From Cohnella thermotolerans DSM 17683 (GTDB taxonomy: Bacteria > Bacillota > Bacilli > Paenibacillales > Paenibacillaceae), in assembly GCF_000429825.1 (NCBI RefSeq), contig NZ_AUCP01000014.1, positions 1 to 64,000 of the forward strand: a stretch of DNA of 64,000 nucleotides, read 5' to 3'. Positions within the stretch are counted from its first letter, which is position 1. Each line of letters starts with the position of its first letter. Positions 1 through 64,000 of the stretch are shown one piece after another. The notes beneath the pieces are model-generated. The model was given only the letters and a program-made list of their open reading frames with translations, made no database searches and was not told the DNA's origin. A program made the position numbers and the translations under genes.

Positions 1-221
1 CCTACTCGTGTTGTGAGTTGATGGGGATAGGATCCGTTGCGATATCCTTGTCGTTCTTCGGTTCTTTCGTAGTGTTCTGCTCCTATTTGTTCAGTCACCT
101 GTGCTTGAAGAATTTGGTTTAATACCGATTCCAGCAACTTAGCTACCCCTGTGTCCTGAGAATTTCCCAAAAATAGTTGCTGCAAAAGTTGTGAATCTAC
201 GGTAATCTGGTATTGAGCCAT
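1..221 (-). CDS. IS256-family (Mutator-type) transposase, N-terminal part only
   Basis: About 73 residues are readable from an ATG at 221-219 preceded by an AGAGGAG ribosome site. The protein begins MAQYQITVDSQLLQQLF and continues through an LLESVLNQILQAQ helix to EQIGAEHYERTEERQGYRNGS. This is the typical N-terminal region of IS256 transposases, including the conserved YRNGS-like segment before the catalytic DDE domain. The DDE domain itself lies outside the window. The gene is AT-rich compared with nrdJ next door, fitting an acquired element. Confidence 0.85.
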   Translation of the reverse strand, partial: MAQYQITVDSQLLQQLFLGNSQDTGVAKLLESVLNQILQAQVTEQIGAEHYERTEERQGYRNGSYPHQLTTRV

Positions 222-345
222 TTCAAATACTCCTCTCTGTGAATGTTGTCTAGTCAACTCCATTCTAACCGAGGACATTTGAATATGGCTCCTAGTACTT
301 TTTAGGAGATATTTCATTTTACACAATTATACGGACTCAACTCAG
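1..345 (-). mobile_element. Left end of an IS256-family insertion sequence, cut by the window edge
   Basis: The element runs off the left edge. Its visible end holds the 5' part of a Mutator/IS256-type transposase and, about 100 bases upstream of the transposase start, a terminal inverted repeat near 318-340. Read leftwards this begins GAGTCCGTATAATTGTG, as in many Bacillales IS256 members. The exact outer base is uncertain by a few positions, and the target duplication cannot be checked because the other end is outside the window. Confidence 0.8.
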
Positions 346-667
346 GTTGCCAGGTAAGTGAATGAAACTTATCTAAATCAGTAACTATGAATTCTCTTAA
401 AATTACGTCCTTACAGTCAATCATAAAAGTGTTTTATTCCGAAATGTAATGAGTATTGGTGTACATGATATTTCTCCTTCTGGAAAAAGTGTCCTATTGC
501 TTATAAGCCTTTTCATAAGGCATTAAATTATTGCAATTACAATAAAGAAAAAGACGCTAAACTTGATGTTTAGCGTCCAGAAGTGTATAAAGATCCAATT
601 ACTGAATAAAAGATATTATTTTATAAGGAAAATGAAACAAATTTCGCAACTGGAAAAGTCACACTGA
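346..667. other. AT-rich intergenic stretch without a recognisable gene
   Basis: No coding sequence with a ribosome site is visible in either strand. The stretch is much more AT-rich than nrdJ and contains only the hairpin at 553-577. It may be the remnant of the DNA into which the IS256-type element inserted. Confidence 0.5.
541..577 (-). terminator. Intrinsic terminator, leftward
   Basis: A perfect 10-bp hairpin with arms GACGCTAAAC and GTTTAGCGTC (553-562 and 568-577) and a 5-base loop. Read on the minus strand it is followed by TTTTTCTTTATT. It lies 116 bases beyond the nrdJ stop and would end leftward transcription. Confidence 0.7.
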
Positions 668-691
668 GACCCCGCTGCCGGGGTCTTTTCT
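668..691 (+). terminator. GC-rich hairpin just after nrdJ, U-tract on the plus strand
   Basis: Arms GACCCCG and CGGGGTC (668-674, 679-685) enclose a 4-base loop, followed by TTTTCTCTT on the plus strand. The U-tract points away from nrdJ, so it works best against rightward transcription. In the nrdJ direction it is a hairpin without a U-run. Confidence 0.5.
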
Positions 692-692
692 C

Positions 693-3335
693 TTACGAGC
701 ACTTGCTGTACCCGCAGTTCGCGCACGTCTTGCAGCCTTCCACGTTCAGCAGCGAAGCCGAGCCGCAGGACGGGCACAGGTCCTTCGACGTATAGACGAA
801 GCCGCCGGGCGATTCGTGGCCATGGCCGTGGCCGTCCACGACAGGGAACGTCGCGGCCGGCGCCGTCGTTGCGGCGATCGGCGCTTCGGCCGTGGCCGTC
901 AGCTCGTCTTCCGCGAGCAGGTTGGCGTGCAGCTCGAGCGCCTTGGCGACGGCGTCGGCGATCGACTCGACGCGGTTCGGGCCGAAGCCGACGGCGCCGG
1001 AGCCGCCGATGCCTTTCAGGTGCTTGACGAGCAGCTGCACCTTGTTCCCGTGGTCGCCGTATCGCAGGAACAGCGAGATGACGCGGCCGAGCGCCTCGGC
1101 CATCGCGAACACGTCGGAGCCGGCTTTCCCCACATTCAGGAAAATTTCGCCGGGCGTGCCGTCGATGTCGTTGACCGTAATATACGCCATGCCGAAGGGC
1201 GTGTTGAACTTGTACGTTGCGCCGCGCAGCACTTTTGGGCGGCTCTTGTACTGCTTGTCGAACACCTTCTGCTGCTGCGGCGTGGCGTTAACCGGCAGCG
1301 CGGAAGCCAGCGCTCCGATCGCGGCGGTCTCGCCGGCGGTTGCCGGAGCCGATGCAGCCGCAGGCGAAGCTGCGGTCTTCGGCGCCTCTTCCTTCCTCTC
1401 GTCCTTGGACGTGCTCAACACCTGCACGTCGCGGCTGCCGTCGCGGTAGATCGTGACGCCCTTGCAGCCGAGCTCAAACGCCAGCTCATACAGCTCGGCG
1501 GTCTCTTCGATCGTGAAGTCGGCCGGGCAGTTCGCCGTCTTCGAGATGGAGCTGTCTACCCAGCGCTGGATGGCGGCCTGCACGCGAATGTGATCCTTGG
1601 CGGACAAGTCCATCGCCGTCACGAACCATTCCGGCAGTTCCTCGCCCGGATGGGCGTCCTTCCACTCCTGCGCGATCGGCACGTACTGCTTGTCGAACCC
1701 GAGCCGGCTCTGGCGGAAATATTCGAAGGCGAAGTACGGCTCGATGCCGGTGGACGTGCCGACCATCGTGCCGGTGGAGCCCGTCGGCGCCTGCGTAATG
1801 ACGGTGACGTTGCGCATGCCGCGTTTGCGGACGGCGTCCGCCACTTCCGGATACACCTTGGTCATGTTTTTCATAAAGCCGCTTTGCAGGAACTTCTCGG
1901 CATCGAACGCCTGGAACGACCCTTTCTCCGCAGCGATCTCCGTCGAAGACAGGTAAGCTTCGCGAGCGATAAACCCGTACAGCTTGTCTAGGAACTCGAT
2001 GCTGTCCGGGCTGCCGTAGCGAATCTCCAGGCGAATCATCAGCTCCGCGAGACCCATCGTGCCGAGTCCGACGCGGCGCTCTTTTTTCTGATTCGCTTCG
2101 TTCTCCGGGAAATGGTACGGCGTTTTGTCGATGACATTGTCCAGGAAACGGACCGAATAACGGACGACGCGCGCCAGTTCGTCCCAGGCGACGTCATGCT
2201 TGTCGGCATCGTAGAACCGCGACAGGTTGATCGCCGACAGGTTGCACACGCCCCAGGCCGGAAGCCCTTGCTCGCCGCACGGATTCGTGCAGATGATCGG
2301 GTTGAAGTACCAGCTGTTCGACATTTGATTGTAATATTCCATGAACACGACGCCCGGCTCGGCCGACTTCCACGCCGATTCGATAATCGTTCTCCAGACG
2401 TCGCGCGCCCGCACCGTCTTATAATGGATGACTTCCTTCCCAAGCTTCTTCCACTTGTCCAGATCGCCGTCCCACAGCTCGTTGTATTCCGGGTCCTTCG
2501 TGTCCGGGAACACGAGCTCCCAATCCATGTCTTCCTTGACCGCCTTCATGAAGCCGTTGCTGACGCACACGGACAGGTTCGCGTTCGTGACCTGGCCCAT
2601 CGTCTGCTTGACCGTGATGAAGTCGAGCACGTCCGGGTGCCAGTCGTTGATCATCAGCATGAGCGCGCCCCGGCGGCTGCCGCCCTGTTCGATCAGACCG
2701 GTCGTGTAGCTGAACAGTCCGCCCCACGATACCGCGCCGCTGGACGAACCGTTCACCCCTTTGACAACGGAACGGCGCGGACGCAGCGAGGACAAGTTGA
2801 TGCCCACTCCGCCGCCGCGGGCCATAATTTCCGTCATCTCGCGGAGCGTCTCCATGATGCCCCCGCGGCTGTCATGAGGAGAAGGGATAACATAGCAGTT
2901 GAACAGCGTCAGCTCGTCGCTGGCGCCGGCGCCGGCCGCAATCCGTCCGCCCGGCACGAGCTTCCAGTCGTCCAGCAGCCAACGGAACTTCTCGCTCCAT
3001 TCCTTCTGCTTCTCCGGCGTCGCTTCCACCGATGCCATCGCGTTCGCGAGACGCGTCCACATCTCTTCCGGCGTCTTCTCGATCGTCAGCGTCAGCTTCT
3101 CGACGTCCGATTCGACCAACTCCCCGCTTCTCGTCCGGACCGTCACCTTCCGGCCGTCGCGAGCGACCACTTCCCCAACTTCCTTGGCCGGGAATTTGGG
3201 ATCGTCCTTCGTCAGCACCAGCACGACGTCCCCAACTTGCGTCTCGTTGGAGTCGGCGTTCTTCCACGCGTACCGATCCAGGAAGATTTTCTCGCTCAGA
3301 CCTTCCAGCTTCTTCGTTTTAACCGTCGTTTTCAA
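693..3335 (-). CDS. nrdJ: Adenosylcobalamin-dependent (class II) ribonucleoside-diphosphate reductase
   Basis: Reduces ribonucleotides to deoxyribonucleotides using a B12-generated radical, so it works with or without oxygen. Visible class II features are the active-site cysteine in FNCYVIPS (about residue 147), the NPCGEQ loop (about 351), the PTGSTGTMVG segment and a C-terminal cysteine-rich tail with CPSCGS and CANCGYSKC, which re-reduces the active site or binds zinc. The chosen start is TTG at 3335, which sits 9 bases after AGAGGG; an in-frame ATG 12 codons upstream at 3371 has no ribosome site. A Pro/Ala-rich linker separates the barrel from the tail. Control by NrdR is indicated by two boxes upstream. 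Confidence 0.95.
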   Translation of the reverse strand: MKTTVKTKKLEGLSEKIFLDRYAWKNADSNETQVGDVVLVLTKDDPKFPAKEVGEVVARDGRKVTVRTRSGELVESDVEKLTLTIEKTPEEMWTRLANAMASVEATPEKQKEWSEKFRWLLDDWKLVPGGRIAAGAGASDELTLFNCYVIPSPHDSRGGIMETLREMTEIMARGGGVGINLSSLRPRRSVVKGVNGSSSGAVSWGGLFSYTTGLIEQGGSRRGALMLMINDWHPDVLDFITVKQTMGQVTNANLSVCVSNGFMKAVKEDMDWELVFPDTKDPEYNELWDGDLDKWKKLGKEVIHYKTVRARDVWRTIIESAWKSAEPGVVFMEYYNQMSNSWYFNPIICTNPCGEQGLPAWGVCNLSAINLSRFYDADKHDVAWDELARVVRYSVRFLDNVIDKTPYHFPENEANQKKERRVGLGTMGLAELMIRLEIRYGSPDSIEFLDKLYGFIAREAYLSSTEIAAEKGSFQAFDAEKFLQSGFMKNMTKVYPEVADAVRKRGMRNVTVITQAPTGSTGTMVGTSTGIEPYFAFEYFRQSRLGFDKQYVPIAQEWKDAHPGEELPEWFVTAMDLSAKDHIRVQAAIQRWVDSSISKTANCPADFTIEETAELYELAFELGCKGVTIYRDGSRDVQVLSTSKDERKEEAPKTAASPAAASAPATAGETAAIGALASALPVNATPQQQKVFDKQYKSRPKVLRGATYKFNTPFGMAYITVNDIDGTPGEIFLNVGKAGSDVFAMAEALGRVISLFLRYGDHGNKVQLLVKHLKGIGGSGAVGFGPNRVESIADAVAKALELHANLLAEDELTATAEAPIAATTAPAATFPVVDGHGHGHESPGGFVYTSKDLCPSCGSASLLNVEGCKTCANCGYSKCS

Positions 3336-3431
3336 TCCGGCACACCCTCTCGTTATGACATCTGAATTCATGAACTGCTAGGTTCGCTAGGTTCGTTTCG
3401 TTCGCAACACCAACGATAATGTATGTAAATT

Positions 3432-3480
3432 ATACAATATATTGTGTGCGAACACCATTATACTATACAACATATGGTGC
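3432..3480 (-). promoter_or_regulatory. Tandem NrdR boxes and promoter of nrdJ
   Basis: Two 16-bp near-palindromes, ATACAATATATTGTGT (3432-3447) and ATACAACATATGGTGC (3465-3480), match the NrdR box pattern (acaCaatATattGtgt). They are spaced 33 bp start to start, about three helical turns, as is usual for NrdR pairs. TATAAT-like hexamers on the minus strand lie at 3429-3434 and 3457-3462, so repressor binding would block RNA polymerase. The rest of 3336-3663 holds only this control region and the yqhH promoter. Confidence 0.85.
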
Positions 3481-3573
3481 CGCCATCGACCAAAAGGAGC
3501 ATTGACAGCGTCCAAGTCCTCGCTTGTCGTCCTTTCTTCCGTTTGCTCCCGTTCCCTCCTTTTCCCGCAAGGT

Positions 3574-3601
3574 TTGAATTTTCCTCAGTTGCTCATACTA
3601 T
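3574..3601 (+). promoter_or_regulatory. SigA-type promoter of yqhH-yqhG
   Basis: TTGAAT (3574-3579), a 16-base spacer, then TACTAT (3596-3601), about 60 bases before the yqhH start. Confidence 0.5.
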
Positions 3602-3663
3602 AGGTTATTCCGCCAACGATTTCCCCGCCATCGTATCCTAACACGATCAGGAGGCAACCGACA

Positions 3664-5514
3664 TTGCGCAACGATCCGATGCAGCAGCTGGCCCAAACAG
3701 ACGCACCCGAGCTTTCGGCCGAAGCCGATTTTACGACGGCAACGACGCTTCCCGCAAGCGAGCCGCTCCCTCCCGCACCCGAACCGGACGCCGCCGGCAA
3801 ACCCGCCGTTCCGCCCGCGCGCAAGCTGCATCCGCTTGTCGAGCTTTATATCGATCGGAGCCCTTTCGAAGAATTGGAGCGGCGCATCGAACGCAACGGC
3901 CCTTGGGACGACTGGTCGCTGTACCTGATGGCGCTGGAAGCCGAAGAGGCGCTCAAAATCTCCGATTTCCACGAGCTGCAATGCCTGAGACTTCTGCCCC
4001 ACCTGACGCCGCTGCCCCACCAGTTGGAGACGGCGCGCCGCGTCCTCTACGAGATGCGGGGCCGGGCCATTCTGGCCGACGAAGTCGGACTGGGCAAGAC
4101 GATCGAAGCCGGTCTCGTGCTGAAGGAATATCTCGTCCGCGGCCTCGTGAAGCGGGTGCTCATTCTCGTGCCGGCCTCCCTCGTGCTGCAATGGGTGCGG
4201 GAGCTGAGCGGCAAGTTCGGCATTCCCGCCGTCGCGCAGAAGAAAGCGCACACCTGGAGCAGCGACATCGTCGTCGCTTCCATGGACACGGCCAAGCGCG
4301 AGCCGCACCGCTCCTTCCTGCTGGACGGCGAATACGACATGCTGATCATCGACGAAGCCCACAAGCTCAAGAACAAGAAAACCGGCAACTATCAATTCGT
4401 CGGCGATCTGCGTAAGAAATATTGCCTGCTGTTGACCGCCACCCCGGTGCAGAACGATCTGTCCGAGCTCTACAACCTCATTACCCTGCTCAAGCCCGGT
4501 CAACTCGGGGGCGAAGGCGATTTCGCCGCCAACTTCGTCGAAGGAAGGCGCGTCGCCAAGAACGAGGACCGGCTGCAGGCCGCGCTGGGACAGGTCATGA
4601 TCCGCAACCGGCGCAGCGACGGCTCGCTGGAATTTACCCGGCGGATGGTGACGAACGTCCCGCTTCGCCTATCGCCCGAGGAGCAGGAGCTGTACGACGG
4701 GGTGACGGCCTTCGTCCGCGAGCGCGCGCAAGCGGATAGAGGCGACATGGCCAGCATGCTGTCCTTGGTGACGCTGCAGCGGGAAGTTTGCTCCAGCCGG
4801 GACGCCGTGTTCCTGACGCTGATTAACTTGTCCAAGAAGGTGGCCCCCGAATCGCCGCTGCACGCGCAAATCTGGGAACTGGTGAACCGGATCCGCAACA
4901 TCAAGGCGAACACGAAGGCCGAGAAAACGATGGAGATCATCGAGGAGATCCAGGACAAGGTCATCGTGTTCACGGAATACCGGGCGACGCAGGATTATCT
5001 CATCCGCTTCTTCAAGGAGCGCGGCCTGAGCGCCGTTCCGTATCGCGGAGGCATGAACCGGGGGAAGAAGGACTGGATGATGGACTTGTTCCGCCGCCGG
5101 GCGCAAGTCATGGTCGCGACCGAAGCCGGAGGAGAAGGAATCAACCTGCAGTTCTGCCACCATATCGTCAATTTCGACCTGCCCTGGAACCCGATGCGGG
5201 TCGAGCAGCGGATCGGGCGGGTTCACCGGCTCGGCCAGACGGAAGACGTCAGTATCTTCAATCTGTGCACGGCCGGGACCATAGAGGAACATATCGTACA
5301 CCTGCTCCATGAAAAAATCAATATGTTCGAAATGGTCATCGGAGAGCTGGGCGAAATATTGGAACGAGTGGAGAAGGAAGAGACATTGGAGCGCAAGCTG
5401 GCGAAATTGGTGCTGGAATCGGCGAACGCCGGCGAGCTCCGCGAACGCATCGACAATCTGGGCGACTCGATGCTCGAGGCGAGGCGCCAGGTGGAACGGG
5501 AGAAACCGCAATGA
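3664..5514 (+). CDS. yqhH: SNF2-family DEAD/DEAH-box helicase, YqhH
   Basis: A superfamily 2 ATPase of the Swi2/Snf2-RapA type, predicted to translocate on double-stranded DNA or remodel nucleic-acid-protein complexes; its cellular role is not established. The N-terminal ~50 residues are a Pro/Ala-rich extension. The first ATPase lobe has Walker A ADEVGLGKT (about 138-146) and DEAH (about 230), with LTATP following. The second lobe carries VIVFTEYRATQ, EAGGEGINLQF and the motif VI string QRIGRVHRLGQ. The TTG start is 9 bases after AGGAGG. The stop overlaps the yqhG start as ATGA, so the two are translationally coupled, the same pairing as in Bacillus subtilis. Confidence 0.9.
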   Translation: MRNDPMQQLAQTDAPELSAEADFTTATTLPASEPLPPAPEPDAAGKPAVPPARKLHPLVELYIDRSPFEELERRIERNGPWDDWSLYLMALEAEEALKISDFHELQCLRLLPHLTPLPHQLETARRVLYEMRGRAILADEVGLGKTIEAGLVLKEYLVRGLVKRVLILVPASLVLQWVRELSGKFGIPAVAQKKAHTWSSDIVVASMDTAKREPHRSFLLDGEYDMLIIDEAHKLKNKKTGNYQFVGDLRKKYCLLLTATPVQNDLSELYNLITLLKPGQLGGEGDFAANFVEGRRVAKNEDRLQAALGQVMIRNRRSDGSLEFTRRMVTNVPLRLSPEEQELYDGVTAFVRERAQADRGDMASMLSLVTLQREVCSSRDAVFLTLINLSKKVAPESPLHAQIWELVNRIRNIKANTKAEKTMEIIEEIQDKVIVFTEYRATQDYLIRFFKERGLSAVPYRGGMNRGKKDWMMDLFRRRAQVMVATEAGGEGINLQFCHHIVNFDLPWNPMRVEQRIGRVHRLGQTEDVSIFNLCTAGTIEEHIVHLLHEKINMFEMVIGELGEILERVEKEETLERKLAKLVLESANAGELRERIDNLGDSMLEARRQVEREKPQ

Positions 5515-6380
5515 ACGCCAAGCAGGTGCAAAAATTCGTGCTCGCTTATTTGCAGTCCACGGGAAGCCGCATTATCGAGAAAGGGCCGGCCCACGTCACG
5601 GTGAAGCTGTCGCCGGAAGCCGACCGCGCGCTGACGAACCGTCCTTATTATTGGAGCTTCGTCGACCGGACCGGCGCGGAGCCCGAGACGATGACGTTCC
5701 GCTGGAACTTCGAACCGCCGGACCCGTCGTCAAGCCCGGCGGCGCCGCCCCCGATTGTCGCGAACGGCGCGCGAATCATCCAGGACGACGTCTACTTCGG
5801 CTCCCGCCGTCTGGGCCAAATTTTCGAATCCGTCGGGCAAGCCGGCAAATGCGTCATGCTGTTCGAGGAGCCGCCCAAGGGATCGGCCGGCCCGCTCGGC
5901 TCGCAGCCTTACACCGCCTGGCTCGGCGTCAACTTCAAAGCTACTTATGAATGCGACATGAAGCGCGAGGAGCTGTACGGCATGGGCATCTCGCTCGCCA
6001 CCGGCGTCATCGACGAGCAATTTCTGCAGCGGCTGAAGGACATCCGGCTCACCCCTCGCCTCCCGTCGAACGTCCACCTGCTGCGCAACGGCCTGTCGCT
6101 CCGCCGGGCGATGACCCAGCTCGAGCACGCCGTCGAGCGCAAGCTGAAGAGCGCGGACTTCGGCTGGGCCGAGGAAGCCGACGAGCGGCGACGGGACGAG
6201 CTCGCCCGCGTCGAGCAATACTATGAGCCCATGATCGAACGGGCCGCGACGGCCGAGCAGGCCGAAGCGCTGAAGGCCCGTTACGGGAGACGCCGGGAGG
6301 AGATCGATTGGCAATATAGGCCGAGAGTGACGCTATCCGTCATCAATTGCGGGATTTTCCACTTGCCCGGCATCGATTGA
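5511..6380 (+). CDS. yqhG: YqhG family protein of unknown function
   Basis: A 289-residue soluble protein recognised as YqhG by its N-terminal segment (KFVLAYLQSTGSRIIEKGP), the PYYWSFVDRTGAEPETMTF block and a charged C-terminal helical part ending in a DWQYRPRVTLSVINCGIFHLPG-like close. No catalytic motif or membrane segment is apparent. The family always seems to travel with the YqhH helicase in Bacillales, and here it overlaps that gene by 4 bases, so a joint function is likely but unproven. No terminator is visible directly after it. Confidence 0.85.
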   Translation: MNAKQVQKFVLAYLQSTGSRIIEKGPAHVTVKLSPEADRALTNRPYYWSFVDRTGAEPETMTFRWNFEPPDPSSSPAAPPPIVANGARIIQDDVYFGSRRLGQIFESVGQAGKCVMLFEEPPKGSAGPLGSQPYTAWLGVNFKATYECDMKREELYGMGISLATGVIDEQFLQRLKDIRLTPRLPSNVHLLRNGLSLRRAMTQLEHAVERKLKSADFGWAEEADERRRDELARVEQYYEPMIERAATAEQAEALKARYGRRREEIDWQYRPRVTLSVINCGIFHLPGID

Positions 6381-6518
6381 CAAGAATAGAAGCGGGACGG
6401 CGGGCGATCCGGGACACATTCCAACAGGATCGGCACAGCTTGTCCTTTATAATGCAAACAACGAGATTGTTGCCGATGCCGCAAGCCCCCACTCTTCCAA
6501 CGAAGCAGGTGAATGTTC

Positions 6519-7463
6519 ATGATCGTAACGAGCCGCAGGCTAAGGCAGCTAACCGCCGCCGGACTTCAAGCGCTCGCTCTCGCGTCTGCCGCCGCCGCTC
6601 CGTCCGCCGCCCATGCCGCCGTCCTGCCCGCATCCGCCATTACGGCCGCCGCCAAGGAAGCCGAGACCGCTCTTCGGGAAGAAGCGTTTCCTTCTGCCTT
6701 GGAGCGCAGCGTGCAGTCGTGGATCCGGACGTTGTCGGCGCAGCGGCCGTTCGAAGCCTGGAAGCAGGCCGTTCCCTCCATCGAAGCGCTTGGACCGGGC
6801 ACGCACGGCTGGCTGGTCACGCTGCGCCAAAGCGACAGCCGGCCTGTCGGCTACATCGTCGTCTACGCGGCCGAAGACGGCTCGTACCGTCTCGGCGAAT
6901 ACGGCCTCGGGCCGCAGCCGCTGTTCGACAAGGCCGCCTTGACCCGCTCTCTCGTCGCTAACGGCTTCATCGCCTCGCATGCCTCGCCGTACCGGGCCGA
7001 GAAGCTGTATGCGCATCCGTTTGCCGCCGTATGGAGGGTGACGATCGGGAACGACGTGTACTGGCTGGACGCCAAGACGGACGAACTGCTCCCCCTGGAC
7101 GACCAGGCGTGGAACAAGGTTCTCCGTTCTTCTCGGCAACCGGCTTCGGACGCTGCGGACAGCGGCACCGTTCGAGCCGTCCGGCTGAACGAGCCCTTCG
7201 ACCCGTACGACCGCCTCCCTTGGCTGATGAACGAAGCTCCGGTCGGAGCGGGCGCCGGCGGAGAAGTTTTGCTCCGGCGCATCAAGCAAGCCAAGTCGTT
7301 AAGGTTCGTCAGCGAGCCGTTCGGCGACAGGATGCTGTACGCGCTTGCCGTCGTCGGCTATCAGAGCTGGAGCTGCGGCCGGCTCGACCTCGCGCTAGAC
7401 ATGCAGGGAACCCGCTTCATTCCGCTCGATTCGCTTCGGGCGGCCGGCCTTTTTTATCGGTAA
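6519..7463 (+). CDS. Secreted protein of unknown function
   Basis: The product opens with a signal peptide (R-R-L-R-Q-L-T-A-A-G, a hydrophobic alanine-rich core, then a likely cut after AAHA). The mature part, about 280 residues, is soluble and has no motif I recognise. The YIVVYAAEDGSYRLGEYG and DVYWLDAKTDEL segments resemble beta-rich PepSY-like or secreted repeats, but this is weak. I chose the ATG at 6519 because AGGTGA lies 6 bases upstream; the in-frame ATG at 6513 touches that site. It is monocistronic, ending at a terminator at 7469. Confidence 0.7.
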   Translation: MIVTSRRLRQLTAAGLQALALASAAAAPSAAHAAVLPASAITAAAKEAETALREEAFPSALERSVQSWIRTLSAQRPFEAWKQAVPSIEALGPGTHGWLVTLRQSDSRPVGYIVVYAAEDGSYRLGEYGLGPQPLFDKAALTRSLVANGFIASHASPYRAEKLYAHPFAAVWRVTIGNDVYWLDAKTDELLPLDDQAWNKVLRSSRQPASDAADSGTVRAVRLNEPFDPYDRLPWLMNEAPVGAGAGGEVLLRRIKQAKSLRFVSEPFGDRMLYALAVVGYQSWSCGRLDLALDMQGTRFIPLDSLRAAGLFYR

Positions 7464-7468
7464 ACGCG

Positions 7469-7513
7469 AAAAGCCGCAACTCTCGGGCAGACACCGGGAA
7501 TGGCGGCTTTCTT
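7469..7513 (+). terminator. Intrinsic terminator of the secreted-protein gene
   Basis: Arms AAAGCCGC (7470-7477) and GCGGCTTT (7503-7510), with an inner partial stem in the loop, followed by a short T-rich end. The arms also give T-runs on the minus strand, so it may act on yqzE transcripts too. Confidence 0.65.
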
Positions 7514-7528
7514 ATGAACGGACGAGAT

Positions 7529-7744
7529 TTACAGCTCGGATTCGAGCTCATTTTTGCGCTTCGGGCTGTTGCTCCGGCGCTCGTCCCACCAGAGCTGCAT
7601 GCCCATCGGCACCATGCCGAACCATTGCGTCGTCCACGGCAGCCGGTTCGGCTTTGCGTCCTTCTCCCTGACGTCCGGCGGCGTCGTCAAGTAAGCTACC
7701 GCCCGGCTCGTTACGTACTTCAGAAGATCGGTACCGTCGCCCAT
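7529..7744 (-). CDS. yqzE: YqzE family small protein
   Basis: A 71-residue protein starting MGDGTDLLKYVTSRAVAYL, with the family's central TPPDVREKD...RLPWTTQWFGMVPMGMQLWW block and a charged tail. B. subtilis YqzE lies near the comG and yqhH/yqhG genes, so the position here is conserved synteny. Function is unknown; the hydrophobic WFGMVPMGMQLWW stretch suggests membrane association. The start at 7744 is preceded by AAAAGGAGGGG with 6 bases between, and longer in-frame versions lack a site. Confidence 0.75.
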   Translation of the reverse strand: MGDGTDLLKYVTSRAVAYLTTPPDVREKDAKPNRLPWTTQWFGMVPMGMQLWWDERRSNSPKRKNELESEL

Positions 7745-7921
7745 GCCGTACCCCTCCTTTTCCGTTCTGCTCCTAGGATATCCCGTGCGAGCGCTTTTCA
7801 AACGCGGCCGGGGTTCGCGGCTTCTTCTGCATGAGACGAAGGCTTTCGTGTCACGCTATAGGAGGATCACGCGCGAAAATTCGCCCGGCCGGCCGGTTTC
7901 GGGGAAAGGAGAGGTGTGCGG

Positions 7922-8632
7922 ATGGCGATTGCAAAGAGTTTTGGGGCGTTAAGCCGGAGAGCGGCCTTGTTGGGCGCGGTTTTGCTGTTGTCGGGATGGA
8001 CCCCGCCGGAACAACCGTCGACTCCGCCGGCCTCGGTCCGTCATGCGCTGCCGACGGCGGACGTGCTCATCGACGCCGGGCACGGCGGGATCGATTCGGG
8101 CACGCATTGGGGCGATATTATGGAAAAGGATATCAATCTCGCCATCTCCAGCAGGCTGTACTTGATTTTGCGCAGTCACGGCGTTCGGGCGGTGCTTAAC
8201 CGGACGGGAGATTACGCGCTGAGCGACGAGAACCGGTGGCACCGGGCGTCCCGCCACACCCGCGATTTGTCCCAGCGGGGCGGGCTGACCGAAGAGATTC
8301 AGCCGCGAATGTTCGTCAGCATCCATGTCAACTGGTCGCCCCGGGGGCGGAAGCGGGGACCGCTCGTACTCCATCAGGCCGAAGGACGCAGCGCCCTGCT
8401 CGCGTCGTTCATCCAGGACGGCTTGAACCGCCAGCAGCGCGCGAACGGGGTGCCGACGCTCGGAAAACGGTTCTACGTCCTGAACCGGGTGCGGGTTCCG
8501 AGCGTCATTGTGGAGACGACTTTCCTGAACGATCCGCTTGACCGGGCGATGCTGACTTCTCCCAGAGGACAAACCCGAATCGCCCACGCCATAGCCGAAG
8601 GCATTCTGGCTTACCGCTGCGTTGCCCCTTAA
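7922..8632 (+). CDS. N-acetylmuramoyl-L-alanine amidase, Amidase_3 (CwlD-like)
   Basis: A zinc amidase cleaving the lactyl-amide bond between MurNAc and the peptide stem. The N-terminus is a signal sequence with an LLLSGWT end. The catalytic fold shows VLIDAGHGGIDSGT (zinc His), an E in MEKDINL, SIHVNWS (second zinc His) and a late VIVETTFLND segment carrying the catalytic Glu. At about 236 residues it is CwlD-sized, and CwlD makes the muramic-delta-lactam of spore cortex; that assignment is inference. ATG at 7922 follows AAAGGAGAGG; GTG at 7916 is an alternative. It converges on the deacetylase gene through a shared terminator. Confidence 0.8.
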   Translation: MAIAKSFGALSRRAALLGAVLLLSGWTPPEQPSTPPASVRHALPTADVLIDAGHGGIDSGTHWGDIMEKDINLAISSRLYLILRSHGVRAVLNRTGDYALSDENRWHRASRHTRDLSQRGGLTEEIQPRMFVSIHVNWSPRGRKRGPLVLHQAEGRSALLASFIQDGLNRQQRANGVPTLGKRFYVLNRVRVPSVIVETTFLNDPLDRAMLTSPRGQTRIAHAIAEGILAYRCVAP

Positions 8633-8633
8633 C

Positions 8634-8678
8634 AAAGAAGCGGCCTTCCCGGGAATCTCCCGGGAAGGCCGCTTCTTT
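8634..8678. terminator. Bidirectional terminator between convergent genes
   Basis: A perfect 21-bp stem (8634-8654 and 8658-8678) with a 3-base loop. It begins AAAGAAGCGGCC and ends GGCCGCTTCTTT, so both strands end in a T-run. Confidence 0.9.
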
Positions 8679-8683
8679 CTTCG

Positions 8684-10254
<1,571 letters not shown>

Positions 10255-10343
10255 GACGTGACATTCGCTTTAGGCATCTGAACAAGCATTGCAATGGCCT
10301 GCCCCGTATACTGTAGCACAATCGAAGAAAGGAGATGAATGAC

Positions 10344-10592
10344 ATGTCACACCATCATCCGAACTGTCCCACGCAGACGGTTTACGATCCGCCGCAAGTC
10401 GTTTACGAGAATTTCTTCCATCCGCAAGTGGTGAACGTCGTTCACCCGGTTGAAGTGATCCGCCGCCATCATTGCGTCCCGATTCCGCATCACGTTTTCA
10501 CCTGTGTGACCAAAGACGTCTGGTGCGATACCGCCGAGATCCGCGGCATTCGCGGCAAATCCCGTTCCGCGGGCGCGAAATTCAGAAGATAA
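10344..10592 (+). CDS. CotD-family spore coat protein
   Basis: A small His/Pro/Cys-rich protein (82 residues) beginning MSHHHPNCPTQTVYDPP and containing VVYENFFHPQVVNVVHPVEV and HHCVPIPHHVFTCVTKDVWC, the composition and order seen in inner-coat CotD-like proteins. The basic end (RSAGAKFRR) is also common there. ATG at 10344 is 9 bases after AAAGGAG; the ATG at 10335 abuts the site. Monocistronic; a sporulation sigma promoter is expected but not convincingly seen. Confidence 0.7.
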   Translation: MSHHHPNCPTQTVYDPPQVVYENFFHPQVVNVVHPVEVIRRHHCVPIPHHVFTCVTKDVWCDTAEIRGIRGKSRSAGAKFRR

Positions 10593-10596
10593 TTCA

Positions 10597-10649
10597 GCCC
10601 GCATCGCTTGAACGGCCCTGCAGTTCGCGAGATTGCGACCGATGCGGGC
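10597..10649. terminator. Long-loop inverted repeat between convergent genes
   Basis: Ten-base perfect arms GCCCGCATCG (10597-10606) and CGATGCGGGC (10640-10649) enclose 33 bases, 5 bases after the coat gene and upstream of the end of the convergent ykoP-like gene. No U-tract follows, so termination is tentative. Confidence 0.4.
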
Positions 10650-10707
10650 GAGGCGTCACGTTCCGCCCCGTCCGCTCCGGCGCTCGGCAGGGCCGCCCGC
10701 TCCGCGC

Positions 10708-11394
10708 TTAGCCTGCCGGCGTCTCCGCTTTCGACGCCGGCCCGAATTTTCGCTTCAGCGACGCTCGCGAATGCAGGAGCTGCATCGGGACGAGCTTGTC
10801 CTCGCGGCCCAGCACGCGCCTCCTCCCTTCCGGATGCAGGCAGCGAAGCAGAAGCCGCAAATATATCGCGCAGAGACGCTCTGCGCCGCGCGAAGGCAAG
10901 CGCCGCAATTCGAAGCCAAGCCCGTGAATAAGGCCGCGGTGGAGCAGGGTGACGCCGACCAGCGCTTTGACGCGCTGCAGGTCCGGATGCGTCTCCATCG
11001 AGGCGTAAATTTGCCTGAGGTCCGCGCGAGCCAGCCTGGCCGTCGTCAGCGCCGCGCTGCTGGAAGAGGCTGCGCCGGTCAGCTCCAACACCTTCGCGTT
11101 GTCCAAATGAAGCTCCCCGACCCAATCTCCGTCCTCGATCCGCGTGCCGTCCGCGCAGACGATGCTTTTTCCCCGATGCTTCTTCACCAGGACTTTACTT
11201 ATTCCATAATGGAAGGCGCCGTCGCTTCTCCATTCCATAAAGCGCCCGACCGCCCGCTCCCATGCCATCCAGAGCTTCTGTCCGGCTCTATAACCGTCGC
11301 TCGCCCTCATCCCGCGCGCATCCGTGTTGGCATTCGCAACCGCCATCGCCACAACCACCTTCGCAGATTCGTCCGTGTCTTGCTCCTCTTCCAT
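10708..11394 (-). CDS. YkoP-like protein of unknown function
   Basis: A 228-residue cytosolic protein. The central part (WERAVGRFMEWRSDGAFHYG, VKKHRGKSIVCADGTRIEDGDWVGELHLDN) and the RVKALVGVTLLHRGLIHGLGFEL segment resemble B. subtilis YkoP and related domains that follow polysaccharide deacetylases in some proteins. The function is unknown. The start is uncertain: ATG at 11394 has no clear site, and an inner ATG at 11346 sits 8 bases after AAGGTGG. The N-terminal ~25 residues would be lost with that start. The C-terminus is strongly basic. Confidence 0.6.
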   Translation of the reverse strand: MEEEQDTDESAKVVVAMAVANANTDARGMRASDGYRAGQKLWMAWERAVGRFMEWRSDGAFHYGISKVLVKKHRGKSIVCADGTRIEDGDWVGELHLDNAKVLELTGAASSSSAALTTARLARADLRQIYASMETHPDLQRVKALVGVTLLHRGLIHGLGFELRRLPSRGAERLCAIYLRLLLRCLHPEGRRRVLGREDKLVPMQLLHSRASLKRKFGPASKAETPAG

Positions 11395-11556
11395 TCTAAC
11401 GGCTGACGGCGACGGTTCCGATTGCCCCGCGTCGCGTTATCGGGATAACGGAAGTCGGGTTTTGCACTGGACCTAAGGAGGGGAGCTTTACAGACGGGCG
11501 CAGGTGTGCCGCTTTTATGTGCGTCTTCAGCACGGCGCTCCTCGCCGGCATTCCGA

Positions 11557-13503
11557 TCAGCCGCGCGCAGGTTGATCCGCGATCTTTCGGATGCTGGAAT
11601 CGCTTAAGCGCAGAGCATACATTTTTTGCCGATCCTTCCGATTCATAAAAAGAAGCTCGGTATCGGTCAAAACAAAGTTCCGCGTGATCAGATCGGGAAT
11701 CACCGTCTCGGAACCCGTCTTTGTATCATATTTGACCACCTGGGATTTCTCATTGGCATAATAGATCGTCCGGCCGTCAAACGCGACGTTTGTGAATGCC
11801 GGGAGCCGAAGGATGACCCTCATGTCCCCAGTCCGTCGATTGACTCGCCGGATCTCGTTTTGTCCGATGAAGTAAAGACTGTGTTCATCCCGAAAGAAGG
11901 AACGGATGGCCATATAAAAGCTCGCATCGTGATCGCTCACTTTCACTAGTCCTAAAACACTGCTCTTATCCGTGCTTAGCTTCTTCTCAAACACAATTTT
12001 CTCCTGAAAGGTCGTCGTATCTACTTCGATAACGGAAAACCGGGCAACCTTCTCCATGAATCCCGACTTGTCAAAATCGTATTTCATATAGTAGACCCGT
12101 GAGCCGTTCCCATAAATCGTGTTCTCTACCCGGGTTAAGGAGGGCATGGGGTTCCGGATAAAGTTGCGTTTTTCGCCGCTATTTTTATCCTCGAATACGA
12201 TCCGGATATTCTCCAAATCCGTGTCGTCTACATAAAAGCGGTAGCGCTCATTCTCAAACGACTGCCTGGAAGAGCAGTTGTAAATATCGCTTGTTCCCGT
12301 GCTTCCCGAAGAGGTGCAGCCGGAAAGCACGGATACCGCCAGGCAAAGGATGAGCATCAGACGAGACGCCCTCCGGACCTGAACTGGTTTCCTTGCGCTC
12401 CACACGTTGGTCCGTCGAATCCCGATCACGATCAACATGCCGATGCTCAGGCACAGCGTGACCGCAAACACAACGCTCCATGCCGTAAGGGAGACTTCCC
12501 GAAATACTACATCCATCTGATCCTTGAACGGATTGCGCTTGGACTCATTCCCCCTCAGGAAGCCGGTCGACACCATAAACCCGAGAGGTCCCGGAAAGAA
12601 ATATTTGGATGACTCCAAGCGCAGCCCATAGTAGGGAAGAAGAAGCGCGGCCGAACAGAGAAACAAGGTAACGGCATACTTCTTCAAGCAAATCGAAACA
12701 AAGAGAATCAGAACGGCAAAGCATAAGCTGCCGAACAGCTTGCCTGCCGTTATCCACAGATAGGCCTCAAGCAATGTAAGGTCCTTGGTCGACGTTCCAA
12801 AGTAGGAGAGGCTTTGCAGCGGGTAATTTCCATTCTCCAGGCCATACTTAAACCGGTAGAAGCCATACCGCAATCCGGCCGTCAACAGGCAAAGCACGGC
12901 GACCGTCAGAAGCACCAGGACGATCTTGCAAACGGTGTGGGGCCCGGTTCCTTTTTTTACGGTGAGGAGGAGAGCGTCCATCTTGCTTTCGAACTCGAAA
13001 CCAAACACGGGAGCAACCAGGAGAAGCAGCAATAACAGCCAAAAGAAGTCCAGATCGTCATTCGCCAACAGCCCCTCCCAGCCATTCGTATATAGAAAAT
13101 AGCGGTTGGCGGGATTTTCGCGAATATAGGTGAATTGGTCATAAATCACTTTAAAGCCCTTTTCCTTCTCCAGAATGCTCTCCAATGGAGCGGACACGGC
13201 CAGAAATTCCTTTTCTCCCATTTTCCCGTCATAGTAATCGTCGCTCGCCTTTTGCAAGGCGACTTTGGCGTTGGAAATTTTGGCGGCTTCAGCCGCAAAA
13301 AAACGCTCCGTCTTCTCCGAATACGGACCTTGGACTTGATTCAGGTAGAACAAATACGTTGAAGCATTCCTCTCGATGTCCGGGTTTGCGGGTTTATCCA
13401 GAATGGCCAGCGAAGCTAAAGTCAGCACGAGAAATAAACCGACGAACAGCAACCCCTTCTGCAGAAGGAACATTTTTTTCATCTCATACATCCACAAAGA
13501 CAC
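11557..13503 (-). CDS. ABC permease fused in frame to a lipoprotein-like beta-propeller domain
   Basis: Residues 1-365 form an ABC-2-like permease with a first membrane segment at about 16-34, a large extracytoplasmic loop and further segments at about 154-170, 193-210, 255-272, 278-290 and 341-362. Residues 382-396 then read like a second signal peptide ending in a lipobox (LSGC, Cys396), followed by an extracytoplasmic-type domain of about 250 residues with repeats such as DGRTIYYANEKSQVVKYDTKTG that suggest a propeller. GGAGGG lies 12 bases before an in-frame ATG at 12357 just ahead of the lipobox, so a separate lipoprotein could be made by internal initiation. Overlaps the upstream permease by 20 bases. 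Confidence 0.75.
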   Translation of the reverse strand: MSLWMYEMKKMFLLQKGLLFVGLFLVLTLASLAILDKPANPDIERNASTYLFYLNQVQGPYSEKTERFFAAEAAKISNAKVALQKASDDYYDGKMGEKEFLAVSAPLESILEKEKGFKVIYDQFTYIRENPANRYFLYTNGWEGLLANDDLDFFWLLLLLLLVAPVFGFEFESKMDALLLTVKKGTGPHTVCKIVLVLLTVAVLCLLTAGLRYGFYRFKYGLENGNYPLQSLSYFGTSTKDLTLLEAYLWITAGKLFGSLCFAVLILFVSICLKKYAVTLFLCSAALLLPYYGLRLESSKYFFPGPLGFMVSTGFLRGNESKRNPFKDQMDVVFREVSLTAWSVVFAVTLCLSIGMLIVIGIRRTNVWSARKPVQVRRASRLMLILCLAVSVLSGCTSSGSTGTSDIYNCSSRQSFENERYRFYVDDTDLENIRIVFEDKNSGEKRNFIRNPMPSLTRVENTIYGNGSRVYYMKYDFDKSGFMEKVARFSVIEVDTTTFQEKIVFEKKLSTDKSSVLGLVKVSDHDASFYMAIRSFFRDEHSLYFIGQNEIRRVNRRTGDMRVILRLPAFTNVAFDGRTIYYANEKSQVVKYDTKTGSETVIPDLITRNFVLTDTELLFMNRKDRQKMYALRLSDSSIRKIADQPARG

Positions 13504-14719
13504 GCTTTCCTCCCCCCTTCCGCAACGTATTTTTCCTCACGGCAATCGTCAGGCCGCCAATAAACACCGCTCCCCAGACGGCGGAGAGCAGAAGGGCAAC
13601 GACATAGCTTGGCAGCGGATAGCCCCATAGGGCAACGAACTCCGCTTTGCGGAACAGTTCCCGGTTTACAACCAGGACGAACGGGTTGACGAGTTTGAGC
13701 AGAACGCGCCCGGAGCCCATGTAAACTTCCGCCATATAGATGCATCCGAACGATGCGGATAAACCGACAATGAAGGGAATCAAGGCGTTTCGGAACAGGC
13801 TGGACAGCAGCAGGAACGCCAGGCCAAACACGAGTATGCCCGCCGTTTTCACCAGTGCGGATACAACGGCGTATTGTCCCAGACTCACATTCAACGAGGC
13901 ATGAATGAAGTCTTCCAGAACGTACAAAGGGGAAGAAGCTCCGTCCCAAGAGCCGAATAGGACGGAAAAGGCGGCAAAGTCGAGGAGCCAAAACCAGAAG
14001 CAGACGCTGCATATAAACAGAGAAGAAGCTATAAGCTTCGCCTGAACCGTTTGGGCTCCGCCCGCCTTGGTCGTCAGCAGCAAAGCGTCCATCTCCGTCT
14101 CCTTCTCGGACAGGAACACGCTCATTAATCCGTACAGACAGATTAGCAGCGCCAGCAACGCCGAGAAGTCGTACTGAACGTAATATTGATACATCTCCGT
14201 ATAAGAGAAGCTTGTGATCGCTCGTCCTTGGAATAGCTCGGCGACGGCCGCATTCTTGCGAGCTTCGTAGGGATTGTCCATTGCGTCGTAAAACGCGATA
14301 TTATCCTTGGCCGCGTTTACCACCCTTTGGGCATACGCCTTGTAATCGTAAGCATACTTCATCGGATTGACAAAGCACCATCTGAAGAAATGAAAGTCTT
14401 CGTATACATTTCCTGTATAGGTGTTCGGGTTGTCGTGCGTCGTGCTTGCGGTCAGATCGGCAGTCTGCTGTTCAAGCGGTCGATAGATGGCCATAAGCTT
14501 CCCGATTTTTTCATCGGTGATCGTACCGCCGAAGTCCTTATACATTTTCCAATACAGCCCCTTCCAAAGCGGGCCGGTAACGTGTTTCGAGAGCAGCGAG
14601 TTTCCCTCGTGTACGCTGTATATTTTCACGACATTTAGAGCAGAGAAGAGAAGAACCGCCGCAATAATGGAAATTTTCATAAAATGCTTGCGGAATTCAA
14701 AAGGGATTAATCTTACCAT
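13484..14719 (-). CDS. ABC transporter permease
   Basis: A 411-residue membrane protein homologous to the permease half of the next gene: short basic N-terminus, one membrane segment, a ~150-residue extracytoplasmic loop, then about five more segments. Both proteins carry the shared FLSEKETEMDALLLTTKAGG / FEFESKMDALLLTVKKGTG cytosolic motif, the coupling region for the ATPase. Starts 7 bases inside the end of the ATPase gene. Together the two permeases would form a heterodimeric exporter or signalling transporter; the substrate is unknown. Confidence 0.8.
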   Translation of the reverse strand: MVRLIPFEFRKHFMKISIIAAVLLFSALNVVKIYSVHEGNSLLSKHVTGPLWKGLYWKMYKDFGGTITDEKIGKLMAIYRPLEQQTADLTASTTHDNPNTYTGNVYEDFHFFRWCFVNPMKYAYDYKAYAQRVVNAAKDNIAFYDAMDNPYEARKNAAVAELFQGRAITSFSYTEMYQYYVQYDFSALLALLICLYGLMSVFLSEKETEMDALLLTTKAGGAQTVQAKLIASSLFICSVCFWFWLLDFAAFSVLFGSWDGASSPLYVLEDFIHASLNVSLGQYAVVSALVKTAGILVFGLAFLLLSSLFRNALIPFIVGLSASFGCIYMAEVYMGSGRVLLKLVNPFVLVVNRELFRKAEFVALWGYPLPSYVVALLLSAVWGAVFIGGLTIAVRKNTLRKGGGKRVFVDV

Positions 14720-15585
14720 TGTTCGCCCTCTTCGAAATAGTACAAAAAAACGTCCTCCAAATTCGGTTGTACATTCACAGCATGAACATCCGGTTTTTCA
14801 TCCCCGATCACTCTTAAATGAATTTCATTTTGATCCCGCATCATATTACTGATTTTCAGGCATTTCAGCTTTTCATCTACCGTTTCATCCGTCGCCGTTA
14901 CTTTCCAAACCTTCCCCTCCATGCCGCCCACGAGAGCTTGCGGCGTATCCTGTCTCAGAAGTTGCCCGTCTTTAAGTAAAATGACTTGGTTCGCGATAAA
15001 TTCAATATCGGAAACGATGTGCGTTGCCAATAAAACCATTCGGTTCTCGGAAAATTTGGCGATCAGATTCCGGAAACGGATTCTTTCTTGCGGGTCAAGT
15101 CCGGCTGTCGGTTCGTCCAGAATCAAGATGTCGGGATTATTGAGCATGGCTTGTACGATCCCCACGCGCTGGCGCATCCCTCCGGATAAAGCCCCGATTT
15201 TTTGGTCAGCGGCGTCGCTTAAATTTACGATTTCCAATAATTCCTTGGCCCTCTTCTCTCCTTGTTCTTTGGGAATGCCTTTAAGCACGCACACGTACCT
15301 TAAAAATTCCATCACCTTAAAGTTTTTATAAAATTGCGGGAACTGCGGCAAATACCCGATACGGGACAAAAAGTCAACGCCCAGGCGCCTGGCATCAACG
15401 CCATCGATCAAAACCTGCCCTTTGTCGCTTCTCAAAATGCCGACAAAAATATTAATCAGCGTGGTTTTTCCCGCACCGTTCGTCCCCAGGAGTCCGCATA
15501 TCCCGTTCCCCAGCTCTGCGGAAAAATCTTTTAACGCATACTTTCCCTTATATTGCTTTGAGATGTCTTTAAACGTGACTTTCAT
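14713..15585 (-). CDS. ABC transporter ATP-binding protein (ABC-2/BcrA-like)
   Basis: Nucleotide-binding subunit for the two permeases downstream. Walker A GTNGAGKTT, Q-loop in IGYLPQFPQFY, signature LSGGMRQRVGI, Walker B DILILDEPTAGLDP and switch His in LLATHIVSDIE are all present, so it should hydrolyse ATP. The C-terminal ~75 residues form the extra domain usual in BcrA/CcmA-type exporters (GMEGKVWKVTATDE...VQPNLEDVFLYYF). Sixteen bases separate it from the lipoprotein gene upstream. Confidence 0.9.
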   Translation of the reverse strand: MKVTFKDISKQYKGKYALKDFSAELGNGICGLLGTNGAGKTTLINIFVGILRSDKGQVLIDGVDARRLGVDFLSRIGYLPQFPQFYKNFKVMEFLRYVCVLKGIPKEQGEKRAKELLEIVNLSDAADQKIGALSGGMRQRVGIVQAMLNNPDILILDEPTAGLDPQERIRFRNLIAKFSENRMVLLATHIVSDIEFIANQVILLKDGQLLRQDTPQALVGGMEGKVWKVTATDETVDEKLKCLKISNMMRDQNEIHLRVIGDEKPDVHAVNVQPNLEDVFLYYFEEGEQW

Positions 15586-15601
15586 GAACGGCTCCCCCCC
15601 T

Positions 15602-16786
15602 TTAAAACGGGCTGAACACCACTTTCAGTTTGACCCCCGGCTGATTGGCGCCTAACAGCACCATAACCATTCGCTTGTCATCGATCATTTTTACAATCGG
15701 GTCGTTCGCCATATAACGCGCCTCTCCGTCGCTTGAAATTCGCTGCTCCGCTTCAAGTTTGCCTGTGCTCGTGTCATACACCCGAACTTTCCAACCTGTC
15801 TTATCTGCAAGCGTGGTCGCGAAATAGCGTCCCGAGTCGGAACCGGATATAAATCCGCTTTCTCCTTTCTCACTCAAGGTATGAAGCTTCGTTATACCGC
15901 TTGGAACCTCCATAACCAGCATTCTTCCGGATGGAATCGTGAAATCTTCTGCCAAGAGCAGCAGCTTGTTGTAGGCCGTCAACTCCTTGCACGTGTAGCT
16001 GCCGAATGTCCGGTTCGACATTCCGGAGCCGTCTGTATTTACCGTTCCGCAAGTATCAAAAGAGGGCTTGCCGGGTACGGCGGGGATATCAAAGCTTTGC
16101 GCCTTAAAAGCAATGGTCTTGTCATCATTCGTGAAGCCGATTTGTTCAAAGGTAACGACGCCTGAACGCGCCTCGATATCTTCTCCGTTCAAATCCACGA
16201 CTGTTGTTTTTCGATTCGTTTGGAAGTCGTACAGATACAGTCCGGTCGTTGTCGCATAGGCCGCTTGAGTTCCATCGGCGGAAAACGCGATGGCCTTCAA
16301 GGACAAAATCTGTTCGTTCGCCTTCAGCAATGTGTTGAATTCAAATACCGACTTTTGATGGAGTTGACGGTCGTAAAAGATCGCGCTGTACGCGATCCCG
16401 CCGTCCGCCGCCAACAAACCGCCGCTGCTGCCTCCGGGATTGATGTTTGCCCCGACCGCCACATATCCGTCTTTTATCGCCTGAAACTGTTCCTGATCGA
16501 ATGCCCTCCGCGGGGTCTCAGCCGTCACACGGCCCGTATCCAGGTTATACAGGTACCATTTGTCCGCCGATAGCAACACCTGATTTCCATCCGCGTAATG
16601 GATATTCCGGATATCGCCTTGTATCTCTCTTGCCTCGCCTCCATGGTTTGAAGAAGTGCTTGGGATAGGAGGAACCGCTGACGAAGCGGAATCATTCAAA
16701 GTCGCAGGATGGGTTTCGAGTCGTGAGCATCCTGCGATCCAAAGCGCGGATAAAGCCAATATCACGATCCATCGTTTCTTTCTCAT
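15602..16786 (-). CDS. Lipoprotein with WD40-like repeats
   Basis: A lipobox (LWIAGC, Cys at about 20) anchors the protein outside the membrane. The mature part has repeated strand patterns (VLLSADKWYLYNLDTGRV, AAYATTTGLYLYDFQTNR, VRVYDTSTGKLEAE) typical of a beta-propeller, in keeping with the propeller-like domain fused to the last permease of this operon. No catalytic residues are recognised. It could be a ligand-capturing or sensing partner of the ABC transporter. Its ATG overlaps the upstream stop as ATGA. Confidence 0.75.
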   Translation of the reverse strand: MRKKRWIVILALSALWIAGCSRLETHPATLNDSASSAVPPIPSTSSNHGGEAREIQGDIRNIHYADGNQVLLSADKWYLYNLDTGRVTAETPRRAFDQEQFQAIKDGYVAVGANINPGGSSGGLLAADGGIAYSAIFYDRQLHQKSVFEFNTLLKANEQILSLKAIAFSADGTQAAYATTTGLYLYDFQTNRKTTVVDLNGEDIEARSGVVTFEQIGFTNDDKTIAFKAQSFDIPAVPGKPSFDTCGTVNTDGSGMSNRTFGSYTCKELTAYNKLLLLAEDFTIPSGRMLVMEVPSGITKLHTLSEKGESGFISGSDSGRYFATTLADKTGWKVRVYDTSTGKLEAEQRISSDGEARYMANDPIVKMIDDKRMVMVLLGANQPGVKLKVVFSPF

Positions 16787-17859
16787 CGTCCGCTTTGCTC
16801 CAATCCCTTATAAAGTAACAGGGAGGGGGTCTTCATCAATACGACAACATCATCGGGGAAATCGTCCGCATTAAGGGGAACGGATACGACATAAAACGTA
16901 TTGAAGTCCTTCAGCTTCTCCAGTGCAATATCCGCGTCGATTACCGCTACATCGCCCTTGGCCAGCGTCGTTTCGAAGGAAGTGCCGTCCTTGCCGGTCA
17001 AGGCTTCATGGTTGATGTAGAACGTATTCCTGTATCGCATCCCGGGATGGCCGAACAGTTTGAATGTCACGTGGAGGGTCCCGCTTTTCTTGACCAGAAA
17101 ATTATCTTGGCGCACAGCGCCGTCTATATACAAATCGCTATACACCTTTTTGTCCAATGCCTCCATATCCACCTGCTCCATGACACTATGCTTCTCCAGC
17201 AGCTCCTGCGTCACTGGCTCCGTTGACAGGCGGACATGGCTTAGAACCTCTCGTTGCGGAATGGAGGAAACATCAAGAGCGTCTGCATCTTGGTTAAAGA
17301 CCAACGATCTCCCTGATTCCAGCGTCGTTTGATAGCCTCCGTAGGAGGTCGTTTCTTTCATGTCCGGGATAAATGCCGGGTTGAATACACTGGCGATCGT
17401 GATCGGAAGGGTGTCCCCTTGCTTGCCTGTGACCGGGGTAAATACAAATGTGAATGGCGTGTCTTGGTTATCCTCTTCCAGTTCAAAAATATGCATATAT
17501 TCATAAGGGGCTTCGGTTGTATTAAACTTGTAGGGCTGCGGCTTTCCGTCAATAAAAACAAGAAAACCGACGTTTTTGGCTTTTCCGGAAGCGCGCACGG
17601 AATAATCGATCTTGAACTCGCCGCCATTGTATGGCAAGGGAAGTATTTTGCCGTTTTCATCAAGTGGAGGATTGGCAAAACCATGACCGATACTGCCCAG
17701 AACAGCGGTTCCCTGTTCACCCGCTTCAAACGGGTTATGCGTTGTTTGATTAGAAGCCTCTGATTCGCTTGCATCGGGATTTTTATTGGAACAGCCTATT
17801 GCCAATACCGCAATGACGACTAGAAAGAAGGCCGATTTGAAAGCCTTTGATTTTTTCAC
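16783..17859 (-). CDS. Lipoprotein of unknown function
   Basis: A 358-residue exported lipoprotein starting at a GTG (17859) placed 8 bases after AAGGAGGAGG; the reading frame stays open far upstream but without a start site. Lipobox LAIGC is followed by a Ser/Asn/Glu-rich spacer. Segments such as GEFKIDYSVRASGKAKNVGFLVFIDGKPQPY and FTFVFTPVTGKQGDTLPI suggest immunoglobulin-like beta domains. No family is recognised. It lies between the BlaR1-like protease gene and the WD40-like lipoprotein, so it is a candidate extracellular signal receptor or target. Confidence 0.75.
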   Translation of the reverse strand: MKKSKAFKSAFFLVVIAVLAIGCSNKNPDASESEASNQTTHNPFEAGEQGTAVLGSIGHGFANPPLDENGKILPLPYNGGEFKIDYSVRASGKAKNVGFLVFIDGKPQPYKFNTTEAPYEYMHIFELEEDNQDTPFTFVFTPVTGKQGDTLPITIASVFNPAFIPDMKETTSYGGYQTTLESGRSLVFNQDADALDVSSIPQREVLSHVRLSTEPVTQELLEKHSVMEQVDMEALDKKVYSDLYIDGAVRQDNFLVKKSGTLHVTFKLFGHPGMRYRNTFYINHEALTGKDGTSFETTLAKGDVAVIDADIALEKLKDFNTFYVVSVPLNADDFPDDVVVLMKTPSLLLYKGLEQSGR

Positions 17860-17885
17860 GAGGTCATCCTCCTCCTTGTTCCGGG

Positions 17886-19094
17886 TTATTGCCGGGAGAT
17901 GCGGGATTCGGAAGCCGGCATGGGGACTAAGAGCGGAGTGGCGTCGGGAACTGAAACGCCGCGTTCCGGAATGCCGGGTTCCAAAGCGGTACCCCTCATC
18001 TTCCCTTCCGGACTGTCGGCCGGAGATGCGGGATCGGCAAGGGAGGCCGGCGGCTCGTTCTTCTCCTGCCCCGCCACACTCCCGGATGCCGTAATGGGCC
18101 TTGTCGGTTCGGGCGTGGCGGTTTCGGATTTTGTCGGGCTTAGCTTTAACACAGCGCCTGTGCCTATCGCAGCCAGAACGATGACAGACAATAGAGAAAT
18201 GCCCCATTTCTTGCTTCGGGTGTCCATAATGGACAGCACCCTGTTCTTCATGCTCAGCCTGCTGTCGGAGAAGCTGGTGGAGAATACGCTTGGTCCCCTT
18301 GACTGCTTCTTCATAACGCCAATAATGGCTTCAACATACTGCTGCCGATGGTTCGTATCTGAATGCCGGACGACTTCCTCGTCGCAAGAAAGCTCGCATT
18401 GAAGCGCGATTTCCCGGGCCATTCGGTAGACGAACGGATTGAACCAATGCAAAGCGGTGGCCAGCAACACAAGCGTTTTGCAGCCCAAATCCCCGCGTTT
18501 CAGGTGAATCAGCTCATGCTTCAGAATGAACAGAAGCTCATTGGCCGGGATATGATCGGAAGGAAGCAAAATGACAGGACGGACAAAACCCACCAGCATC
18601 GGGCTGAAAATACCCGGACAGACCCGCAAATCCACTTGCCGGGTGATGTTCAGGTTCGCTTGAACATCCTGCAGCATGCGCAGCGCTTGCCGATCCGAAC
18701 ATTCCGCGCTCCAGCGTTTCATTATGTACAACAAGCGTCTGTGCCGAATGGCGTGGTAAGCCAAAAACACGATGACCCCGGCAATCCAGAAGCCGCCGGC
18801 CAGTACATACCAGGGGAATGCCGCCGCGGTTGCTGTTGCAGGGGAAACCGCCTGGTCAAGAGAGGAACGACTGGCATTCTTCAGCGCAGGGACCAGCGCA
18901 TCCACGGAAACAACCGACGCGGGGAGATGGAAGCGAAACGGAATAATAAGTCCGATGACAATCGCCAGCCATGCATAGTAGCGGCCCTTGGCCGTAAAGC
19001 GGTTCTGCAGGAAGGGCGTAACCGCCATATAGAGAAGTCCAACGGCCGTCATGGAAACCGAACATTCCAGCAGGGCGACCATAAAGCTCTGCAT
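17886..19094 (-). CDS. BlaR1/MecR1-type M56 metalloprotease without the penicillin-binding sensor
   Basis: A membrane zinc protease of the BlaR1 family, which senses a signal and cleaves or inactivates the partner BlaI repressor. Four membrane segments are visible (about 7-25, 41-53, 93-115, 291-310). The cytosolic zinc site HELIH is at 193-197 and ELSCDE, supplying the third ligand, at about 234. After the last membrane segment there is only a ~90-residue Pro/Ser/Glu-rich tail, instead of the ~260-residue penicillin-binding domain. The stimulus is therefore probably not a beta-lactam. Three bases separate it from the repressor gene. Confidence 0.85.
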   Translation of the reverse strand: MQSFMVALLECSVSMTAVGLLYMAVTPFLQNRFTAKGRYYAWLAIVIGLIIPFRFHLPASVVSVDALVPALKNASRSSLDQAVSPATATAAAFPWYVLAGGFWIAGVIVFLAYHAIRHRRLLYIMKRWSAECSDRQALRMLQDVQANLNITRQVDLRVCPGIFSPMLVGFVRPVILLPSDHIPANELLFILKHELIHLKRGDLGCKTLVLLATALHWFNPFVYRMAREIALQCELSCDEEVVRHSDTNHRQQYVEAIIGVMKKQSRGPSVFSTSFSDSRLSMKNRVLSIMDTRSKKWGISLLSVIVLAAIGTGAVLKLSPTKSETATPEPTRPITASGSVAGQEKNEPPASLADPASPADSPEGKMRGTALEPGIPERGVSVPDATPLLVPMPASESRISRQ

Positions 19095-19097
19095 CCG

Positions 19098-19475
19098 CTA
19101 CTCCCTCCGTTCCTTCGCCCATTTCAGCAAGTCATCCAGTTCTTTCTCGCTTAGCTGCTTGCCGTTGTACAGTGTGTTGACGAAGCTCAAAAAAGAGTTT
19201 TCGTGATATTGCTTCATAAAATGCTCGGTTTCCAGAGCAAGGTACTCCTCTTTTCCGATCAGCGGGAAATAGGTGCGTTCTTTCCCTTGCTTTTCCGTGC
19301 GCAAGAAGCCTCGCTCAACCAAACGCAACATAAGAGAAATCACCGTAGGAGCTTTCCATCGGCGTTCGTTCCCGAGTTGATCCATCACCATTGCAGTAGT
19401 GATGGGCGGCTCGTTCGCCCAGACCACCCGCATAATTTCAAATTCGGCTTCCGGCAGCTTCTTCAACTTTTTCAT
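19098..19475 (-). CDS. BlaI/MecI-family transcriptional repressor
   Basis: A 125-residue winged-helix repressor that should bind the operator at its own promoter and be cleaved through the adjacent protease. It begins MKKLKKLPEAEFEIMRVVW and contains PTVISLMLRLVERGFLRTEKQGKERTYFP, the BlaI DNA-binding core, then the dimerisation helices (YNGKQLSEKELDDLLKWAKE). I chose ATG 19475, behind AAAAGGGGCGGG, instead of an upstream in-frame start that would lie in the promoter. First gene of a seven-gene leftward operon ending at 11557. Confidence 0.9.
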   Translation of the reverse strand: MKKLKKLPEAEFEIMRVVWANEPPITTAMVMDQLGNERRWKAPTVISLMLRLVERGFLRTEKQGKERTYFPLIGKEEYLALETEHFMKQYHENSFLSFVNTLYNGKQLSEKELDDLLKWAKERRE

Positions 19476-19494
19476 CTGTCCCGCCCCTTTTTTT

Positions 19495-19542
19495 GACAAT
19501 TGTCTTTTTTGGTATTCTACACTTGTCAAAAATAGCTGTCAA
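19495..19542 (-). promoter_or_regulatory. Promoter and BlaI-type operator of the ABC/lipoprotein operon
   Basis: On the minus strand TTGACA (19542-19537), a 17-base spacer and TAGAAT (19519-19514) make a strong SigA promoter. The perfect palindrome GACAATTGTC (19495-19504) lies between the -10 and the ribosome site, and a TTGACAAG half-site falls inside the spacer. This is the expected layout for autorepression. Confidence 0.8.
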
Positions 19543-19600
19543 CGATTTTTTGCATTTGTCTAAAATGAGGTTCTGAACGTTTCACGACATCATATTTCGC

Positions 19601-19647
19601 CGCAAAGAAAAAACGGCATCCCCCAAGATCGGGCGGAAGATGCCGTT
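19601..19647 (-). terminator. Terminator of the rare-sugar operon
   Basis: Arms AACGGCATC (19612-19620) and GATGCCGTT (19639-19647) followed on the minus strand by TTTTTTCTTT. It separates the sugar operon from the BlaI promoter. Confidence 0.85.
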
Positions 19648-19684
19648 GAAGATAGATATCGTTGGCGAGAACGAGAAGTCTTCC

Positions 19685-20632
19685 TTATGAACTGAGAAGC
19701 GCTTCTTCCCGCTCGCGAAAATAACGAACCGTCTGCATCACCAAGTGATCGAGTTCTTGTTTGTCCGGCTTCCCATACATGGCCGGGTACGGGTCTCCTC
19801 CTGGACCCAGCGGTTCCGGCGTGACGTATCTGCCTTCGCGATTATGGCCGATCAAATACAACGACATAATGATCGTATCGAGATCCATTGAGCCTTCGCC
19901 CAACGCACGCCGATTGCTGTCTGCCATATGCAGGTTGACCAGCTGATCTCCGGCATCGAGCAGCGCTTCTCCGATGTGCACCTCTTCCGCCTGCATATGA
20001 TAAACATCGGCGTTGATATGCCTGACTCCCGGATGGGATACCGCCTCGATATAAGCTTTTGCATCGGCAATCGTATGCACGAGGCTGACTTCGGCGGAGC
20101 GAATCGGTTCGATTGCAGCCATAACCTTGTGCTGAACAAACAAATCCGCGACGATTCGCAGTGTCTCCACGCTTCGTTCGAATTCCACATCATCGTATTT
20201 TTTCGGGCGTCCTACCGCCCCCGGTACAACCAGCAGGTAGTCCCCCTTGACAGCGGCGGTAAATTCGATTTCCCGCTTCAAATAATCGATGGCGGACTGT
20301 CTATGGACGCCGCGGTTGCTGGACAGATCGTTGTCGGCTGAGAACATTCCGCATACGCCGGATACTTTAAGATTATGCTCCTTGAGAATACGAAGCGTTT
20401 CATCCACCGAATAACCAAGGTCCGCGCCATAATGATTGCCGTGCAGTTCAATATACTCCAGGCCGGCTTTCTCCAACCGGGCCGCCGATTCCTTCAATGG
20501 CTCGATGCCGAAGCCCCAGTTGCTCCAGGATAAGTTCAATCGTTGCTGCAGCCGTTCGGGATGGTCTCTCTTTAACTCCAGAAATGCCTCTCTGATCTTG
20601 CGGTTTTTCATCTCAAAGTTTTGTTCTTTCAT
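19685..20632 (-). CDS. Sugar (phosphate) isomerase/epimerase, TIM-barrel, AP-endonuclease-2-like
   Basis: A 315-residue TIM-barrel of the xylose isomerase-like/D-tagatose 3-epimerase superfamily. Putative metal ligands lie in the strand ends IELHGNHYG, AAIEPIRSAE, INADVYHM and LVNLHMADSNR. It probably isomerises or epimerises a ketose, free or phosphorylated. It is the last gene of the rbsA-rbsC-rbsB-rbsD-cupin operon, so its substrate should be the imported sugar or its next intermediate. The start is supported by AGGAGG 9 bases upstream. D-psicose/D-tagatose epimerase or hydroxypyruvate isomerase-like activities are alternatives. Confidence 0.75.
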   Translation of the reverse strand: MKEQNFEMKNRKIREAFLELKRDHPERLQQRLNLSWSNWGFGIEPLKESAARLEKAGLEYIELHGNHYGADLGYSVDETLRILKEHNLKVSGVCGMFSADNDLSSNRGVHRQSAIDYLKREIEFTAAVKGDYLLVVPGAVGRPKKYDDVEFERSVETLRIVADLFVQHKVMAAIEPIRSAEVSLVHTIADAKAYIEAVSHPGVRHINADVYHMQAEEVHIGEALLDAGDQLVNLHMADSNRRALGEGSMDLDTIIMSLYLIGHNREGRYVTPEPLGPGGDPYPAMYGKPDKQELDHLVMQTVRYFREREEALLSS

Positions 20633-20661
20633 TCCCGCTTCCCTCCTGTAATGGCGAGACT

Positions 20662-21864
20662 TTAGACGGATCTCGGCATATCCGGATGATTCGGTCCGAA
20701 ATGCTTGAGAATGACCAACGGCTCCGTGAGGCTTTGGTTCGTAATGGCGACTCCTGCCTTAGCCACCTGCTCACTGACAAACAGCTCATCCGCGCTCATT
20801 TGGCCGTAGCGCAGCATAATGGCCGCTTCCACATGATGCACGCCAAATTTGCCGTGGCCCTGGATGACAATGCAGCCGTAAGCGGCCGCATCTTGCACGA
20901 CAGCCGTTTGACCGGGAAGTACTGTCAGTTCTTTCGCCCCGAAATAATCATTGCCATAGGTAATCCATTTTTCCACGTAGCGATCATCTTCATGGCAGGT
21001 CAATGGCGGTCTGAAATACTTTTTCTTGTAGTGCGGATCAATGTTTTTCTCCCAATCCATCAGACTGAGAATGTAATCCATATCCCGCTGCTTATCTGCC
21101 GGACAATTCTCCGACAGAAACTCGTACGGATACACTTCGTCCGCGACGATATTCTCATGGACCGAATTGACGTCGCTGTTCCATTGCGGCTCGTAAGTCA
21201 GAACGGAGCCGGGCGCATGAACGACACCCGGAGGCGTATACCATCCCGTACCCAATTCGATCCGGTACGCGCGGGACAATTCCGTAATTCTGTTGTCGCC
21301 GGATTCGTATTGGAGCAGACGCTCCCTCACCTGGTCGATCGTGACGTCAGGATCATATCCGAAATAGGTCACCGGAAACGTACCCAGATGGTTGTTGAGC
21401 TGCGGCGGAAAGTAATAAGCTTCCGGCTTGCCCAGCCGCCCGACTAACGAAGCCTTATCATCGCTAAGGTGAAGGTGATGGAACAGCGGCGTGTCGTAAT
21501 CGAAAAATTTCGAATACATCGGCCATGTCCCATATTTTTCCTTCAGTTCCGAGCCGATCAATTCCGCTCCCAGCTCATCGACGGCATCCTTGAACAAAAA
21601 CTTGGCCTCCGCTTTTTCCGAGGTGGCCACATAACTCATTCCTTCGTCATCCGGTGCCAGCTCCCCGTTAAACGCAGGGATGACGGAAGAAAACCAGCGT
21701 TCCTTAATCGCGCCCCGGGCCGTGCCCAGGGCGTAATAATCATCCGGGTGCAGCCGAAGACGTCTGCCGGGTCTGGCGAATCGTCTGGGCACGAAATTGG
21801 GGAACAATCGCAGAATACCTTCCCCGCGCGTGAACGTTTCCCTAATGAGACGTTCCGTTGTCAT
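20662..21864 (-). CDS. Large cupin protein, sugar-isomerase-like, function unknown
   Basis: A 400-residue protein with two cupin-type regions, like type I phosphomannose isomerases in overall plan. The first region carries FHHLHLSDD (candidate metal histidines) and GTGWYTPPGVVHAPGSVLTYEPQW; the second shows ELTVLPGQTAVVQDAAAYGCIVIQGHGKFGVHH. I do not recognise an assigned family. The operon context makes aldose-ketose isomerisation of the imported sugar the simplest reading. ATG at 21864 follows AAGGAGG with 7 bases between. Confidence 0.65.
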   Translation of the reverse strand: MTTERLIRETFTRGEGILRLFPNFVPRRFARPGRRLRLHPDDYYALGTARGAIKERWFSSVIPAFNGELAPDDEGMSYVATSEKAEAKFLFKDAVDELGAELIGSELKEKYGTWPMYSKFFDYDTPLFHHLHLSDDKASLVGRLGKPEAYYFPPQLNNHLGTFPVTYFGYDPDVTIDQVRERLLQYESGDNRITELSRAYRIELGTGWYTPPGVVHAPGSVLTYEPQWNSDVNSVHENIVADEVYPYEFLSENCPADKQRDMDYILSLMDWEKNIDPHYKKKYFRPPLTCHEDDRYVEKWITYGNDYFGAKELTVLPGQTAVVQDAAAYGCIVIQGHGKFGVHHVEAAIMLRYGQMSADELFVSEQVAKAGVAITNQSLTEPLVILKHFGPNHPDMPRSV

Positions 21865-21912
21865 GGCGTTTCCTCCTTGAGTCTTCAGGGATCGTCTTAA
21901 AGGATCGATTGC

Positions 21913-22308
21913 TCAATACACGACTCCGGACTGCAAGATGATGTTGGAGTAAGGGGTATGCTCGCCTGTCCGCACCGTAGCCTTCGCTTCTCTGGAAAGC
22001 TTCTTGAACTCCGCGTGCGGCAGCAGCTCTACTTGAGCGTCAGGAAATCTCTTGAGCATTTCCTCATAGACGTTCGGACTGATTTCTTTGGTCTCTGTTG
22101 CAATAAAGATTTTCTCGACACACAGCTCTTCAAGGATGGTATCCAGCACATCGAAAAAACGGGGCAATTGCGGACGGACGGCTAAATCCAAACGAAGGGG
22201 TTCCTTAGGAACCGGGAACCCTCCGTCGCAAACGGTCAATAAGTCCGTATGTCCTAATCCGGCAATGACTCCTGAAAGCTCTCGATTCATTAAGGTCGTC
22301 TTTTTCAT
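21913..22308 (-). CDS. rbsD: RbsD/FucU-family sugar mutarotase (D-ribose pyranase-like)
   Basis: Interconverts ring forms of an imported sugar. The 131-residue protein has LSGVIAGLGHTDLLTVCDGGFPVP, with the family's catalytic His and Asp in GHTD...CDGGFP, and the C-terminal TGEHTPYSNIILQSGVVY, where a Tyr-Ser-Asn motif binds sugar. Length is normal. Gene lies directly after the binding-protein gene. The exact sugar need not be ribose: no ribokinase is nearby. Confidence 0.85.
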   Translation of the reverse strand: MKKTTLMNRELSGVIAGLGHTDLLTVCDGGFPVPKEPLRLDLAVRPQLPRFFDVLDTILEELCVEKIFIATETKEISPNVYEEMLKRFPDAQVELLPHAEFKKLSREAKATVRTGEHTPYSNIILQSGVVY

Positions 22309-22354
22309 GAGATGGCCTCCATCTTCATCGGATCACGGTGTCGGCAGGCATCCA

Positions 22355-23335
22355 TCACTTGAATTGATTCAGATTGTCTTTCGTCACCAATTGGAACGGA
22401 ATATACACCGTCTTCTCGGTCGGTTCGCCTTTCGCCGCCTTCACTGCCATTTCAACAGCCTTTTCGCCTTGACCGCGTGCATCTTGGTACACGGTTGCTA
22501 CCAGTTTGCCTTCTTCAACCGCTTTAAGCGCATCGGGAATCGCATCGATGCCGATAATTTTGATTTTATCCTGAAGCTTAGCCGCCTCTACGGCTTTATA
22601 AGCGCCGAGCGCCATTTCGTCATTCTGAGCGACAACCGCATCGATATGCATGTCCGACTGGATCCAGTTCTCCATTAGGGACAGCGCTTGCGCACGATCC
22701 CAGTTCGCGGTTTGTTCCGCTAAGATTTTGATGTCGGGGTATTTGGCCAGCACTTCCTTGTTTCCTTCCGTACGCGCCACTTCCGCAGAGTGGCCGTTGG
22801 GCCCGTGCAGAATAACGATGTTGCCTTTGCCTCCGAGCAGATCGGCAATGTATTGCATTTCGATTTTGCCTGCTTCATGATCATCCGATCCGACATAGGT
22901 GGTTACTTTATCCATGTTCGCCACTTGTGCGTTGAGGACAATGATCGGAATGTTCGCAGCAACCGCTTTATCTACAGCCGGCGCGCTGCCGTTTTTGTCA
23001 AACGGATTCAGAATGATGGCATCGACCTTCTGGGTAATGAAGTTTTCGATTTGTGAAATTTGGTTTTCCGCTTTGCCTTGACCGTCTGTCTCGATCAGCT
23101 TGATGCCAAGCTCCTTGGCCTTGGCTTGCAAAGCATCCTGGATGTTGATGATGAACTCATTTTGCAGATTCTGGTACGAAACGCCTATTGTAATTTGATC
23201 GTCACTGCTGCCGCTCCCGCCCCCGGTTTCCCCGGAAGCTGCGGATCCGCTATTCTGGCTTCCCGAGCATGCCGATAGAACCGTCAGACAGAGTACCAGA
23301 ATCGCAACGGTCATATACCATTTCCAGTTTTTCAT
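22355..23335 (-). CDS. rbsB: Sugar ABC transporter substrate-binding lipoprotein (RbsB-like)
   Basis: A periplasmic-binding-protein type I fold anchored through lipobox LSAC, with a Gly/Ser-rich spacer. The mature part has ITIGVSYQNLQNEFIINIQ, VDAIILNPFDKNGSAPAV, TTYVGSDDHEAGK, VAQNDEMALGAY and IGIDAIPDALKAVEEGKLVATVYQD, the ribose/galactose binding-protein pattern. It delivers sugar to the RbsC/RbsA importer encoded just upstream. Confidence 0.88.
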   Translation of the reverse strand: MKNWKWYMTVAILVLCLTVLSACSGSQNSGSAASGETGGGSGSSDDQITIGVSYQNLQNEFIINIQDALQAKAKELGIKLIETDGQGKAENQISQIENFITQKVDAIILNPFDKNGSAPAVDKAVAANIPIIVLNAQVANMDKVTTYVGSDDHEAGKIEMQYIADLLGGKGNIVILHGPNGHSAEVARTEGNKEVLAKYPDIKILAEQTANWDRAQALSLMENWIQSDMHIDAVVAQNDEMALGAYKAVEAAKLQDKIKIIGIDAIPDALKAVEEGKLVATVYQDARGQGEKAVEMAVKAAKGEPTEKTVYIPFQLVTKDNLNQFK

Positions 23336-23428
23336 AGCTCATAACCATCCCTTTCCATGTTTTGTATTTTTGTTGTTATTAAAAGTGCGCACTACCGAAT
23401 AGAAGTCCGCACGTTTAACCCTTGCCGC

Positions 23429-24370
23429 CTATGATTTCTTCTTATCGAGTAGAACCGCCAAAATAATGATGATGCCTTTAATAATCTGCTGATAATAGGA
23501 GGAGACGTTCATCAGGTCGAGACCGTTGTTCATGACCCCAATGATCAGCACACCGATCACGGTTCCGCCGATTTTTCCTACCCCGCCCATGAGGCTTGTG
23601 CCGCCAATGACGACACTGGCAATCGCATCAAGCTCATACCCTTGTCCCAGTACAGGCGATCCGGCCATAACCCGCGAAGAGAGCACAATCCCGGCAAGCC
23701 CCGCGAACAATCCGGATAACGCGAAAACCCCTGTTTGTACCCATCCGACGTTTACGCCGGACAATCTTGCTGCCGATTCGTTGCCGCCAATCGAATAAAC
23801 GTGACGACCGAACTTCGTAAAATTCAGCAAAAACACCCCTATGAGTGCGATGCCGACGAAAATAATAATCGGGAGCGGGATATCCAGCACATAGCCGCCG
23901 CCAATAAAGTTATATTTGTCGCTCAAATTAATGACGGGACGCCCGTTCGTATACACCATCGTCAAACCTCTGGCAGCCGTCATCATGCCCAGCGTGACGA
24001 TAAACGGAGCGACTTTCCATCTGGAAACGACAACCCCGTTTATCACGCCGCAGCCTAACCCGACTAGCAGGCCGACAACAATCGGTACAATTAACGGATA
24101 CGTGTCAGGATGAGCCAGGCTGGTGGCCACGACCGCGGATAAAGCGAGGATCGAACCGACGGACAGGTCGATACCGCCTGTGATGATGACGAATGTCATG
24201 CCGACCGCAAGCATCCCTATAATCGACACTTGCCGCAGGATGTTCAGAATGTTCTGTGCAGTTAAAAAGTTGGGCGTGATGAAGGTCAGAACAAGGCACA
24301 AAATTACAAGCCCAATGAATACGCCATATTTGAAAAAAACAGACGACAGTTTCTGCTTACGGATACTCAT
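23429..24370 (-). CDS. rbsC: Sugar ABC transporter permease (RbsC-like)
   Basis: A 313-residue inner-membrane permease of the BPD_transp_2 family with about ten hydrophobic segments. It carries the family strings ILRQVSIIGMLAVGMTFVIITGGIDLSVGSILALS and GNESAARLSGVNV, and a TSLMGGVGKIGGT loop. I start it at ATG 24370, which overlaps the rbsA stop as ATGA and lies 10 bases after AAAGGAG. About 90 bases separate it from rbsB. Confidence 0.9.
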   Translation of the reverse strand: MSIRKQKLSSVFFKYGVFIGLVILCLVLTFITPNFLTAQNILNILRQVSIIGMLAVGMTFVIITGGIDLSVGSILALSAVVATSLAHPDTYPLIVPIVVGLLVGLGCGVINGVVVSRWKVAPFIVTLGMMTAARGLTMVYTNGRPVINLSDKYNFIGGGYVLDIPLPIIIFVGIALIGVFLLNFTKFGRHVYSIGGNESAARLSGVNVGWVQTGVFALSGLFAGLAGIVLSSRVMAGSPVLGQGYELDAIASVVIGGTSLMGGVGKIGGTVIGVLIIGVMNNGLDLMNVSSYYQQIIKGIIIILAVLLDKKKS

Positions 24371-25890
24371 ATTACGGCCTCTCCTTTGCGAAATCCGGAT
24401 GCGCACGCCATCACTTGGTTCTGATCGAATTCAGCACGTGAGAATTCCCCTGTTATTTCCCCTTGATAAAGCACCAGGATGCGATCGCACATTCCGAACA
24501 ATTCCGGCATTTCGGAAGAAATCATAATGATTCCCCGACCCTCTTTGGCAATCCGGCTGATCATTTTGTAAATCTCCGACTTAGCCCCAATATCAATTCC
24601 TCGCGTAGGCTCGTCCAGAATTAAGACGTCGGGATTGGTCAGCATCCAGTTGGACAAGACGACTTTCTGCTGGTTGCCTCCGCTTAATGTTCCCACGATG
24701 GTGTTGCGGCTTGGCGTCTTCACGTTCATCTGCTCGATCTTCTCATCAGCGGCCGCCTTTTCCGCTTTGAAATTGATGATTTGCCGCAAGTAGGTGTAAG
24801 CGGACAAGTTCGCTATCACAATGTTGTCTTTAACTGAGGCTTTCAAATTAAGGCCCAGCAGCTTGCGATCCTCCGTCACCAGAGCAATTCCGTTCCTGAT
24901 TCCGTCTTTTGGATTGCGGATCGTCACGGGTTTGCCCTTAACCCGAATTTCGCCGGTGTCCGCCCGACGCGCGCCGAAGATGCTCTCGACCAGTTCGGTT
25001 CTTCCCGCTCCCATCAGTCCGGCAATGCCAACAATTTCACCCCCTCTGACCTGGAGGTTAATATTGCGGAATTCGTTATGGCGCGAAAGATTTTTGACTT
25101 CCAACAACACGTCTCTGATCTCGATGTCTTCTTTCGGGTAAATCTGGGTCAAATCCCGGCCCACCATCATCTGGATCAAATCTCTTTGCGTCAGCTCCGA
25201 AGTATCCCGTGTGGCGATATATTGGCCGTCGCGCAACACCGTGATCCGGTCCGTCAATCTGAACAGCTCGTCCATTTTGTGCGAAATATAGATGATCGCT
25301 TTCCCGCTGGCCTTCAGCTCCTCGATAACCCCGAACAAAATGTTGACTTCGCGATCGGTTATCGCCGATGTCGGCTCGTCCATAATGATGATGTCGGATT
25401 GGTAGGAGAGCGCCTTGGCGATCTCGACCATCTGCATCTCCGCTACGCTGAGCGAACGAAGCTTGCGGTTCGGATCGATATCACTGCGGATTTGCTGTAA
25501 AATTTCACGCGTCATCTCCTTTAGCAGCCTGCGTTTGACAATGCCTGTGCCAGGAACGGTCAGCTCCCTCCCCAAAAAGATGTTCTCCGCCACGGTCATG
25601 TCCAGCACCGAATTCAACTCTTGGTGGATCATCGCAATGCCTTTTTGCAACGAATCTCTGGGAGATTGAAATCGGACTTTCTCGCCTCTTAACAAAATAT
25701 CGCCGCTATCAGGCTGGTAGATGCCGGCCAGGACTTTCATCAAAGTCGATTTGCCTGCGCCGTTCTCCCCCATGAGTCCGTGCACTTCTCCCCGCCTGAC
25801 TTCGAATGAGACGTTGTCGAGCGCCACTACGCCGGGAAACTCCTTGCGCACGTTCTTCATCTGTAGAACATCGTCCGTGGCCAAATCCAT
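24367..25890 (-). CDS. rbsA: Sugar ABC transporter ATP-binding protein with two ATPase domains (RbsA-like)
   Basis: A 507-residue protein with two nucleotide-binding domains. The first is intact: GENGAGKST, SVAEMQMVEIAKAL, IIIMDEPTSAI. The second has the degenerate loop usual for this class (GIAGLMGAGRTEL) but a good signature and Walker B (LSGGNQQKVVLSNWML, VLILDEPTRGID). It drives uptake of a pentose, hexose or rare sugar through the RbsC pore. First gene of the leftward operon 25890-19685; GAGGTGG is the ribosome site. Confidence 0.92.
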   Translation of the reverse strand: MDLATDDVLQMKNVRKEFPGVVALDNVSFEVRRGEVHGLMGENGAGKSTLMKVLAGIYQPDSGDILLRGEKVRFQSPRDSLQKGIAMIHQELNSVLDMTVAENIFLGRELTVPGTGIVKRRLLKEMTREILQQIRSDIDPNRKLRSLSVAEMQMVEIAKALSYQSDIIIMDEPTSAITDREVNILFGVIEELKASGKAIIYISHKMDELFRLTDRITVLRDGQYIATRDTSELTQRDLIQMMVGRDLTQIYPKEDIEIRDVLLEVKNLSRHNEFRNINLQVRGGEIVGIAGLMGAGRTELVESIFGARRADTGEIRVKGKPVTIRNPKDGIRNGIALVTEDRKLLGLNLKASVKDNIVIANLSAYTYLRQIINFKAEKAAADEKIEQMNVKTPSRNTIVGTLSGGNQQKVVLSNWMLTNPDVLILDEPTRGIDIGAKSEIYKMISRIAKEGRGIIMISSEMPELFGMCDRILVLYQGEITGEFSRAEFDQNQVMACASGFRKGEAVI

Positions 25891-26006
25891 TTGTCCGCCA
25901 CCTCGTTTCCAACATCCTAGTGTGATTTGTTTATATTTTAAAAAGGATGAGGATGCGGATTGCTCAATTAATTCGGTTCCTGCCTTTCAATTTCTTCGGA
26001 TCATGC

Positions 26007-26012
26007 TATAAT
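26007..26012 (+). promoter_or_regulatory. -10 element of the second sugar-binding protein gene
   Basis: TATAAT at 26007-26012 in the 160-base divergent region between rbsA and the binding-protein gene; a weak TTTCAA sits 16 bases upstream. Sites for the AraC-type regulator are expected here but none is clear by eye. Confidence 0.45.
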
Positions 26013-26050
26013 TGAGTACTAAAAAACCGGATGCGGAGGTAAGCGGATTG

Positions 26051-27061
26051 ATGAGCAGATACGGCATACTTAAGACGATATTCGTCTTGGTCGCTTTATC
26101 CCTTATTGGTCTTGGCCTGGCATCGCAAACGAAACAAGAAGCCTATTCCCATCCTGCGGACGAAGAAGCTCAACAGACCGCTGTGAAAAATATTCGGCTC
26201 GGCGCCACAATTCTCGGTGACAACGCTTTCCCGCAAACGATTAAAAAGCTGCTGATTCGCGAGGCGGAAAACAAGGGCATCGAACTCTTGGTTTACGACG
26301 CCGAAGGCAACAATAAAGAACAAGCGAGACAGATCCGGAGCATGATCGCCCAGCAGGTCGATGCGATCATCCTTAACCCCGTGGATGCGAACGGGGTAGT
26401 GGAAGCTGTGGAAGAGGCCATCCATGCGGGTATTCCGGTCATTACCGTTAATGCGGTGGTGAACAGTGACCGAATCGCCAGTTATGTCGGTTCCAATGAT
26501 ATTGAAGCTGGGGAGATGGAAGCGAGATACATTGCGGAAATGTTGCGCGGAGAAGGGAATATCGTGATCCTCAACGGCATCACAGGCCAATCTACGCAAG
26601 TTCAACGCACTTTGGGCATTAAAACCGCGTTGCAGCTATTTCCGAACATCCACATTCTGGACGAAAAATCCGGAAATTGGAAATATGAGGAAGGCTACCG
26701 CTTGATGAAACAGTGGGATCTTGAATTCGGGGACAAAATAAATGGCGTTATTTCACAAAATGATGAGATGGCTCTCGGGGCGATCCAATATTGGAAGGAG
26801 GTTGGCAAAGCAGCGAAGATTCCGATCGTCGGCATCGACGGACAAGAGGCGGGACTCGCCGCAGTTGACCGCGGCGAATTGACAGCCACCGTGTTCCAGG
26901 ATGCGGTCGGCCAAGCTAAGCTCGCGTTGGACCTGGCCTTGAAGGTTATCAAGGAGGAAAAAATCGCGAAATCTTACTTTATTCCTTTTCGCTTGGTAAC
27001 AAAGGAGAATACCTCCTACTATCTTCATCTCCTTTCTGATTATGCTCTTGAATCCTTATAG
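26051..27061 (+). CDS. Membrane-exported sugar-binding protein, probable sensor partner
   Basis: A second RbsB-type binding protein (336 residues), about as long as the transport one but with no lipobox: its N-terminus is a basic stretch and a hydrophobic segment (GILKTIFVLVALSLIGLGLASQ) that could be a cut signal or an anchor. The sugar-binding fold is complete (LGATILGDNAFPQTI, VDAIILNPVDANGVV, SYVGSNDIEAGEM, VISQNDEMALGAI, IVGIDGQEAGLAAV). It is divergent from the importer operon and beside the sensor kinase genes, so it may report sugar to the kinase. ATG 26051 or TTG 26048 follow GGAGGT. Its last 22 bases overlap the regulator gene on the other strand. Confidence 0.8.
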   Translation: MSRYGILKTIFVLVALSLIGLGLASQTKQEAYSHPADEEAQQTAVKNIRLGATILGDNAFPQTIKKLLIREAENKGIELLVYDAEGNNKEQARQIRSMIAQQVDAIILNPVDANGVVEAVEEAIHAGIPVITVNAVVNSDRIASYVGSNDIEAGEMEARYIAEMLRGEGNIVILNGITGQSTQVQRTLGIKTALQLFPNIHILDEKSGNWKYEEGYRLMKQWDLEFGDKINGVISQNDEMALGAIQYWKEVGKAAKIPIVGIDGQEAGLAAVDRGELTATVFQDAVGQAKLALDLALKVIKEEKIAKSYFIPFRLVTKENTSYYLHLLSDYALESL

Positions 27062-28653
27062 TCCATAGGATTGATACCCACATATTTTTTGAAAACGCTA
27101 GAGAAGTAGGAGGTGCTTTTAAAACCGACCAAATCGGAAACGACCGCAGGCTTCAAGCCATACTTGCCTAGCAGCTCTTTCGACTTTTCAATCCGGATCC
27201 GATTCACATATTTCTTAAAATTCGTCCCGGTTTCCTTTTTAAACAATTCGCTGAGATAAGTGCGATTCAAGAAAAATTTTCTGGAAACGAATTCAAGGCT
27301 TATATCTTCAAAATAATACTCGTCGATATACTTCTTGATTTGCGAGATGAGCTGGCTGGATTCCGGGACTTTTCCCAGATCATGGCTGTACTTCAACAAC
27401 AACTGGATGGTGCTGTTCTTGATTTCATCCGGACTGTTCCCTGCAACGATTGCCTTCATTAATCCCCCGTCGATGCGACTCGAATAATTCAGCTCCTCGA
27501 TGAGTTTGTACATGAAGATTGCGATTTGTTTGAACGCTTCCACGCCAAATCTCTCTGCGCGCTGAAACAGATGGTTCGCGCAAGCCAGCACTCCTTCTTT
27601 ATCGTTATTTTTCCAACATTCCTTGAATGCGTTTCCAGCATCCGATAAAAGAATATCTTCCCATGGCGGTTTGCCGTTTCCGTGGATGAAAACGACCGAA
27701 GCGCCGGGCAAGCCTTCATCCGTGTGGAGCTGCGTTTCGAGATACATATTTCGGAGTTGGGCAATATCCTGAAAGATGCCGCTGACTGTAATCTTAACGT
27801 CTATTCTATTGTATTTTTGCAAGTTCAGAATAACGGTTCCTAACCGTTCCCGGAGTTCTTCCACAAATCCGGATTCCTGATACGATCCAAAAATGGCAAC
27901 GAATTCATTTTCCTTGTATAAGCTTTTTACGCCAACACTCTTAATAGCCGGTACCATGCACTCCTTCAACACGTTCTCAATGATGAAGAAAATCAGCCCC
28001 TCATCCTGATCATACATGCTTTTCGCCTGCTCATAATTCGATACATTAAAAATCGCTAACGCCCGAAATCGTTGATCCAGATCAACCCCGATGTAACTCA
28101 GCCTTTTGACAAGCTCAGCGGGATTGATATTTACGCCGATGAATGCTTTGTTCAGTATGTTGGTCTTCAACAAGGGAATGCTTTCATTTAATAAAATGCT
28201 GCGGGAAATATTCTGTATCTTCTTCTGGCGCTCGCTGCGGATTTTGTCCGCCGTCTCATGAAGCGCTCTCAATATATCCTCTTTGACGATCGGTTTCAGC
28301 AAATAATCGGTTGCTCCGCAAACAAGCGCTTGCTTTACATACTCGAAATCCGTATAGCCGCTGATCACGATTACTCGAATTTCCGGATATTCCGCTTTTA
28401 ATACGTCCAGAAATTTCATTCCGCCCATGCCCGGCATCCTCATATCAAGCAAAATAATATCTGCCTGATGATCCGCAAGAAACGCTTGAGCTTCTTCCGC
28501 ATTTCCGGCTTCGCCGACCAGTTCAAAGCCTTCTCCGTTCCAGTCCAGTTTGTTGCGTATACTCCGTCTGACCGCCGACTCGTCTTCCACAATCAGCACG
28601 TTTAATTTGCTATCCGAATTTTTCTGCATCATCATCGAATGCATACCTTTCAC
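27040..28653 (-). CDS. YesN-type response regulator, AraC-family DNA-binding domain
   Basis: Receiver domain at the N-terminus (VLIVEDESAVRRS, phospho-acceptor Asp in ILLDMRMPGMGG, Lys in DYLLKPI), a ~250-residue middle region, then two AraC helix-turn-helix units at the C-terminus (YFEDISLEFVSRKFFLNRTYLSELFKKETG, VVSDLVGFKSTSYFSSVFKKYVG). It should activate or adjust the divergent sugar operon on phosphorylation by the adjacent kinase. GTG at 28653 overlaps the kinase stop by 4 bases; an ATG at 28635 behind GAAAGGT is an alternative start. Confidence 0.88.
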   Translation of the reverse strand: MKGMHSMMMQKNSDSKLNVLIVEDESAVRRSIRNKLDWNGEGFELVGEAGNAEEAQAFLADHQADIILLDMRMPGMGGMKFLDVLKAEYPEIRVIVISGYTDFEYVKQALVCGATDYLLKPIVKEDILRALHETADKIRSERQKKIQNISRSILLNESIPLLKTNILNKAFIGVNINPAELVKRLSYIGVDLDQRFRALAIFNVSNYEQAKSMYDQDEGLIFFIIENVLKECMVPAIKSVGVKSLYKENEFVAIFGSYQESGFVEELRERLGTVILNLQKYNRIDVKITVSGIFQDIAQLRNMYLETQLHTDEGLPGASVVFIHGNGKPPWEDILLSDAGNAFKECWKNNDKEGVLACANHLFQRAERFGVEAFKQIAIFMYKLIEELNYSSRIDGGLMKAIVAGNSPDEIKNSTIQLLLKYSHDLGKVPESSQLISQIKKYIDEYYFEDISLEFVSRKFFLNRTYLSELFKKETGTNFKKYVNRIRIEKSKELLGKYGLKPAVVSDLVGFKSTSYFSSVFKKYVGINPMDYKDSRA

Positions 28654-30485
28654 GCTTTAACGGCTGGGATATCAATCGTAATCGTACTTCCTTCGCCCTC
28701 AATGGTGTCAATGTGAAAATGAAGCTCGTCGCCAAAAACAATTTTCAGTCGAGTATAGACATTTTTCAAACCCAAACTCCTGGATGTTTCTTCCATCACC
28801 ATGATGGGAAGCCTCTTAAACTGTTCGAACTCCTGCAGCTTCTCTTTGGAAAAACCGATCCCGTTGTCACTCAGCACAAACTGGATTCTATTCTGCCTTT
28901 TTTTGATGGAAAGGTGGATGCGGCCCGTGCCAATCTTCTTTTCAATCCCATGTTTGACAGCGTTCTCGACCAGTGGTTGCAAAATCATTTTAATGATCAT
29001 ATAGTCTTTTGCCGCTTCGTCAAGCTCAGAGATTGTGATTAAGTTATCCTCAAAGCGACTTTGTAAAATATAGAAAAAATGCCGGCAACTATCATACTCC
29101 TCCTGAATCGTGACCTTCTCCTTCTTCAGGTCAATGTTATAACGCAGCAATTTGCTAAGCGATTGCGTAATTTGCGAAATTTTGTGGACGCCTTCTTCAT
29201 CTGCGATACCACTGATCACCTCCAGCGTATTGTACATAAAATGTGGATTAATTTGCATCAGAAGCGCTTTCAACTCCACATTTCTGCGATGCAGTTCATT
29301 GACATAGCGATCTTGTATCAGTTGTTTCATCGTCGTCACCATGGAGTTGAAGCTTTTTCGTAGTTGACCGATCTCGTCTCTGCTGACAGGCTCTTGAATC
29401 TGCACATTGAAATTGCCTCGCTCAACTGAATGAAATAAACTTTTAAGCTGTTTGATCGGACGGGAAATATAAATGGACAGGAATAGAGAAAGAATAACGA
29501 CCAAAAGCAGGGAAACGATGCAAACGATAACCGTCACGTTTCGCAGCGGATTGACCATCTTATACATCAGCGATATCGGAGTCGACCCGACGATGAGCAT
29601 TTCTCCGTATACGGAATGGCTAGAAGTGTTAAGCATTTTCTGTTTATTCATATAGCTTACGGAATACCGCGAATTCGTGCCTGTAATCAGCTTCATCCAT
29701 TCCGGATCGGCTTTGCTGCCGATTTTCGTCCAATCTGTATGATACAAGATTGTGCCATTTTTCGAAATCGCTTGAATGATGCTCCCTTTCCTGTATTCGA
29801 ATCGCTTGAACAATTCGGCAAACGACGAAAACTTCTTGTCAAAGCTAATATACCCGTATCTTTCGCCCGTATAGGGATGAATGACCGGCCGCGAAGCAAC
29901 AAAACTAAGCATGCCGTTGACTTCCAAAGTATGCACGTCGTAAATCAGTCGGTCTGTCCTATTCTCGAACATTTTATTCTGCCACGCAATTTCGCCCTCC
30001 GATTTGTAAGAATAAAGCTTGTACGTATTTTCAGGAATACCGGCCGTTACGAATTCCCCTTCGTTGGAATAAACGCGGATACTTTCGTAATCATTGCTCG
30101 AACGAAATGTATCCTGAATAAACTCGCTGATTCTTTTCATATTTTCCATCACTTTGACGTCGCTAAAATTATTGTTTTCGTCCAGTTTGATATTGTTGTC
30201 AATTAATCGGGAAACAAATATGTTAGAATTGATTTCGATGGCATGGACGTATGAATTGAAGTTTCTGCTGATTTCGTCGAGCAATTGGGCATCGCTTCGC
30301 TTTACTTCCTCGATGATGGCCTCGGATGACACCTTGTATGAAATCGCTCCCACAATAATGAGCGGAATTAAATTAACCAATATATAGGTGGACAACAGTT
30401 TATACTGTATGGACCGCTGGTTAAACATCCTCTGGATGAGAAAATTCCTGGCTTTGCCGAATAAGCCGTTTATTGTACTGCGCAT
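28650..30485 (-). CDS. YesM-type sensor histidine kinase
   Basis: A 611-residue membrane kinase. One membrane segment near 30-50, a large extracytoplasmic sensor (about 50-305), a second segment near 310-335, a HAMP stretch (SIYISRPIKQLKSLFHSVERG), then the His_kinase domain with the phospho-His in LLMQINPHFMYNTLEV and an ATPase domain with VENAVKHGIEK and SDNGIGFSKE. This family commonly reads sugars with help from binding proteins. A SigA-like promoter (TTGCTA, 18 bases, TATAAT) lies roughly 60-90 bases upstream. Confidence 0.88.
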   Translation of the reverse strand: MRSTINGLFGKARNFLIQRMFNQRSIQYKLLSTYILVNLIPLIIVGAISYKVSSEAIIEEVKRSDAQLLDEISRNFNSYVHAIEINSNIFVSRLIDNNIKLDENNNFSDVKVMENMKRISEFIQDTFRSSNDYESIRVYSNEGEFVTAGIPENTYKLYSYKSEGEIAWQNKMFENRTDRLIYDVHTLEVNGMLSFVASRPVIHPYTGERYGYISFDKKFSSFAELFKRFEYRKGSIIQAISKNGTILYHTDWTKIGSKADPEWMKLITGTNSRYSVSYMNKQKMLNTSSHSVYGEMLIVGSTPISLMYKMVNPLRNVTVIVCIVSLLLVVILSLFLSIYISRPIKQLKSLFHSVERGNFNVQIQEPVSRDEIGQLRKSFNSMVTTMKQLIQDRYVNELHRRNVELKALLMQINPHFMYNTLEVISGIADEEGVHKISQITQSLSKLLRYNIDLKKEKVTIQEEYDSCRHFFYILQSRFEDNLITISELDEAAKDYMIIKMILQPLVENAVKHGIEKKIGTGRIHLSIKKRQNRIQFVLSDNGIGFSKEKLQEFEQFKRLPIMVMEETSRSLGLKNVYTRLKIVFGDELHFHIDTIEGEGSTITIDIPAVKA

Positions 30486-30644
30486 CTGTCAAGCACCTTT
30501 AACTAGGATTAAGTATCGGTCTTGAAAGCCCTTACGATAATTATAAGCAAGGGACGAAACTTCTAGCAATGCGCAAGAACAGCACCAATCCGGGAACCAG
30601 TCGATGCTCTCTGGATAAAGAATTCGTCACGACTCGCCTCTCTT

Positions 30645-31265
30645 TTATTTTTGTATCGCACGGGTTACCATCTTCACGAGTTCGTCGCTATACGTTTCCA
30701 AACTGACTTTTCGCGTCACTGGCGAGCTCAGCATATACTCGCCTATCGCCCCCTGGATCATGCTTGCCATCACATCCAAATGGAAGTCGGCAAACTCTCC
30801 GTTATTCTGGCCTTCGCGCAAGATGTCGAGCAGAACACGCATCATGGGGTCTTCATCATCGTCGCTCACCTTATAATACGGAACGTTATCAGGCGTCCTG
30901 GCATTAAAGACAATCTCGACCAAGGCTGCATAACGCGACGGATGCGCACCTTGATAAGCCAGGCTGGCGACGATAAAGGCGTGCAATTTCCCGGTCGACG
31001 TCCTTTCACGGTTTACCCTCTCCAGGATATAAGAGGTCGATCTTTCTAGGAGATTCATGAGCAATTGGTTCATCAGGTCGCCCTTATCCGCAAAGTGATA
31101 GGAAATCAGCGCGGTGCTGATCCCCGCTCTTTTTGCGATCTGTGAGAGGCTGGCGTTTACGTACCCGATTTCGTCCAATGTTTGGATGGCCGCTTCCATA
31201 ATTTGCTCCCGTCTCGCTTCCGCGATAAAGGATTGGCGTCCTGCCGTTTTGTCATCCTTACTCAT
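30645..31265 (-). CDS. TetR/AcrR-family transcriptional regulator
   Basis: A 206-residue regulator. The N-terminal helix-turn-helix (REQIMEAAIQTLDEIGYVNASLSQIAKRAGISTALISYHFADKGDLM) is typical; the C-terminal half (HPSRYAALVEIVFNARTPDNVPYYKVSDDDEDP) forms the ligand pocket, with no indication of the inducer. Lies 9 bases downstream of the small membrane-protein gene, in one transcript with it, and very probably represses their common promoter through the TTGATC-based sites at 31745-31781. Confidence 0.88.
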   Translation of the reverse strand: MSKDDKTAGRQSFIAEARREQIMEAAIQTLDEIGYVNASLSQIAKRAGISTALISYHFADKGDLMNQLLMNLLERSTSYILERVNRERTSTGKLHAFIVASLAYQGAHPSRYAALVEIVFNARTPDNVPYYKVSDDDEDPMMRVLLDILREGQNNGEFADFHLDVMASMIQGAIGEYMLSSPVTRKVSLETYSDELVKMVTRAIQK

Positions 31266-31274
31266 CGTTCTACC

Positions 31275-31724
31275 TCAACGCTGCTTATTGGGATTCTCCT
31301 TGCTTACGACTCCGAGCAACACGATTACGAATATCACGATCGGAATGGAAATGAATTTACCAGGGCTGCTTAATGCGCGATCGAGCACAGCAGGAAAATG
31401 ACCTTGAAATAAGGATATGACTGCTCGAACAAGCAATACGATTAAATTCGTAAACATAAGCGCGGGCACCATGAACAGCCCGAGCTCCAGAACTGTCCAT
31501 CCGGAACGCTTGCCGATAACGAATAAAACCGTTGCCGCCAAGCAAAGAATGCCCATAACTCCAATAAAGGCAACTCGGATCCATGCCTGCCAAGGAGTAC
31601 CCGATGCATCCATCATATCATGATATTTCGTCCAACAATACCACAGCGATCCAACCGTAATTAAGGCGCTAACGAACGGAAGCGTTTTGGGCAGCCAATC
31701 GGACGTTGTTGCACGTTGAGTCAT
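31275..31724 (-). CDS. Four-segment membrane protein of unknown function
   Basis: 149 residues with four predicted membrane helices (about 13-31, 48-68, 74-98, 126-143) and a basic tail. No family is recognised. Strong ribosome site GAGGAGGT 6 bases before ATG. It leads the two-gene operon with the TetR gene, so its level is likely controlled by that repressor, a pattern seen with small multidrug or stress membrane proteins. Confidence 0.75.
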   Translation of the reverse strand: MTQRATTSDWLPKTLPFVSALITVGSLWYCWTKYHDMMDASGTPWQAWIRVAFIGVMGILCLAATVLFVIGKRSGWTVLELGLFMVPALMFTNLIVLLVRAVISLFQGHFPAVLDRALSSPGKFISIPIVIFVIVLLGVVSKENPNKQR

Positions 31725-31744
31725 TTGATTACCTCCTCAATAAT

Positions 31745-31809
31745 TTGATCAATCGATCAATTTTTTGGTTGTTTGATCAAATCATATCTTGCGTTGGGAG
31801 GGATGTCAA
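31745..31809 (-). promoter_or_regulatory. Promoter and two TetR operators
   Basis: On the minus strand TTGACA (31809-31804), 17 bases, TATGAT (31786-31781). Immediately downstream are TTTGATCAAA (31772-31781), which touches the -10, and TTGATCAATCGATCAA (31745-31760) over the leader. Both are built from TTGATC/GATCAA arms, suggesting two repressor dimers. Confidence 0.8.
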
Positions 31810-31905
31810 TGGGCGAATTCCCAATAGATCGACTAATCGACTTCTTCAAAATAATGATGATCAATGAGAATTACAGGTTAATCGGGAATAGTTTTACATA
31901 AATGC

Positions 31906-31952
31906 GCAAACAAAACGCCGCCCGTCGCTCCCCGCAAGGAGTACGGCGGCGT
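31906..31952 (-). terminator. Terminator of the haem uptake operon
   Basis: Arms ACGCCGCC (31915-31922) and GGCGGCGT (31945-31952) with an inner CTCC/GGAG stem, followed on the minus strand by TTTTGTTTG. It lies about 45 bases after the haem monooxygenase gene. Confidence 0.8.
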
Positions 31953-31996
31953 GTGCGGCTTCCCGAACGGTCTGCCGGGACGCAGAGGCCGGAAGC

Positions 31997-32314
31997 TCAG
32001 GATACCGACAGCGGCTGACGGACGATCTTCACTTCGTAAAAGGTGATTTTGTTGGAGAGAATGTAGTCCGGCTTCTCCCGGTGGGAGTGGGCCTCCCGGA
32101 ACGCTTCGCTGCGCGTCCACGCTTGGAAAGCTTCCTTGTTCTCCCATCGGGTGCTCACGGTGACCTCGTCGTAATCCTTCGTATTTTCCGTCATCATCAC
32201 CTCCAGCCCGAGAAATCCGGCCATCCCTTCAACTTTGCCGACCTTATTGAAACGTTCGATAAGTTTGTCGCCATTGCCTTTGGTAATGTGCGATACGTTC
32301 GTCACAATGACCAT
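31997..32314 (-). CDS. hmoA: IsdG/HmoA-type haem-degrading monooxygenase
   Basis: A 105-residue dimeric alpha-beta barrel enzyme that opens haem to release iron. The IsdG catalytic triad (Asn, Trp, His) is visible as N6, W66 and H76 ([22 protein letters not shown]), the same spacing as in staphylococcal IsdG. Start at ATG 32314, preceded by AAGGGGG; the longer reading frame upstream has no start site. It is the last gene of the Isd-like region, where cytosolic haem delivered by the two ABC modules would be processed. It is 79 bases after the ATPase gene and has no obvious Fur box of its own. Confidence 0.88.
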
Positions 32315-32393
32315 ATTCGTTCCCCCTTCGCATAATTGTGCCTGATCGAGTTGAATTGTAAGGCCGCTTTGTGAACGACCGATGAACAATAAA

Positions 32394-33176
32394 TTACAGT
32401 TCCGGACGGAGAAGCGGAATAATCAGAGGATACGCCTCGTCGAAGCGGACCTTGGCGTCAATATCGTAAACGGCTTTCAGAAAATGCGGCGTAATGACCG
32501 CTTGAGGCGCGCCCCGCGCGACAACCGCCCCCTCCTTAACGGCGATCAGATGCCCGCAGAAGGCAGCGGCCTGCTGGAGATCGTGCAGCACCATGACGAT
32601 CGTCAGGCCGTATTCGCGGTTCAGTCCGGAGAGCACGCGCATCAAGTCCAGCTGATGGGCGATATCCAGATAAGTTGTCGGCTCGTCGAGCAGCAGAATG
32701 CCGGTCTTTTGCGCCAGCGCCATGGCGATCAGCGCCCGTTGGCGTTCGCCGCCCGACAGCGTTCTCGCCATGCGGTCCTCGTGGCGGCGAAGATTCATCC
32801 GCTCCAAGGCCCAGTCGATCGCCTGCTCGTCTTCGGCGTTCAAACGCCGGCTGAACGGACCGTGGTACGGACTGCGGCCGTAAGCGGCCAGTTCCCGCAC
32901 CGTAAGCTCGGGCAGCGTCTCCCCCGACTGCGGCAACATGGAGAGCTCTCTCGCCAACTCCGCTCTCTTATACCCGGCGAGCGGCTTGCCGTGAATGACG
33001 ATGCTCCCCCCGCCTGGAGCCAGCAGTCCGGCGATCAGCTTCAGCAGCGTCGATTTGCCCGAGCCGTTCGGTCCCACGATGGCGGTGATTTGACCGACCG
33101 GCACCGTTATCGACACCCCCGACAGCCGGAACACCCCCGCCGTCAAGCGCAGCTCGTTCGTCTCGATCGCCGTCAT
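32394..33176 (-). CDS. Haem/siderophore ABC transporter ATP-binding protein (module 1)
   Basis: FecE/HmuV-type ATPase: Walker [11 protein letters not shown]-loop SMLPQSGET, signature [15 protein letters not shown], Walker [14 protein letters not shown], switch His [13 protein letters not shown] 33176 overlaps the permease stop as ATGA and sits 9 bases after AAGGAG; an upstream TTG is too close to that site. It powers the permease encoded immediately upstream. Confidence 0.9.
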
Positions 33177-34171
33177 CGCCAATGGCTCCTTTTCTTTAAC
33201 AGATAGAGAAAAAAAGGCGCTCCGACGCAGGCCAGCAGGATGCCGACCGGAAGCTCGACCGGATCGAACCAGGAGCGCGCAATCGTATCGGCGACGACGA
33301 CCAGCGCGCCGCCGGCAAAGGCGGACACCGGAAGCAAATAGCGGTAGTCCTCCCCGATAAGCAATCTGACGGCATGCGGGACGACCAGGCCGACGAAGCC
33401 GACCAGACCGGCGACGCTGACCGCCGCTCCGGCCAGTAAGGCCGCCAGCGCCAGAAGCAGCATCCGCTGAAGCTCGACTCTCTGGCCCAGCAGCTTCGCC
33501 GATTGGTCGCCGAGCGCCAGCAGGTTCGCCGGCTTGACCGCCAGCGCCGTCAAAGCCAGACCGAGCAGCGCGTAAGGGAGCATGAAGCCCAAATGCTTCC
33601 AGCTTCGGCCGTTCAGGCCGCCCGACAGCCAGGGGATGACCGCCTGAATCCGGTCGCTATGGAAGACCATGATGCCGTTCATGACGGCTCCGAGCAGCGC
33701 ATTCACGGCGACGCCGGCCAAGACGATTTTGACGGGAGACGCGCCGCGGTCCCAGGACAGCCCGTAGATGAGCAGCGCGGCGGCGAACGCGCCGACGAAG
33801 GCGGCCGGGGGCAGCAGGTAGCTCCATTGCGGCAGCAGCACCAGCGCAATGACCGCCGCCAGACCGCCGCCGGCGGATACGCCGATGATGCCGGGATCGG
33901 CCAGCGGATTGCGCATGATTCCCTGCAGAATCGCCCCGGAGGCCGCAAGGCAGGCGCCTGTCAACAAGCCGATAAGCACCCGGGGAAGCCGCACCTCCAG
34001 CAGAATCACGGCATGCTCGGACGAGGAACCGTGCAGAAGGACCGCGCCGATCTCCCGCAGCGGGATCGATACGGAGCCCGTCGTCAGGCCGAACAGCGCG
34101 CAGGCGGCGAGCAGCGGCGGCATCAGCGCAGCGGCGATTTTCCTTTTCCGTGTGCGTTGCGCCTTATTCAT
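33173..34171 (-). CDS. FecCD-family haem/iron permease (module 1)
   Basis: A 332-residue permease with about nine to ten membrane helices and the family strings LLEVRLPRVLIGLLTGACLAASGAILQ, NPLADPGIIGVSAGGG, AGLVGFVGLVVPHAVRLLIGED and ELPVGILLACVGAPFFLYLL. Overlaps the binding-protein gene by 8 bases. The tight overlaps on both sides mean the three proteins of module 1 are made together. Confidence 0.9.
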   Translation of the reverse strand: MNKAQRTRKRKIAAALMPPLLAACALFGLTTGSVSIPLREIGAVLLHGSSSEHAVILLEVRLPRVLIGLLTGACLAASGAILQGIMRNPLADPGIIGVSAGGGLAAVIALVLLPQWSYLLPPAAFVGAFAAALLIYGLSWDRGASPVKIVLAGVAVNALLGAVMNGIMVFHSDRIQAVIPWLSGGLNGRSWKHLGFMLPYALLGLALTALAVKPANLLALGDQSAKLLGQRVELQRMLLLALAALLAGAAVSVAGLVGFVGLVVPHAVRLLIGEDYRYLLPVSAFAGGALVVVADTIARSWFDPVELPVGILLACVGAPFFLYLLKKRSHWR

Positions 34172-35120
34172 CGGACCGTTCCGAAGACACGGACGCCAAT
34201 TTGTCGCGCATCAACCGCAGCGCTTCGACGATGCGGCTGCCCGGGCTGGAGCCGAACAGATCGGACGGCAGCACTTCCACTCGGCCGTTCTTGACCGCTT
34301 GCACGCCTTTCCAGGCGGCATTGTTCTGCATCTCCTTGCGGAAGCTGTCTTCCACTTCCTCCGGGCTGCCGTGCGTCATGATGAAGATCACCTGCGGATC
34401 GGCCTCGACGATCCGTTCGGCGTTCAACTGCGCATACTGCGGATAGCTTTGCAGCCGGGGAAAATCGGAAGCGATATTGTAGCCTCCCGCCGCCTCCAGG
34501 ATGTCTCCGCCCAGGGAGCTCGGCAGCGCAGCCATGAAGGTGCCCGGAGCGCCGTATACGAGCAGCGCCCTCGGCCCGCTCTCGGCGGAGGCTGCGGACA
34601 ACCGGCCCTCTTCCGCCTCGATGCCGCCGACCAATTCGACCGCCTTCTCCTCTCTGCCCAGGAGCTGCCCGAAAAGCGCAATTTGCCGCTTGATCTCGTC
34701 GATCGAATTGGCGCTGGTCAGAACGACCTTGGCTCCGATCCCTTCCAGCATCGGGATGTCCTTCACATTCATCGGATCGTTGCCCAGCACAACATCCGGA
34801 TGCAGCAGTGCGATCTTCTCCAGGTCCACCTCGTGCGCCGTACCGATCTGGGTTACCCGCTCCGCCGCTTCGTCCGCCAGCGGCGTCGTCGAAGCGGGAC
34901 GGCCGACCAGTTCTCCTCCGAGCGCATAGATAATATTGGTCTCGCCGTTGCTCAGCGCTACAATGCGAATCGGCTTCTCGGCGAACCGAACTTCGCGCCC
35001 GGCGAAGTCGGTCACGGTCAGCGCGGCGGCCCCGTGCGCACGCTGATGCGCCGAACCGCCGCATCCCGCCAGGACAACGAGCAAACACGCCCACCCGCTA
35101 AGGAAGAGAATGCCTCTCAT
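34164..35120 (-). CDS. Haem/iron ABC transporter substrate-binding lipoprotein (module 1)
   Basis: An IsdE/HmuT-like binding protein: signal peptide with lipobox LAGC, then VTDFAGREVRFAEKPIRIVAL (cluster A-2 start), LHPDVVLGNDPMN and a long linking helix characteristic of class III binding proteins. ATG 35120 overlaps the upstream NEAT gene stop as ATGA; the longer GTG start at 35156 would run 40 bases into that gene. It would take haem from NEAT proteins and pass it to the permease. Confidence 0.88.
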   Translation of the reverse strand: MRGILFLSGWACLLVVLAGCGGSAHQRAHGAAALTVTDFAGREVRFAEKPIRIVALSNGETNIIYALGGELVGRPASTTPLADEAAERVTQIGTAHEVDLEKIALLHPDVVLGNDPMNVKDIPMLEGIGAKVVLTSANSIDEIKRQIALFGQLLGREEKAVELVGGIEAEEGRLSAASAESGPRALLVYGAPGTFMAALPSSLGGDILEAAGGYNIASDFPRLQSYPQYAQLNAERIVEADPQVIFIMTHGSPEEVEDSFRKEMQNNAAWKGVQAVKNGRVEVLPSDLFGSSPGSRIVEALRLMRDKLASVSSERSDE

Positions 35121-36259
35121 CCGCCGCGACGGCGAACGATCCGATAGCGCCACCATAGTCCGCCTCCAAGCGCCAGTATCACAGCTCCCGCAACCGCCCC
35201 CACCGACACGAAGCGGGAGCCGCCATCGCCGGCCTCCTCTTCCGGTCCGACGGCAGGAAGAACCGCCGCCGCATCCGTTCCCGCAGGAGCGGCGATGTCG
35301 GACGGCAGCGCCTCCGCCGCGCCGCTGCTGGCCGAGCCGCTCGCACCATCCTGCGCTTCGCTGCTGCCCGGGTTGCTCGCACCATCCTGCGCCCCGCCTG
35401 CGTCCGATCCACCGACGGACGCATCGCTTTCGGCCACGGCGCTCGCGGATTCTCCGCCATCTGCGGCAGCGTTGGCGGACGACCCGTCTCCCGCTCCGCC
35501 ATTCCCGGCGGCGCCTGTCGCGTGCGCTTCCCCCGCGTCGACCTTCTTCGCCGCCGCTCCTTTCGCCGCTTGTCCGTCCCCCCCTCCCGCTTCGACGTTA
35601 GGAGCGGGATCGGTCCGCGAGGACTCCTTGCCCGCCGCCGGCTTCGGAATCGCTTGCCCCGTCGCGCTTTCCTTGCCGCTTGCAGCCGGTTCCGCCGTGC
35701 CTGCGCCGCCCGCAGGTTCCGACGTCTGCGCCGGCTCCGGTTTCGCCGCAGCAGCGGTTTCCGGCTTCGCGGTCTGCCCGCTCCCCGCCGATTCGAGGGG
35801 GGCCATGGTATCCGGCTTGAAGCTCAAGCGGATCGTGTAATCGTGGTCGTAATCGATGTCCTCTACGGTCACGTGAATTTTCGACTCCAGCGGCTTCGAC
35901 AGATCGTCCGCCTCGAAGGAGACCGTCCGCGTGTCCGCCGCCTCGTCGGTGCGAAGGATTTTCGTATTGACGAAGCCTCCGGCGCCAGGCACCTTGAACT
36001 GCGTCACCCATTTGCTGTGGTTGACCGTGAGGCGAACCGTCGTTTTGCCATGGTCGAAGGTCACCGTCGCCGGCTTCTCCCAATAATCGTTCGCCATCGA
36101 TACCGAATCGTCTTCGGCCTTCAGCACGACATAATCCATCGTATAGGTCCCCTCCGCGGGCGGCGTGAATGCATGAGCCGCGGAACCGGGCAAACCTAGC
36201 GCCGCCAGAACCGCTCCCGCAACCAGCAGCGCCGACAGCCAACTTCTGCTCGCTCTCAA
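35117..36259 (-). CDS. Membrane-anchored NEAT-domain haem protein (IsdC-like)
   Basis: Signal peptide (LLVAGAVLAALGLPGSAAHA), one NEAT domain at about 30-150 with the SMANDY loop that cups haem, KWVTQF, and the iron-ligand motif YDHDY (YxxxY) in VEDIDYDHDYTIRLSF, then a ~190-residue Ala/Gly/Ser/Glu low-complexity arm and a C-terminal hydrophobic segment ending WWRYRIVRRRGG. An LPAVG string lies 10 residues before that segment; it resembles a sortase signal with Thr changed to Val. TTG 36259 follows AAGGGAAG; no better start exists. Likely passes haem across the wall to a binding protein. Confidence 0.88.
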   Translation of the reverse strand: MRASRSWLSALLVAGAVLAALGLPGSAAHAFTPPAEGTYTMDYVVLKAEDDSVSMANDYWEKPATVTFDHGKTTVRLTVNHSKWVTQFKVPGAGGFVNTKILRTDEAADTRTVSFEADDLSKPLESKIHVTVEDIDYDHDYTIRLSFKPDTMAPLESAGSGQTAKPETAAAAKPEPAQTSEPAGGAGTAEPAASGKESATGQAIPKPAAGKESSRTDPAPNVEAGGGDGQAAKGAAAKKVDAGEAHATGAAGNGGAGDGSSANAAADGGESASAVAESDASVGGSDAGGAQDGASNPGSSEAQDGASGSASSGAAEALPSDIAAPAGTDAAAVLPAVGPEEEAGDGGSRFVSVGAVAGAVILALGGGLWWRYRIVRRRGG

Positions 36260-36275
36260 TTTTCCGACTTCCCTT

Positions 36276-37058
36276 CTAGTTCCGTTCTCCGGTGCCGACC
36301 GGCACGATATACATGCCCGCCAGCTCGTCGTGACGGACGACGACATCGACGCCGTAGATGTCCTTGATCGTCCGCGCCGTCACCACCTGCTCCGGCGTCC
36401 CCTGCAGCACCGCCTGTCCGCCTTTCATCACAATGATCTCGTCGCAGTAGCGAACAGCCTGGTTCATGTCGTGCAGCACGATGACGATCGTCAGCCCATG
36501 CCGCAGGTTGAGCCTGCGAATCAATTCCAGAAGCTCGATTTGATAGTACATATCCAAATAAGCGGTCGGCTCGTCGAGGAACAGAATCGGCGTCTTCTGC
36601 GCCAGCGCCAGCGCGATCCATACCCGCTGCCGCTCCCCGCCGGACAGCTCGCAGATGCGCGCGCCGCGCCGGGCCAGCAGATTGGTGCATCCGAGCGCCC
36701 ATTCCACCGCTTCCTCGTCGTCCTCCGACCGCTGGGCGAATAGGCTCCGGTGCGGAAGACGTCCGTAATACGCCAGCCGCTCGACGGTCAGATCGCCCGG
36801 CGCGTCGTTGCGCTGGTGCACGACCGCCAGCTTGCGGGCCAGTTCCTTCGGCTTGTACGCGGCGATCGCCTTGCCGTCCAGCACCGCCGTGCCGCTGCGC
36901 GGCGCCAGATTGCGGGCCATTACGCCAAGCAGCGTGGACTTGCCGCTGCCGTTCGGCCCGATAATCGCCGTCATCTTCCCTTGCCCGATGCTGGCCGTAA
37001 CGCCCTGCAGTTGATCGGTCTTGCGGTCGTACGAATACGTGATTCCGTTAAGTTCCAT
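36276..37058 (-). CDS. Haem/siderophore ABC transporter ATP-binding protein (module 2)
   Basis: FecE-type ATPase paralogous to the module 1 protein: [62 protein letters not shown]. The ATG at 37058 (MELNGITYSYDRK) is preceded by AAAGAG and overlaps the permease end by 11 bases; a GTG at 37070 is possible. Only 16 bases separate it from the NEAT gene that follows. Confidence 0.9.
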   Translation of the reverse strand: MELNGITYSYDRKTDQLQGVTASIGQGKMTAIIGPNGSGKSTLLGVMARNLAPRSGTAVLDGKAIAAYKPKELARKLAVVHQRNDAPGDLTVERLAYYGRLPHRSLFAQRSEDDEEAVEWALGCTNLLARRGARICELSGGERQRVWIALALAQKTPILFLDEPTAYLDMYYQIELLELIRRLNLRHGLTIVIVLHDMNQAVRYCDEIIVMKGGQAVLQGTPEQVVTARTIKDIYGVDVVVRHDELAGMYIVPVGTGERN

Positions 37059-38031
37059 ACGCGCGGTCACTCTTTCTGAGCATGAAGATGAGGAAAGGGC
37101 CTCCGATTACCGTCATGATGATGGAAGCGGGAATTTCCGTCGGAGCCAGCACGGTCCGGCCGAGCGTGTCCGCCGTCAGAATAAGCAGCGCGCCGAGCAG
37201 AATGGAAAAAGGAATCAGCGCCCGGTGATCCGAGCCCACCAGCAGACGCGCAATATGGGGCACGAGCAGCCCGACAAACGCGATCAGACCGCCGACCGCA
37301 GTCGCCACGGATGCCAGCAGCACCGCGATGGCCGAGATGACAAGCCGCGCCCGCACCACCTTAAACCCCAGATTGCCGGCCGTCTTGTCCTGCAGCGCCA
37401 GCGTGTTGCACCAGGAGCTGACGGCAAGCGCCAGCAGCAGGCCGAAGGAACCGTACAGCCCCATAATCTTCACATCTTCCCATGTCTTCATCGTGAAGAT
37501 CGAGCTGATCGCCTGGTTCACGGAAGTGACCGCATAGCTGCCGCGATAGTTAAACGATTGTCCCAGCCCGGTGAAGGTGGCGTTAATCGCAACTCCGATG
37601 AGAAGGAGCCGGATCGGATGCAGCCCGCTGCTCCAGGACAGCGAATAAACGAGCAGACAAGCGAACGCCCCGCCGAGAAAGGAGAAGAACGGCATCCAGA
37701 AGAACAGGTTCGGGAAAATCGTCACCATCGTAAGCGACACGACGCCTGCGCCCGACGAGATGCCGATCACCCCCGCGTCGGCCAGCGGATTGCGCATAAC
37801 CGCCTGCAGCAGCACGCCGGATACCGCCAGCGCCGCCCCGGTCAGCAGCGAGACGATGATGCGCGGCAGCCGCAAATCCCGCACCACGTTCACATTCTCG
37901 TTGTCCCCGTTGATCAGCCCCCGGATCAGTTCCAGAAAACCGACTTTGATGCTGCCCGTCGTCATGGAGATCAGCGCAGCGGCAAGCAGCAAGATCGCGA
38001 CGACGGCAAAACAGATCGTTTTTTTCGACAT
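37048..38031 (-). CDS. FecCD-family haem/iron permease (module 2)
   Basis: A roughly 327-residue permease with the same signature strings as module 1 (VVRDLRLPRIIVSLLTGAAL, NPLADAGVIGISSGAG, GLIAFVGLLVPHIARLLVGSDH, EIPASIIMTVIGGPFLIFML). ATG 38031 lies 6 bases after GAGGAAG; ATG 38046 is an in-frame alternative. Clearly diverged from the module 1 permease, so the duplication is not recent. Confidence 0.9.
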   Translation of the reverse strand: MSKKTICFAVVAILLLAAALISMTTGSIKVGFLELIRGLINGDNENVNVVRDLRLPRIIVSLLTGAALAVSGVLLQAVMRNPLADAGVIGISSGAGVVSLTMVTIFPNLFFWMPFFSFLGGAFACLLVYSLSWSSGLHPIRLLLIGVAINATFTGLGQSFNYRGSYAVTSVNQAISSIFTMKTWEDVKIMGLYGSFGLLLALAVSSWCNTLALQDKTAGNLGFKVVRARLVISAIAVLLASVATAVGGLIAFVGLLVPHIARLLVGSDHRALIPFSILLGALLILTADTLGRTVLAPTEIPASIIMTVIGGPFLIFMLRKSDRAYGT

Positions 38032-38072
38032 CATCAGCTTCCTCATGTAGTTGATGCTCGGCCGCTCTGCCG

Positions 38073-39026
38073 CTACGGATACAGCTTCGCGGCCAGCGAG
38101 ACCAGCGCCTCGTTCGCGGCCAGATTGCCCGTCGTGCCGAACAATTCCTCCTCCAGATCATAGACGCGCCCGTTCTGCACCGCTTTGAAATGCTTCCATA
38201 TGTCGTTCTTCTTGAATTCCTCGTCGAACATCTTGACCACCTCATCCGGCATGCCGTGAGCCGCCCGCAGGATCACGTCCGGGTTGGCCTGCTGCAGGTA
38301 CTCCGTATTGGAAGCCAGATATTCGACCGATTCCCCCTGCACGACATTGACTCCGCCCAGCAATCTTACCAGATCGCCGATATACGAATGCTCCGTCGCC
38401 ACAAGGTAGCTGCCCGGCACGCCCAGCAGAATAAGCACCGTCGGCTTCTCCTTGCCGGCCGTTTCGGCCTGCAGCCTGCTCAGGGTCGCATTGAAGCTGT
38501 CCGAGAGGGTGGCGGCTTGCTCCGCGCGGTCGTACTTGGCGCCCAACTCGACGATCGCCTGCTGCATATCGGCCAAGCTCGTCAAGTCGAGGAACGTCGC
38601 CTTGATGCCCGCCTGCTCGAAGACCGGCTCCAGGTCGTACTGCAGGGTCGTCACGGACAGCACGTCCGTCGGCTTCAGCGACTTCACGAGTTCCATGTCC
38701 GGGCTCATCGGGTTGCCGACCTTCGTGACGCCGTCATACCGCGCCGGCAGCGTCTTGACGCTCTTGGGGATGCCGACCAGATCGAGCCCGAGGGCATCCA
38801 TGATCTGCGTAATCGCGACCGTCGTGGAGACGATGCGCGGAGGCGGCGTCTCGGCAGGGGCGGCGGGAGCGGACCCCGCCGCGGTCGGCGCAGCCGTCTC
38901 CGCCGGCTGTCCGGCCGCCGCCGCGCGATCCGGCTGCAAGCGAGTCCCCCCTTGCGCGCAGCCGGCAGCCAGGAGCGACCAGACGAGCAGCACGGCAAGA
39001 CCGGTCCAGAAGCGATATCTCTTCAT
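38073..39026 (-). CDS. Haem/iron ABC transporter substrate-binding lipoprotein (module 2)
   Basis: Lipobox LAAGC after a short signal, then an Ala/Pro-rich spacer and a class III binding-protein fold (PPRIVSTTVAITQIMDALGL, NPMSPDMELVKSLKPTDVLSV, YLQQANPDVILRAAHGMPDE, GTTGNLAANEALVSLAAKLYP). The 317-residue protein starts at ATG 39026, 5 bases after AGGAGG. It is the receiving protein for module 2; why the locus needs two receptors is unknown. Confidence 0.88.
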   Translation of the reverse strand: MKRYRFWTGLAVLLVWSLLAAGCAQGGTRLQPDRAAAAGQPAETAAPTAAGSAPAAPAETPPPRIVSTTVAITQIMDALGLDLVGIPKSVKTLPARYDGVTKVGNPMSPDMELVKSLKPTDVLSVTTLQYDLEPVFEQAGIKATFLDLTSLADMQQAIVELGAKYDRAEQAATLSDSFNATLSRLQAETAGKEKPTVLILLGVPGSYLVATEHSYIGDLVRLLGGVNVVQGESVEYLASNTEYLQQANPDVILRAAHGMPDEVVKMFDEEFKKNDIWKHFKAVQNGRVYDLEEELFGTTGNLAANEALVSLAAKLYP

Positions 39027-39149
39027 ATAATCCTCCTGAAAAATCGTGCTGAGGACACTCGCTTTCAGAGTTCCCTGCAGCACCTGTGAAGGTGGGCGGC
39101 GCGATCCCGCGGGCACGGCCCGCCGCGCGGTCTCGCCGCCACGCGCCGG

Positions 39150-42100
39150 TTAGGGCGTCGCGGTTGCCGCGGCTTCTTCCCGATCCGCTTGCTCCGCGGC
39201 TACCGCCGCTTGCGCTTCCGCGTAATCGAGCGCCCGCACAATCAGCGTCACCGCCTGCGCCCGCGAGAACGCGACCGTCACGCCGAACCGGTTGCCCTCG
39301 ATTCCGTTGATCAAGCCGTATTTCACCGCCGTTGCCACATAAGGCCGGGCATATGCGGGAATTTTCGCCGCGTCGGCGAACGTCGGGCCGGCTGCCTCTT
39401 CCAACGGCAAGCCGAGCGCCCTGACGGCCAGCACCGCCGCGTCCGTGCGGCTGATCTCCTGCTGCGGCCGGAAGGAACCGTCCTGGAAGCCTCCGACTAT
39501 CCCCGCGGCGACCGCTTGTTTGACAAGCTCCTGCGCCCAGGGCTTAATCTGATCCGTATCGGTGAAGCGAAGCTCCGCAGCGCCGCCGTTCAGTTTGAAC
39601 GCCCGGCTCAGCATCGCCACGAATTCGACGCGGCTCACGGTCTCATTCGGCCGGAACGAACCGTCCGCGAACCCGTTGACGATGCCCCGCTCTACGGCGC
39701 GGCTAATATCGCGGGCTGCCCAATGGCCCGCCGCATCCGGGAATTCGATTCCCGGCTGCTGTCCGCCCGGCGTGTCCGTCCCGCCGGCATTGCCGTTCGT
39801 TCCTTCCTCTTCTCCCGTTTCCTCTCCTGTTCCACCTCCGGCCGAAGATCCGCCTCCTCCCGGATTCGGTCTGTCGGTAACCGTTCCGAACGTTTCCCCG
39901 GACCATTTCGTAACCGACTTGTACGTGCCAAGCTTGATCTGGATGTCATATTCATGGAAGTAATTCATTTCGGGCCAGTCGACCTTCACATGTCCGTTCA
40001 GCACATTCGTCAGATCCGAGACCTGGAACCTGACCCATCTCGTATTGGCGGACGAGTCGGTTTCCGTCACTTGGGTCGACTTGCCTTCGACGGTAAAGGC
40101 GGTAATCTCCTTGCTTTGCTTCAACCAAATATAGACGTATTTCTTGCCGTTCTCGACGAGCAGGCGACCGGGGTGCGCCACGTATTCATCCATCACCGAA
40201 TTTTGCGAGGTGCCGTACTTCAAAATACGGAAGTTAATCTGGTACTTCCCGTCCGCCAAATCGCTCGATCCTCCAGATCCTCCGGACCCTCCGGATCCAC
40301 CCGATCCGCCGGACCCCTTCGGTACGACCGCTGCGGCGAACGCAGCCATCGCCTGTTCAAGCGCCTTCACCGCGTCGTCCGACGTCATCTGGGTTCCGTC
40401 CGTACGCGCCGCCTCCGCTCCGGCTGTCGCGATCGCCTGCTTCAGCGCGGCCGCGACCGCGGCCGGATATTGCCCCGGCTGGTCTCCGACCGTCGCACCG
40501 GCCAACAGAGCTGCGGCCTCCGCAACTTTGCCGGCGAGCGCCGCGTTGTCGATGTCGTTGAAATTCAACCGCACGTCGTGCGTTCCGCTCGCGTCGACGA
40601 CTCGCGCCTTCGTCAAAGCGGCCGCATCCGGAATCGCGATTTTGACCACCCGCGTATTGGCGTTCTTGTCCTCGCTGACGGTCGCCGCATCGACGTACTC
40701 CGCACCGTTATCCACCTTAAGCGACACGGACGAGCTGTTGCGAAGCGTAAACACCGCCTGAAGAACGCCCGCTTCCCATTTCATTTCAGCCGGCCCCGAG
40801 AAATAAGAGCCAACGGAGGAGAAAGTGTCCGACGTTCCGTCTGCCACCGTGAAGTTGGACAAATAGGCGGCGTTCCGGCGGAAATGATCCACCGCTGTTT
40901 GCAAATCGGAGCCGGCCTTTGCGATTGCGGGTCTGGTGGAAGCCAAATTGCCGGCAACCGTCCGGGCGGCGGCGATCGCGGCCGCCAAATCCTTGCGGGC
41001 CTGCTCGTAGGCGCTGTCCGCGCTCGCTTTGTCCAGCAGCTTCTGCGCAGCCGTCACCTCGTCGTTCAATTTCTTCAATTCGTTGTAGTTGTAGCTGATA
41101 TAGACGTTGCGAGTTTCGCCTCCGACCTTGTAGCTCAAGAAGGACAACCCTTCATAGAGGTCGGGATTGCCGCTTGCCCTGCTCTTCACCTGGTACGCCT
41201 TGCGCTCGGCTGTCGTGCCGTTCTGAAGCAGCACGGCCCTATACATCTCATTGTCGATCGTCACGTTGTCGTCATACGTGCCGTTGATGTTCGGGTAGGA
41301 CATCAGCACGTCGGCAACGCCGGCGTTGACAAAAGTCAGATTGGCGTAGGTGTTCGTATCCTGCGCGTTGGTCAGCAAGTACGCCGTGCCGGTAAAATCG
41401 GAAGCGTAGGCCGACTGCGCGGTCGCAGACGTTCTGTTGTCCAAAATATAAATGGGCAGCGGAGTCGGATTCAGCGTATAAACGAGCTTGCTCCGCGTTT
41501 GGTACGTGTTGGTAAGCGACGTTGTGCGCGAAGCCACCTCCGCCTCTGTCGCCGCGCTGTTCGTCAACACCGCTTCAGCGCTCTTCAAAGCGTTCTCCAG
41601 CGCGGACTTCGTGCCTCTGGCAAATTCGCCGTCGGACACGGGAGCATAGACGCCTTCCTTGCCTTCCGTCTTGCCAACCTCCCCGTGCTCCAGCACAAGT
41701 TGGTACAGAGCTTGCGTCTTATCGTAAATTTCCTGAAGCGCGGATTTATCCACCGAGCGGACGGACGCGCGGAACGCGTCGAGCGCAGCCGTTAACTCGG
41801 TGTACGCCGTCTCGACCCCGGACGGATTCGCCGCCGCATTCGCCGCAGCCGTCTCCGCCGCCGTAATGCTCGTGTTCAGCTTCTCTTTGGAACCGGCCGG
41901 ATACTGTCCGTATTCGGTTCCTTCCGCCGCGCTGTCGTATACGCTGCGGGCGGCGCCGATGAGATCGTTCAGCTTCTGCAGCGCCTCCGTACCGTCTCCG
42001 CCGGTGCCCGGGTCTCCTTCACCCGGTTCTGTCCGCGGCAGCGAGCTGGTGTCGATCGACAGCTGCACATTGTACCAATTGTCGTATACCAGCCCCGGAT

Positions 42101-42581
42101 ACTTCGGATTGTTAATGATCACGACATGCATAAGGACGTCGATCTTGTCGCTTAAATTCTCCACGCCCACGGCAACTTCAACCGGTCCGCCGTCGACGCT
42201 CGGGGAACTGACCGTGTATTCCTCGTAACCTTCCGCGTCCGACACGACGTTGTTGACCACCTTGGCCTTGGCCGCCCCCGGCTTGCGGAAGGCGATATAC
42301 GGAATCAACGCGTAGTTTTCACTCGTCACTTGATGATAGAAGGTCGCCTTGCCGTTCTCCACGACCAACCTTCCGGAATTCTCCACATTCAGGAAACCAT
42401 TCGCGGCTGACGTGGTCGTCGTCTCGTCCTTCAGATACTCGTAGGACAGATTCGTATATTCGCCGTCCGCGACGACCGCTTCGCCGCCGGTCTCATCGGC
42501 CGCGGAACCCGGCGACGGGAAGGTGAACAACAGCAGCGCCGCGATCCACAACAGAACTGTTTTTCTGATCGTCATATTCAA
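39150..42581 (-). CDS. Large S-layer-anchored NEAT-domain haem surface protein
   Basis: A 1143-residue secreted protein. Order: signal peptide (1-28); NEAT domain 1 (about 38-180) with YDNWY at 166-170; two FIVAR-like helical repeats (about 200-365); a beta-rich central region (about 370-500); another FIVAR-like helix (500-585); a NEAT-like domain lacking the ligand motif (about 590-690, THDVRLNF); a helical segment; a Gly/Ser linker; NEAT domain (about 778-890) with YFHEY; an acidic linker; three SLH domains (about 947-995, 1005-1057, 1067-1117) that bind wall polymer. TTG 42581 follows AAGGAG. Comparable to BslK of Bacillus anthracis. It should capture haem at the cell surface. Confidence 0.9.
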   Translation of the reverse strand: MNMTIRKTVLLWIAALLLFTFPSPGSAADETGGEAVVADGEYTNLSYEYLKDETTTTSAANGFLNVENSGRLVVENGKATFYHQVTSENYALIPYIAFRKPGAAKAKVVNNVVSDAEGYEEYTVSSPSVDGGPVEVAVGVENLSDKIDVLMHVVIINNPKYPGLVYDNWYNVQLSIDTSSLPRTEPGEGDPGTGGDGTEALQKLNDLIGAARSVYDSAAEGTEYGQYPAGSKEKLNTSITAAETAAANAAANPSGVETAYTELTAALDAFRASVRSVDKSALQEIYDKTQALYQLVLEHGEVGKTEGKEGVYAPVSDGEFARGTKSALENALKSAEAVLTNSAATEAEVASRTTSLTNTYQTRSKLVYTLNPTPLPIYILDNRTSATAQSAYASDFTGTAYLLTNAQDTNTYANLTFVNAGVADVLMSYPNINGTYDDNVTIDNEMYRAVLLQNGTTAERKAYQVKSRASGNPDLYEGLSFLSYKVGGETRNVYISYNYNELKKLNDEVTAAQKLLDKASADSAYEQARKDLAAAIAAARTVAGNLASTRPAIAKAGSDLQTAVDHFRRNAAYLSNFTVADGTSDTFSSVGSYFSGPAEMKWEAGVLQAVFTLRNSSSVSLKVDNGAEYVDAATVSEDKNANTRVVKIAIPDAAALTKARVVDASGTHDVRLNFNDIDNAALAGKVAEAAALLAGATVGDQPGQYPAAVAAALKQAIATAGAEAARTDGTQMTSDDAVKALEQAMAAFAAAVVPKGSGGSGGSGGSGGSGGSSDLADGKYQINFRILKYGTSQNSVMDEYVAHPGRLLVENGKKYVYIWLKQSKEITAFTVEGKSTQVTETDSSANTRWVRFQVSDLTNVLNGHVKVDWPEMNYFHEYDIQIKLGTYKSVTKWSGETFGTVTDRPNPGGGGSSAGGGTGEETGEEEGTNGNAGGTDTPGGQQPGIEFPDAAGHWAARDISRAVERGIVNGFADGSFRPNETVSRVEFVAMLSRAFKLNGGAAELRFTDTDQIKPWAQELVKQAVAAGIVGGFQDGSFRPQQEISRTDAAVLAVRALGLPLEEAAGPTFADAAKIPAYARPYVATAVKYGLINGIEGNRFGVTVAFSRAQAVTLIVRALDYAEAQAAVAAEQADREEAAATATP

Positions 42582-42769
42582 GTTTTAACTAGCTCCTTAA
42601 GATTTGGAATGGATTTGCAATGTATTCGAACTCGCACCCAGCCTGCGCGGGTTGGGAGACGTGCAGCGCATCCGGCTCCGGCTCAAGCCTGGCGAACTGT
42701 TTTCGATCGGGATGAGATAAGCGATGTGCTACACAGGCATTTGACCGGCAAAGCAAGACGGCGGTTGCG

Positions 42770-42803
42770 GCCGAAACGGTCTGAAAAAGCAGACCGTCTC
42801 GGC
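42770..42803 (-). terminator. Hairpin between the small NEAT gene and the NEAT/SLH gene
   Basis: Stem ACGGTCTG/CAGACCGT (42776-42783, 42790-42797) extended by GCCGA/TCGGC, loop of six bases, 27 bases after the small gene. On the minus strand no good U-run follows, so partial termination or an mRNA 3'-end stabiliser is more likely than a full stop. The remaining 42582-42829 shows no gene. Confidence 0.5.
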
Positions 42804-42829
42804 ATTGGCATGCTCAGGCAATACTCCGT

Positions 42830-43210
42830 TTAGTCCCAATGAATATCGAGATCGTACCAGTCGTCATGGAACGGGGCCACGACAACGTGCAGCGAGATCG
42901 GAATATCGGCGCTGTCGCTGCCGGGGAACACGAACGTCGTGACGCCGGAGCTGTAGGAGCCGTAGTAGGTCACGCCATCCTTAACCAATTCCGGGAAGTA
43001 ATTGCCCGTCAACTTGATCGTGACCTTGCCGGTCGAATTGTCGATCGTGGCGGGTCCGGCAATAAACGAGCTCGAATGCGAATCCTCCGCGCCGTTGTAA
43101 TAAAACTTGTAGCTGTGCGTCCAGGTCGCAGCGAAAGCCGGGACGGCCAGCACGAGCGCAAGAACAGCCATTAATACGAATGAGACCGGCTTTTTCATCG
43201 TTGCAGCCAT
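42830..43210 (-). CDS. Small secreted NEAT-like protein, candidate hemophore
   Basis: 126 residues: signal peptide cut near AVPAFA-ATW, then a ~97-residue beta-rich domain that aligns with the NEAT proteins next door (GPATIDNSTGKVTIKLTG against KPATVTFDHGKTTVRLTV; HDDWYDLDIHW against YDNWYNVQLSI). At the iron-ligand motif YxxxY the first Tyr is His (HDDWY). It is far shorter than other NEAT proteins and has no anchor, so it should be released. ATG 43210 has AAGGAG 10 bases upstream. First gene after the Fur box, hence probably the most strongly expressed. Confidence 0.7.
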   Translation of the reverse strand: MAATMKKPVSFVLMAVLALVLAVPAFAATWTHSYKFYYNGAEDSHSSSFIAGPATIDNSTGKVTIKLTGNYFPELVKDGVTYYGSYSSGVTTFVFPGSDSADIPISLHVVVAPFHDDWYDLDIHWD

Positions 43211-43345
43211 TATCCATACACTCCTTAAATTTGAAATTTGTAGTGCTATTCTCGTTTCCGGATATCCGACGGGACGGCTTACAACTGATGGTGCGACAGC
43301 TTGATTCTCTTGACGGCATCACTCCAGGGTCATTTTTGTTCAATC

Positions 43346-43367
43346 GATAATGATAATCATTATCATT
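43346..43367 (-). promoter_or_regulatory. Fur box of the haem acquisition operon
   Basis: GATAATGATAATCATTATC at 43346-43364, continuing as a second overlapping register to 43367, a nearly ideal Fur site. It lies about 135 bases upstream of the small NEAT gene, just downstream of a TTGTTT -35-like element on the minus strand. The 43211-43579 gap holds only this control region and the hssS 3' flank. Confidence 0.9.
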
Positions 43368-43579
43368 TAAACAACCCGATGGTACATGATTCCAAATCAC
43401 TCTGTCAACCTATTTTTAGATATTTTTCTTTTTTTATTTTTATATTTCATATTATGTATTTTTGTATCCGTAACAAGGCGCGGCAAACTGAAGGAACGCC
43501 GCCGTTCCCCCGGCCTCTTCTCCTTCACCCGCGCAACGCCAGCTTAACGGCGAATTGTGAATGGAGCATGAACAACAGA

Positions 43580-44959
43580 TTACATCGGAATCGACACCCG
43601 GAAGGTGGTCCCTACTCCCGACTGGCTGAAAGCCTCGATCGTCCCTCCGTGCCGGTGAACGATTTTTTGCACGATGGACAGCCCCAGGCCGGTGCTGCCC
43701 GAAGTTCTGGAACGGGCTTTGTCCCCCCTAAAGAAACGGTCGTAAATAAACGGCAGCTGATCCTCGGGAATGCCGTCGCCGGTATCGGCCACCTCCACGA
43801 CGCAATTCCCTCCCTCGCAACGGGCCTGGATCGAAATCGAACGTCCTTCCGGCACATGCTTGACCGCGTTCGACAGCAGATTGGTCCATACCTGAAGCAG
43901 CAGCACTCCGTCCCCGCGGATCACTAGGTGACCGGGCACGGCCATGCGGACGGAGATCATCTTCTCCGTCAACTGCCACTCCATCAGCCGAAGCGCATGA
44001 TGGATCTGGCGCTTCAAATTATGCTCCTGCTTGGCGAAGCCGGCTTCTCCGGCGTTATCCAGCGTGGACAGCAGCAGCAATTGACGGCTCAAAGCCGCCA
44101 GGCGGCGCGCTTCCTGGCCGATAATGCCGGCATAGGATCGACGAAGCTCGTCCGGAAGCTCCGGCGTTTGCAGCATATCGGCGAAGCCCTGAATGGACGA
44201 CAACGGCGAATGGATCTCGTGGGACACATTGGCGACGAACTCCCGTTTCGCCTTGTCCGCACGCTCCAATTCCCGGCTCATCGTCTGAAAATGGGACGCC
44301 AGCTGCCCGATCTCGTCTTTTCTGTTCGTATTGAGTTGAAGATTGTAATGGCCTTGGGCGATCTTCTTGGTCGCTTCCGTCAGAAGCGTAACGGGCTGTA
44401 CCAGATAACGGGTGCTCAGGAGAAAGGTCGGAATGCTGAAGAGGACGGTAAGCAGAAAAATCAAGAAAAAATAAATCCGCAGTTCCCCGAACTGAAGCTG
44501 AATATCCGGCCGCAAAAACAGCGCGTACGCTTCCTCCCCGTCCTGCAGCCGCACGCCCACCGAGTTGCTCAGGCTGTTCTCGAAATAACCGGTCAGGAAG
44601 GGATAATCGGGATACTCCGCAACCCCGTGGTACACTTCGCCCTCCAGCACGATACGCTTGATATCGTCCGAGAGCTTCCCTTTGCGGAACGGGTGGCCGA
44701 AGAACATCTCGTTCCTGTTCCGGTCGACCAGATAAATCTGGTAACCGAGCGCGGCCGTATGGCTCAAATATTCTCCGAGCATGGCCGGATTACGCTCTGC
44801 GAATGCGCGTATTTCTTCGGCTATTCCCGTCAGCTTGGCGTCCGTCAGAGGCTTCAGCTTCCAATGATAATAGACGTTGGAGACATAGAAGCCCAGCAGC
44901 GTGCTGAGCGCAACCGTATACACGATAAGAACGAAGACGCGAAAATAGAGCGACTTCAT
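43580..44959 (-). CDS. hssS: Haem-sensing histidine kinase HssS
   Basis: A 459-residue membrane kinase matching staphylococcal HssS well: SNVYYHWKLKPLTDAKL after the first membrane segment, the sensor strings GYQIYLVDRNRNEMFFGHPF, EVYHGVAEYP, FLTGYFENSLSNSVGV and FLRPDIQLQF, a second membrane segment, HAMP, H-box NVSHEIHSPLSSIQGF and an ATPase domain (VADTGDGIPEDQLPFIYDRFF, STGLGLSIVQKI). It should autophosphorylate in response to excess haem or membrane damage. ATG 44959 overlaps the hssR stop as ATGA. Confidence 0.88.
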   Translation of the reverse strand: MKSLYFRVFVLIVYTVALSTLLGFYVSNVYYHWKLKPLTDAKLTGIAEEIRAFAERNPAMLGEYLSHTAALGYQIYLVDRNRNEMFFGHPFRKGKLSDDIKRIVLEGEVYHGVAEYPDYPFLTGYFENSLSNSVGVRLQDGEEAYALFLRPDIQLQFGELRIYFFLIFLLTVLFSIPTFLLSTRYLVQPVTLLTEATKKIAQGHYNLQLNTNRKDEIGQLASHFQTMSRELERADKAKREFVANVSHEIHSPLSSIQGFADMLQTPELPDELRRSYAGIIGQEARRLAALSRQLLLLSTLDNAGEAGFAKQEHNLKRQIHHALRLMEWQLTEKMISVRMAVPGHLVIRGDGVLLLQVWTNLLSNAVKHVPEGRSISIQARCEGGNCVVEVADTGDGIPEDQLPFIYDRFFRGDKARSRTSGSTGLGLSIVQKIVHRHGGTIEAFSQSGVGTTFRVSIPM

Positions 44960-45633
44960 AGCTCCGGAACCTCGATTTTGTACCCGATCCCTCTCACCGT
45001 ATGGATGATGAAGTTGTTCTCGCTGCCGATGAAGCGTTTGCGCAATCGTTTGATATGCACGTCCACCGTCCGCTCGTCGCCGGCGTAATCCGCTCCCCAT
45101 ACGAGCCGAATCAGATCATCGCGCGAGAACAGACGTCCCGGATATTGCGCCATCTGGGCCAGAAGCTCGAATTCCTTGAGCGGCAGCAGCACAACGGTAT
45201 CGCCGTCGATCACCTCATGATTCTGGAGATCGATCACAAGCCGATTCAGTCTGATCTTGTCGCTCGAAGGCACCGAATAGCGGCGGAACAGCGCCTTGAT
45301 TCGAAACAGCAGCTCCGGCAGCTCGTACGGCTTGGTCACGTAGTCGTCCGTACCGCTAAGATACCCCTGCGTCTTATCGGACAACTGGTCTCTTGCCGTC
45401 AGCAGAATGATCGGGATATCGTAGCTGTCCCTTATGTATTCGCACAAGGTCAGACCGTCGATCTTGGGCATCATGATGTCGAGAATCGCCAGATCGATCG
45501 GGTGCTCCTTCAGCACGGCAATCGCTTCCTCGCCGTCCTGCGCTTCCAGAACCCTGAATCCCTGTCTGGTCATGTAATGATTCAGAAGCGACCGGTTATG
45601 AACATCGTCATCTGTAATCAACAGCTGCTTCAT
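44956..45633 (-). CDS. hssR: Haem response regulator HssR (OmpR/PhoB family)
   Basis: 225 residues: receiver domain with acidic pocket TDDD, phospho-Asp52 in LAILDIMMPKIDG, the HssR-like SGTDDYVTKPYELPELLFRIKALFRRY and a winged-helix output (YPGRLFSRDDLIRLVWGADYAGDERTVDVHIKRLRKRF). In staphylococci and bacilli HssR activates the haem exporter HrtAB; no hrtAB is seen within this window. Located directly upstream of the haem uptake operon and led by a Fur-box promoter. Confidence 0.88.
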   Translation of the reverse strand: MKQLLITDDDVHNRSLLNHYMTRQGFRVLEAQDGEEAIAVLKEHPIDLAILDIMMPKIDGLTLCEYIRDSYDIPIILLTARDQLSDKTQGYLSGTDDYVTKPYELPELLFRIKALFRRYSVPSSDKIRLNRLVIDLQNHEVIDGDTVVLLPLKEFELLAQMAQYPGRLFSRDDLIRLVWGADYAGDERTVDVHIKRLRKRFIGSENNFIIHTVRGIGYKIEVPEL

Positions 45634-45775
45634 GCTCCATCATCCACCTGTTAAGCGCGGAATTTCTTTCCTATATTGATTGACCCGACCAAACTTCCGG
45701 ATGCTTCGATCGAACCGAGCTCATCCATTTTGATATTTTTTTCAATATTTAGGTTATTAAAGCAATCTCACCCCC

Positions 45776-45805
45776 ATTATAATCGATATTGATTATCATT
45801 ATCAA
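45776..45805 (-). promoter_or_regulatory. Promoter with Fur box for hssRS
   Basis: On the minus strand TTGATA (45805-45800), 18 bases, TATAAT (45781-45776). The spacer and -35 form GATAATGATAATCAATATC, a good Fur site. The leader to hssR is about 140 bases. Nothing else in 45634-46154 looks like a gene. Confidence 0.8.
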
Positions 45806-45976
45806 TTAAAAAAGATCGCATTTGGCTCGCCTCTGTACCGTGATTGTAAAAGTGAATTATGAACGGTGTGTGAATATCAAATTACAACCCATCGATCGGC
45901 GCGGCGGGTCCGTTCGACCGGAGACGATTCAGAATTGAATTTGGGCGAGGCTTAGGAATTCTGGCGCGAATAAACC

Positions 45977-46012
45977 GGAAACGGCGGCCCCCGATCTGGA
46001 GACTGCCGTTTC
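45977..46012 (-). terminator. Inverted repeat, possible terminator
   Basis: Arms GGAAACGGC (45977-45985) and GCCGTTTCC (46004-46012), beyond the end of the flavodoxin-fragment transcript. No strong U-run follows on the minus strand, only GGTTTATTCG. Confidence 0.4.
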
Positions 46013-46154
46013 CGTCCGCTGCGAGTTATCCTTGTATGAGAGAGCAAATCAGCTCGCGGCACCGCGTCTACTCCCGGATGAGATCCAGACCGAATCGACC
46101 CGAGCGGCAGCCATAGCGGATCGCCCGCCCGGGCGCGGCCGCAGGTCGCGCCGT

Positions 46155-46343
46155 TCAACCCCATCCGTCCCCCCGTTCCCGGAGCGAGTCCGCAGACTTG
46201 TCGCGCCCCACCGGATGAACCAGAAGCTCGATCAACGAGAGCTGCTCTTTATCCTCACCGCGCCCTCCCAGTCGTTCCGCCTCGCCGTCAAGATCTGCCT
46301 CCTGCTCCTTCATCGTTTGGTAGATTTGATATAAAAGTCCCAT
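46155..46343 (-). CDS. Small charged protein, unknown
   Basis: A possible 62-residue protein beginning MGLLYQIYQTMKEQEADLDGEAE, helical and highly charged. GGGAG lies 9 bases before its ATG, and it follows the flavodoxin-fragment gene by 39 bases on the same strand, so it could be in that Fur-controlled transcript. I recognise no family, and it may be a chance reading frame. Confidence 0.35.
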   Translation of the reverse strand: MGLLYQIYQTMKEQEADLDGEAERLGGRGEDKEQLSLIELLVHPVGRDKSADSLRERGDGWG

Positions 46344-46382
46344 CTCCTTGTTCTCCCTTCGCTTATTGGTTTCGGTCTGCCT

Positions 46383-46667
46383 TTAGCGGACGCCGGTGAG
46401 ATGCCGGACAAATTGCCTGCCGAACTGTCTGCACGCTTCCTTCTCCTGCGGACTCGGCGTCAGCTCGATCTTCAGCCCCGGCGCGACTACTTCGGCTCCC
46501 AGTTGGCGCAGCTTGTCGATCAGCGTATCGACAGCCGCGCCGCGAGCCGGGTAGCGGGAGTCGCACGAGCCGAACACCGCCGCCTGCTTGCGTTCCAGCC
46601 GCAGTTCGTCCAACTCGTCGTAAAAATCCAAAAATTCGTCCGGCGGAACGAACAGAGCATGTGTCAC
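46383..46667 (-). CDS. Flavodoxin C-terminal half under an intact Fur promoter
   Basis: 94 residues matching only the second half of a short-chain flavodoxin: PDEFLDFYDELDELRLERKQAAVFGSCDSRYP and GAAVDTLIDKLRQLGAEVVAPGLKIELTPSPQE. The first ~55-60 residues, with the FMN phosphate loop, are missing and not found upstream in any frame. Yet GTG 46667 has AAAGG 8 bases upstream and a full Fur-regulated promoter. It cannot bind FMN like a normal flavodoxin. Either a decaying gene after an internal deletion, or a reduced protein kept for another purpose. Fur-controlled flavodoxins normally replace ferredoxin in iron starvation. Confidence 0.75.
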   Translation of the reverse strand: MTHALFVPPDEFLDFYDELDELRLERKQAAVFGSCDSRYPARGAAVDTLIDKLRQLGAEVVAPGLKIELTPSPQEKEACRQFGRQFVRHLTGVR

Positions 46668-46683
46668 GATCGCTGCCTTTCTA

Positions 46684-46724
46684 CATAGTAATTGATAATG
46701 ATTCTCATTGTCAATTACTATGTG
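46684..46724 (-). promoter_or_regulatory. Fur-controlled promoter with long palindrome
   Basis: On the minus strand TTGACA (46714-46709), 18 bases, TACTAT (46690-46685). The spacer carries a Fur site with TTGATAATGA and TCATTGTCAA arms. The palindrome extends outwards to ~19-bp arms with one mismatch (ACATAGTAATTGATAATGA and its counterpart). Confidence 0.85.
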
Positions 46725-47066
46725 TAAAAATAGCGGACCTTTGGCAAAACAGCGGCTGCCAGATTCGCTGCGGTGAGGAAATCGAAGCCATCCATAAATA
46801 TTCTTTTGGTCAAGAACGAAAATATCTTAATTGTACTTCTTCAAGCAGGAACCTTATCATTTAATTCAAATAGTCGCATAAATATACGGTTTTCTGTTTG
46901 CGGCGAACCGCACGATCTGGAAGAGCGAACAGGTGGTAACAAATGAACACACGACTTGGGAAAGCGAGTAAACAACAAGTGGTACCTTCCAACTGGGCGA
47001 CGGGATCTCGAACATGATACTGCCGACGTCCCGAATCGCTATGCTCTCGAGGCATAAGGTTTGCAG
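46725..47066. other. Gene-free decayed stretch
   Basis: No open frame with a start site and family resemblance is visible. A 69-codon leftward frame at 46861-47070 has no recognisable content. With the flavodoxin fragment on one side and the permease remnant on the other, it looks like eroded iron-uptake DNA. Confidence 0.45.
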
Positions 47067-47135
47067 TCAACGCCTGGTCATCAGATAGAGGAAATAAGGA
47101 GCGCCGGTCAATGCGGTTCCCGCCACGCCGCCGGC
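47067..47135 (-). pseudogene. C-terminal remnant of a FecCD-type permease
   Basis: The minus strand reads GGVAGTALTGAPYFLYLMTRR then a stop (47069-47067). This matches the end of iron-siderophore permeases (VGxxTALxGAPYFLYLL), including those elsewhere in this window. About 21 codons are recognisable; the rest of the gene is gone and the next 40 bases are the promoter of the rightward TetR gene. Confidence 0.6.
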
Positions 47136-47176
47136 GTATTCCCCATTATATTTATCGGATTATATACAAAAGAATA

Positions 47177-47206
47177 TTGACGACTATACCGTCCGGACAG
47201 TATAGT
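47177..47206 (+). promoter_or_regulatory. Promoter and TetR operator upstream of the sulfonate locus
   Basis: TTGACG (47177-47182), 18 bases, TATAGT (47201-47206). A near-perfect 24-bp palindrome (47183-47206, arms ACTATAC and GTATAGT about a GTCCGGAC centre) fills the spacer and covers the -10, so the repressor would exclude polymerase. Confidence 0.8.
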
Positions 47207-47223
47207 AAATCTGGAGGTGCTCC

Positions 47224-47775
47224 ATGAACCAAAATTCGAAACGTGCCGCGATTCTGAAGGTAGCCTGCCGACTGGTGAGACAACTTGGCGCAGCTCACCT
47301 GACCCTCGATGCGGTCGCCAAAGAAGCAGGGGTAAGCAAAGGGGGATTGCTGTACCACTTTCCTACCAAAGAATCGTTGATCCAGGCGGCATTGGACGAT
47401 TTCCTGGACCGTTTCGACTCCGAGACGGACGCCGAGGCTTTGCGCAATCCGGCCCTCGATAACCGCTGGGCTCAAGCCTACCTGATCAAGACGTTCGACA
47501 TCGACAAGGACGACCTTGAGATGAGCTTCGGCATTTTGGCTGCCGCTTCGAATCAACCGGCCATGCTGGATCCGATGCGCGAGCGTTACGTGCTTTGGCA
47601 GAGCCGAATGACGGCGGAATGCAAGGACCCGGTCGAAGCGACGGTGGCCCGGCTGGCGGCGGACGGACTGTTTTTCTGCGAGCTGTTCGGTTTTGCGCCG
47701 CTCGAACCGCAGTTGCGTTCCGAGGTTCTGGCCTACTTGTTGAAAATGGTGAAAAGCCGTGATCAGAACGAGTAA
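47224..47775 (+). CDS. TetR/AcrR-family regulator
   Basis: 183 residues. The helix-turn-helix AAHLTLDAVAKEAGVSKGGLLYHFPTKESLIQ is in the TetR_N pattern and the C-terminal part resembles the TetR group with a conserved LLYHFPTKE recognition helix. GGAGGTGCTCC precedes ATG 47224. It likely represses its own promoter and perhaps the downstream sulfonate genes, which begin 183 bases later with no terminator between. Confidence 0.88.
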   Translation: MNQNSKRAAILKVACRLVRQLGAAHLTLDAVAKEAGVSKGGLLYHFPTKESLIQAALDDFLDRFDSETDAEALRNPALDNRWAQAYLIKTFDIDKDDLEMSFGILAAASNQPAMLDPMRERYVLWQSRMTAECKDPVEATVARLAADGLFFCELFGFAPLEPQLRSEVLAYLLKMVKSRDQNE

Positions 47776-47958
47776 CGGTTGGCTTCGGGTCGTTATCGGC
47801 GGACTTCCGGATGTCGGGTGAGCCCGATTCATATCATCGCTGTCGGCTCCGCCCTGCCCGTGCGGCATCCGCCGGATAACGGCGGACCGTCGGATTTCAC
47901 GCCTCAAACCCAACTATGTCAATGTGTTTAATTTGTATACGGCGAAGGAAGTGATCGT

Positions 47959-48768
47959 TTGGCTGCACCGTTGTCTCGTCCCTTAAAAGTCAGCCGATCC
48001 AAAGGTTATGTTCTATATTTTACCGTCTCCTGCTGCTCTGTCCTGGCTCTCTTCACGATCTGGTGGATCGCCAGCCATTATGGATGGGTAAATCCCCTGT
48101 TCCTGCCCTCGCCTGCTGACGTCTGGTCGGCATTCACGGATATCGCACGTGAAGGTTACAAGGGCAGTACCCTGCTGGGACATGTCGGAGCAAGCCTGCG
48201 GCGAATTCTGATTGCCATGTTCTTCGTGTTCGTCACCGCCGTTCCGCTGGGTATCGTATGCGGGAGAAGCCGCCTGGTCCGAGCCGTCTTCGATCCGATC
48301 ATCGAGTTTTACCGGCCGCTTCCTCCTTTGGCCTATTACTCGCTGCTCGTGCTTTGGTTCGGCATCGGAGATACGTCCAAAGTGATCCTGCTGTTCTTAA
48401 GCGGATTTGCGCCGATGTTTATCGCTGCCGTATACAGCGCCAGGCGTATCCCCGCCGACCGGATCAACGGCGCCAGGTCCTTGGGCGCGAACGGATTCCG
48501 GCTGTATGCATTTGTCATTTTCCCTTCCTGTCTCCCCGACTTGCTGACCGGCTTCCGGACGGCGGTTGGCGTCACGTACGCCACACTGGTGGCCGCGGAG
48601 ATGGTCGCCGCGGTATCGGGAATCGGCTGGATGGCGCTCGACGCGAGCAAATACTTGCGAAGCGACATCATTTACGCCGTCATCATCATTATGGGCATCA
48701 TCGCGATTCTCATCGATTCGGCCATCCGGCTGCTGATTCGCCGGGTATCGCCATGGATCGAACAATAA
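47959..48768 (+). CDS. ssuC: Aliphatic sulfonate/taurine ABC transporter permease (SsuC-like)
   Basis: 269-residue BPD_transp_1 permease with six membrane helices. The coupling segment is ARSLGANGFRLYAFVIFPSCLPDLLTGFRTAVGVTYATLVAAEM, typical for the SsuC/TauC group, followed by GIGWMALDASKYL. TTG 47959 is preceded by AAGGAAG. First gene of a transport-oxygenase operon with the binding protein, ATPase and monooxygenase. Confidence 0.88.
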   Translation: MAAPLSRPLKVSRSKGYVLYFTVSCCSVLALFTIWWIASHYGWVNPLFLPSPADVWSAFTDIAREGYKGSTLLGHVGASLRRILIAMFFVFVTAVPLGIVCGRSRLVRAVFDPIIEFYRPLPPLAYYSLLVLWFGIGDTSKVILLFLSGFAPMFIAAVYSARRIPADRINGARSLGANGFRLYAFVIFPSCLPDLLTGFRTAVGVTYATLVAAEMVAAVSGIGWMALDASKYLRSDIIYAVIIIMGIIAILIDSAIRLLIRRVSPWIEQ

Positions 48769-48795
48769 ACCAAACGATTATAAGGAGCGATTAAC

Positions 48796-49890
48796 ATGAA
48801 CGGATTGAACCGCAAGCTTTCCCGTCTGCTCGCTTTGTCCCTGATGACTGTCCTGCTGTTGGCTGTCGCCGCCTGCGGCGCCAAAAATGAAACGTCCGAC
48901 GTCTCCGGCAATCCGGGCCAAGCTTCCTCTGCGGCCGCTCCGTCCACGAAAGCGGCACCCGAGCTGCCGAAGGAGATTCGGATCGGCTATCAAGTGTCCC
49001 CGAACGGCGAGCTGATGGCTAAAGCTCTCGGCCTTGCCGAGAAAAAATTTCCGGGCGTCAAAATTTCCTGGTTGAAATTCGACTCCGGACGGGACGTCAA
49101 TACGGCTATCGCCAGCGGAAGCATTGATTTCGGGCTTGTCGGCACGCCCCCGGGCGCTTCCGGAATCGCACAGGGATTGCCGGATCAAATTTATTACATT
49201 CACGACGTCATCGGGGACAGCGAAGCCCTCGTCGTCCAGAGCAAATCCGGGATAGCAAGCCTCCAGGATCTGAAGGGCAAGACGATTGCCACGACATTCG
49301 GCTCCACGTCGCACTTCAGTCTGCTGTCGGCGTTGAAACAGGCAAACATCGATCCTTCGACAATAAAAATCATCGACATGCAGGCACCCGATCTGGCGGC
49401 AGCCTGGCAGCGCGGAGACATCGACGGCGCCTACACGTGGCAGCCCGTCCAATCCAAATTGCTTGCTGCCGGGGGCAAGGTCATCATTACGTCCAAGGAA
49501 GTGGCCGACAAGGGCGCGCTGACCGGCGAGTTCGGCGTGGTGCACAACGATTTTCTCGCGAAATACCCGAATGTGGTGAAGCAATACATCGAGGTGCTTG
49601 ACGAAGGAACCAAATATTACCGAGACCATCCGAAGGAAGCCTCCGAGGCGCTCTCCAAAGAGCTGGGCCTCACACCGGAAGAGACGCTCAAAGCCATGAA
49701 CGAAATCACCGTGCTTGACGCTTCCCAGCAAACGGACGAGAAATATATGGGCACGCCCGACAAACCTGGCGCGTTCGGCGCCTTATTGAAGGCTACCGCC
49801 GATTTTCTGGTCGAGCAACAATCGATCAAAAGCGCGCCGGACGTTTCCGTCTTCCAAAAAGCGATCCGTAACGATCTGTACGTACAATAA
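48796..49890 (+). CDS. ssuA: Sulfonate/nitrate/taurine-type substrate-binding lipoprotein (SsuA-like)
   Basis: Lipobox VAAC anchors a 364-residue NMT1/SsuA-type protein: IRIGYQVSPNGELMAKALGL, SGSIDFGLVGTPPG-like ligand site, LKGKTIATTFGSTSHFSLLSALKQANID, QAPDLAAAWQRGDIDGAYTWQP. It should recognise an alkanesulfonate or related sulfur compound. Located 27 bases after ssuC. Confidence 0.88.
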   Translation: MNGLNRKLSRLLALSLMTVLLLAVAACGAKNETSDVSGNPGQASSAAAPSTKAAPELPKEIRIGYQVSPNGELMAKALGLAEKKFPGVKISWLKFDSGRDVNTAIASGSIDFGLVGTPPGASGIAQGLPDQIYYIHDVIGDSEALVVQSKSGIASLQDLKGKTIATTFGSTSHFSLLSALKQANIDPSTIKIIDMQAPDLAAAWQRGDIDGAYTWQPVQSKLLAAGGKVIITSKEVADKGALTGEFGVVHNDFLAKYPNVVKQYIEVLDEGTKYYRDHPKEASEALSKELGLTPEETLKAMNEITVLDASQQTDEKYMGTPDKPGAFGALLKATADFLVEQQSIKSAPDVSVFQKAIRNDLYVQ

Positions 49891-49909
49891 AACAAGGTAG
49901 GGAGGCTGC

Positions 49910-50731
49910 ATGATCATGGGAACCCGTGCGGTAAATGCGGCTGAGACGGTGGAAGCGGGAGTTCGGCTGACGGATATCTCATTGGCGTATGGCGATGGTG
50001 CCGGCGGACGGCCGGTGCTTCAAGGGGTCAACTTCACCTTGCGGCCCGACGATTTCGTCTGCGTGCTGGGACCCTCGGGGTGCGGCAAGTCGTCCCTGCT
50101 CCATATTATTGCGGGATACCTCCGGCCTACGGAAGGCACGGTCCGGATCAACGGCGTTTTGCATACAAGGCCCGATCCGCAAGTCGGCGTCGTGTTTCAG
50201 CATCATAATTTGTTTCCATGGCTCTCAATCTCGGAAAATGTCGCTTTCGGACTACGCATGGCGGGCATACCCAGAAAAGAACGGATGCGCCGGACTGCCG
50301 ATTATCTCTCCCTTGTCGGTCTGGAGTCGGCCGCGTCTCTCCTGCCGCATCAGCTCTCCGGCGGCATGAAACAGCGGGCGGCATTGGCGAGAACGCTGGC
50401 CGCGGAGCCAAGCATCGTGCTTATGGATGAGCCGTTTAGCGCGCTGGACGCCTTAACCAGGGAATCGATGCAGCAGCATCTGATCGGCATCTGGCAGCGT
50501 ACTCGGACGTGCATCTTCTTCATCACGCACGATGTCGATGAAGCGCTTCTGCTGGGGCGACGGATCATGGTGATGCAGCCGGGCCCCGGGCGCTTCGTCG
50601 AGGATTTCGAGAATCCGCTGTGCCAGGCGGAAATCGGCTTGCCCCTTCATGAGCTGCGCGCCGCAAAGGAATATATCCCGCTGCGTCAACGTTTAATGAT
50701 GTCCATCGCTGGCGATAGAACAGAATCTTAG
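49910..50731 (+). CDS. ssuB: Sulfonate ABC transporter ATP-binding protein (SsuB/TauB-like)
   Basis: Walker A GPSGCGKSS, Q-loop VVFQHHNLFPWL, signature LSGGMKQRAALARTL, Walker B IVLMDEPFSALD, switch His FFITHDVDEALLL. Energises the SsuC permease. ATG 49910 or the inner ATG at 49916; AGGGAGG lies upstream. The C-terminal ~30 residues are charged, as in TauB proteins. Confidence 0.9.
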   Translation: MIMGTRAVNAAETVEAGVRLTDISLAYGDGAGGRPVLQGVNFTLRPDDFVCVLGPSGCGKSSLLHIIAGYLRPTEGTVRINGVLHTRPDPQVGVVFQHHNLFPWLSISENVAFGLRMAGIPRKERMRRTADYLSLVGLESAASLLPHQLSGGMKQRAALARTLAAEPSIVLMDEPFSALDALTRESMQQHLIGIWQRTRTCIFFITHDVDEALLLGRRIMVMQPGPGRFVEDFENPLCQAEIGLPLHELRAAKEYIPLRQRLMMSIAGDRTES

Positions 50732-50742
50732 GAGGAACACGC

Positions 50743-51873
50743 ATGGAGATGTTTTGGTACTTGCCCACGATGGGCGACGGACGTTATCTCGGCACGACAA
50801 AAGGCGCCAAAGTAACGGATCTGCATTATTTTCGTCAGATTGCGCAAGCCGTGGACCGCCTCGGCTACACCGGCATGCTTGTTCCGACCGGCCATGCCTG
50901 CGAAGACGGCTGGGTCGTCGCTTCGGCGCTCATGCAGGCGACGGAGACGCTGAAGTTTCTGGTCGCCGTACGGCCCGGCGGCATATCGGTCAGCATCGCC
51001 GCACGCATGGCCGCCTCGTTCGACCGGCTGTCGTCCGGCAGGCTGCTAATCAACGTCGTGACCGGCGGCGATCCCTATGAAATGAGAGGCGACGGCATCT
51101 TCCTCTCCCACAGCGAGCGCTACGAAGCGACCGACGAGTTCCTCGACGTGTGGAAGCGTCTCATGACGGGAGAATCCGTGACCTATCATGGCAAGCATAT
51201 CCGCGTAGAGAATGCCAAACTGCAGTATGTCCCGTTCGATCGGCAGTCCCCGCCGTTGTTTATCGGCGCTTCGTCGGAGGCGGGCCATCAAGTGGCGGCC
51301 AAGCACATCGATACGTATCTGACCTGGGCCGAGACGCCTGCCATGGTAGCCGAGAAAATCGCCGACGTAAGAGCCCGCGCGCAAGCGCTGGGCCGCCGGA
51401 TCAAATTCGGCCTGCGCGTGCAGATTATCGTGCGCGAAACGACCGAAGAAGCTTGGGCCGCAGCCAACCGGTTAATCCAGTACGTCTCCGAAGAAGACAT
51501 CCAAGCAGCCCAAGCTCTGTTCGATCGATTCGACTCCGTCGGGCAACGCCGCATGACGCAATTGGTGCGAGACAATATGGAGCGGCTTGAAGTTAGCCCC
51601 AACCTTTGGGCGGGCATCGGGCAGGTGCGGGGCGGCGTCGGCACGGCGCTCGTGGGCAATCCGGACGAAGTGGCGGAACGATTAAAGGAGTATGCGTCTC
51701 TTGGCATCGATACGTTCATTCTGTCCGGCTACCCGCACCTGGAGGAAGCCTACCGCATTTCCGAGCTTCTTTTCCCGAAATTGCCTGTTGCTTATCCGGA
51801 ACGCCGGGAAGTGTCGCCATGGGCGCCGATGGGCGAGTTGATCGCCGAGAACCGAAAGCCAAGAGAGGCGTAG
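50743..51873 (+). CDS. ssuD: FMNH2-dependent alkanesulfonate monooxygenase (SsuD-like)
   Basis: A 376-residue luciferase-like TIM-barrel flavoenzyme that splits alkanesulfonates into aldehyde and sulfite. Recognised by MEMFWYLPTMGDGRYLGTT, GHACEDGWVVASALM, LVAVRPGGISVSIAARMAASFDRLS, INVVTGGDPYEMRGDG and FIGASSEAG. Length matches SsuD. AGGAGG is 6 bases upstream. No SsuE-type FMN reductase gene is adjacent, so reduced FMN must come from elsewhere. Confidence 0.92.
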   Translation: MEMFWYLPTMGDGRYLGTTKGAKVTDLHYFRQIAQAVDRLGYTGMLVPTGHACEDGWVVASALMQATETLKFLVAVRPGGISVSIAARMAASFDRLSSGRLLINVVTGGDPYEMRGDGIFLSHSERYEATDEFLDVWKRLMTGESVTYHGKHIRVENAKLQYVPFDRQSPPLFIGASSEAGHQVAAKHIDTYLTWAETPAMVAEKIADVRARAQALGRRIKFGLRVQIIVRETTEEAWAAANRLIQYVSEEDIQAAQALFDRFDSVGQRRMTQLVRDNMERLEVSPNLWAGIGQVRGGVGTALVGNPDEVAERLKEYASLGIDTFILSGYPHLEEAYRISELLFPKLPVAYPERREVSPWAPMGELIAENRKPREA

Positions 51874-51930
51874 GCGGAGCGGATAAGAGTCCGAATATGG
51901 TTGGCTCGCCATCGCAAGCTTTCCAGTAAA

Positions 51931-51975
51931 AAAACGCACATTGAGCGCCGGCAAAGCGAGCTCGATGTGCGTTTT
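51931..51975. terminator. Bidirectional terminator between ssuD and the M20 hydrolase gene
   Basis: Arms AAAACGCACAT (51931-51941) and ATGTGCGTTTT (51965-51975) with an inner GAGC/GCTC stem. A/T runs on both sides serve the two convergent operons. Confidence 0.85.
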
Positions 51976-51984
51976 CCGACTATG

Positions 51985-53169
51985 TCATCTGAATGCCCTC
52001 TGCCATTTGTCCACGAGCAGCAACAGGAGCTTCAAACCCGTGTCCATTCCATCCTCATCCACGGTGAAACGCGGAGTATGATGAGGGTAATGGCTTTCCT
52101 TCTCCTCGTTGCGTGAGCCGACGTAGATAAAAGCTCCAGGCACCTTTTGCAGATAAGCCGAGAAGTCCTCCGCACCGAGCACCGGCTTCATTTCCTGCAG
52201 CGCCTCTTTACCGAAAAAGCCTGCGGCAACCTCACGGACATCCTCTACGAGCTGCGCGTCATTTACGAGCGGACGGTACCCGTACCGGTAATCGAGCTCG
52301 CACACAGCCCCATGGGCGGCGCCTACCCCTTCAATAACCTGCCGGATCATTCCCGGCATTTTGTCGCGGATTTCCTGGTCAAAAGCACGGAACGTGCCGC
52401 TGATCTTCAGCTCCTCCGGAAACGAATTGTACGACGTTCCCCCATGAATCTGAGTAAGGGACAGTACGGCACGATCCAGCGGATCCAAACGGCGGGCAAC
52501 GATATGCTGCAGGTTCGTGATCACCTGGGCCGCGGTCGAGATGACATCCACAGACTGATGAGGGTACGCGGCATGCCCTCCCGTTCCCCGAACGATGATG
52601 TCGAACGCGTCATTTCCGGCCATCGCCGGACCGGCAATCACCCCGATTTTGCCTGTCTCGATCCAGGAAACGAGGTGCAGGCCGTAAATGGCGTCCACGC
52701 CGTCCAGCACACCGGCTTCCACCAGCTGCTCCGCTCCACCGGGAACCTGCTCTTCCGCATGCTGAAAAATAAACCGGATTTCTCCTGCAATCCGTTTCTT
52801 CTGACCGGCTAAAATTTTAGCGGCACCGAGAAGAATCGCCGCGTGGCTGTCGTGCCCGCAGGCGTGGCTGACTCCCGGATTTTGCGATACAAACTCGAAC
52901 CGGTTCTCCTCCTGAATCGGCAGCGCATCGATATCCGCCCGAAACGCCAACGTTTTGCCGGGGCGGCTGCCGATCAGGCGGGCTACGACACTGGTCGGTG
53001 TCGGCCTTGAGAGCTCGAGCCCGCCGAACGATTCCAATTGCTCGGCGATATAAGCCGATGTCCTCACTTCCTGGAACGACAATTCAGGATAGCGGTGAAA
53101 ATGTCTGCGCCAATCCACAACCTGCTGCTGCAGAGCCTCAGCCTGCTTCATCCATTCTGCCAGCGTCAT
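51985..53169 (-). CDS. M20-family aminoacylase/amidohydrolase (HipO/AmaA-like)
   Basis: A 394-residue two-domain metallopeptidase-like enzyme that removes acyl groups from amino acids. The dinuclear metal site is seen in SHACGHDSHAAILLGAA, the FQHAEEQVPGGA Glu pair, YGLHLVSW and HTPRFTVDED. The dimerisation/lid domain follows GHAAYPHQSVDVI. Last gene of the hydantoinase/polyamine-type operon, so it could act on the carbamoyl- or acyl-amino acid released by HyuAB; a specific N-carbamoylase is not distinguishable by eye. GAGGAGG is 8 bases upstream. Confidence 0.85.
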   Translation of the reverse strand: MTLAEWMKQAEALQQQVVDWRRHFHRYPELSFQEVRTSAYIAEQLESFGGLELSRPTPTSVVARLIGSRPGKTLAFRADIDALPIQEENRFEFVSQNPGVSHACGHDSHAAILLGAAKILAGQKKRIAGEIRFIFQHAEEQVPGGAEQLVEAGVLDGVDAIYGLHLVSWIETGKIGVIAGPAMAGNDAFDIIVRGTGGHAAYPHQSVDVISTAAQVITNLQHIVARRLDPLDRAVLSLTQIHGGTSYNSFPEELKISGTFRAFDQEIRDKMPGMIRQVIEGVGAAHGAVCELDYRYGYRPLVNDAQLVEDVREVAAGFFGKEALQEMKPVLGAEDFSAYLQKVPGAFIYVGSRNEEKESHYPHHTPRFTVDEDGMDTGLKLLLLLVDKWQRAFR

Positions 53170-53256
53170 ATTTAAAACCTCCTCTTCTATTTAGAGGGGC
53201 CAGGATCCCGGCTACCACCGCGAACCTGGCCCCATGCAATATACAATCCGGCTGGC

Positions 53257-54102
53257 TTACATCACTTTCGTCAGGCCGACCGTTTTATCAATAATAATCA
53301 GCGCAATGACGGCAAACGCAATGAACATGACCGAAATCGCATTGACGGACGGATCGAAGGTCTGATCGATATAACTGAAGATCCGGACCGGAATCGTAAT
53401 ATTACCCGGTGACGATACAAACAAGCTGACCGACACTTCCCCGAAGGATTCCACGATGGAGAAGACCGTGCCGGCAATCATTCCCGGCTTAATCAGCGGT
53501 AAGGTCACTCGCCGGAAAGTGGACCATCTGCCGGCACCCAAACTCATGGAGGCGGACTCCAGCTTGGGATCAAGCCCTATTACACTGACGCTGACCACCC
53601 GGACAACATACGGGAAGGCCACGACCATATGCCCGATGACAAGCCCGGTCAAAGAGTTGATGATTCCAAGGCTTGTAAATTCATACAGCAGCGCAATGCC
53701 CAGAACAACCTGCGGAATCATGAGCGGGGACAGCATCAGGGACTGGATGGCTTCCCGTCCTCTGAACTTCAGGCGTCCTAGCCCGTATGCCGCCGCCGTA
53801 CCCAGCAGCACGGTCAGCGGGGTCACGATCGCCAGCAGAATCAGGCTGACCCGGAGAGCCTCCCACCAGTCGCTGTTCTGGAATACCGCTGTAAACCAGC
53901 GAACCGAGAACGAAGACGGAGGAAAGGTCGGATACTCGGTAGGACTGAACGCCGAAAGGATGATGACCAAAATCGGCGAGATCAGAAACAGATAGACGAT
54001 GATGCCTGCGATCCATATAAGGGCGGTCAGCGCTGAGAACTTGCGTCTGCGACGCGGCTTCCCCGTCCCGCTACGCTGCGAATGACTTGTCGTCTCAGTC
54101 AT
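53257..54102 (-). CDS. ABC transporter permease, PotC-like
   Basis: 281-residue BPD_transp_1 permease with six helices and the segment LESASMSLGAGRWSTFRRVTLPLIKPGMIAGTVFSIVESFGEVSVSLFV, characteristic of the spermidine/putrescine and iron(III) permease group. Starts 8 bases inside the PotB-like gene. The N-terminus is very basic. Confidence 0.88.
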   Translation of the reverse strand: MTETTSHSQRSGTGKPRRRRKFSALTALIWIAGIIVYLFLISPILVIILSAFSPTEYPTFPPSSFSVRWFTAVFQNSDWWEALRVSLILLAIVTPLTVLLGTAAAYGLGRLKFRGREAIQSLMLSPLMIPQVVLGIALLYEFTSLGIINSLTGLVIGHMVVAFPYVVRVVSVSVIGLDPKLESASMSLGAGRWSTFRRVTLPLIKPGMIAGTVFSIVESFGEVSVSLFVSSPGNITIPVRIFSYIDQTFDPSVNAISVMFIAFAVIALIIIDKTVGLTKVM

Positions 54103-54973
54103 GAAGTCTCGCCTCCCATCTTTTCGAAATCCAACTGATCAGCCCGACGACGATGGCCACCAAAACTAGCAAGGTCATGGAGAGTGCAGCCGCAAACGGC
54201 ATATTAAATACCTGCACAGCCTGCTGATAGATGGACAACGGCAGCAGCGGCTGAAGCCGTCCGCCGACCAGCAGCGGCGTAATATAACTGCCTGCAGCCA
54301 GCGAGAATACGATCGCTGCGCCGGACAGCAAACCGGGCAGCGTCAGCGGGAAGGTCACTTTGAAAAAAGTGCGGATCCGCCCTGCCCCAAGACTCATGGA
54401 CGCCTGCCGAAGCTTCGGCTGAATTTCTCCCATCGAGGTCGCAATCGGCAATACGGCGAATGGCAGCATGACCTGCACATAGGCAATAACCACCGCTTTC
54501 ATGGACCACAAGAGCGACAGCGGTTTGTCGATCAGATGCAGCTTAAGCAGCGCCTCATTCAGAAGGCCGTTCTGCGCCATGATGACGATCCAGGCGAACG
54601 TCCGGATCACCACGCTGGTCAGCAGCGGAGAAATCAGCAGGATATAAAAGAAGGTGCGCAACCCCTTGCTCCCTGTTCTCACAAGCAGATAGGCTGCCGG
54701 ATATGCCGCTATAATCACAATGACTGTCGTTAGCGCAGCCACGCCAAGAGTCGAACGAATGGTCGTTAAATAGGAAGCGGAGGTAAAGATCTCGGTATAG
54801 TTTTTCAAGCTGTACGAAGGCAGAACATTCAGCAAGCTGTCCACTTCACGGAAGCTGAGGACAATCAGCATGATAAAGGGAACGACCAGAAAGGCGAGCA
54901 GAAACAGCAGAGCCGGCGACAGCATCAGCCAGTAAAAAGAAAGGGTTCGGCGTACAACCGTATTTCGGGCCAC
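54095..54973 (-). CDS. ABC transporter permease, PotB-like
   Basis: 292 residues, six helices, with LRQASMSLGAGRIRTFFKVTFPLTLPGLLSGAAIVFSLAAGSYITP as coupling segment. GTG 54973 has GGAAGGGGTG 7 bases upstream and lies 4 bases after the ATPase stop; the longer frame upstream overlaps the ATPase gene and is not used. Confidence 0.88.
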   Translation of the reverse strand: MARNTVVRRTLSFYWLMLSPALLFLLAFLVVPFIMLIVLSFREVDSLLNVLPSYSLKNYTEIFTSASYLTTIRSTLGVAALTTVIVIIAAYPAAYLLVRTGSKGLRTFFYILLISPLLTSVVIRTFAWIVIMAQNGLLNEALLKLHLIDKPLSLLWSMKAVVIAYVQVMLPFAVLPIATSMGEIQPKLRQASMSLGAGRIRTFFKVTFPLTLPGLLSGAAIVFSLAAGSYITPLLVGGRLQPLLPLSIYQQAVQVFNMPFAAALSMTLLVLVAIVVGLISWISKRWEARLHD

Positions 54974-54977
54974 GACT

Positions 54978-56078
54978 CTACACCCCTTCCGGCGGGAGAG
55001 CAATAACATCCTCGGCGTCCCAGTATAATTCGCAGCGGTCTCCGGCTGACGGCAGAACAGGGAACAGCGGATCGGAAGCCACGACCTGCAGCTCCCCCTT
55101 CCCGGCAAGCTGCACGTGGAGTCTCACCTGATCTCCTGCGTAACCCACATGAGAAATGACGCCGGGAGCCCGGTTAGCTTCGCCTGAATTCCCTGCGGTC
55201 AAGGCAATCTTGATTCGCTCCGGACGGATCATATAGAGTCCCGATCCCTCTGCGCTCCCTGTAGTCTCCAGAAGGAGCGGAACACCAGCCGCTATTTCGT
55301 AGTCTATTGCAGCATGACGATTACGGCCGGTACTCCGCTCCGCCGCAACCGCCGTCTGAATGAGATTGACCTGGCCGATAAAGTCGGCGACAAAACGGTT
55401 CGCAGGACGGCGGTACACCTCAAGCGGCGTGCCCACTTGCTGCAACCGGCCATGACCCAGAATTCCGATGCGGTCCGACAGGCTGAGCGCCTCTTCCTGG
55501 TCATGAGTCACGAGAACCGTCGTGACTCCGGTCCGTCGCTGAATGGTCCGAAGCTCGGTTTGCATTGCTTTGCGCAGCTTGGCGTCCAGGTTGCTCAAAG
55601 GCTCATCAAGCAGCAGAACGGATGGCTCAATGGCCAAAGCACGGGCGATGGCTACGCGCTGACGCTGGCCCCCGCTGAGCTGATGAGGGCGCCGGTCCGC
55701 CATGGAGGACAGCTGGACGAGTGCCAGCATTTCTTCCACGCGGCGTTTGATCTCCTTTTTGGGCTGCTTGCGGATACGCAAACCATAGGCCACGTTGTCA
55801 AATACCGAGAGATGGGGGAACAGGGCATAATCCTGAAAAACGATACCGAGACCGCGCCGGTAAGGCGGCAGTCCGGTAACGTCTTTGCCTCCGATCATAA
55901 TCCGGCCGCGCGTGGGATCAAGGAAGCCGGCAATCAGGTTGAGCAGCGTCGTTTTGCCGCAGCCGCTCGGCCCGAGCAGGGAGAAGAATTCCCCTTCTCG
56001 AACCTGCAGCTGAACTTCTTCCAGTGCGGTAAAATCGCCAAACTGACGGCTCACATCGTCGATATGGATGCCACTCAT
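54978..56078 (-). CDS. ABC transporter ATP-binding protein, PotA-like
   Basis: 366-residue ATPase with Walker A GPSGCGKTT, signature LSGGQRQRVAIARAL, Walker B VLLLDEPLSNLD, switch His VLVTHDQEEALSLSD, and a C-terminal TOBE domain (GLYMIRPERIKIAL...HVGYAGDQVRLHVQLAG) typical of PotA/FbpC. ATGA overlap with the binding-protein stop. Serves the two permeases downstream. Confidence 0.9.
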   Translation of the reverse strand: MSGIHIDDVSRQFGDFTALEEVQLQVREGEFFSLLGPSGCGKTTLLNLIAGFLDPTRGRIMIGGKDVTGLPPYRRGLGIVFQDYALFPHLSVFDNVAYGLRIRKQPKKEIKRRVEEMLALVQLSSMADRRPHQLSGGQRQRVAIARALAIEPSVLLLDEPLSNLDAKLRKAMQTELRTIQRRTGVTTVLVTHDQEEALSLSDRIGILGHGRLQQVGTPLEVYRRPANRFVADFIGQVNLIQTAVAAERSTGRNRHAAIDYEIAAGVPLLLETTGSAEGSGLYMIRPERIKIALTAGNSGEANRAPGVISHVGYAGDQVRLHVQLAGKGELQVVASDPLFPVLPSAGDRCELYWDAEDVIALPPEGV

Positions 56079-57187
56079 TTACTACCACCGAGCGCCTTTG
56101 TCCAACGGTCCGTCCAATCCGCCAATTTCGGCGTGGCCGTCGCGTAATCCACCCAGGTCAACTTTTTGTAAGCTTCTTCCCCTACCTGCACCCTTTTCTT
56201 CAAAGTATCGCTATATTGAACATTTTTGTTCGTCATGCCGTACAGGGAAAGATCGGAAAATGCCTTTTGGACATCCGGGCTGGACAGATAATTAACCAGC
56301 TTATAGGCATTCGCCAGGTTCTTGCCGCCTTTAGGAATGGCCCAGCTGGCAACAGCCGCCACGGGACCGTCTTCCGGATAAGCAAAGCCTACGTTCAAGC
56401 CCGAATCCTGCATGGCAAAGGCGCGGCCGTCCCAGAACGGAACAACCCACGCGTCGCCGCGTTCCAGCAGCGTCTGGATCGAACCCGCGTTATCCGGAAA
56501 TGCGACTGCATTTTGCTTCAGTTCAGCCAGTTTCGCGAATGCCTTATCGACATCCGTCGCGTTGCTCTCCTTGCCTCCGAGCGCATGTACTAGGCCGGAT
56601 AAGAACTGAAGACCGGCCGAGTATGTCGGCGACGAAACGGCAACATGGCCTTTATATTCCGGATTCCACAAATCCGTCCACTTGGTCAGAGGAGTTTTGA
56701 CCAGATCTTTGCGGTAAATAATGCCCAGCTGTCCCATACTGAAGCCGGCCGCATAGACTTTGCCGTCTATGGTGAAGCGTTCTTCCACGGAAGGGTAAAG
56801 ATCAGCCAGGTTGGGCACGTTCTGGGTATCCAGCGGCTCCAATAGATTGGCTTCGGCAGCGCGCTGAATGGTATCCGGCTGAAGAACGAGCACGTCGTAT
56901 GGCGAGTTTTTGCCGTTGCCCGCCTTTAATTTAGGAAACCACTCCGCGTCGGTGCCCGTAACGACCTCCACGTCGATGCCGGTCTCCTGTTTAAATTTAT
57001 CCAAGGCGGCCTGACGGATATTTTTCTCCCAGTCGCCGCCGGACACACCGATGACCACCTTATTTGTCTTCGGAAGCTCGCCGCTTGCCTGATCTTTGGA
57101 ACCGCCGGATGAATTGCCGCATGCCGAGACAATCAGCGTCAAACTGAGGAGCAGCGCTCCGAACGTCAAATTCTTTTTGCTTTTCAT
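56075..57187 (-). CDS. ABC transporter substrate-binding lipoprotein, PotD/PotF-like
   Basis: Lipobox VSAC; 370 residues with a class II binding-protein fold: VVIGVSGGDWEKNIRQAALDKF, PYDVLVLQPDTIQRAAEANLLEP, WVVPFWDGRAFAMQDSGLNVGFAYPEDG, KNLANAYKLVNYLSSPDVQKAFS. This class carries polyamines, opines, hydantoins and similar nitrogen compounds. AGGGGG precedes the ATG. Located directly after hyuB. Confidence 0.87.
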   Translation of the reverse strand: MKSKKNLTFGALLLSLTLIVSACGNSSGGSKDQASGELPKTNKVVIGVSGGDWEKNIRQAALDKFKQETGIDVEVVTGTDAEWFPKLKAGNGKNSPYDVLVLQPDTIQRAAEANLLEPLDTQNVPNLADLYPSVEERFTIDGKVYAAGFSMGQLGIIYRKDLVKTPLTKWTDLWNPEYKGHVAVSSPTYSAGLQFLSGLVHALGGKESNATDVDKAFAKLAELKQNAVAFPDNAGSIQTLLERGDAWVVPFWDGRAFAMQDSGLNVGFAYPEDGPVAAVASWAIPKGGKNLANAYKLVNYLSSPDVQKAFSDLSLYGMTNKNVQYSDTLKKRVQVGEEAYKKLTWVDYATATPKLADWTDRWTKALGGSK

Positions 57188-57218
57188 TGTGGTTTGCCCC
57201 CTAATGGATAGTGATTTT

Positions 57219-59183
57219 TTATTGATGCTCGGCCCACAACTGCTCGATCATGGAAGCCGTTAACGGTTCCCCCGAAAATCGGTCTGCTGCACGTTCATGC
57301 ACCAGTTGCTTGCGAGCAGCCCGCTGGGCCGGCGGCAAATTCTGAAGCAGCCGGGCCAGCTTGTCGCTTGCTTCAGGCGTCCAGACCTGCTCGTACGCTG
57401 TCCGCGCGCTGCCGAAATCCCAGAATTGTTCCCGTACCGGCCGGGTGGCTCTGACCCGCTGCGTCTCTTCGGCATCGACAACCAGCACGCCTGCCTTCGT
57501 TTTCAGCACAACACCGTACTGTTCTTTCGCCTGCTCTTTACCAAGCAGTCCGGAGCGAACCTCATGCAGCACATCTTCCGGATCGCGCTCCAACGGATTT
57601 CCCCAGCCTCCGCCTCCCGGAGAGTGAATGCTGACGATATCCCCCGGTTTAGGATGAAGCACACTGATCTTCGGCAGATTCGTTTCATTGTCCCGACCCG
57701 GATTCAGCTGAACCTTGCCGAGCGAACCGGCTCGTCCGCCGGCAAGCCCCCAAGGATGGAAGCGCAAGCGCTCCATTCCTCTTGCCGTAACAACAGAGCC
57801 TTCTTCGATAATTTCGAAGTCCAAACGGATGGCGTGACCGCCGCGATGGAGTCCGGGGCCTGCCGTATTTTCCAGCAGTTCATATTTATGAACCAACACC
57901 TGGATATGCTGCTCCAGACTTTCAATCGGTGTATTGCGCAAAAAACCGGACGCATGGTCAATGCCGTCGGCCCCGTCCATATCGCTCTGACCGCCGCCTC
58001 CGCCGCCCATCGGCTGTACAACCGCCATATTACGCGTGCCGTTCTTTACATCCGGAGTCGACAGCACCACGATCGCGGACTGGCCGGCTCCGGCCGCCGG
58101 AATGCGGTGAGGGATCGCTTTGGCCAGAGCTCCCAGCACCGCATTGTACAGGCGCATCGTAATCGTATGGCGCACCCCGACCGCGGCAGGATACACCGGA
58201 TTGACCAGCGTTCCGGCAGGAGCGATGACGGAAATGGGGCGTGTAATGCCGCCATTCACCGGGATAAACGGATCCGAGCTGATAATATAGTTAATCAGCC
58301 CCTGGAACAGGAAAGAATGCTTCTTGCCGTTCGTTACCAGGTTAAAAGCCGTTCTGACCTGCGGATCGCAGTTCGAAAAATCGAGCTTAATGTCTCCGCC
58401 CTGAACCGTAACCTTGACGGCAAGACGAATCGGCGTATCGGACAGCATGTCATCGTCCAAATAATCGGCAAATTCATACGTGCCGTCCGGAATCTGCTCA
58501 ATGACCTTGCGGGCACGAAGCTCGCCCTGATCCATCAAATCCTCCATGCTGTCTTTCACAGCCTGCACGCCAAATTTGCTCACCAACGTCAGCAACCGTT
58601 GTTCGGCGGTGTTGACTGCGGCTACCATCGCGTTGAAGTCACCCAGGTTAAGCTGCGGCGAGCGGCTGTTCGCTTGAAGGAAGGCATGCACATCCGCGTT
58701 GGGTTCGCCGCGTTTATACAGCTTAACCGGTGGAATTCGCAGCCCTTCCTGATGGATATCGATGGCTTCCGGCGAAATGCTGGAAGGAACCAGTCCGCCG
58801 ACGTCGCTGCAGTGCACGAAGGCCCAGGCGTAGGAAATCAGCTCGCCATCCACAAAAATAGGCTTGAACACATGAACATCGGGAAGATGAGTCGCGAGTC
58901 CGTCCGTCGAGTAGGGTTCATTGGTAATGATGATGTCGCCCGGCTCAAGGGGATGGCACGCCTCGGCCGCCCGTTTCAAGCTTAATCCGAGAAAAATCGT
59001 AACGCCTACCGTTTTCGGATAGACGAAAAACTCACCGCTCGGCGTCGCCAATGCGGTCGCGAAGTCAGCCGATTCCTTGACGAAGGTCGTAAACGAGGTC
59101 CGCTCGATGACATGCCCCATACCGGCAGCGATGGCATTATAATAGCTGCGCATAATTTCCAATGTAGCCGGATCTGTCTTCAT
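57219..59183 (-). CDS. hyuB: Hydantoinase/oxoprolinase subunit B (HyuB)
   Basis: 654 residues of the HyuB family: ERTSFTTFVKESADFATAL, ITNEPYSTDGLATHLPDVHVFKPIFVDGE, FSNCDPQVRTAFNLVTNGK, GGGGGGQSDMDGADG and SPGGGGWGNPLERDPEDV. With HyuA it makes an ATP-dependent ring-opening enzyme such as N-methylhydantoinase or 5-oxoprolinase; caprolactamase is another member of this superfamily. The exact lactam or hydantoin is unknown. Overlaps hyuA by 4 bases. Confidence 0.9.
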   Translation of the reverse strand: MKTDPATLEIMRSYYNAIAAGMGHVIERTSFTTFVKESADFATALATPSGEFFVYPKTVGVTIFLGLSLKRAAEACHPLEPGDIIITNEPYSTDGLATHLPDVHVFKPIFVDGELISYAWAFVHCSDVGGLVPSSISPEAIDIHQEGLRIPPVKLYKRGEPNADVHAFLQANSRSPQLNLGDFNAMVAAVNTAEQRLLTLVSKFGVQAVKDSMEDLMDQGELRARKVIEQIPDGTYEFADYLDDDMLSDTPIRLAVKVTVQGGDIKLDFSNCDPQVRTAFNLVTNGKKHSFLFQGLINYIISSDPFIPVNGGITRPISVIAPAGTLVNPVYPAAVGVRHTITMRLYNAVLGALAKAIPHRIPAAGAGQSAIVVLSTPDVKNGTRNMAVVQPMGGGGGGQSDMDGADGIDHASGFLRNTPIESLEQHIQVLVHKYELLENTAGPGLHRGGHAIRLDFEIIEEGSVVTARGMERLRFHPWGLAGGRAGSLGKVQLNPGRDNETNLPKISVLHPKPGDIVSIHSPGGGGWGNPLERDPEDVLHEVRSGLLGKEQAKEQYGVVLKTKAGVLVVDAEETQRVRATRPVREQFWDFGSARTAYEQVWTPEASDKLARLLQNLPPAQRAARKQLVHERAADRFSGEPLTASMIEQLWAEHQ

Positions 59184-61234
59184 GCGCGCACCTCTTTCCG
59201 TTTCAAAATCAGGTTGCCGGCCCGGTCTACGGTACCGTACCAGCCGTCCAGCACCAGAACCGTCGTATCATCCTGCTCAACAATGGCCGGTCCTTCAATG
59301 GTGTGGCCCGCATGCATCTCACTCCGGACATATACGTTAGCCATGTGCTCTTGTCCGCCATATCGGATCCTGCGTGTACACGTCGGCTTAATTTCACCCT
59401 GTGCATCCGGAACCGAAGCAATGGCCGGTTTCAGGGTATGTCCGACCAGACGGACGCGCAAATTGATCAGCTCCAGCACGGCAGCGGCATCGCTGTGCCC
59501 GTATTGTCTGCGGTGCAACTCATGGAACGCTGTGACAATCCGCTCTCCAGTCCGGTCTTCCAGCATCGACTTGTCCAGCGGCAGCTCAATTTCGAAGGCC
59601 TGGCCCGCATAACGGGCATCCATGGAATAATGCAAGGTGCTGTCTTCCAGCCCGCTTACCTGCTGGTCCGTGAGCCACATTCGAGCCTGCTTGGCAAGCC
59701 GGTCATATTCATGCACCAGGGCATCCATCGTGACCTCTTCAAACCTCTTTTGCAGGGACAATACCGCATCGTACGCAAAATCAGCGGTCAAAGCCCCCAA
59801 GGCGCACAACGTTCCCGGGCTTGGCGGCACGAGCACGCTCTGTGCCTGAATCTCTTCCGCCAGGAAGTTGGCGGTTACCGGGCCGCCGCCTCCAAACGCA
59901 AGGAGGCTGAATTCGCGCGGGTCAAACCCGTGCTGCTCCATCACCGCGCTTAGCTCAGCGTACATGTTGGCTACCGCAACCTGAATCATGCGGTCGGCCG
60001 CTCCGCGTGCGTCAGTGCCAAGATGCTCGGCGATAGGCGCGATCGCCTGTGCCGAACGTTCCGGATAGAGCCGGACGTTTCCGGCCGCGAAACGGTCGGG
60101 ATTCAAATAACCGCACAGCAGGTAAGCATCCGTCAAAGCGGCGCGGTCCCCTTTGCCGTAACAGGCAGGTCCGGGCGAAGATCCTACCGATTCCGGCCCC
60201 ACCTTCAGCAATCCGCCGTTGTCGATCCAGGCATACGAACCGCCGCCTGCGCCCACCGAATAGATCGACACGGAAGGCAGCATGATCGGCATGCCTGCCA
60301 GATGGTTCATCTGCGTGAAAGTCGGCTGTCCGCTTTCAATAATGGAGATGTCGGCACTGGTACCGCCCATATCGAACGTGATGACATTGCTCACATCGGC
60401 TGAACGGGCAACTTGCACCGCCCCGATTACACCTGCCGCTGGTCCGGAGAAGAGCGTGCGCACCGGCGCATCCGCCGCAGTCCCGATATCCATAATCCCA
60501 CCGTTGGATTGCGTGATAAACGGTTGGGCCCGAACCCCTTCTTCCTGCAGACGTTCCTGCAGCGTTTCGAAATACCTTCTCACATTCGGTTGAATATACA
60601 AGTTGACCGCCGTCATCGCCGCGCGCTCGTACTCTCTCATTTGCGGCCACAGCTCGGCTGAGGCGCTCACCCCAAGTTCCGGGGCCAGCTCGCGGATTCG
60701 GGCAACCGCCTGCTGCTCATGCACCGGATTTTTATAGCTGTGCAGGAAGCACACGACGACCCCGCCTGCGCCAGATGCGGCTGCCGCACGAATGGCTTCG
60801 TCCAGGCTGTCCATATCCAGCGGCGTATGCACGGAGCCGTCATGGCGCAGACGTTCTTTTACCGTGAATACCCGTTCCCTCGGAATCAGAGGTTCCGGAA
60901 GTCTCGAACGGAAGTCGTAAGGAATCGGCAGTCGCAAGCGCTGCAGGGACAATAAATCCCGGAATCCCTCGGTGACAATCAAGGCAATCGACTCACCGCG
61001 TCGCTGCAATAAAGTATTAAGGCCTATCGTCGTCCCATGGACAAAGTAACGAATGTCCTTCGGCTCGATCCCTCGTTGTCTCAATAAAGCGAGTCCATTC
61101 GCGATCCCCTGAGCCGGGTCGGAAGGAACCGTCGGCGTTTTGATGCCGATTAAGGTGCCGCTCTGCTCATCCAGCACCGTTAAATCTGTAAAGGTACCGC
61201 CTATATCAATACCCAATCTCCAAGAATGACTCAA
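59180..61234 (-). CDS. hyuA: Hydantoinase/oxoprolinase subunit A (HyuA)
   Basis: 684 residues. The ATP-binding actin-like fold is shown by LGIDIGGTFTDLTVLDEQSG, YFVHGTTIGLNTLLQRRGE, SNVITFDMGGTSADISII and LLAFGGGGPVTANFLAEEI. Phosphorylates the ring substrate so that subunit B can open it. TTG 61234 is preceded by AAGGGGG (10 bases). First gene of a leftward operon hyuA-hyuB-potD-potA-potB-potC-M20 ending at 51985. Confidence 0.9.
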   Translation of the reverse strand: MSHSWRLGIDIGGTFTDLTVLDEQSGTLIGIKTPTVPSDPAQGIANGLALLRQRGIEPKDIRYFVHGTTIGLNTLLQRRGESIALIVTEGFRDLLSLQRLRLPIPYDFRSRLPEPLIPRERVFTVKERLRHDGSVHTPLDMDSLDEAIRAAAASGAGGVVVCFLHSYKNPVHEQQAVARIRELAPELGVSASAELWPQMREYERAAMTAVNLYIQPNVRRYFETLQERLQEEGVRAQPFITQSNGGIMDIGTAADAPVRTLFSGPAAGVIGAVQVARSADVSNVITFDMGGTSADISIIESGQPTFTQMNHLAGMPIMLPSVSIYSVGAGGGSYAWIDNGGLLKVGPESVGSSPGPACYGKGDRAALTDAYLLCGYLNPDRFAAGNVRLYPERSAQAIAPIAEHLGTDARGAADRMIQVAVANMYAELSAVMEQHGFDPREFSLLAFGGGGPVTANFLAEEIQAQSVLVPPSPGTLCALGALTADFAYDAVLSLQKRFEEVTMDALVHEYDRLAKQARMWLTDQQVSGLEDSTLHYSMDARYAGQAFEIELPLDKSMLEDRTGERIVTAFHELHRRQYGHSDAAAVLELINLRVRLVGHTLKPAIASVPDAQGEIKPTCTRRIRYGGQEHMANVYVRSEMHAGHTIEGPAIVEQDDTTVLVLDGWYGTVDRAGNLILKRKEVRA

Positions 61235-61280
61235 AGCGGTGAAGCCCCCTTGCTCGGAATTTCCAATCTGGGAGGATCTA

Positions 61281-61319
61281 ATTCCGTTTAATTATACTTA
61301 TAATATCGGAATTCATTGA
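61281..61319 (-). promoter_or_regulatory. Promoter region of the hydantoinase operon with inverted repeat
   Basis: ATTCCG (61281-61286) and CGGAAT (61307-61312) flank an AT-rich core containing TATAAT on the minus strand (61296-61291). The dyad covers the -10 and may be an operator; no regulator gene lies beside it. Confidence 0.5.
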
Positions 61320-61381
61320 TTTTAGTCAAGAAAATTAGACAATTTTCGACATCATGAGCGCCGTCGAGCTGGCCATCGCAC

Positions 61382-61408
61382 AAAAAAACCCTTCGTCAGA
61401 AGAGTTTT
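61382..61408 (-). terminator. Terminator following the tRNA 3' fragment
   Basis: Arms at 61385-61394 and 61399-61408 (AAAACTCTTC and GAAGGGTTTT on the minus strand, one wobble pair) followed by TTTGTG. It looks like the native terminator of the tRNA gene whose 3' end lies at 61421. Confidence 0.7.
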
Positions 61409-61420
61409 AATGAAAAGGTA

Positions 61421-61450
61421 TGGTGCGGTCGAGAGGACTCGAATCTCCAC
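61421..61450 (-). pseudogene. 3' end of a tRNA gene (probably Leu), integration-site scar
   Basis: The minus strand reads TTCGAGTCCTCTCGACCGCACCA at its end: a T-loop, the 3' T-stem, a 7-base acceptor strand CGACCGC, discriminator A and encoded CCA. The matching 5' acceptor strand GCGGTCG, D-arm and anticodon arm are not found within 100 bases upstream. A leucine tRNA is most likely from memory of Bacillales genes. Such 3' fragments are left where integrases recombine into tRNA genes. Confidence 0.65.
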
Positions 61451-61568
61451 AACTGTTACACCGCTAAAACCTGAAATTAGTCCACTGCAAGGAGGTGAAT
61501 AAAAAGCCGAAATCGCTTGTGGGACAAGGCATCCCCTCACCCACGATAAGCATCCATGTGCGACACCA

Positions 61569-61919
61569 ATGGATGTAACAGGAGTCAATCGTTCTGGGGG
61601 TAAAATACAAATGGGTGACTCTGTAGCCTTCAGGGCAACTCATTTTTTTATTCGTCAAAATTTAACTTCCAAGGTAGTCGAATATGAACGACCTAAACGT
61701 ATGGTCGATCAAATGACCAAGGGTGCTTTCAAAACGTTTACACACATCCATGAATTTAAAACAGATAACGGCGGCACAATGATGACGGATATAATCTCCT
61801 TTGAAGTGCTTTTCGGCGTCTTCGGAAAAGTCGTTGAGCAATTGGTTTTAAAGTTTTATTTAAAAAAGTTTATCTTACATAGAGGCAAACAGATTAAAAA
61901 AATTGCCGAAGCCAAATGA
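61569..61919 (+). pseudogene. SRPBCC-fold ligand-binding/cyclase-like protein, N-terminally truncated
   Basis: The readable part has GDSVAFRATHFFIRQNLTSKV, YERPKRMVDQMTKGAFKTFTHIHEF and a C-terminal helix (VVEQLVLKFYLKKFILHRGKQIKKIAE), matching about the last 100 of ~150 residues of small SRPBCC proteins. The N-terminal strand and helices are missing; the neighbouring frame (SIHVRHQWM) just upstream hints at a frameshift or scar. Its ATG has no ribosome site. Probably not functional. Confidence 0.65.
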
Positions 61920-61994
61920 GAAACGTCATTCAGGAACCAAAGGGTATCCTGGTCCGCGCTGGCGTGGTGCGGCTTCTTCGGCCATAAATCGCCT

Positions 61995-62636
61995 TTAAAG
62001 CCGAAAAGTCGAGACTATGGTTTCCATAATGGATTCGTCTACATCACCGCTTGAAAAATAAAAACCATACGAGCATCCTTTTTCTTTAACGGCCACATAC
62101 CATCTGGTTTCCTTGTATGCCCAATCAGGGTCTTGTTCGGCTGCAGGCTTCGTATGCGAAAGTTGAATTCTATACGTATGAACGTTCATTCCGCTAATGG
62201 ACAAAAGGCCTTCGACCTCCTGAAAATCCTTTTGCTCGGAATGGTTTGGTTTCATATCTTTCCAGGTATTTGAATCAAACCACCCTAATATTTCCGTTTG
62301 TCCCAACTCCTCTCCATCCTTCTGGAAGACGAGAGAATCAGATGCCGATCCTGCTTTATAACTCCATTCTTTTGGAATGGCGAGTTTAAAAGAGGATGTC
62401 TCTATCGCTTGATATCCCTGCGGCAAAACAAAAGGTTCCTGTGTGGTTTCTACCGGATGTTGGGATGATTCATTGGGTTGCGAGGTTTCTAATGGTTCAT
62501 CTATCTTATTGTTCTGCCGCGGAGAAGGCGAAGAAGGGGAATGCTGCGATTCTGTTGCCTTTGGGCTTAAACATGAGGTAACAAGCATGAATAGGATCAT
62601 GCTGATCAGCAGTTTCTGAGTTGCTGCTTTCATCAT
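61995..62636 (-). CDS. Lipoprotein of unknown function
   Basis: 213 residues with lipobox VTSC, a ~50-residue Ser/Pro/Gln/Glu spacer and a compact domain starting LPQGYQAIETSSFKLAIPKEWSYKAG. The last part has WYVAVKEKGCSYGFYFSSGDVDES and resembles PsbP/MOG1-like small domains that read ...FKLAIPKEW.... No function can be assigned. The gene is AT-rich relative to the hydantoinase operon. Confidence 0.7.
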   Translation of the reverse strand: MMKAATQKLLISMILFMLVTSCLSPKATESQHSPSSPSPRQNNKIDEPLETSQPNESSQHPVETTQEPFVLPQGYQAIETSSFKLAIPKEWSYKAGSASDSLVFQKDGEELGQTEILGWFDSNTWKDMKPNHSEQKDFQEVEGLLSISGMNVHTYRIQLSHTKPAAEQDPDWAYKETRWYVAVKEKGCSYGFYFSSGDVDESIMETIVSTFRL

Positions 62637-62689
62637 CCTTCCCCTCCAATCAACCTTGCACGTATCCTTTAATCACGATCCCCTGCCTG

Positions 62690-62899
62690 TCATCGCATTT
62701 TCCTTTTATAGAAAACTCTTGAACCAAGGAAGATTGCATTGCCTATCAATAAGATGGTAAATTCCCACCCTGTTTGACCTTTCTTAAAAAAATCGATGAA
62801 CGACCAAACTAACAAGGCTACGGTAAAAAACAGATAAGCGTTTTTGGCGGATTTGTCATTTTGGTATTGTTCCATTTCATCCGCTTTTCGCAATTTCAT
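62690..62899 (-). CDS. Small two-helix membrane protein paired with an XRE regulator
   Basis: 69 residues with two membrane helices (about 20-38 and 45-61) and a basic end VFYKRKMR. Its ATG overlaps the regulator stop as ATGA, a pairing seen widely in Firmicutes, where the small membrane protein may modulate the regulator. No assigned family is recognised. Confidence 0.75.
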   Translation of the reverse strand: MKLRKADEMEQYQNDKSAKNAYLFFTVALLVWSFIDFFKKGQTGWEFTILLIGNAIFLGSRVFYKRKMR

Positions 62900-63099
62900 T
62901 TTGAGTCCTCCTCGAAAATAAATAATTGATCAACAGTCGTATCAAGATGAATAGCTAATCGAAACGCCAAAGACAGCGTTGGATCGTATTTATCGTTTTC
63001 AATGGCATTGATGGTTTGTCTTGTAACGCCGCACCTGTCGGCAAGCTCTTCTTGGGATATCTTCATCCTTCTCCTGATCTCCCTAATGTTATTCTTCAA
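62896..63099 (-). CDS. XRE-family helix-turn-helix regulator
   Basis: 67 residues: MKNNIREIRRRMKISQEELADRCGVTRQTINAIENDKYDPTLSLAFRLA covers the whole HTH_3 fold with little else (tail VDQLFIFEEDSK). The ribosome site is not strong. Its short size and partner gene suggest a dedicated local switch. Confidence 0.85.
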   Translation of the reverse strand: MKNNIREIRRRMKISQEELADRCGVTRQTINAIENDKYDPTLSLAFRLAIHLDTTVDQLFIFEEDSK

Positions 63100-63215
63100 T
63101 AACTCATCACCTTATCTTGAAATGTAAAAAACTTTTTACGTTTATAATCCTAAACGAACATCGATGCAATGTCAAATTGTTTTTACATTTTGCCATCGTT
63201 GCAGCCCTAACGGAC

Positions 63216-63248
63216 AAAAAGAAAAGAAGCCAGGGCACGGTTGGCTTC
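63216..63248 (-). terminator. Terminator downstream of mocA
   Basis: Arms GAAGCCA (63226-63232) and TGGCTTC (63242-63248), followed on the minus strand by TTTTCTTTTTG. Confidence 0.85.
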
Positions 63249-63254
63249 TCAGAT

Positions 63255-63350
63255 TTATTCGCGATGCTTCAACGATCCCCCGCTTCGGCCGTTCCGATGG
63301 GCAATCAGCTCCGCCATGAACGGGGGCACCCTCCGATTTGTGCGAAGGAG
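63255..63350 (-). pseudogene. Probable xdhC C-terminal remnant
   Basis: Downstream of mocA the minus strand reads MAELIAHRNGRSGGSLKHRE then stop at 63255. XdhC/CoxI proteins end with a similar helix (SIxAEIIAxRxG...LK). Only ~30 codons are present in this frame with no start site, so this is likely the tail of a deleted xdhC, which often accompanies mocA. The match is short. Confidence 0.4.
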
Positions 63351-63363
63351 GAGCTGCCCCGCT

Positions 63364-63975
63364 TCAGGACTCGGGTTCTGCAGAACGAAGATAATCCCGG
63401 TAGTCTTCAGGCGTATCCAAATCTCGCGGCGCGAGGTCGTCGGAATCGACATAGACGATCCGGCTTCGGTGCCGCCTGAGCACTTCCCTCGCCCCGAAGT
63501 CCCCCGACAGCTCCATCAATTCCGGATACATCCCGGCATCGAACAACACGGGGTGCGCCGGCCGGTCGGCGTAGCGTACCTGCACAATAGGCGCTTGGGT
63601 CTCCCGGTAAGTGTCCGCGACGCGTCGGATGAGACGGCTCTGGACGTCAGGCTGGTCGCCGAGCAGAACGATCACGCCCCGCGGGGAATGCCGCTTCACC
63701 AATTCCCGCAGTCCCGAGGCCAGAGATGCGCCTAGTCCCAGCTCGGAACAATCGCTGTCAATCCAATCGACAGGCGCGTCGCCCGCATGGTCCCGGCTCA
63801 CCGGCCCCTGCCGGGCGGCGACCACCGCCACCCGGCAATTGCCCGCCTCCAGCGCGCGGCGAATCGATTGCCGCAAAATGGTGATGCCTTCCGTTGACGG
63901 CAGCAGCATCTTGGGCTGCCCCATTCGGCTGGATTGGCCGGCAGCCAGAATAAGCGCCCAAACGTCGTCAGACAT
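63364..63975 (-). CDS. mocA: Molybdenum cofactor cytidylyltransferase (MocA-like)
   Basis: 203-residue NTP-transferase fold: nucleotide loop LILAAGQSSRMGQPKMLLP, metal site VIVLLGDQPDVQS, late PAHPVLFDAGMYPELMELSGDFGAREVL. It would cytidylate the molybdopterin cofactor for xanthine dehydrogenase-type enzymes. AAGGAGGAG is the ribosome site; the operon probably continues beyond the right edge with molybdenum hydroxylase genes. Confidence 0.87.
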   Translation of the reverse strand: MSDDVWALILAAGQSSRMGQPKMLLPSTEGITILRQSIRRALEAGNCRVAVVAARQGPVSRDHAGDAPVDWIDSDCSELGLGASLASGLRELVKRHSPRGVIVLLGDQPDVQSRLIRRVADTYRETQAPIVQVRYADRPAHPVLFDAGMYPELMELSGDFGAREVLRRHRSRIVYVDSDDLAPRDLDTPEDYRDYLRSAEPES

Positions 63976-64000
63976 GGCTCTCCTCCTTAAGCGCAGAAGC

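Follow-up and report, generated by a model that had tools for sequence, protein, structure and literature searches.

Genes and features of the locus

Cohnella thermotolerans DSM 17683 is a soil bacterium related to Paenibacillus. The window, i.e. the whole stretch of 64,000 nucleotides of its genome that was analysed, contains a minus-strand locus with the order Fur box, mini-NEAT, NEAT/SLH gene, IsdE, permease, ATPase, IsdC-like gene and a second binding-protein, permease and ATPase set. The features are as follows:

43379..43408, minus strand: promoter-like sequence TTGACA-18-TACCAT, 10 of 12 positions, just upstream of the Fur box; a consensus match only
43346-43364, no strand assigned: Fur box GATAATGATAATCATTATC, exact at 19 of 19 positions, 135 bp upstream of the mini-NEAT start
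42830..43210, minus strand: gene of the putative bis-His mini-NEAT, a signal peptide and one domain (ORF, homologue family and profile match to NEAT)
43076..43078, minus strand: codon of His45 at the lip-helix (3-10) position, predicted distal ligand; place computed from the start at 43210
42866..42868, minus strand: codon of His115, the predicted proximal ligand, where NEATs have the haem-ligand Tyr
39150..42581, minus strand: partner protein of 1143 aa with 3 NEAT, one FIVAR and 3 SLH domains (Pfam)
38073..39116, minus strand: IsdE haem-binding lipoprotein (TIGR03659, 407.6 bits, cut-off 298.65)
37048..38046, minus strand: ABC permease of iron-chelate type, IsdF-like (many FhuB/FecD-type NCBIfam matches, none above the cut-off)
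36276..37070, minus strand: ABC ATPase (ORF by eye)
35117..36346, minus strand: IsdC-like single-NEAT protein (NEAT 1.5e-37; LPAVG, hydrophobic stretch and basic tail by eye)
32394..35156, minus strand: second set of binding protein, permease and ATPase (ORFs by eye)

The mini-NEAT ORF has an ATG start preceded by an AAGGAG ribosome site and encodes 126 amino acids. The signal peptide ends with VPAFA before ATW (cleavage point assigned by eye), which leaves a mature protein of 99 amino acids, 10.96 kDa and pI 4.6 with five His but neither Met nor Cys. Inspection of the 126 residues by eye showed no lipobox, SLH or LPxTG anchor, and Pfam gave no SLH either; by these two means the protein is predicted to be secreted and unanchored in the manner of an IsdX1-like haemophore. 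IsdE probably starts at an internal ATG around 39026, as judged by eye.

Homologues and comparison sets

Of 394 genomes searched within the same family, 26 hold a match at E <= 1.2e-15, the window's own genome counted, which exceeds what chance would give. The looser limit of E <= 0.01 gave 71 of the 394, many of them matched partially, and the many weak matches among these (E 1e-4 to 1e-2), mainly to residues 4-69 in frames of 390-430 amino acids, were left out. A second family of the order contributed matches in 94 of 392 genomes (E <= 0.001), many of them weak, and 15 of its loci were extracted. The distribution of the mini-NEAT family is patchy. A first contig scan with the window protein gave no match, and the closer alignment A3 as query retrieved nine loci in named Paenibacillus records; a plasmid search gave no match. 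A class-wide search with profile A5, which includes the signal peptide so that scores may be raised by it, matched 6 of 398 genomes at E <= 1e-5. Five matches besides that of the window were opened by eye: two are IsdC-like NEAT proteins outside the order (E 4.6e-9 and 4.3e-7), two from the same family are NEATs, and L113 appears unrelated.

The family set comprises 49 distinct proteins from two families of one order: the window protein, L083, 31 genes of 20-kb loci and 17 of a further set, minus one because the pair L053/L054 is identical. Excluded before this count were eight Tyr-type proteins (L060, L061, L062, L063, L064, L065, L066 and L110), eight more small Tyr-type NEATs of L060, L061, L069 and L073, and one NEAT fragment of L051. 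None of the 16 excluded Tyr-type small proteins has either of the two histidines discussed below. The first eight form a sister clade of small secreted Tyr-type NEATs in the same gene slot. Counts of gene context and Fur boxes are based on another 49 genes, namely that of the window, the 31 and the 17, with L083 left out.

For comparison, a profile made from the window's NEATs was used to collect NEAT domains of larger proteins in the fetched loci (domain E < 1e-5, more than 85 profile positions). Of 162 domains found, 13 in frames under about 900 bases were removed, leaving 149 from 38 of 40 loci, a set that is biased toward window-like NEATs because the profile was built from the window's own; 24 of the 149 lie in frames of 900-1500 bases (IsdC-like size).

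Fur boxes and gene neighbourhood

The exact 19 of 19 box agrees with the earlier note, in which mini-NEAT was the first gene after a Fur box. In 100 shuffles of the window no Fur-box match appeared at <=3 mismatches. Promoter-like motifs number two in the region against 1.1 expected from shuffles. Among the homologues, a Fur box of at least 16/19 within 500 bp of the start is present at 47 of 49 genes (the window, 29 of 31 and 17 of 17), and base shuffles of the 31-gene set scored at most 15. Both genes that lack a box belong to the 31: that of L068 and the second of the tandem copies in L049. The Tyr-type sisters L060, L061, L063, L064, L066 and L110 have no Fur box of their own. The predicted Fur control of mini-NEAT is thus well supported, and the gene is probably turned on by iron shortage. 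A third Fur-like site in the window lies at 46694-46712 with two mismatches.

Relatives occur in other haem loci, in support of the earlier note's reading. In 44 of 49 cases (the window, 28 of 31 and 15 of 17) the same strand carries a long NEAT-containing frame that starts no more than 600 bp downstream; in one of these the second tandem copy sits between mini-NEAT and this frame. In L072, L074, L091 and L092 mini-NEAT is convergent with the NEAT gene. In L038 it stands apart from the NEAT gene with its own Fur box, the NEAT and IsdE genes being elsewhere in the genome. Among the 31 genes of 20-kb loci, 15 share their stretch with IsdE. For the 16 loci without it, all 15 genomes searched hold IsdE over the cut-off elsewhere, compared with 0 of 14 controls; this search covered the first family except G324 (a short contig). 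Second transporter sets similar to that of the window occur in many homologous loci.

Relationship to NEAT domains

Searched alone, mini-NEAT matched no NEAT model in Pfam (E 10), NCBIfam (E 1) or PHROGs, and as a single sequence it does not reach the Pfam gathering score for PF05031. The Pfam search of the whole genome gave four NEAT matches, all within the locus and mini-NEAT not among them. In the alignment A1 of the His-type family, two of 22 members have a NEAT match in Pfam, the best with E 0.06 and below the cut-off. Stray weak Pfam matches in family members were to TIG in two (best 0.014) and to OMP_b-brl in one (2.4e-4).

Profile comparisons give a different picture. With the first 25 residues removed, hhalign of the His family against the 149 NEATs of larger proteins scored 94.5% with E 7.7e-8, and against the small secreted Tyr-type NEATs 98.3% with E 1.2e-14; with only the four NEATs of the window it was 77% with E 2e-5. 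In the control, 60 column shuffles reached E 0.023 at best and the reversed profile 0.29, compared with 1.7e-8 in a rerun of the real comparison; this bears out the NEAT relationship claimed in the earlier note although the single sequence finds no NEAT model in Pfam or NCBIfam. The Tyr-type small proteins pass the Pfam NEAT cut-off (4 of 4 given, 3.0e-9 to 1.5e-8), whereas none of six His-type proteins run alongside did. A mixed profile of His and Tyr types, A6, had IsdX1, IsdX2 NEAT5 and IsdC as its six best matches in PDB (E 1.2e-6 to 1.8e-5), the top one being 3SIK with E 1.2e-6, which is IsdX1 in the text excerpted from PMC4143258. The His-only profile A1 found no NEAT in PDB at E 10, and the easy assignment to NEAT is therefore weakened.

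The profile kinship has the ligand columns in register, as expected within the NEAT superfamily, and the lip motif S-x4-Y/F is present, reading S-H-S-S-S-F in the window protein with the Ser variable among homologues. That mini-NEAT belongs with the NEAT superfamily is, as far as sequences can tell, well supported; the kinship is visible only via profiles, and the small Tyr-type NEATs appear to be the link. In detail the fold would be the eight-strand NEAT sandwich with a 3-10 lip helix.

Two conserved histidines

Both hhalign and MAFFT align HDDWY (H115-Y119) with the YxxxY of NEAT domains, so that the motif of Tyr-type haem-binding NEATs is replaced. The earlier note's description of a secreted protein of 126 residues with HDDWY at this motif holds, on the evidence of the ORF, the signal peptide and these alignments. 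In the MAFFT alignment H115 coincides with the leading Tyr of YxxxY, and H45 with the second position of the lip-helix motif SxxxxY.

H45 and H115 are present jointly in 48 of the 49 distinct family proteins, and the remaining one, a second tandem copy in L049, has neither but T and I at the two places. His at the place of the haem-ligand Tyr, as it was put in the earlier note, is thus fixed as far as His115 is concerned, but the description was incomplete in that the second conserved histidine, His45, was missed. Both belong to the ten invariant columns over the 22 sequences of A1. By comparison, His occurs at neither place in the 149 NEAT domains: 135 have Tyr as the proximal residue, and V, M, I, A, T or S predominate at the distal one. 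In eight Tyr-type sisters the proximal residue is Y and that of the lip W, R, M or Y. Within the family the second residue of the motif varies (Y, F, R, H, M, L or S), and most members have the lip sequence H-[SAV]-[SN]-x-[YF], which reads HSSSF in the window protein. With a second fixed His in the lip helix, what seemed a swap of one residue becomes a likely two-sided (bis-His) ligation.

A tree was built from the small proteins and 17 of the 149 NEAT domains on 113 columns, both His columns omitted; many of its forks are weak. It places 58 small proteins on one side of a branch with SH-aLRT 99. In this clade both histidines are present in 49 rows, neither in nine and a single one in none. 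Two changes are needed for each His alone and two for the pair as one state. The coupling of the two histidines rests on few events because there is one gain on one branch and one loss. The tandem copy at L049:10222-10671 has lost both histidines and kept the rest of the domain, and is a natural control.

Comparison with known haem proteins and possible function

NEAT domains are the standard haem carriers of Gram-positive bacteria, and the tyrosinate ligand is thought to favour ferric haem. Papers are cited here from excerpts of their text. In Tyr-type NEATs a propionate is held by the lip Ser and the iron is ligated by the first Tyr (PMC4143258, PMC7815599), and different axial ligands occur in certain NEATs from other species (PMC7815599). 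One IsdC-type NEAT of Paenibacillus polymyxa that was tested bound haem (PMC4143258). IsdX1-type secreted haemophores of Bacillus are, like mini-NEAT, single NEAT domains without an anchor. Mini-NEAT differs from IsdX1 by H115 for the first Tyr of YxxxY and by His at lip position 2, and the His-only profile misses IsdX1. In the NEAT of Staphylococcus IsdA the distance between His83 and the ligand Tyr166 is 83 residues, compared with 70 between H45 and H115. We take IsdA His83 to sit directly after the lip Ser. IsdA resembles the proposed mini-NEAT in having a lip-helix His able to ligate the iron, which in IsdA it does once the Tyr is removed (PMC4143258). The NEAT1 and NEAT2 of Shr and also Shp in Streptococcus pyogenes are similar to the proposed mini-NEAT in having two neutral ligands; in Shr NEAT1 these are Met390, directly after the propionate-binding Ser389, and Met475 (PMC12796733). 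Here the ligands are methionines and in mini-NEAT, whose mature part has none, they would be histidines, the match of positions being taken from the text of the paper and not from an alignment. Given the ligand places in Shr and IsdA, the His pair of mini-NEAT therefore occupies, by motif, both known places from which a NEAT domain reaches the iron. HmuY of Porphyromonas is functionally comparable as a haemophore-like protein with His134 and His166 as ligands, and its cousin Tfo is bis-Met (PMC6200708), i.e. the same choice of His or Met in another fold and phylum, with no kinship claimed.

It is fairly probable that mini-NEAT is a secreted NEAT haemophore with bis-His ligation, a counterpart of the bis-Met NEATs of streptococcal Shr. 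Haem as the ligand, the bis-His ligation and the direction of transfer are what we infer. Under iron starvation, Fur would allow mini-NEAT to be made and secreted as an unanchored, diffusible protein that may capture free or loosely bound haem outside the wall. The haem would be held between His45 of the lip helix on one face and His115 of strand beta-8 on the other, six-coordinate and probably low-spin. It could then be passed to the Tyr-type NEATs of the SLH-anchored product of the neighbouring gene and from there to the IsdC-like protein, IsdE and the ABC transporter. Neutral ligands would be expected to tolerate ferrous haem better than tyrosinate does, by analogy with methionine (PMC12796733). 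Whether the family as a whole is a separate natural NEAT lineage that went from tyrosinate to bis-His is a wider proposal towards which we lean only slightly; it would consist of secreted haemophores for ferrous and ferric haem, a redox-tolerant front end feeding Tyr-type NEATs, with a single origin from a small Tyr-type NEAT that in relatives is still in the same slot.

The two histidines might instead hold another ligand, either a bare metal (Zn, Cu, Ni or Fe) or a tetrapyrrole. Products of chlorophyll and Co or Zn porphyrins also accept His ligands. Chlorophyll has been proposed as a possible ligand of NEATs in soil bacteria (PMC4143258), and two fixed histidines beside a second Tyr that is not fixed would suit such a ligand. 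This is unlikely given that the genes lie next to NEAT genes in loci with Fur boxes, about half of the 31 sharing their 20-kb stretch with IsdE, and that both histidines align with positions where haem ligands of NEATs are known; for a bare metal, two fixed histidines are few.

A precedent for a domain of this kind that binds no haem is IsdH NEAT2, whose motif begins with His (HEDYD) (PMC4143258), and therefore His115 alone would not be enough. Mini-NEAT is regularly paired with one partner gene, and it could be a non-haem NEAT that docks to a protein, as the haemoglobin-binding NEATs of IsdB and IsdH do, and aids the SLH-anchored NEAT protein. The docking lips are aromatic with His third, FYHYAS (that of IsdH NEAT2) and YYHFFS (PMC4143258), but in mini-NEAT the lip is not aromatic and its His is second, and the two histidines are kept or lost jointly, which makes docking distinctly improbable. 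A haemoglobin-binding NEAT was ranked low because the lip is not aromatic. Five-coordinate haem on His115 alone, assisted by Tyr119 and with His45 merely a lip residue as in IsdA, where His83 is close to the haem and Tyr is the ligand (PMC4684392), is very unlikely because lip and proximal His were gained and lost together and the second Tyr, retained in the HDDWY of the window protein, is not conserved in the family.

Bis-His ligation of haem thus remains the preferred reading of the conserved pair. In the excerpts of the open-access literature, including PMC4143258, PMC4684392, PMC7815599, PMC12796733, PMC5026354, PMC6200708 and PMC12670364 and with subscription papers outside the scope, no NEAT domain with bis-His ligation was found; bis-His there refers to the haemoglobin hemichrome, HasR or HmuY, and the term is also used in PMC9168843 and PMC7865249. 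If the reading is true, the family is a natural ligand-swap experiment in soil bacteria beside the streptococcal bis-Met NEATs, and a single scaffold on which the effect of ligand chemistry on affinity, redox state and direction of the haem relay might be measured. It would also suggest a function for a protein left without annotation by the Pfam, NCBIfam and PHROGs models used.

Further observations on the loci

Between mini-NEAT and the NEAT/SLH gene there is a hairpin (42770-42803, minus strand) of 14 pairs with one G-U and no T-run. The whole gap has a folding z of -2.46 and no terminator call. This hairpin could set the ratio of the two gene products. In the SLH protein the second NEAT (40599-40865, minus strand) matches only profile positions 8-98 of 119, with no YxxxY after it (by eye).

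Immediately upstream of the locus the minus strand encodes a two-component system (43580-45633), accompanied by a Fur-like box with one mismatch at 45785-45803. It presumably resembles the haem sensor HssRS; no NCBIfam model was over the cut-off among the best 25 matches listed per protein. In the 40 homologous 20-kb loci strong orthologues were found for the response regulator in 12 (E <= 1.1e-108) and for the kinase in 11, and L065 has one further, much weaker pair.

The mini-NEAT copy at L038:9793-10299, with a Fur box of 18/19, lies among ATP-grasp, IscA-like and NDH-2/ferredoxin-reductase-like genes (named by eye). In L055, L056, L057 and L071 the mini-NEAT/SLH pair is directly preceded, in the same orientation, by a pair of ABC genes encoding 588-653 amino acids.
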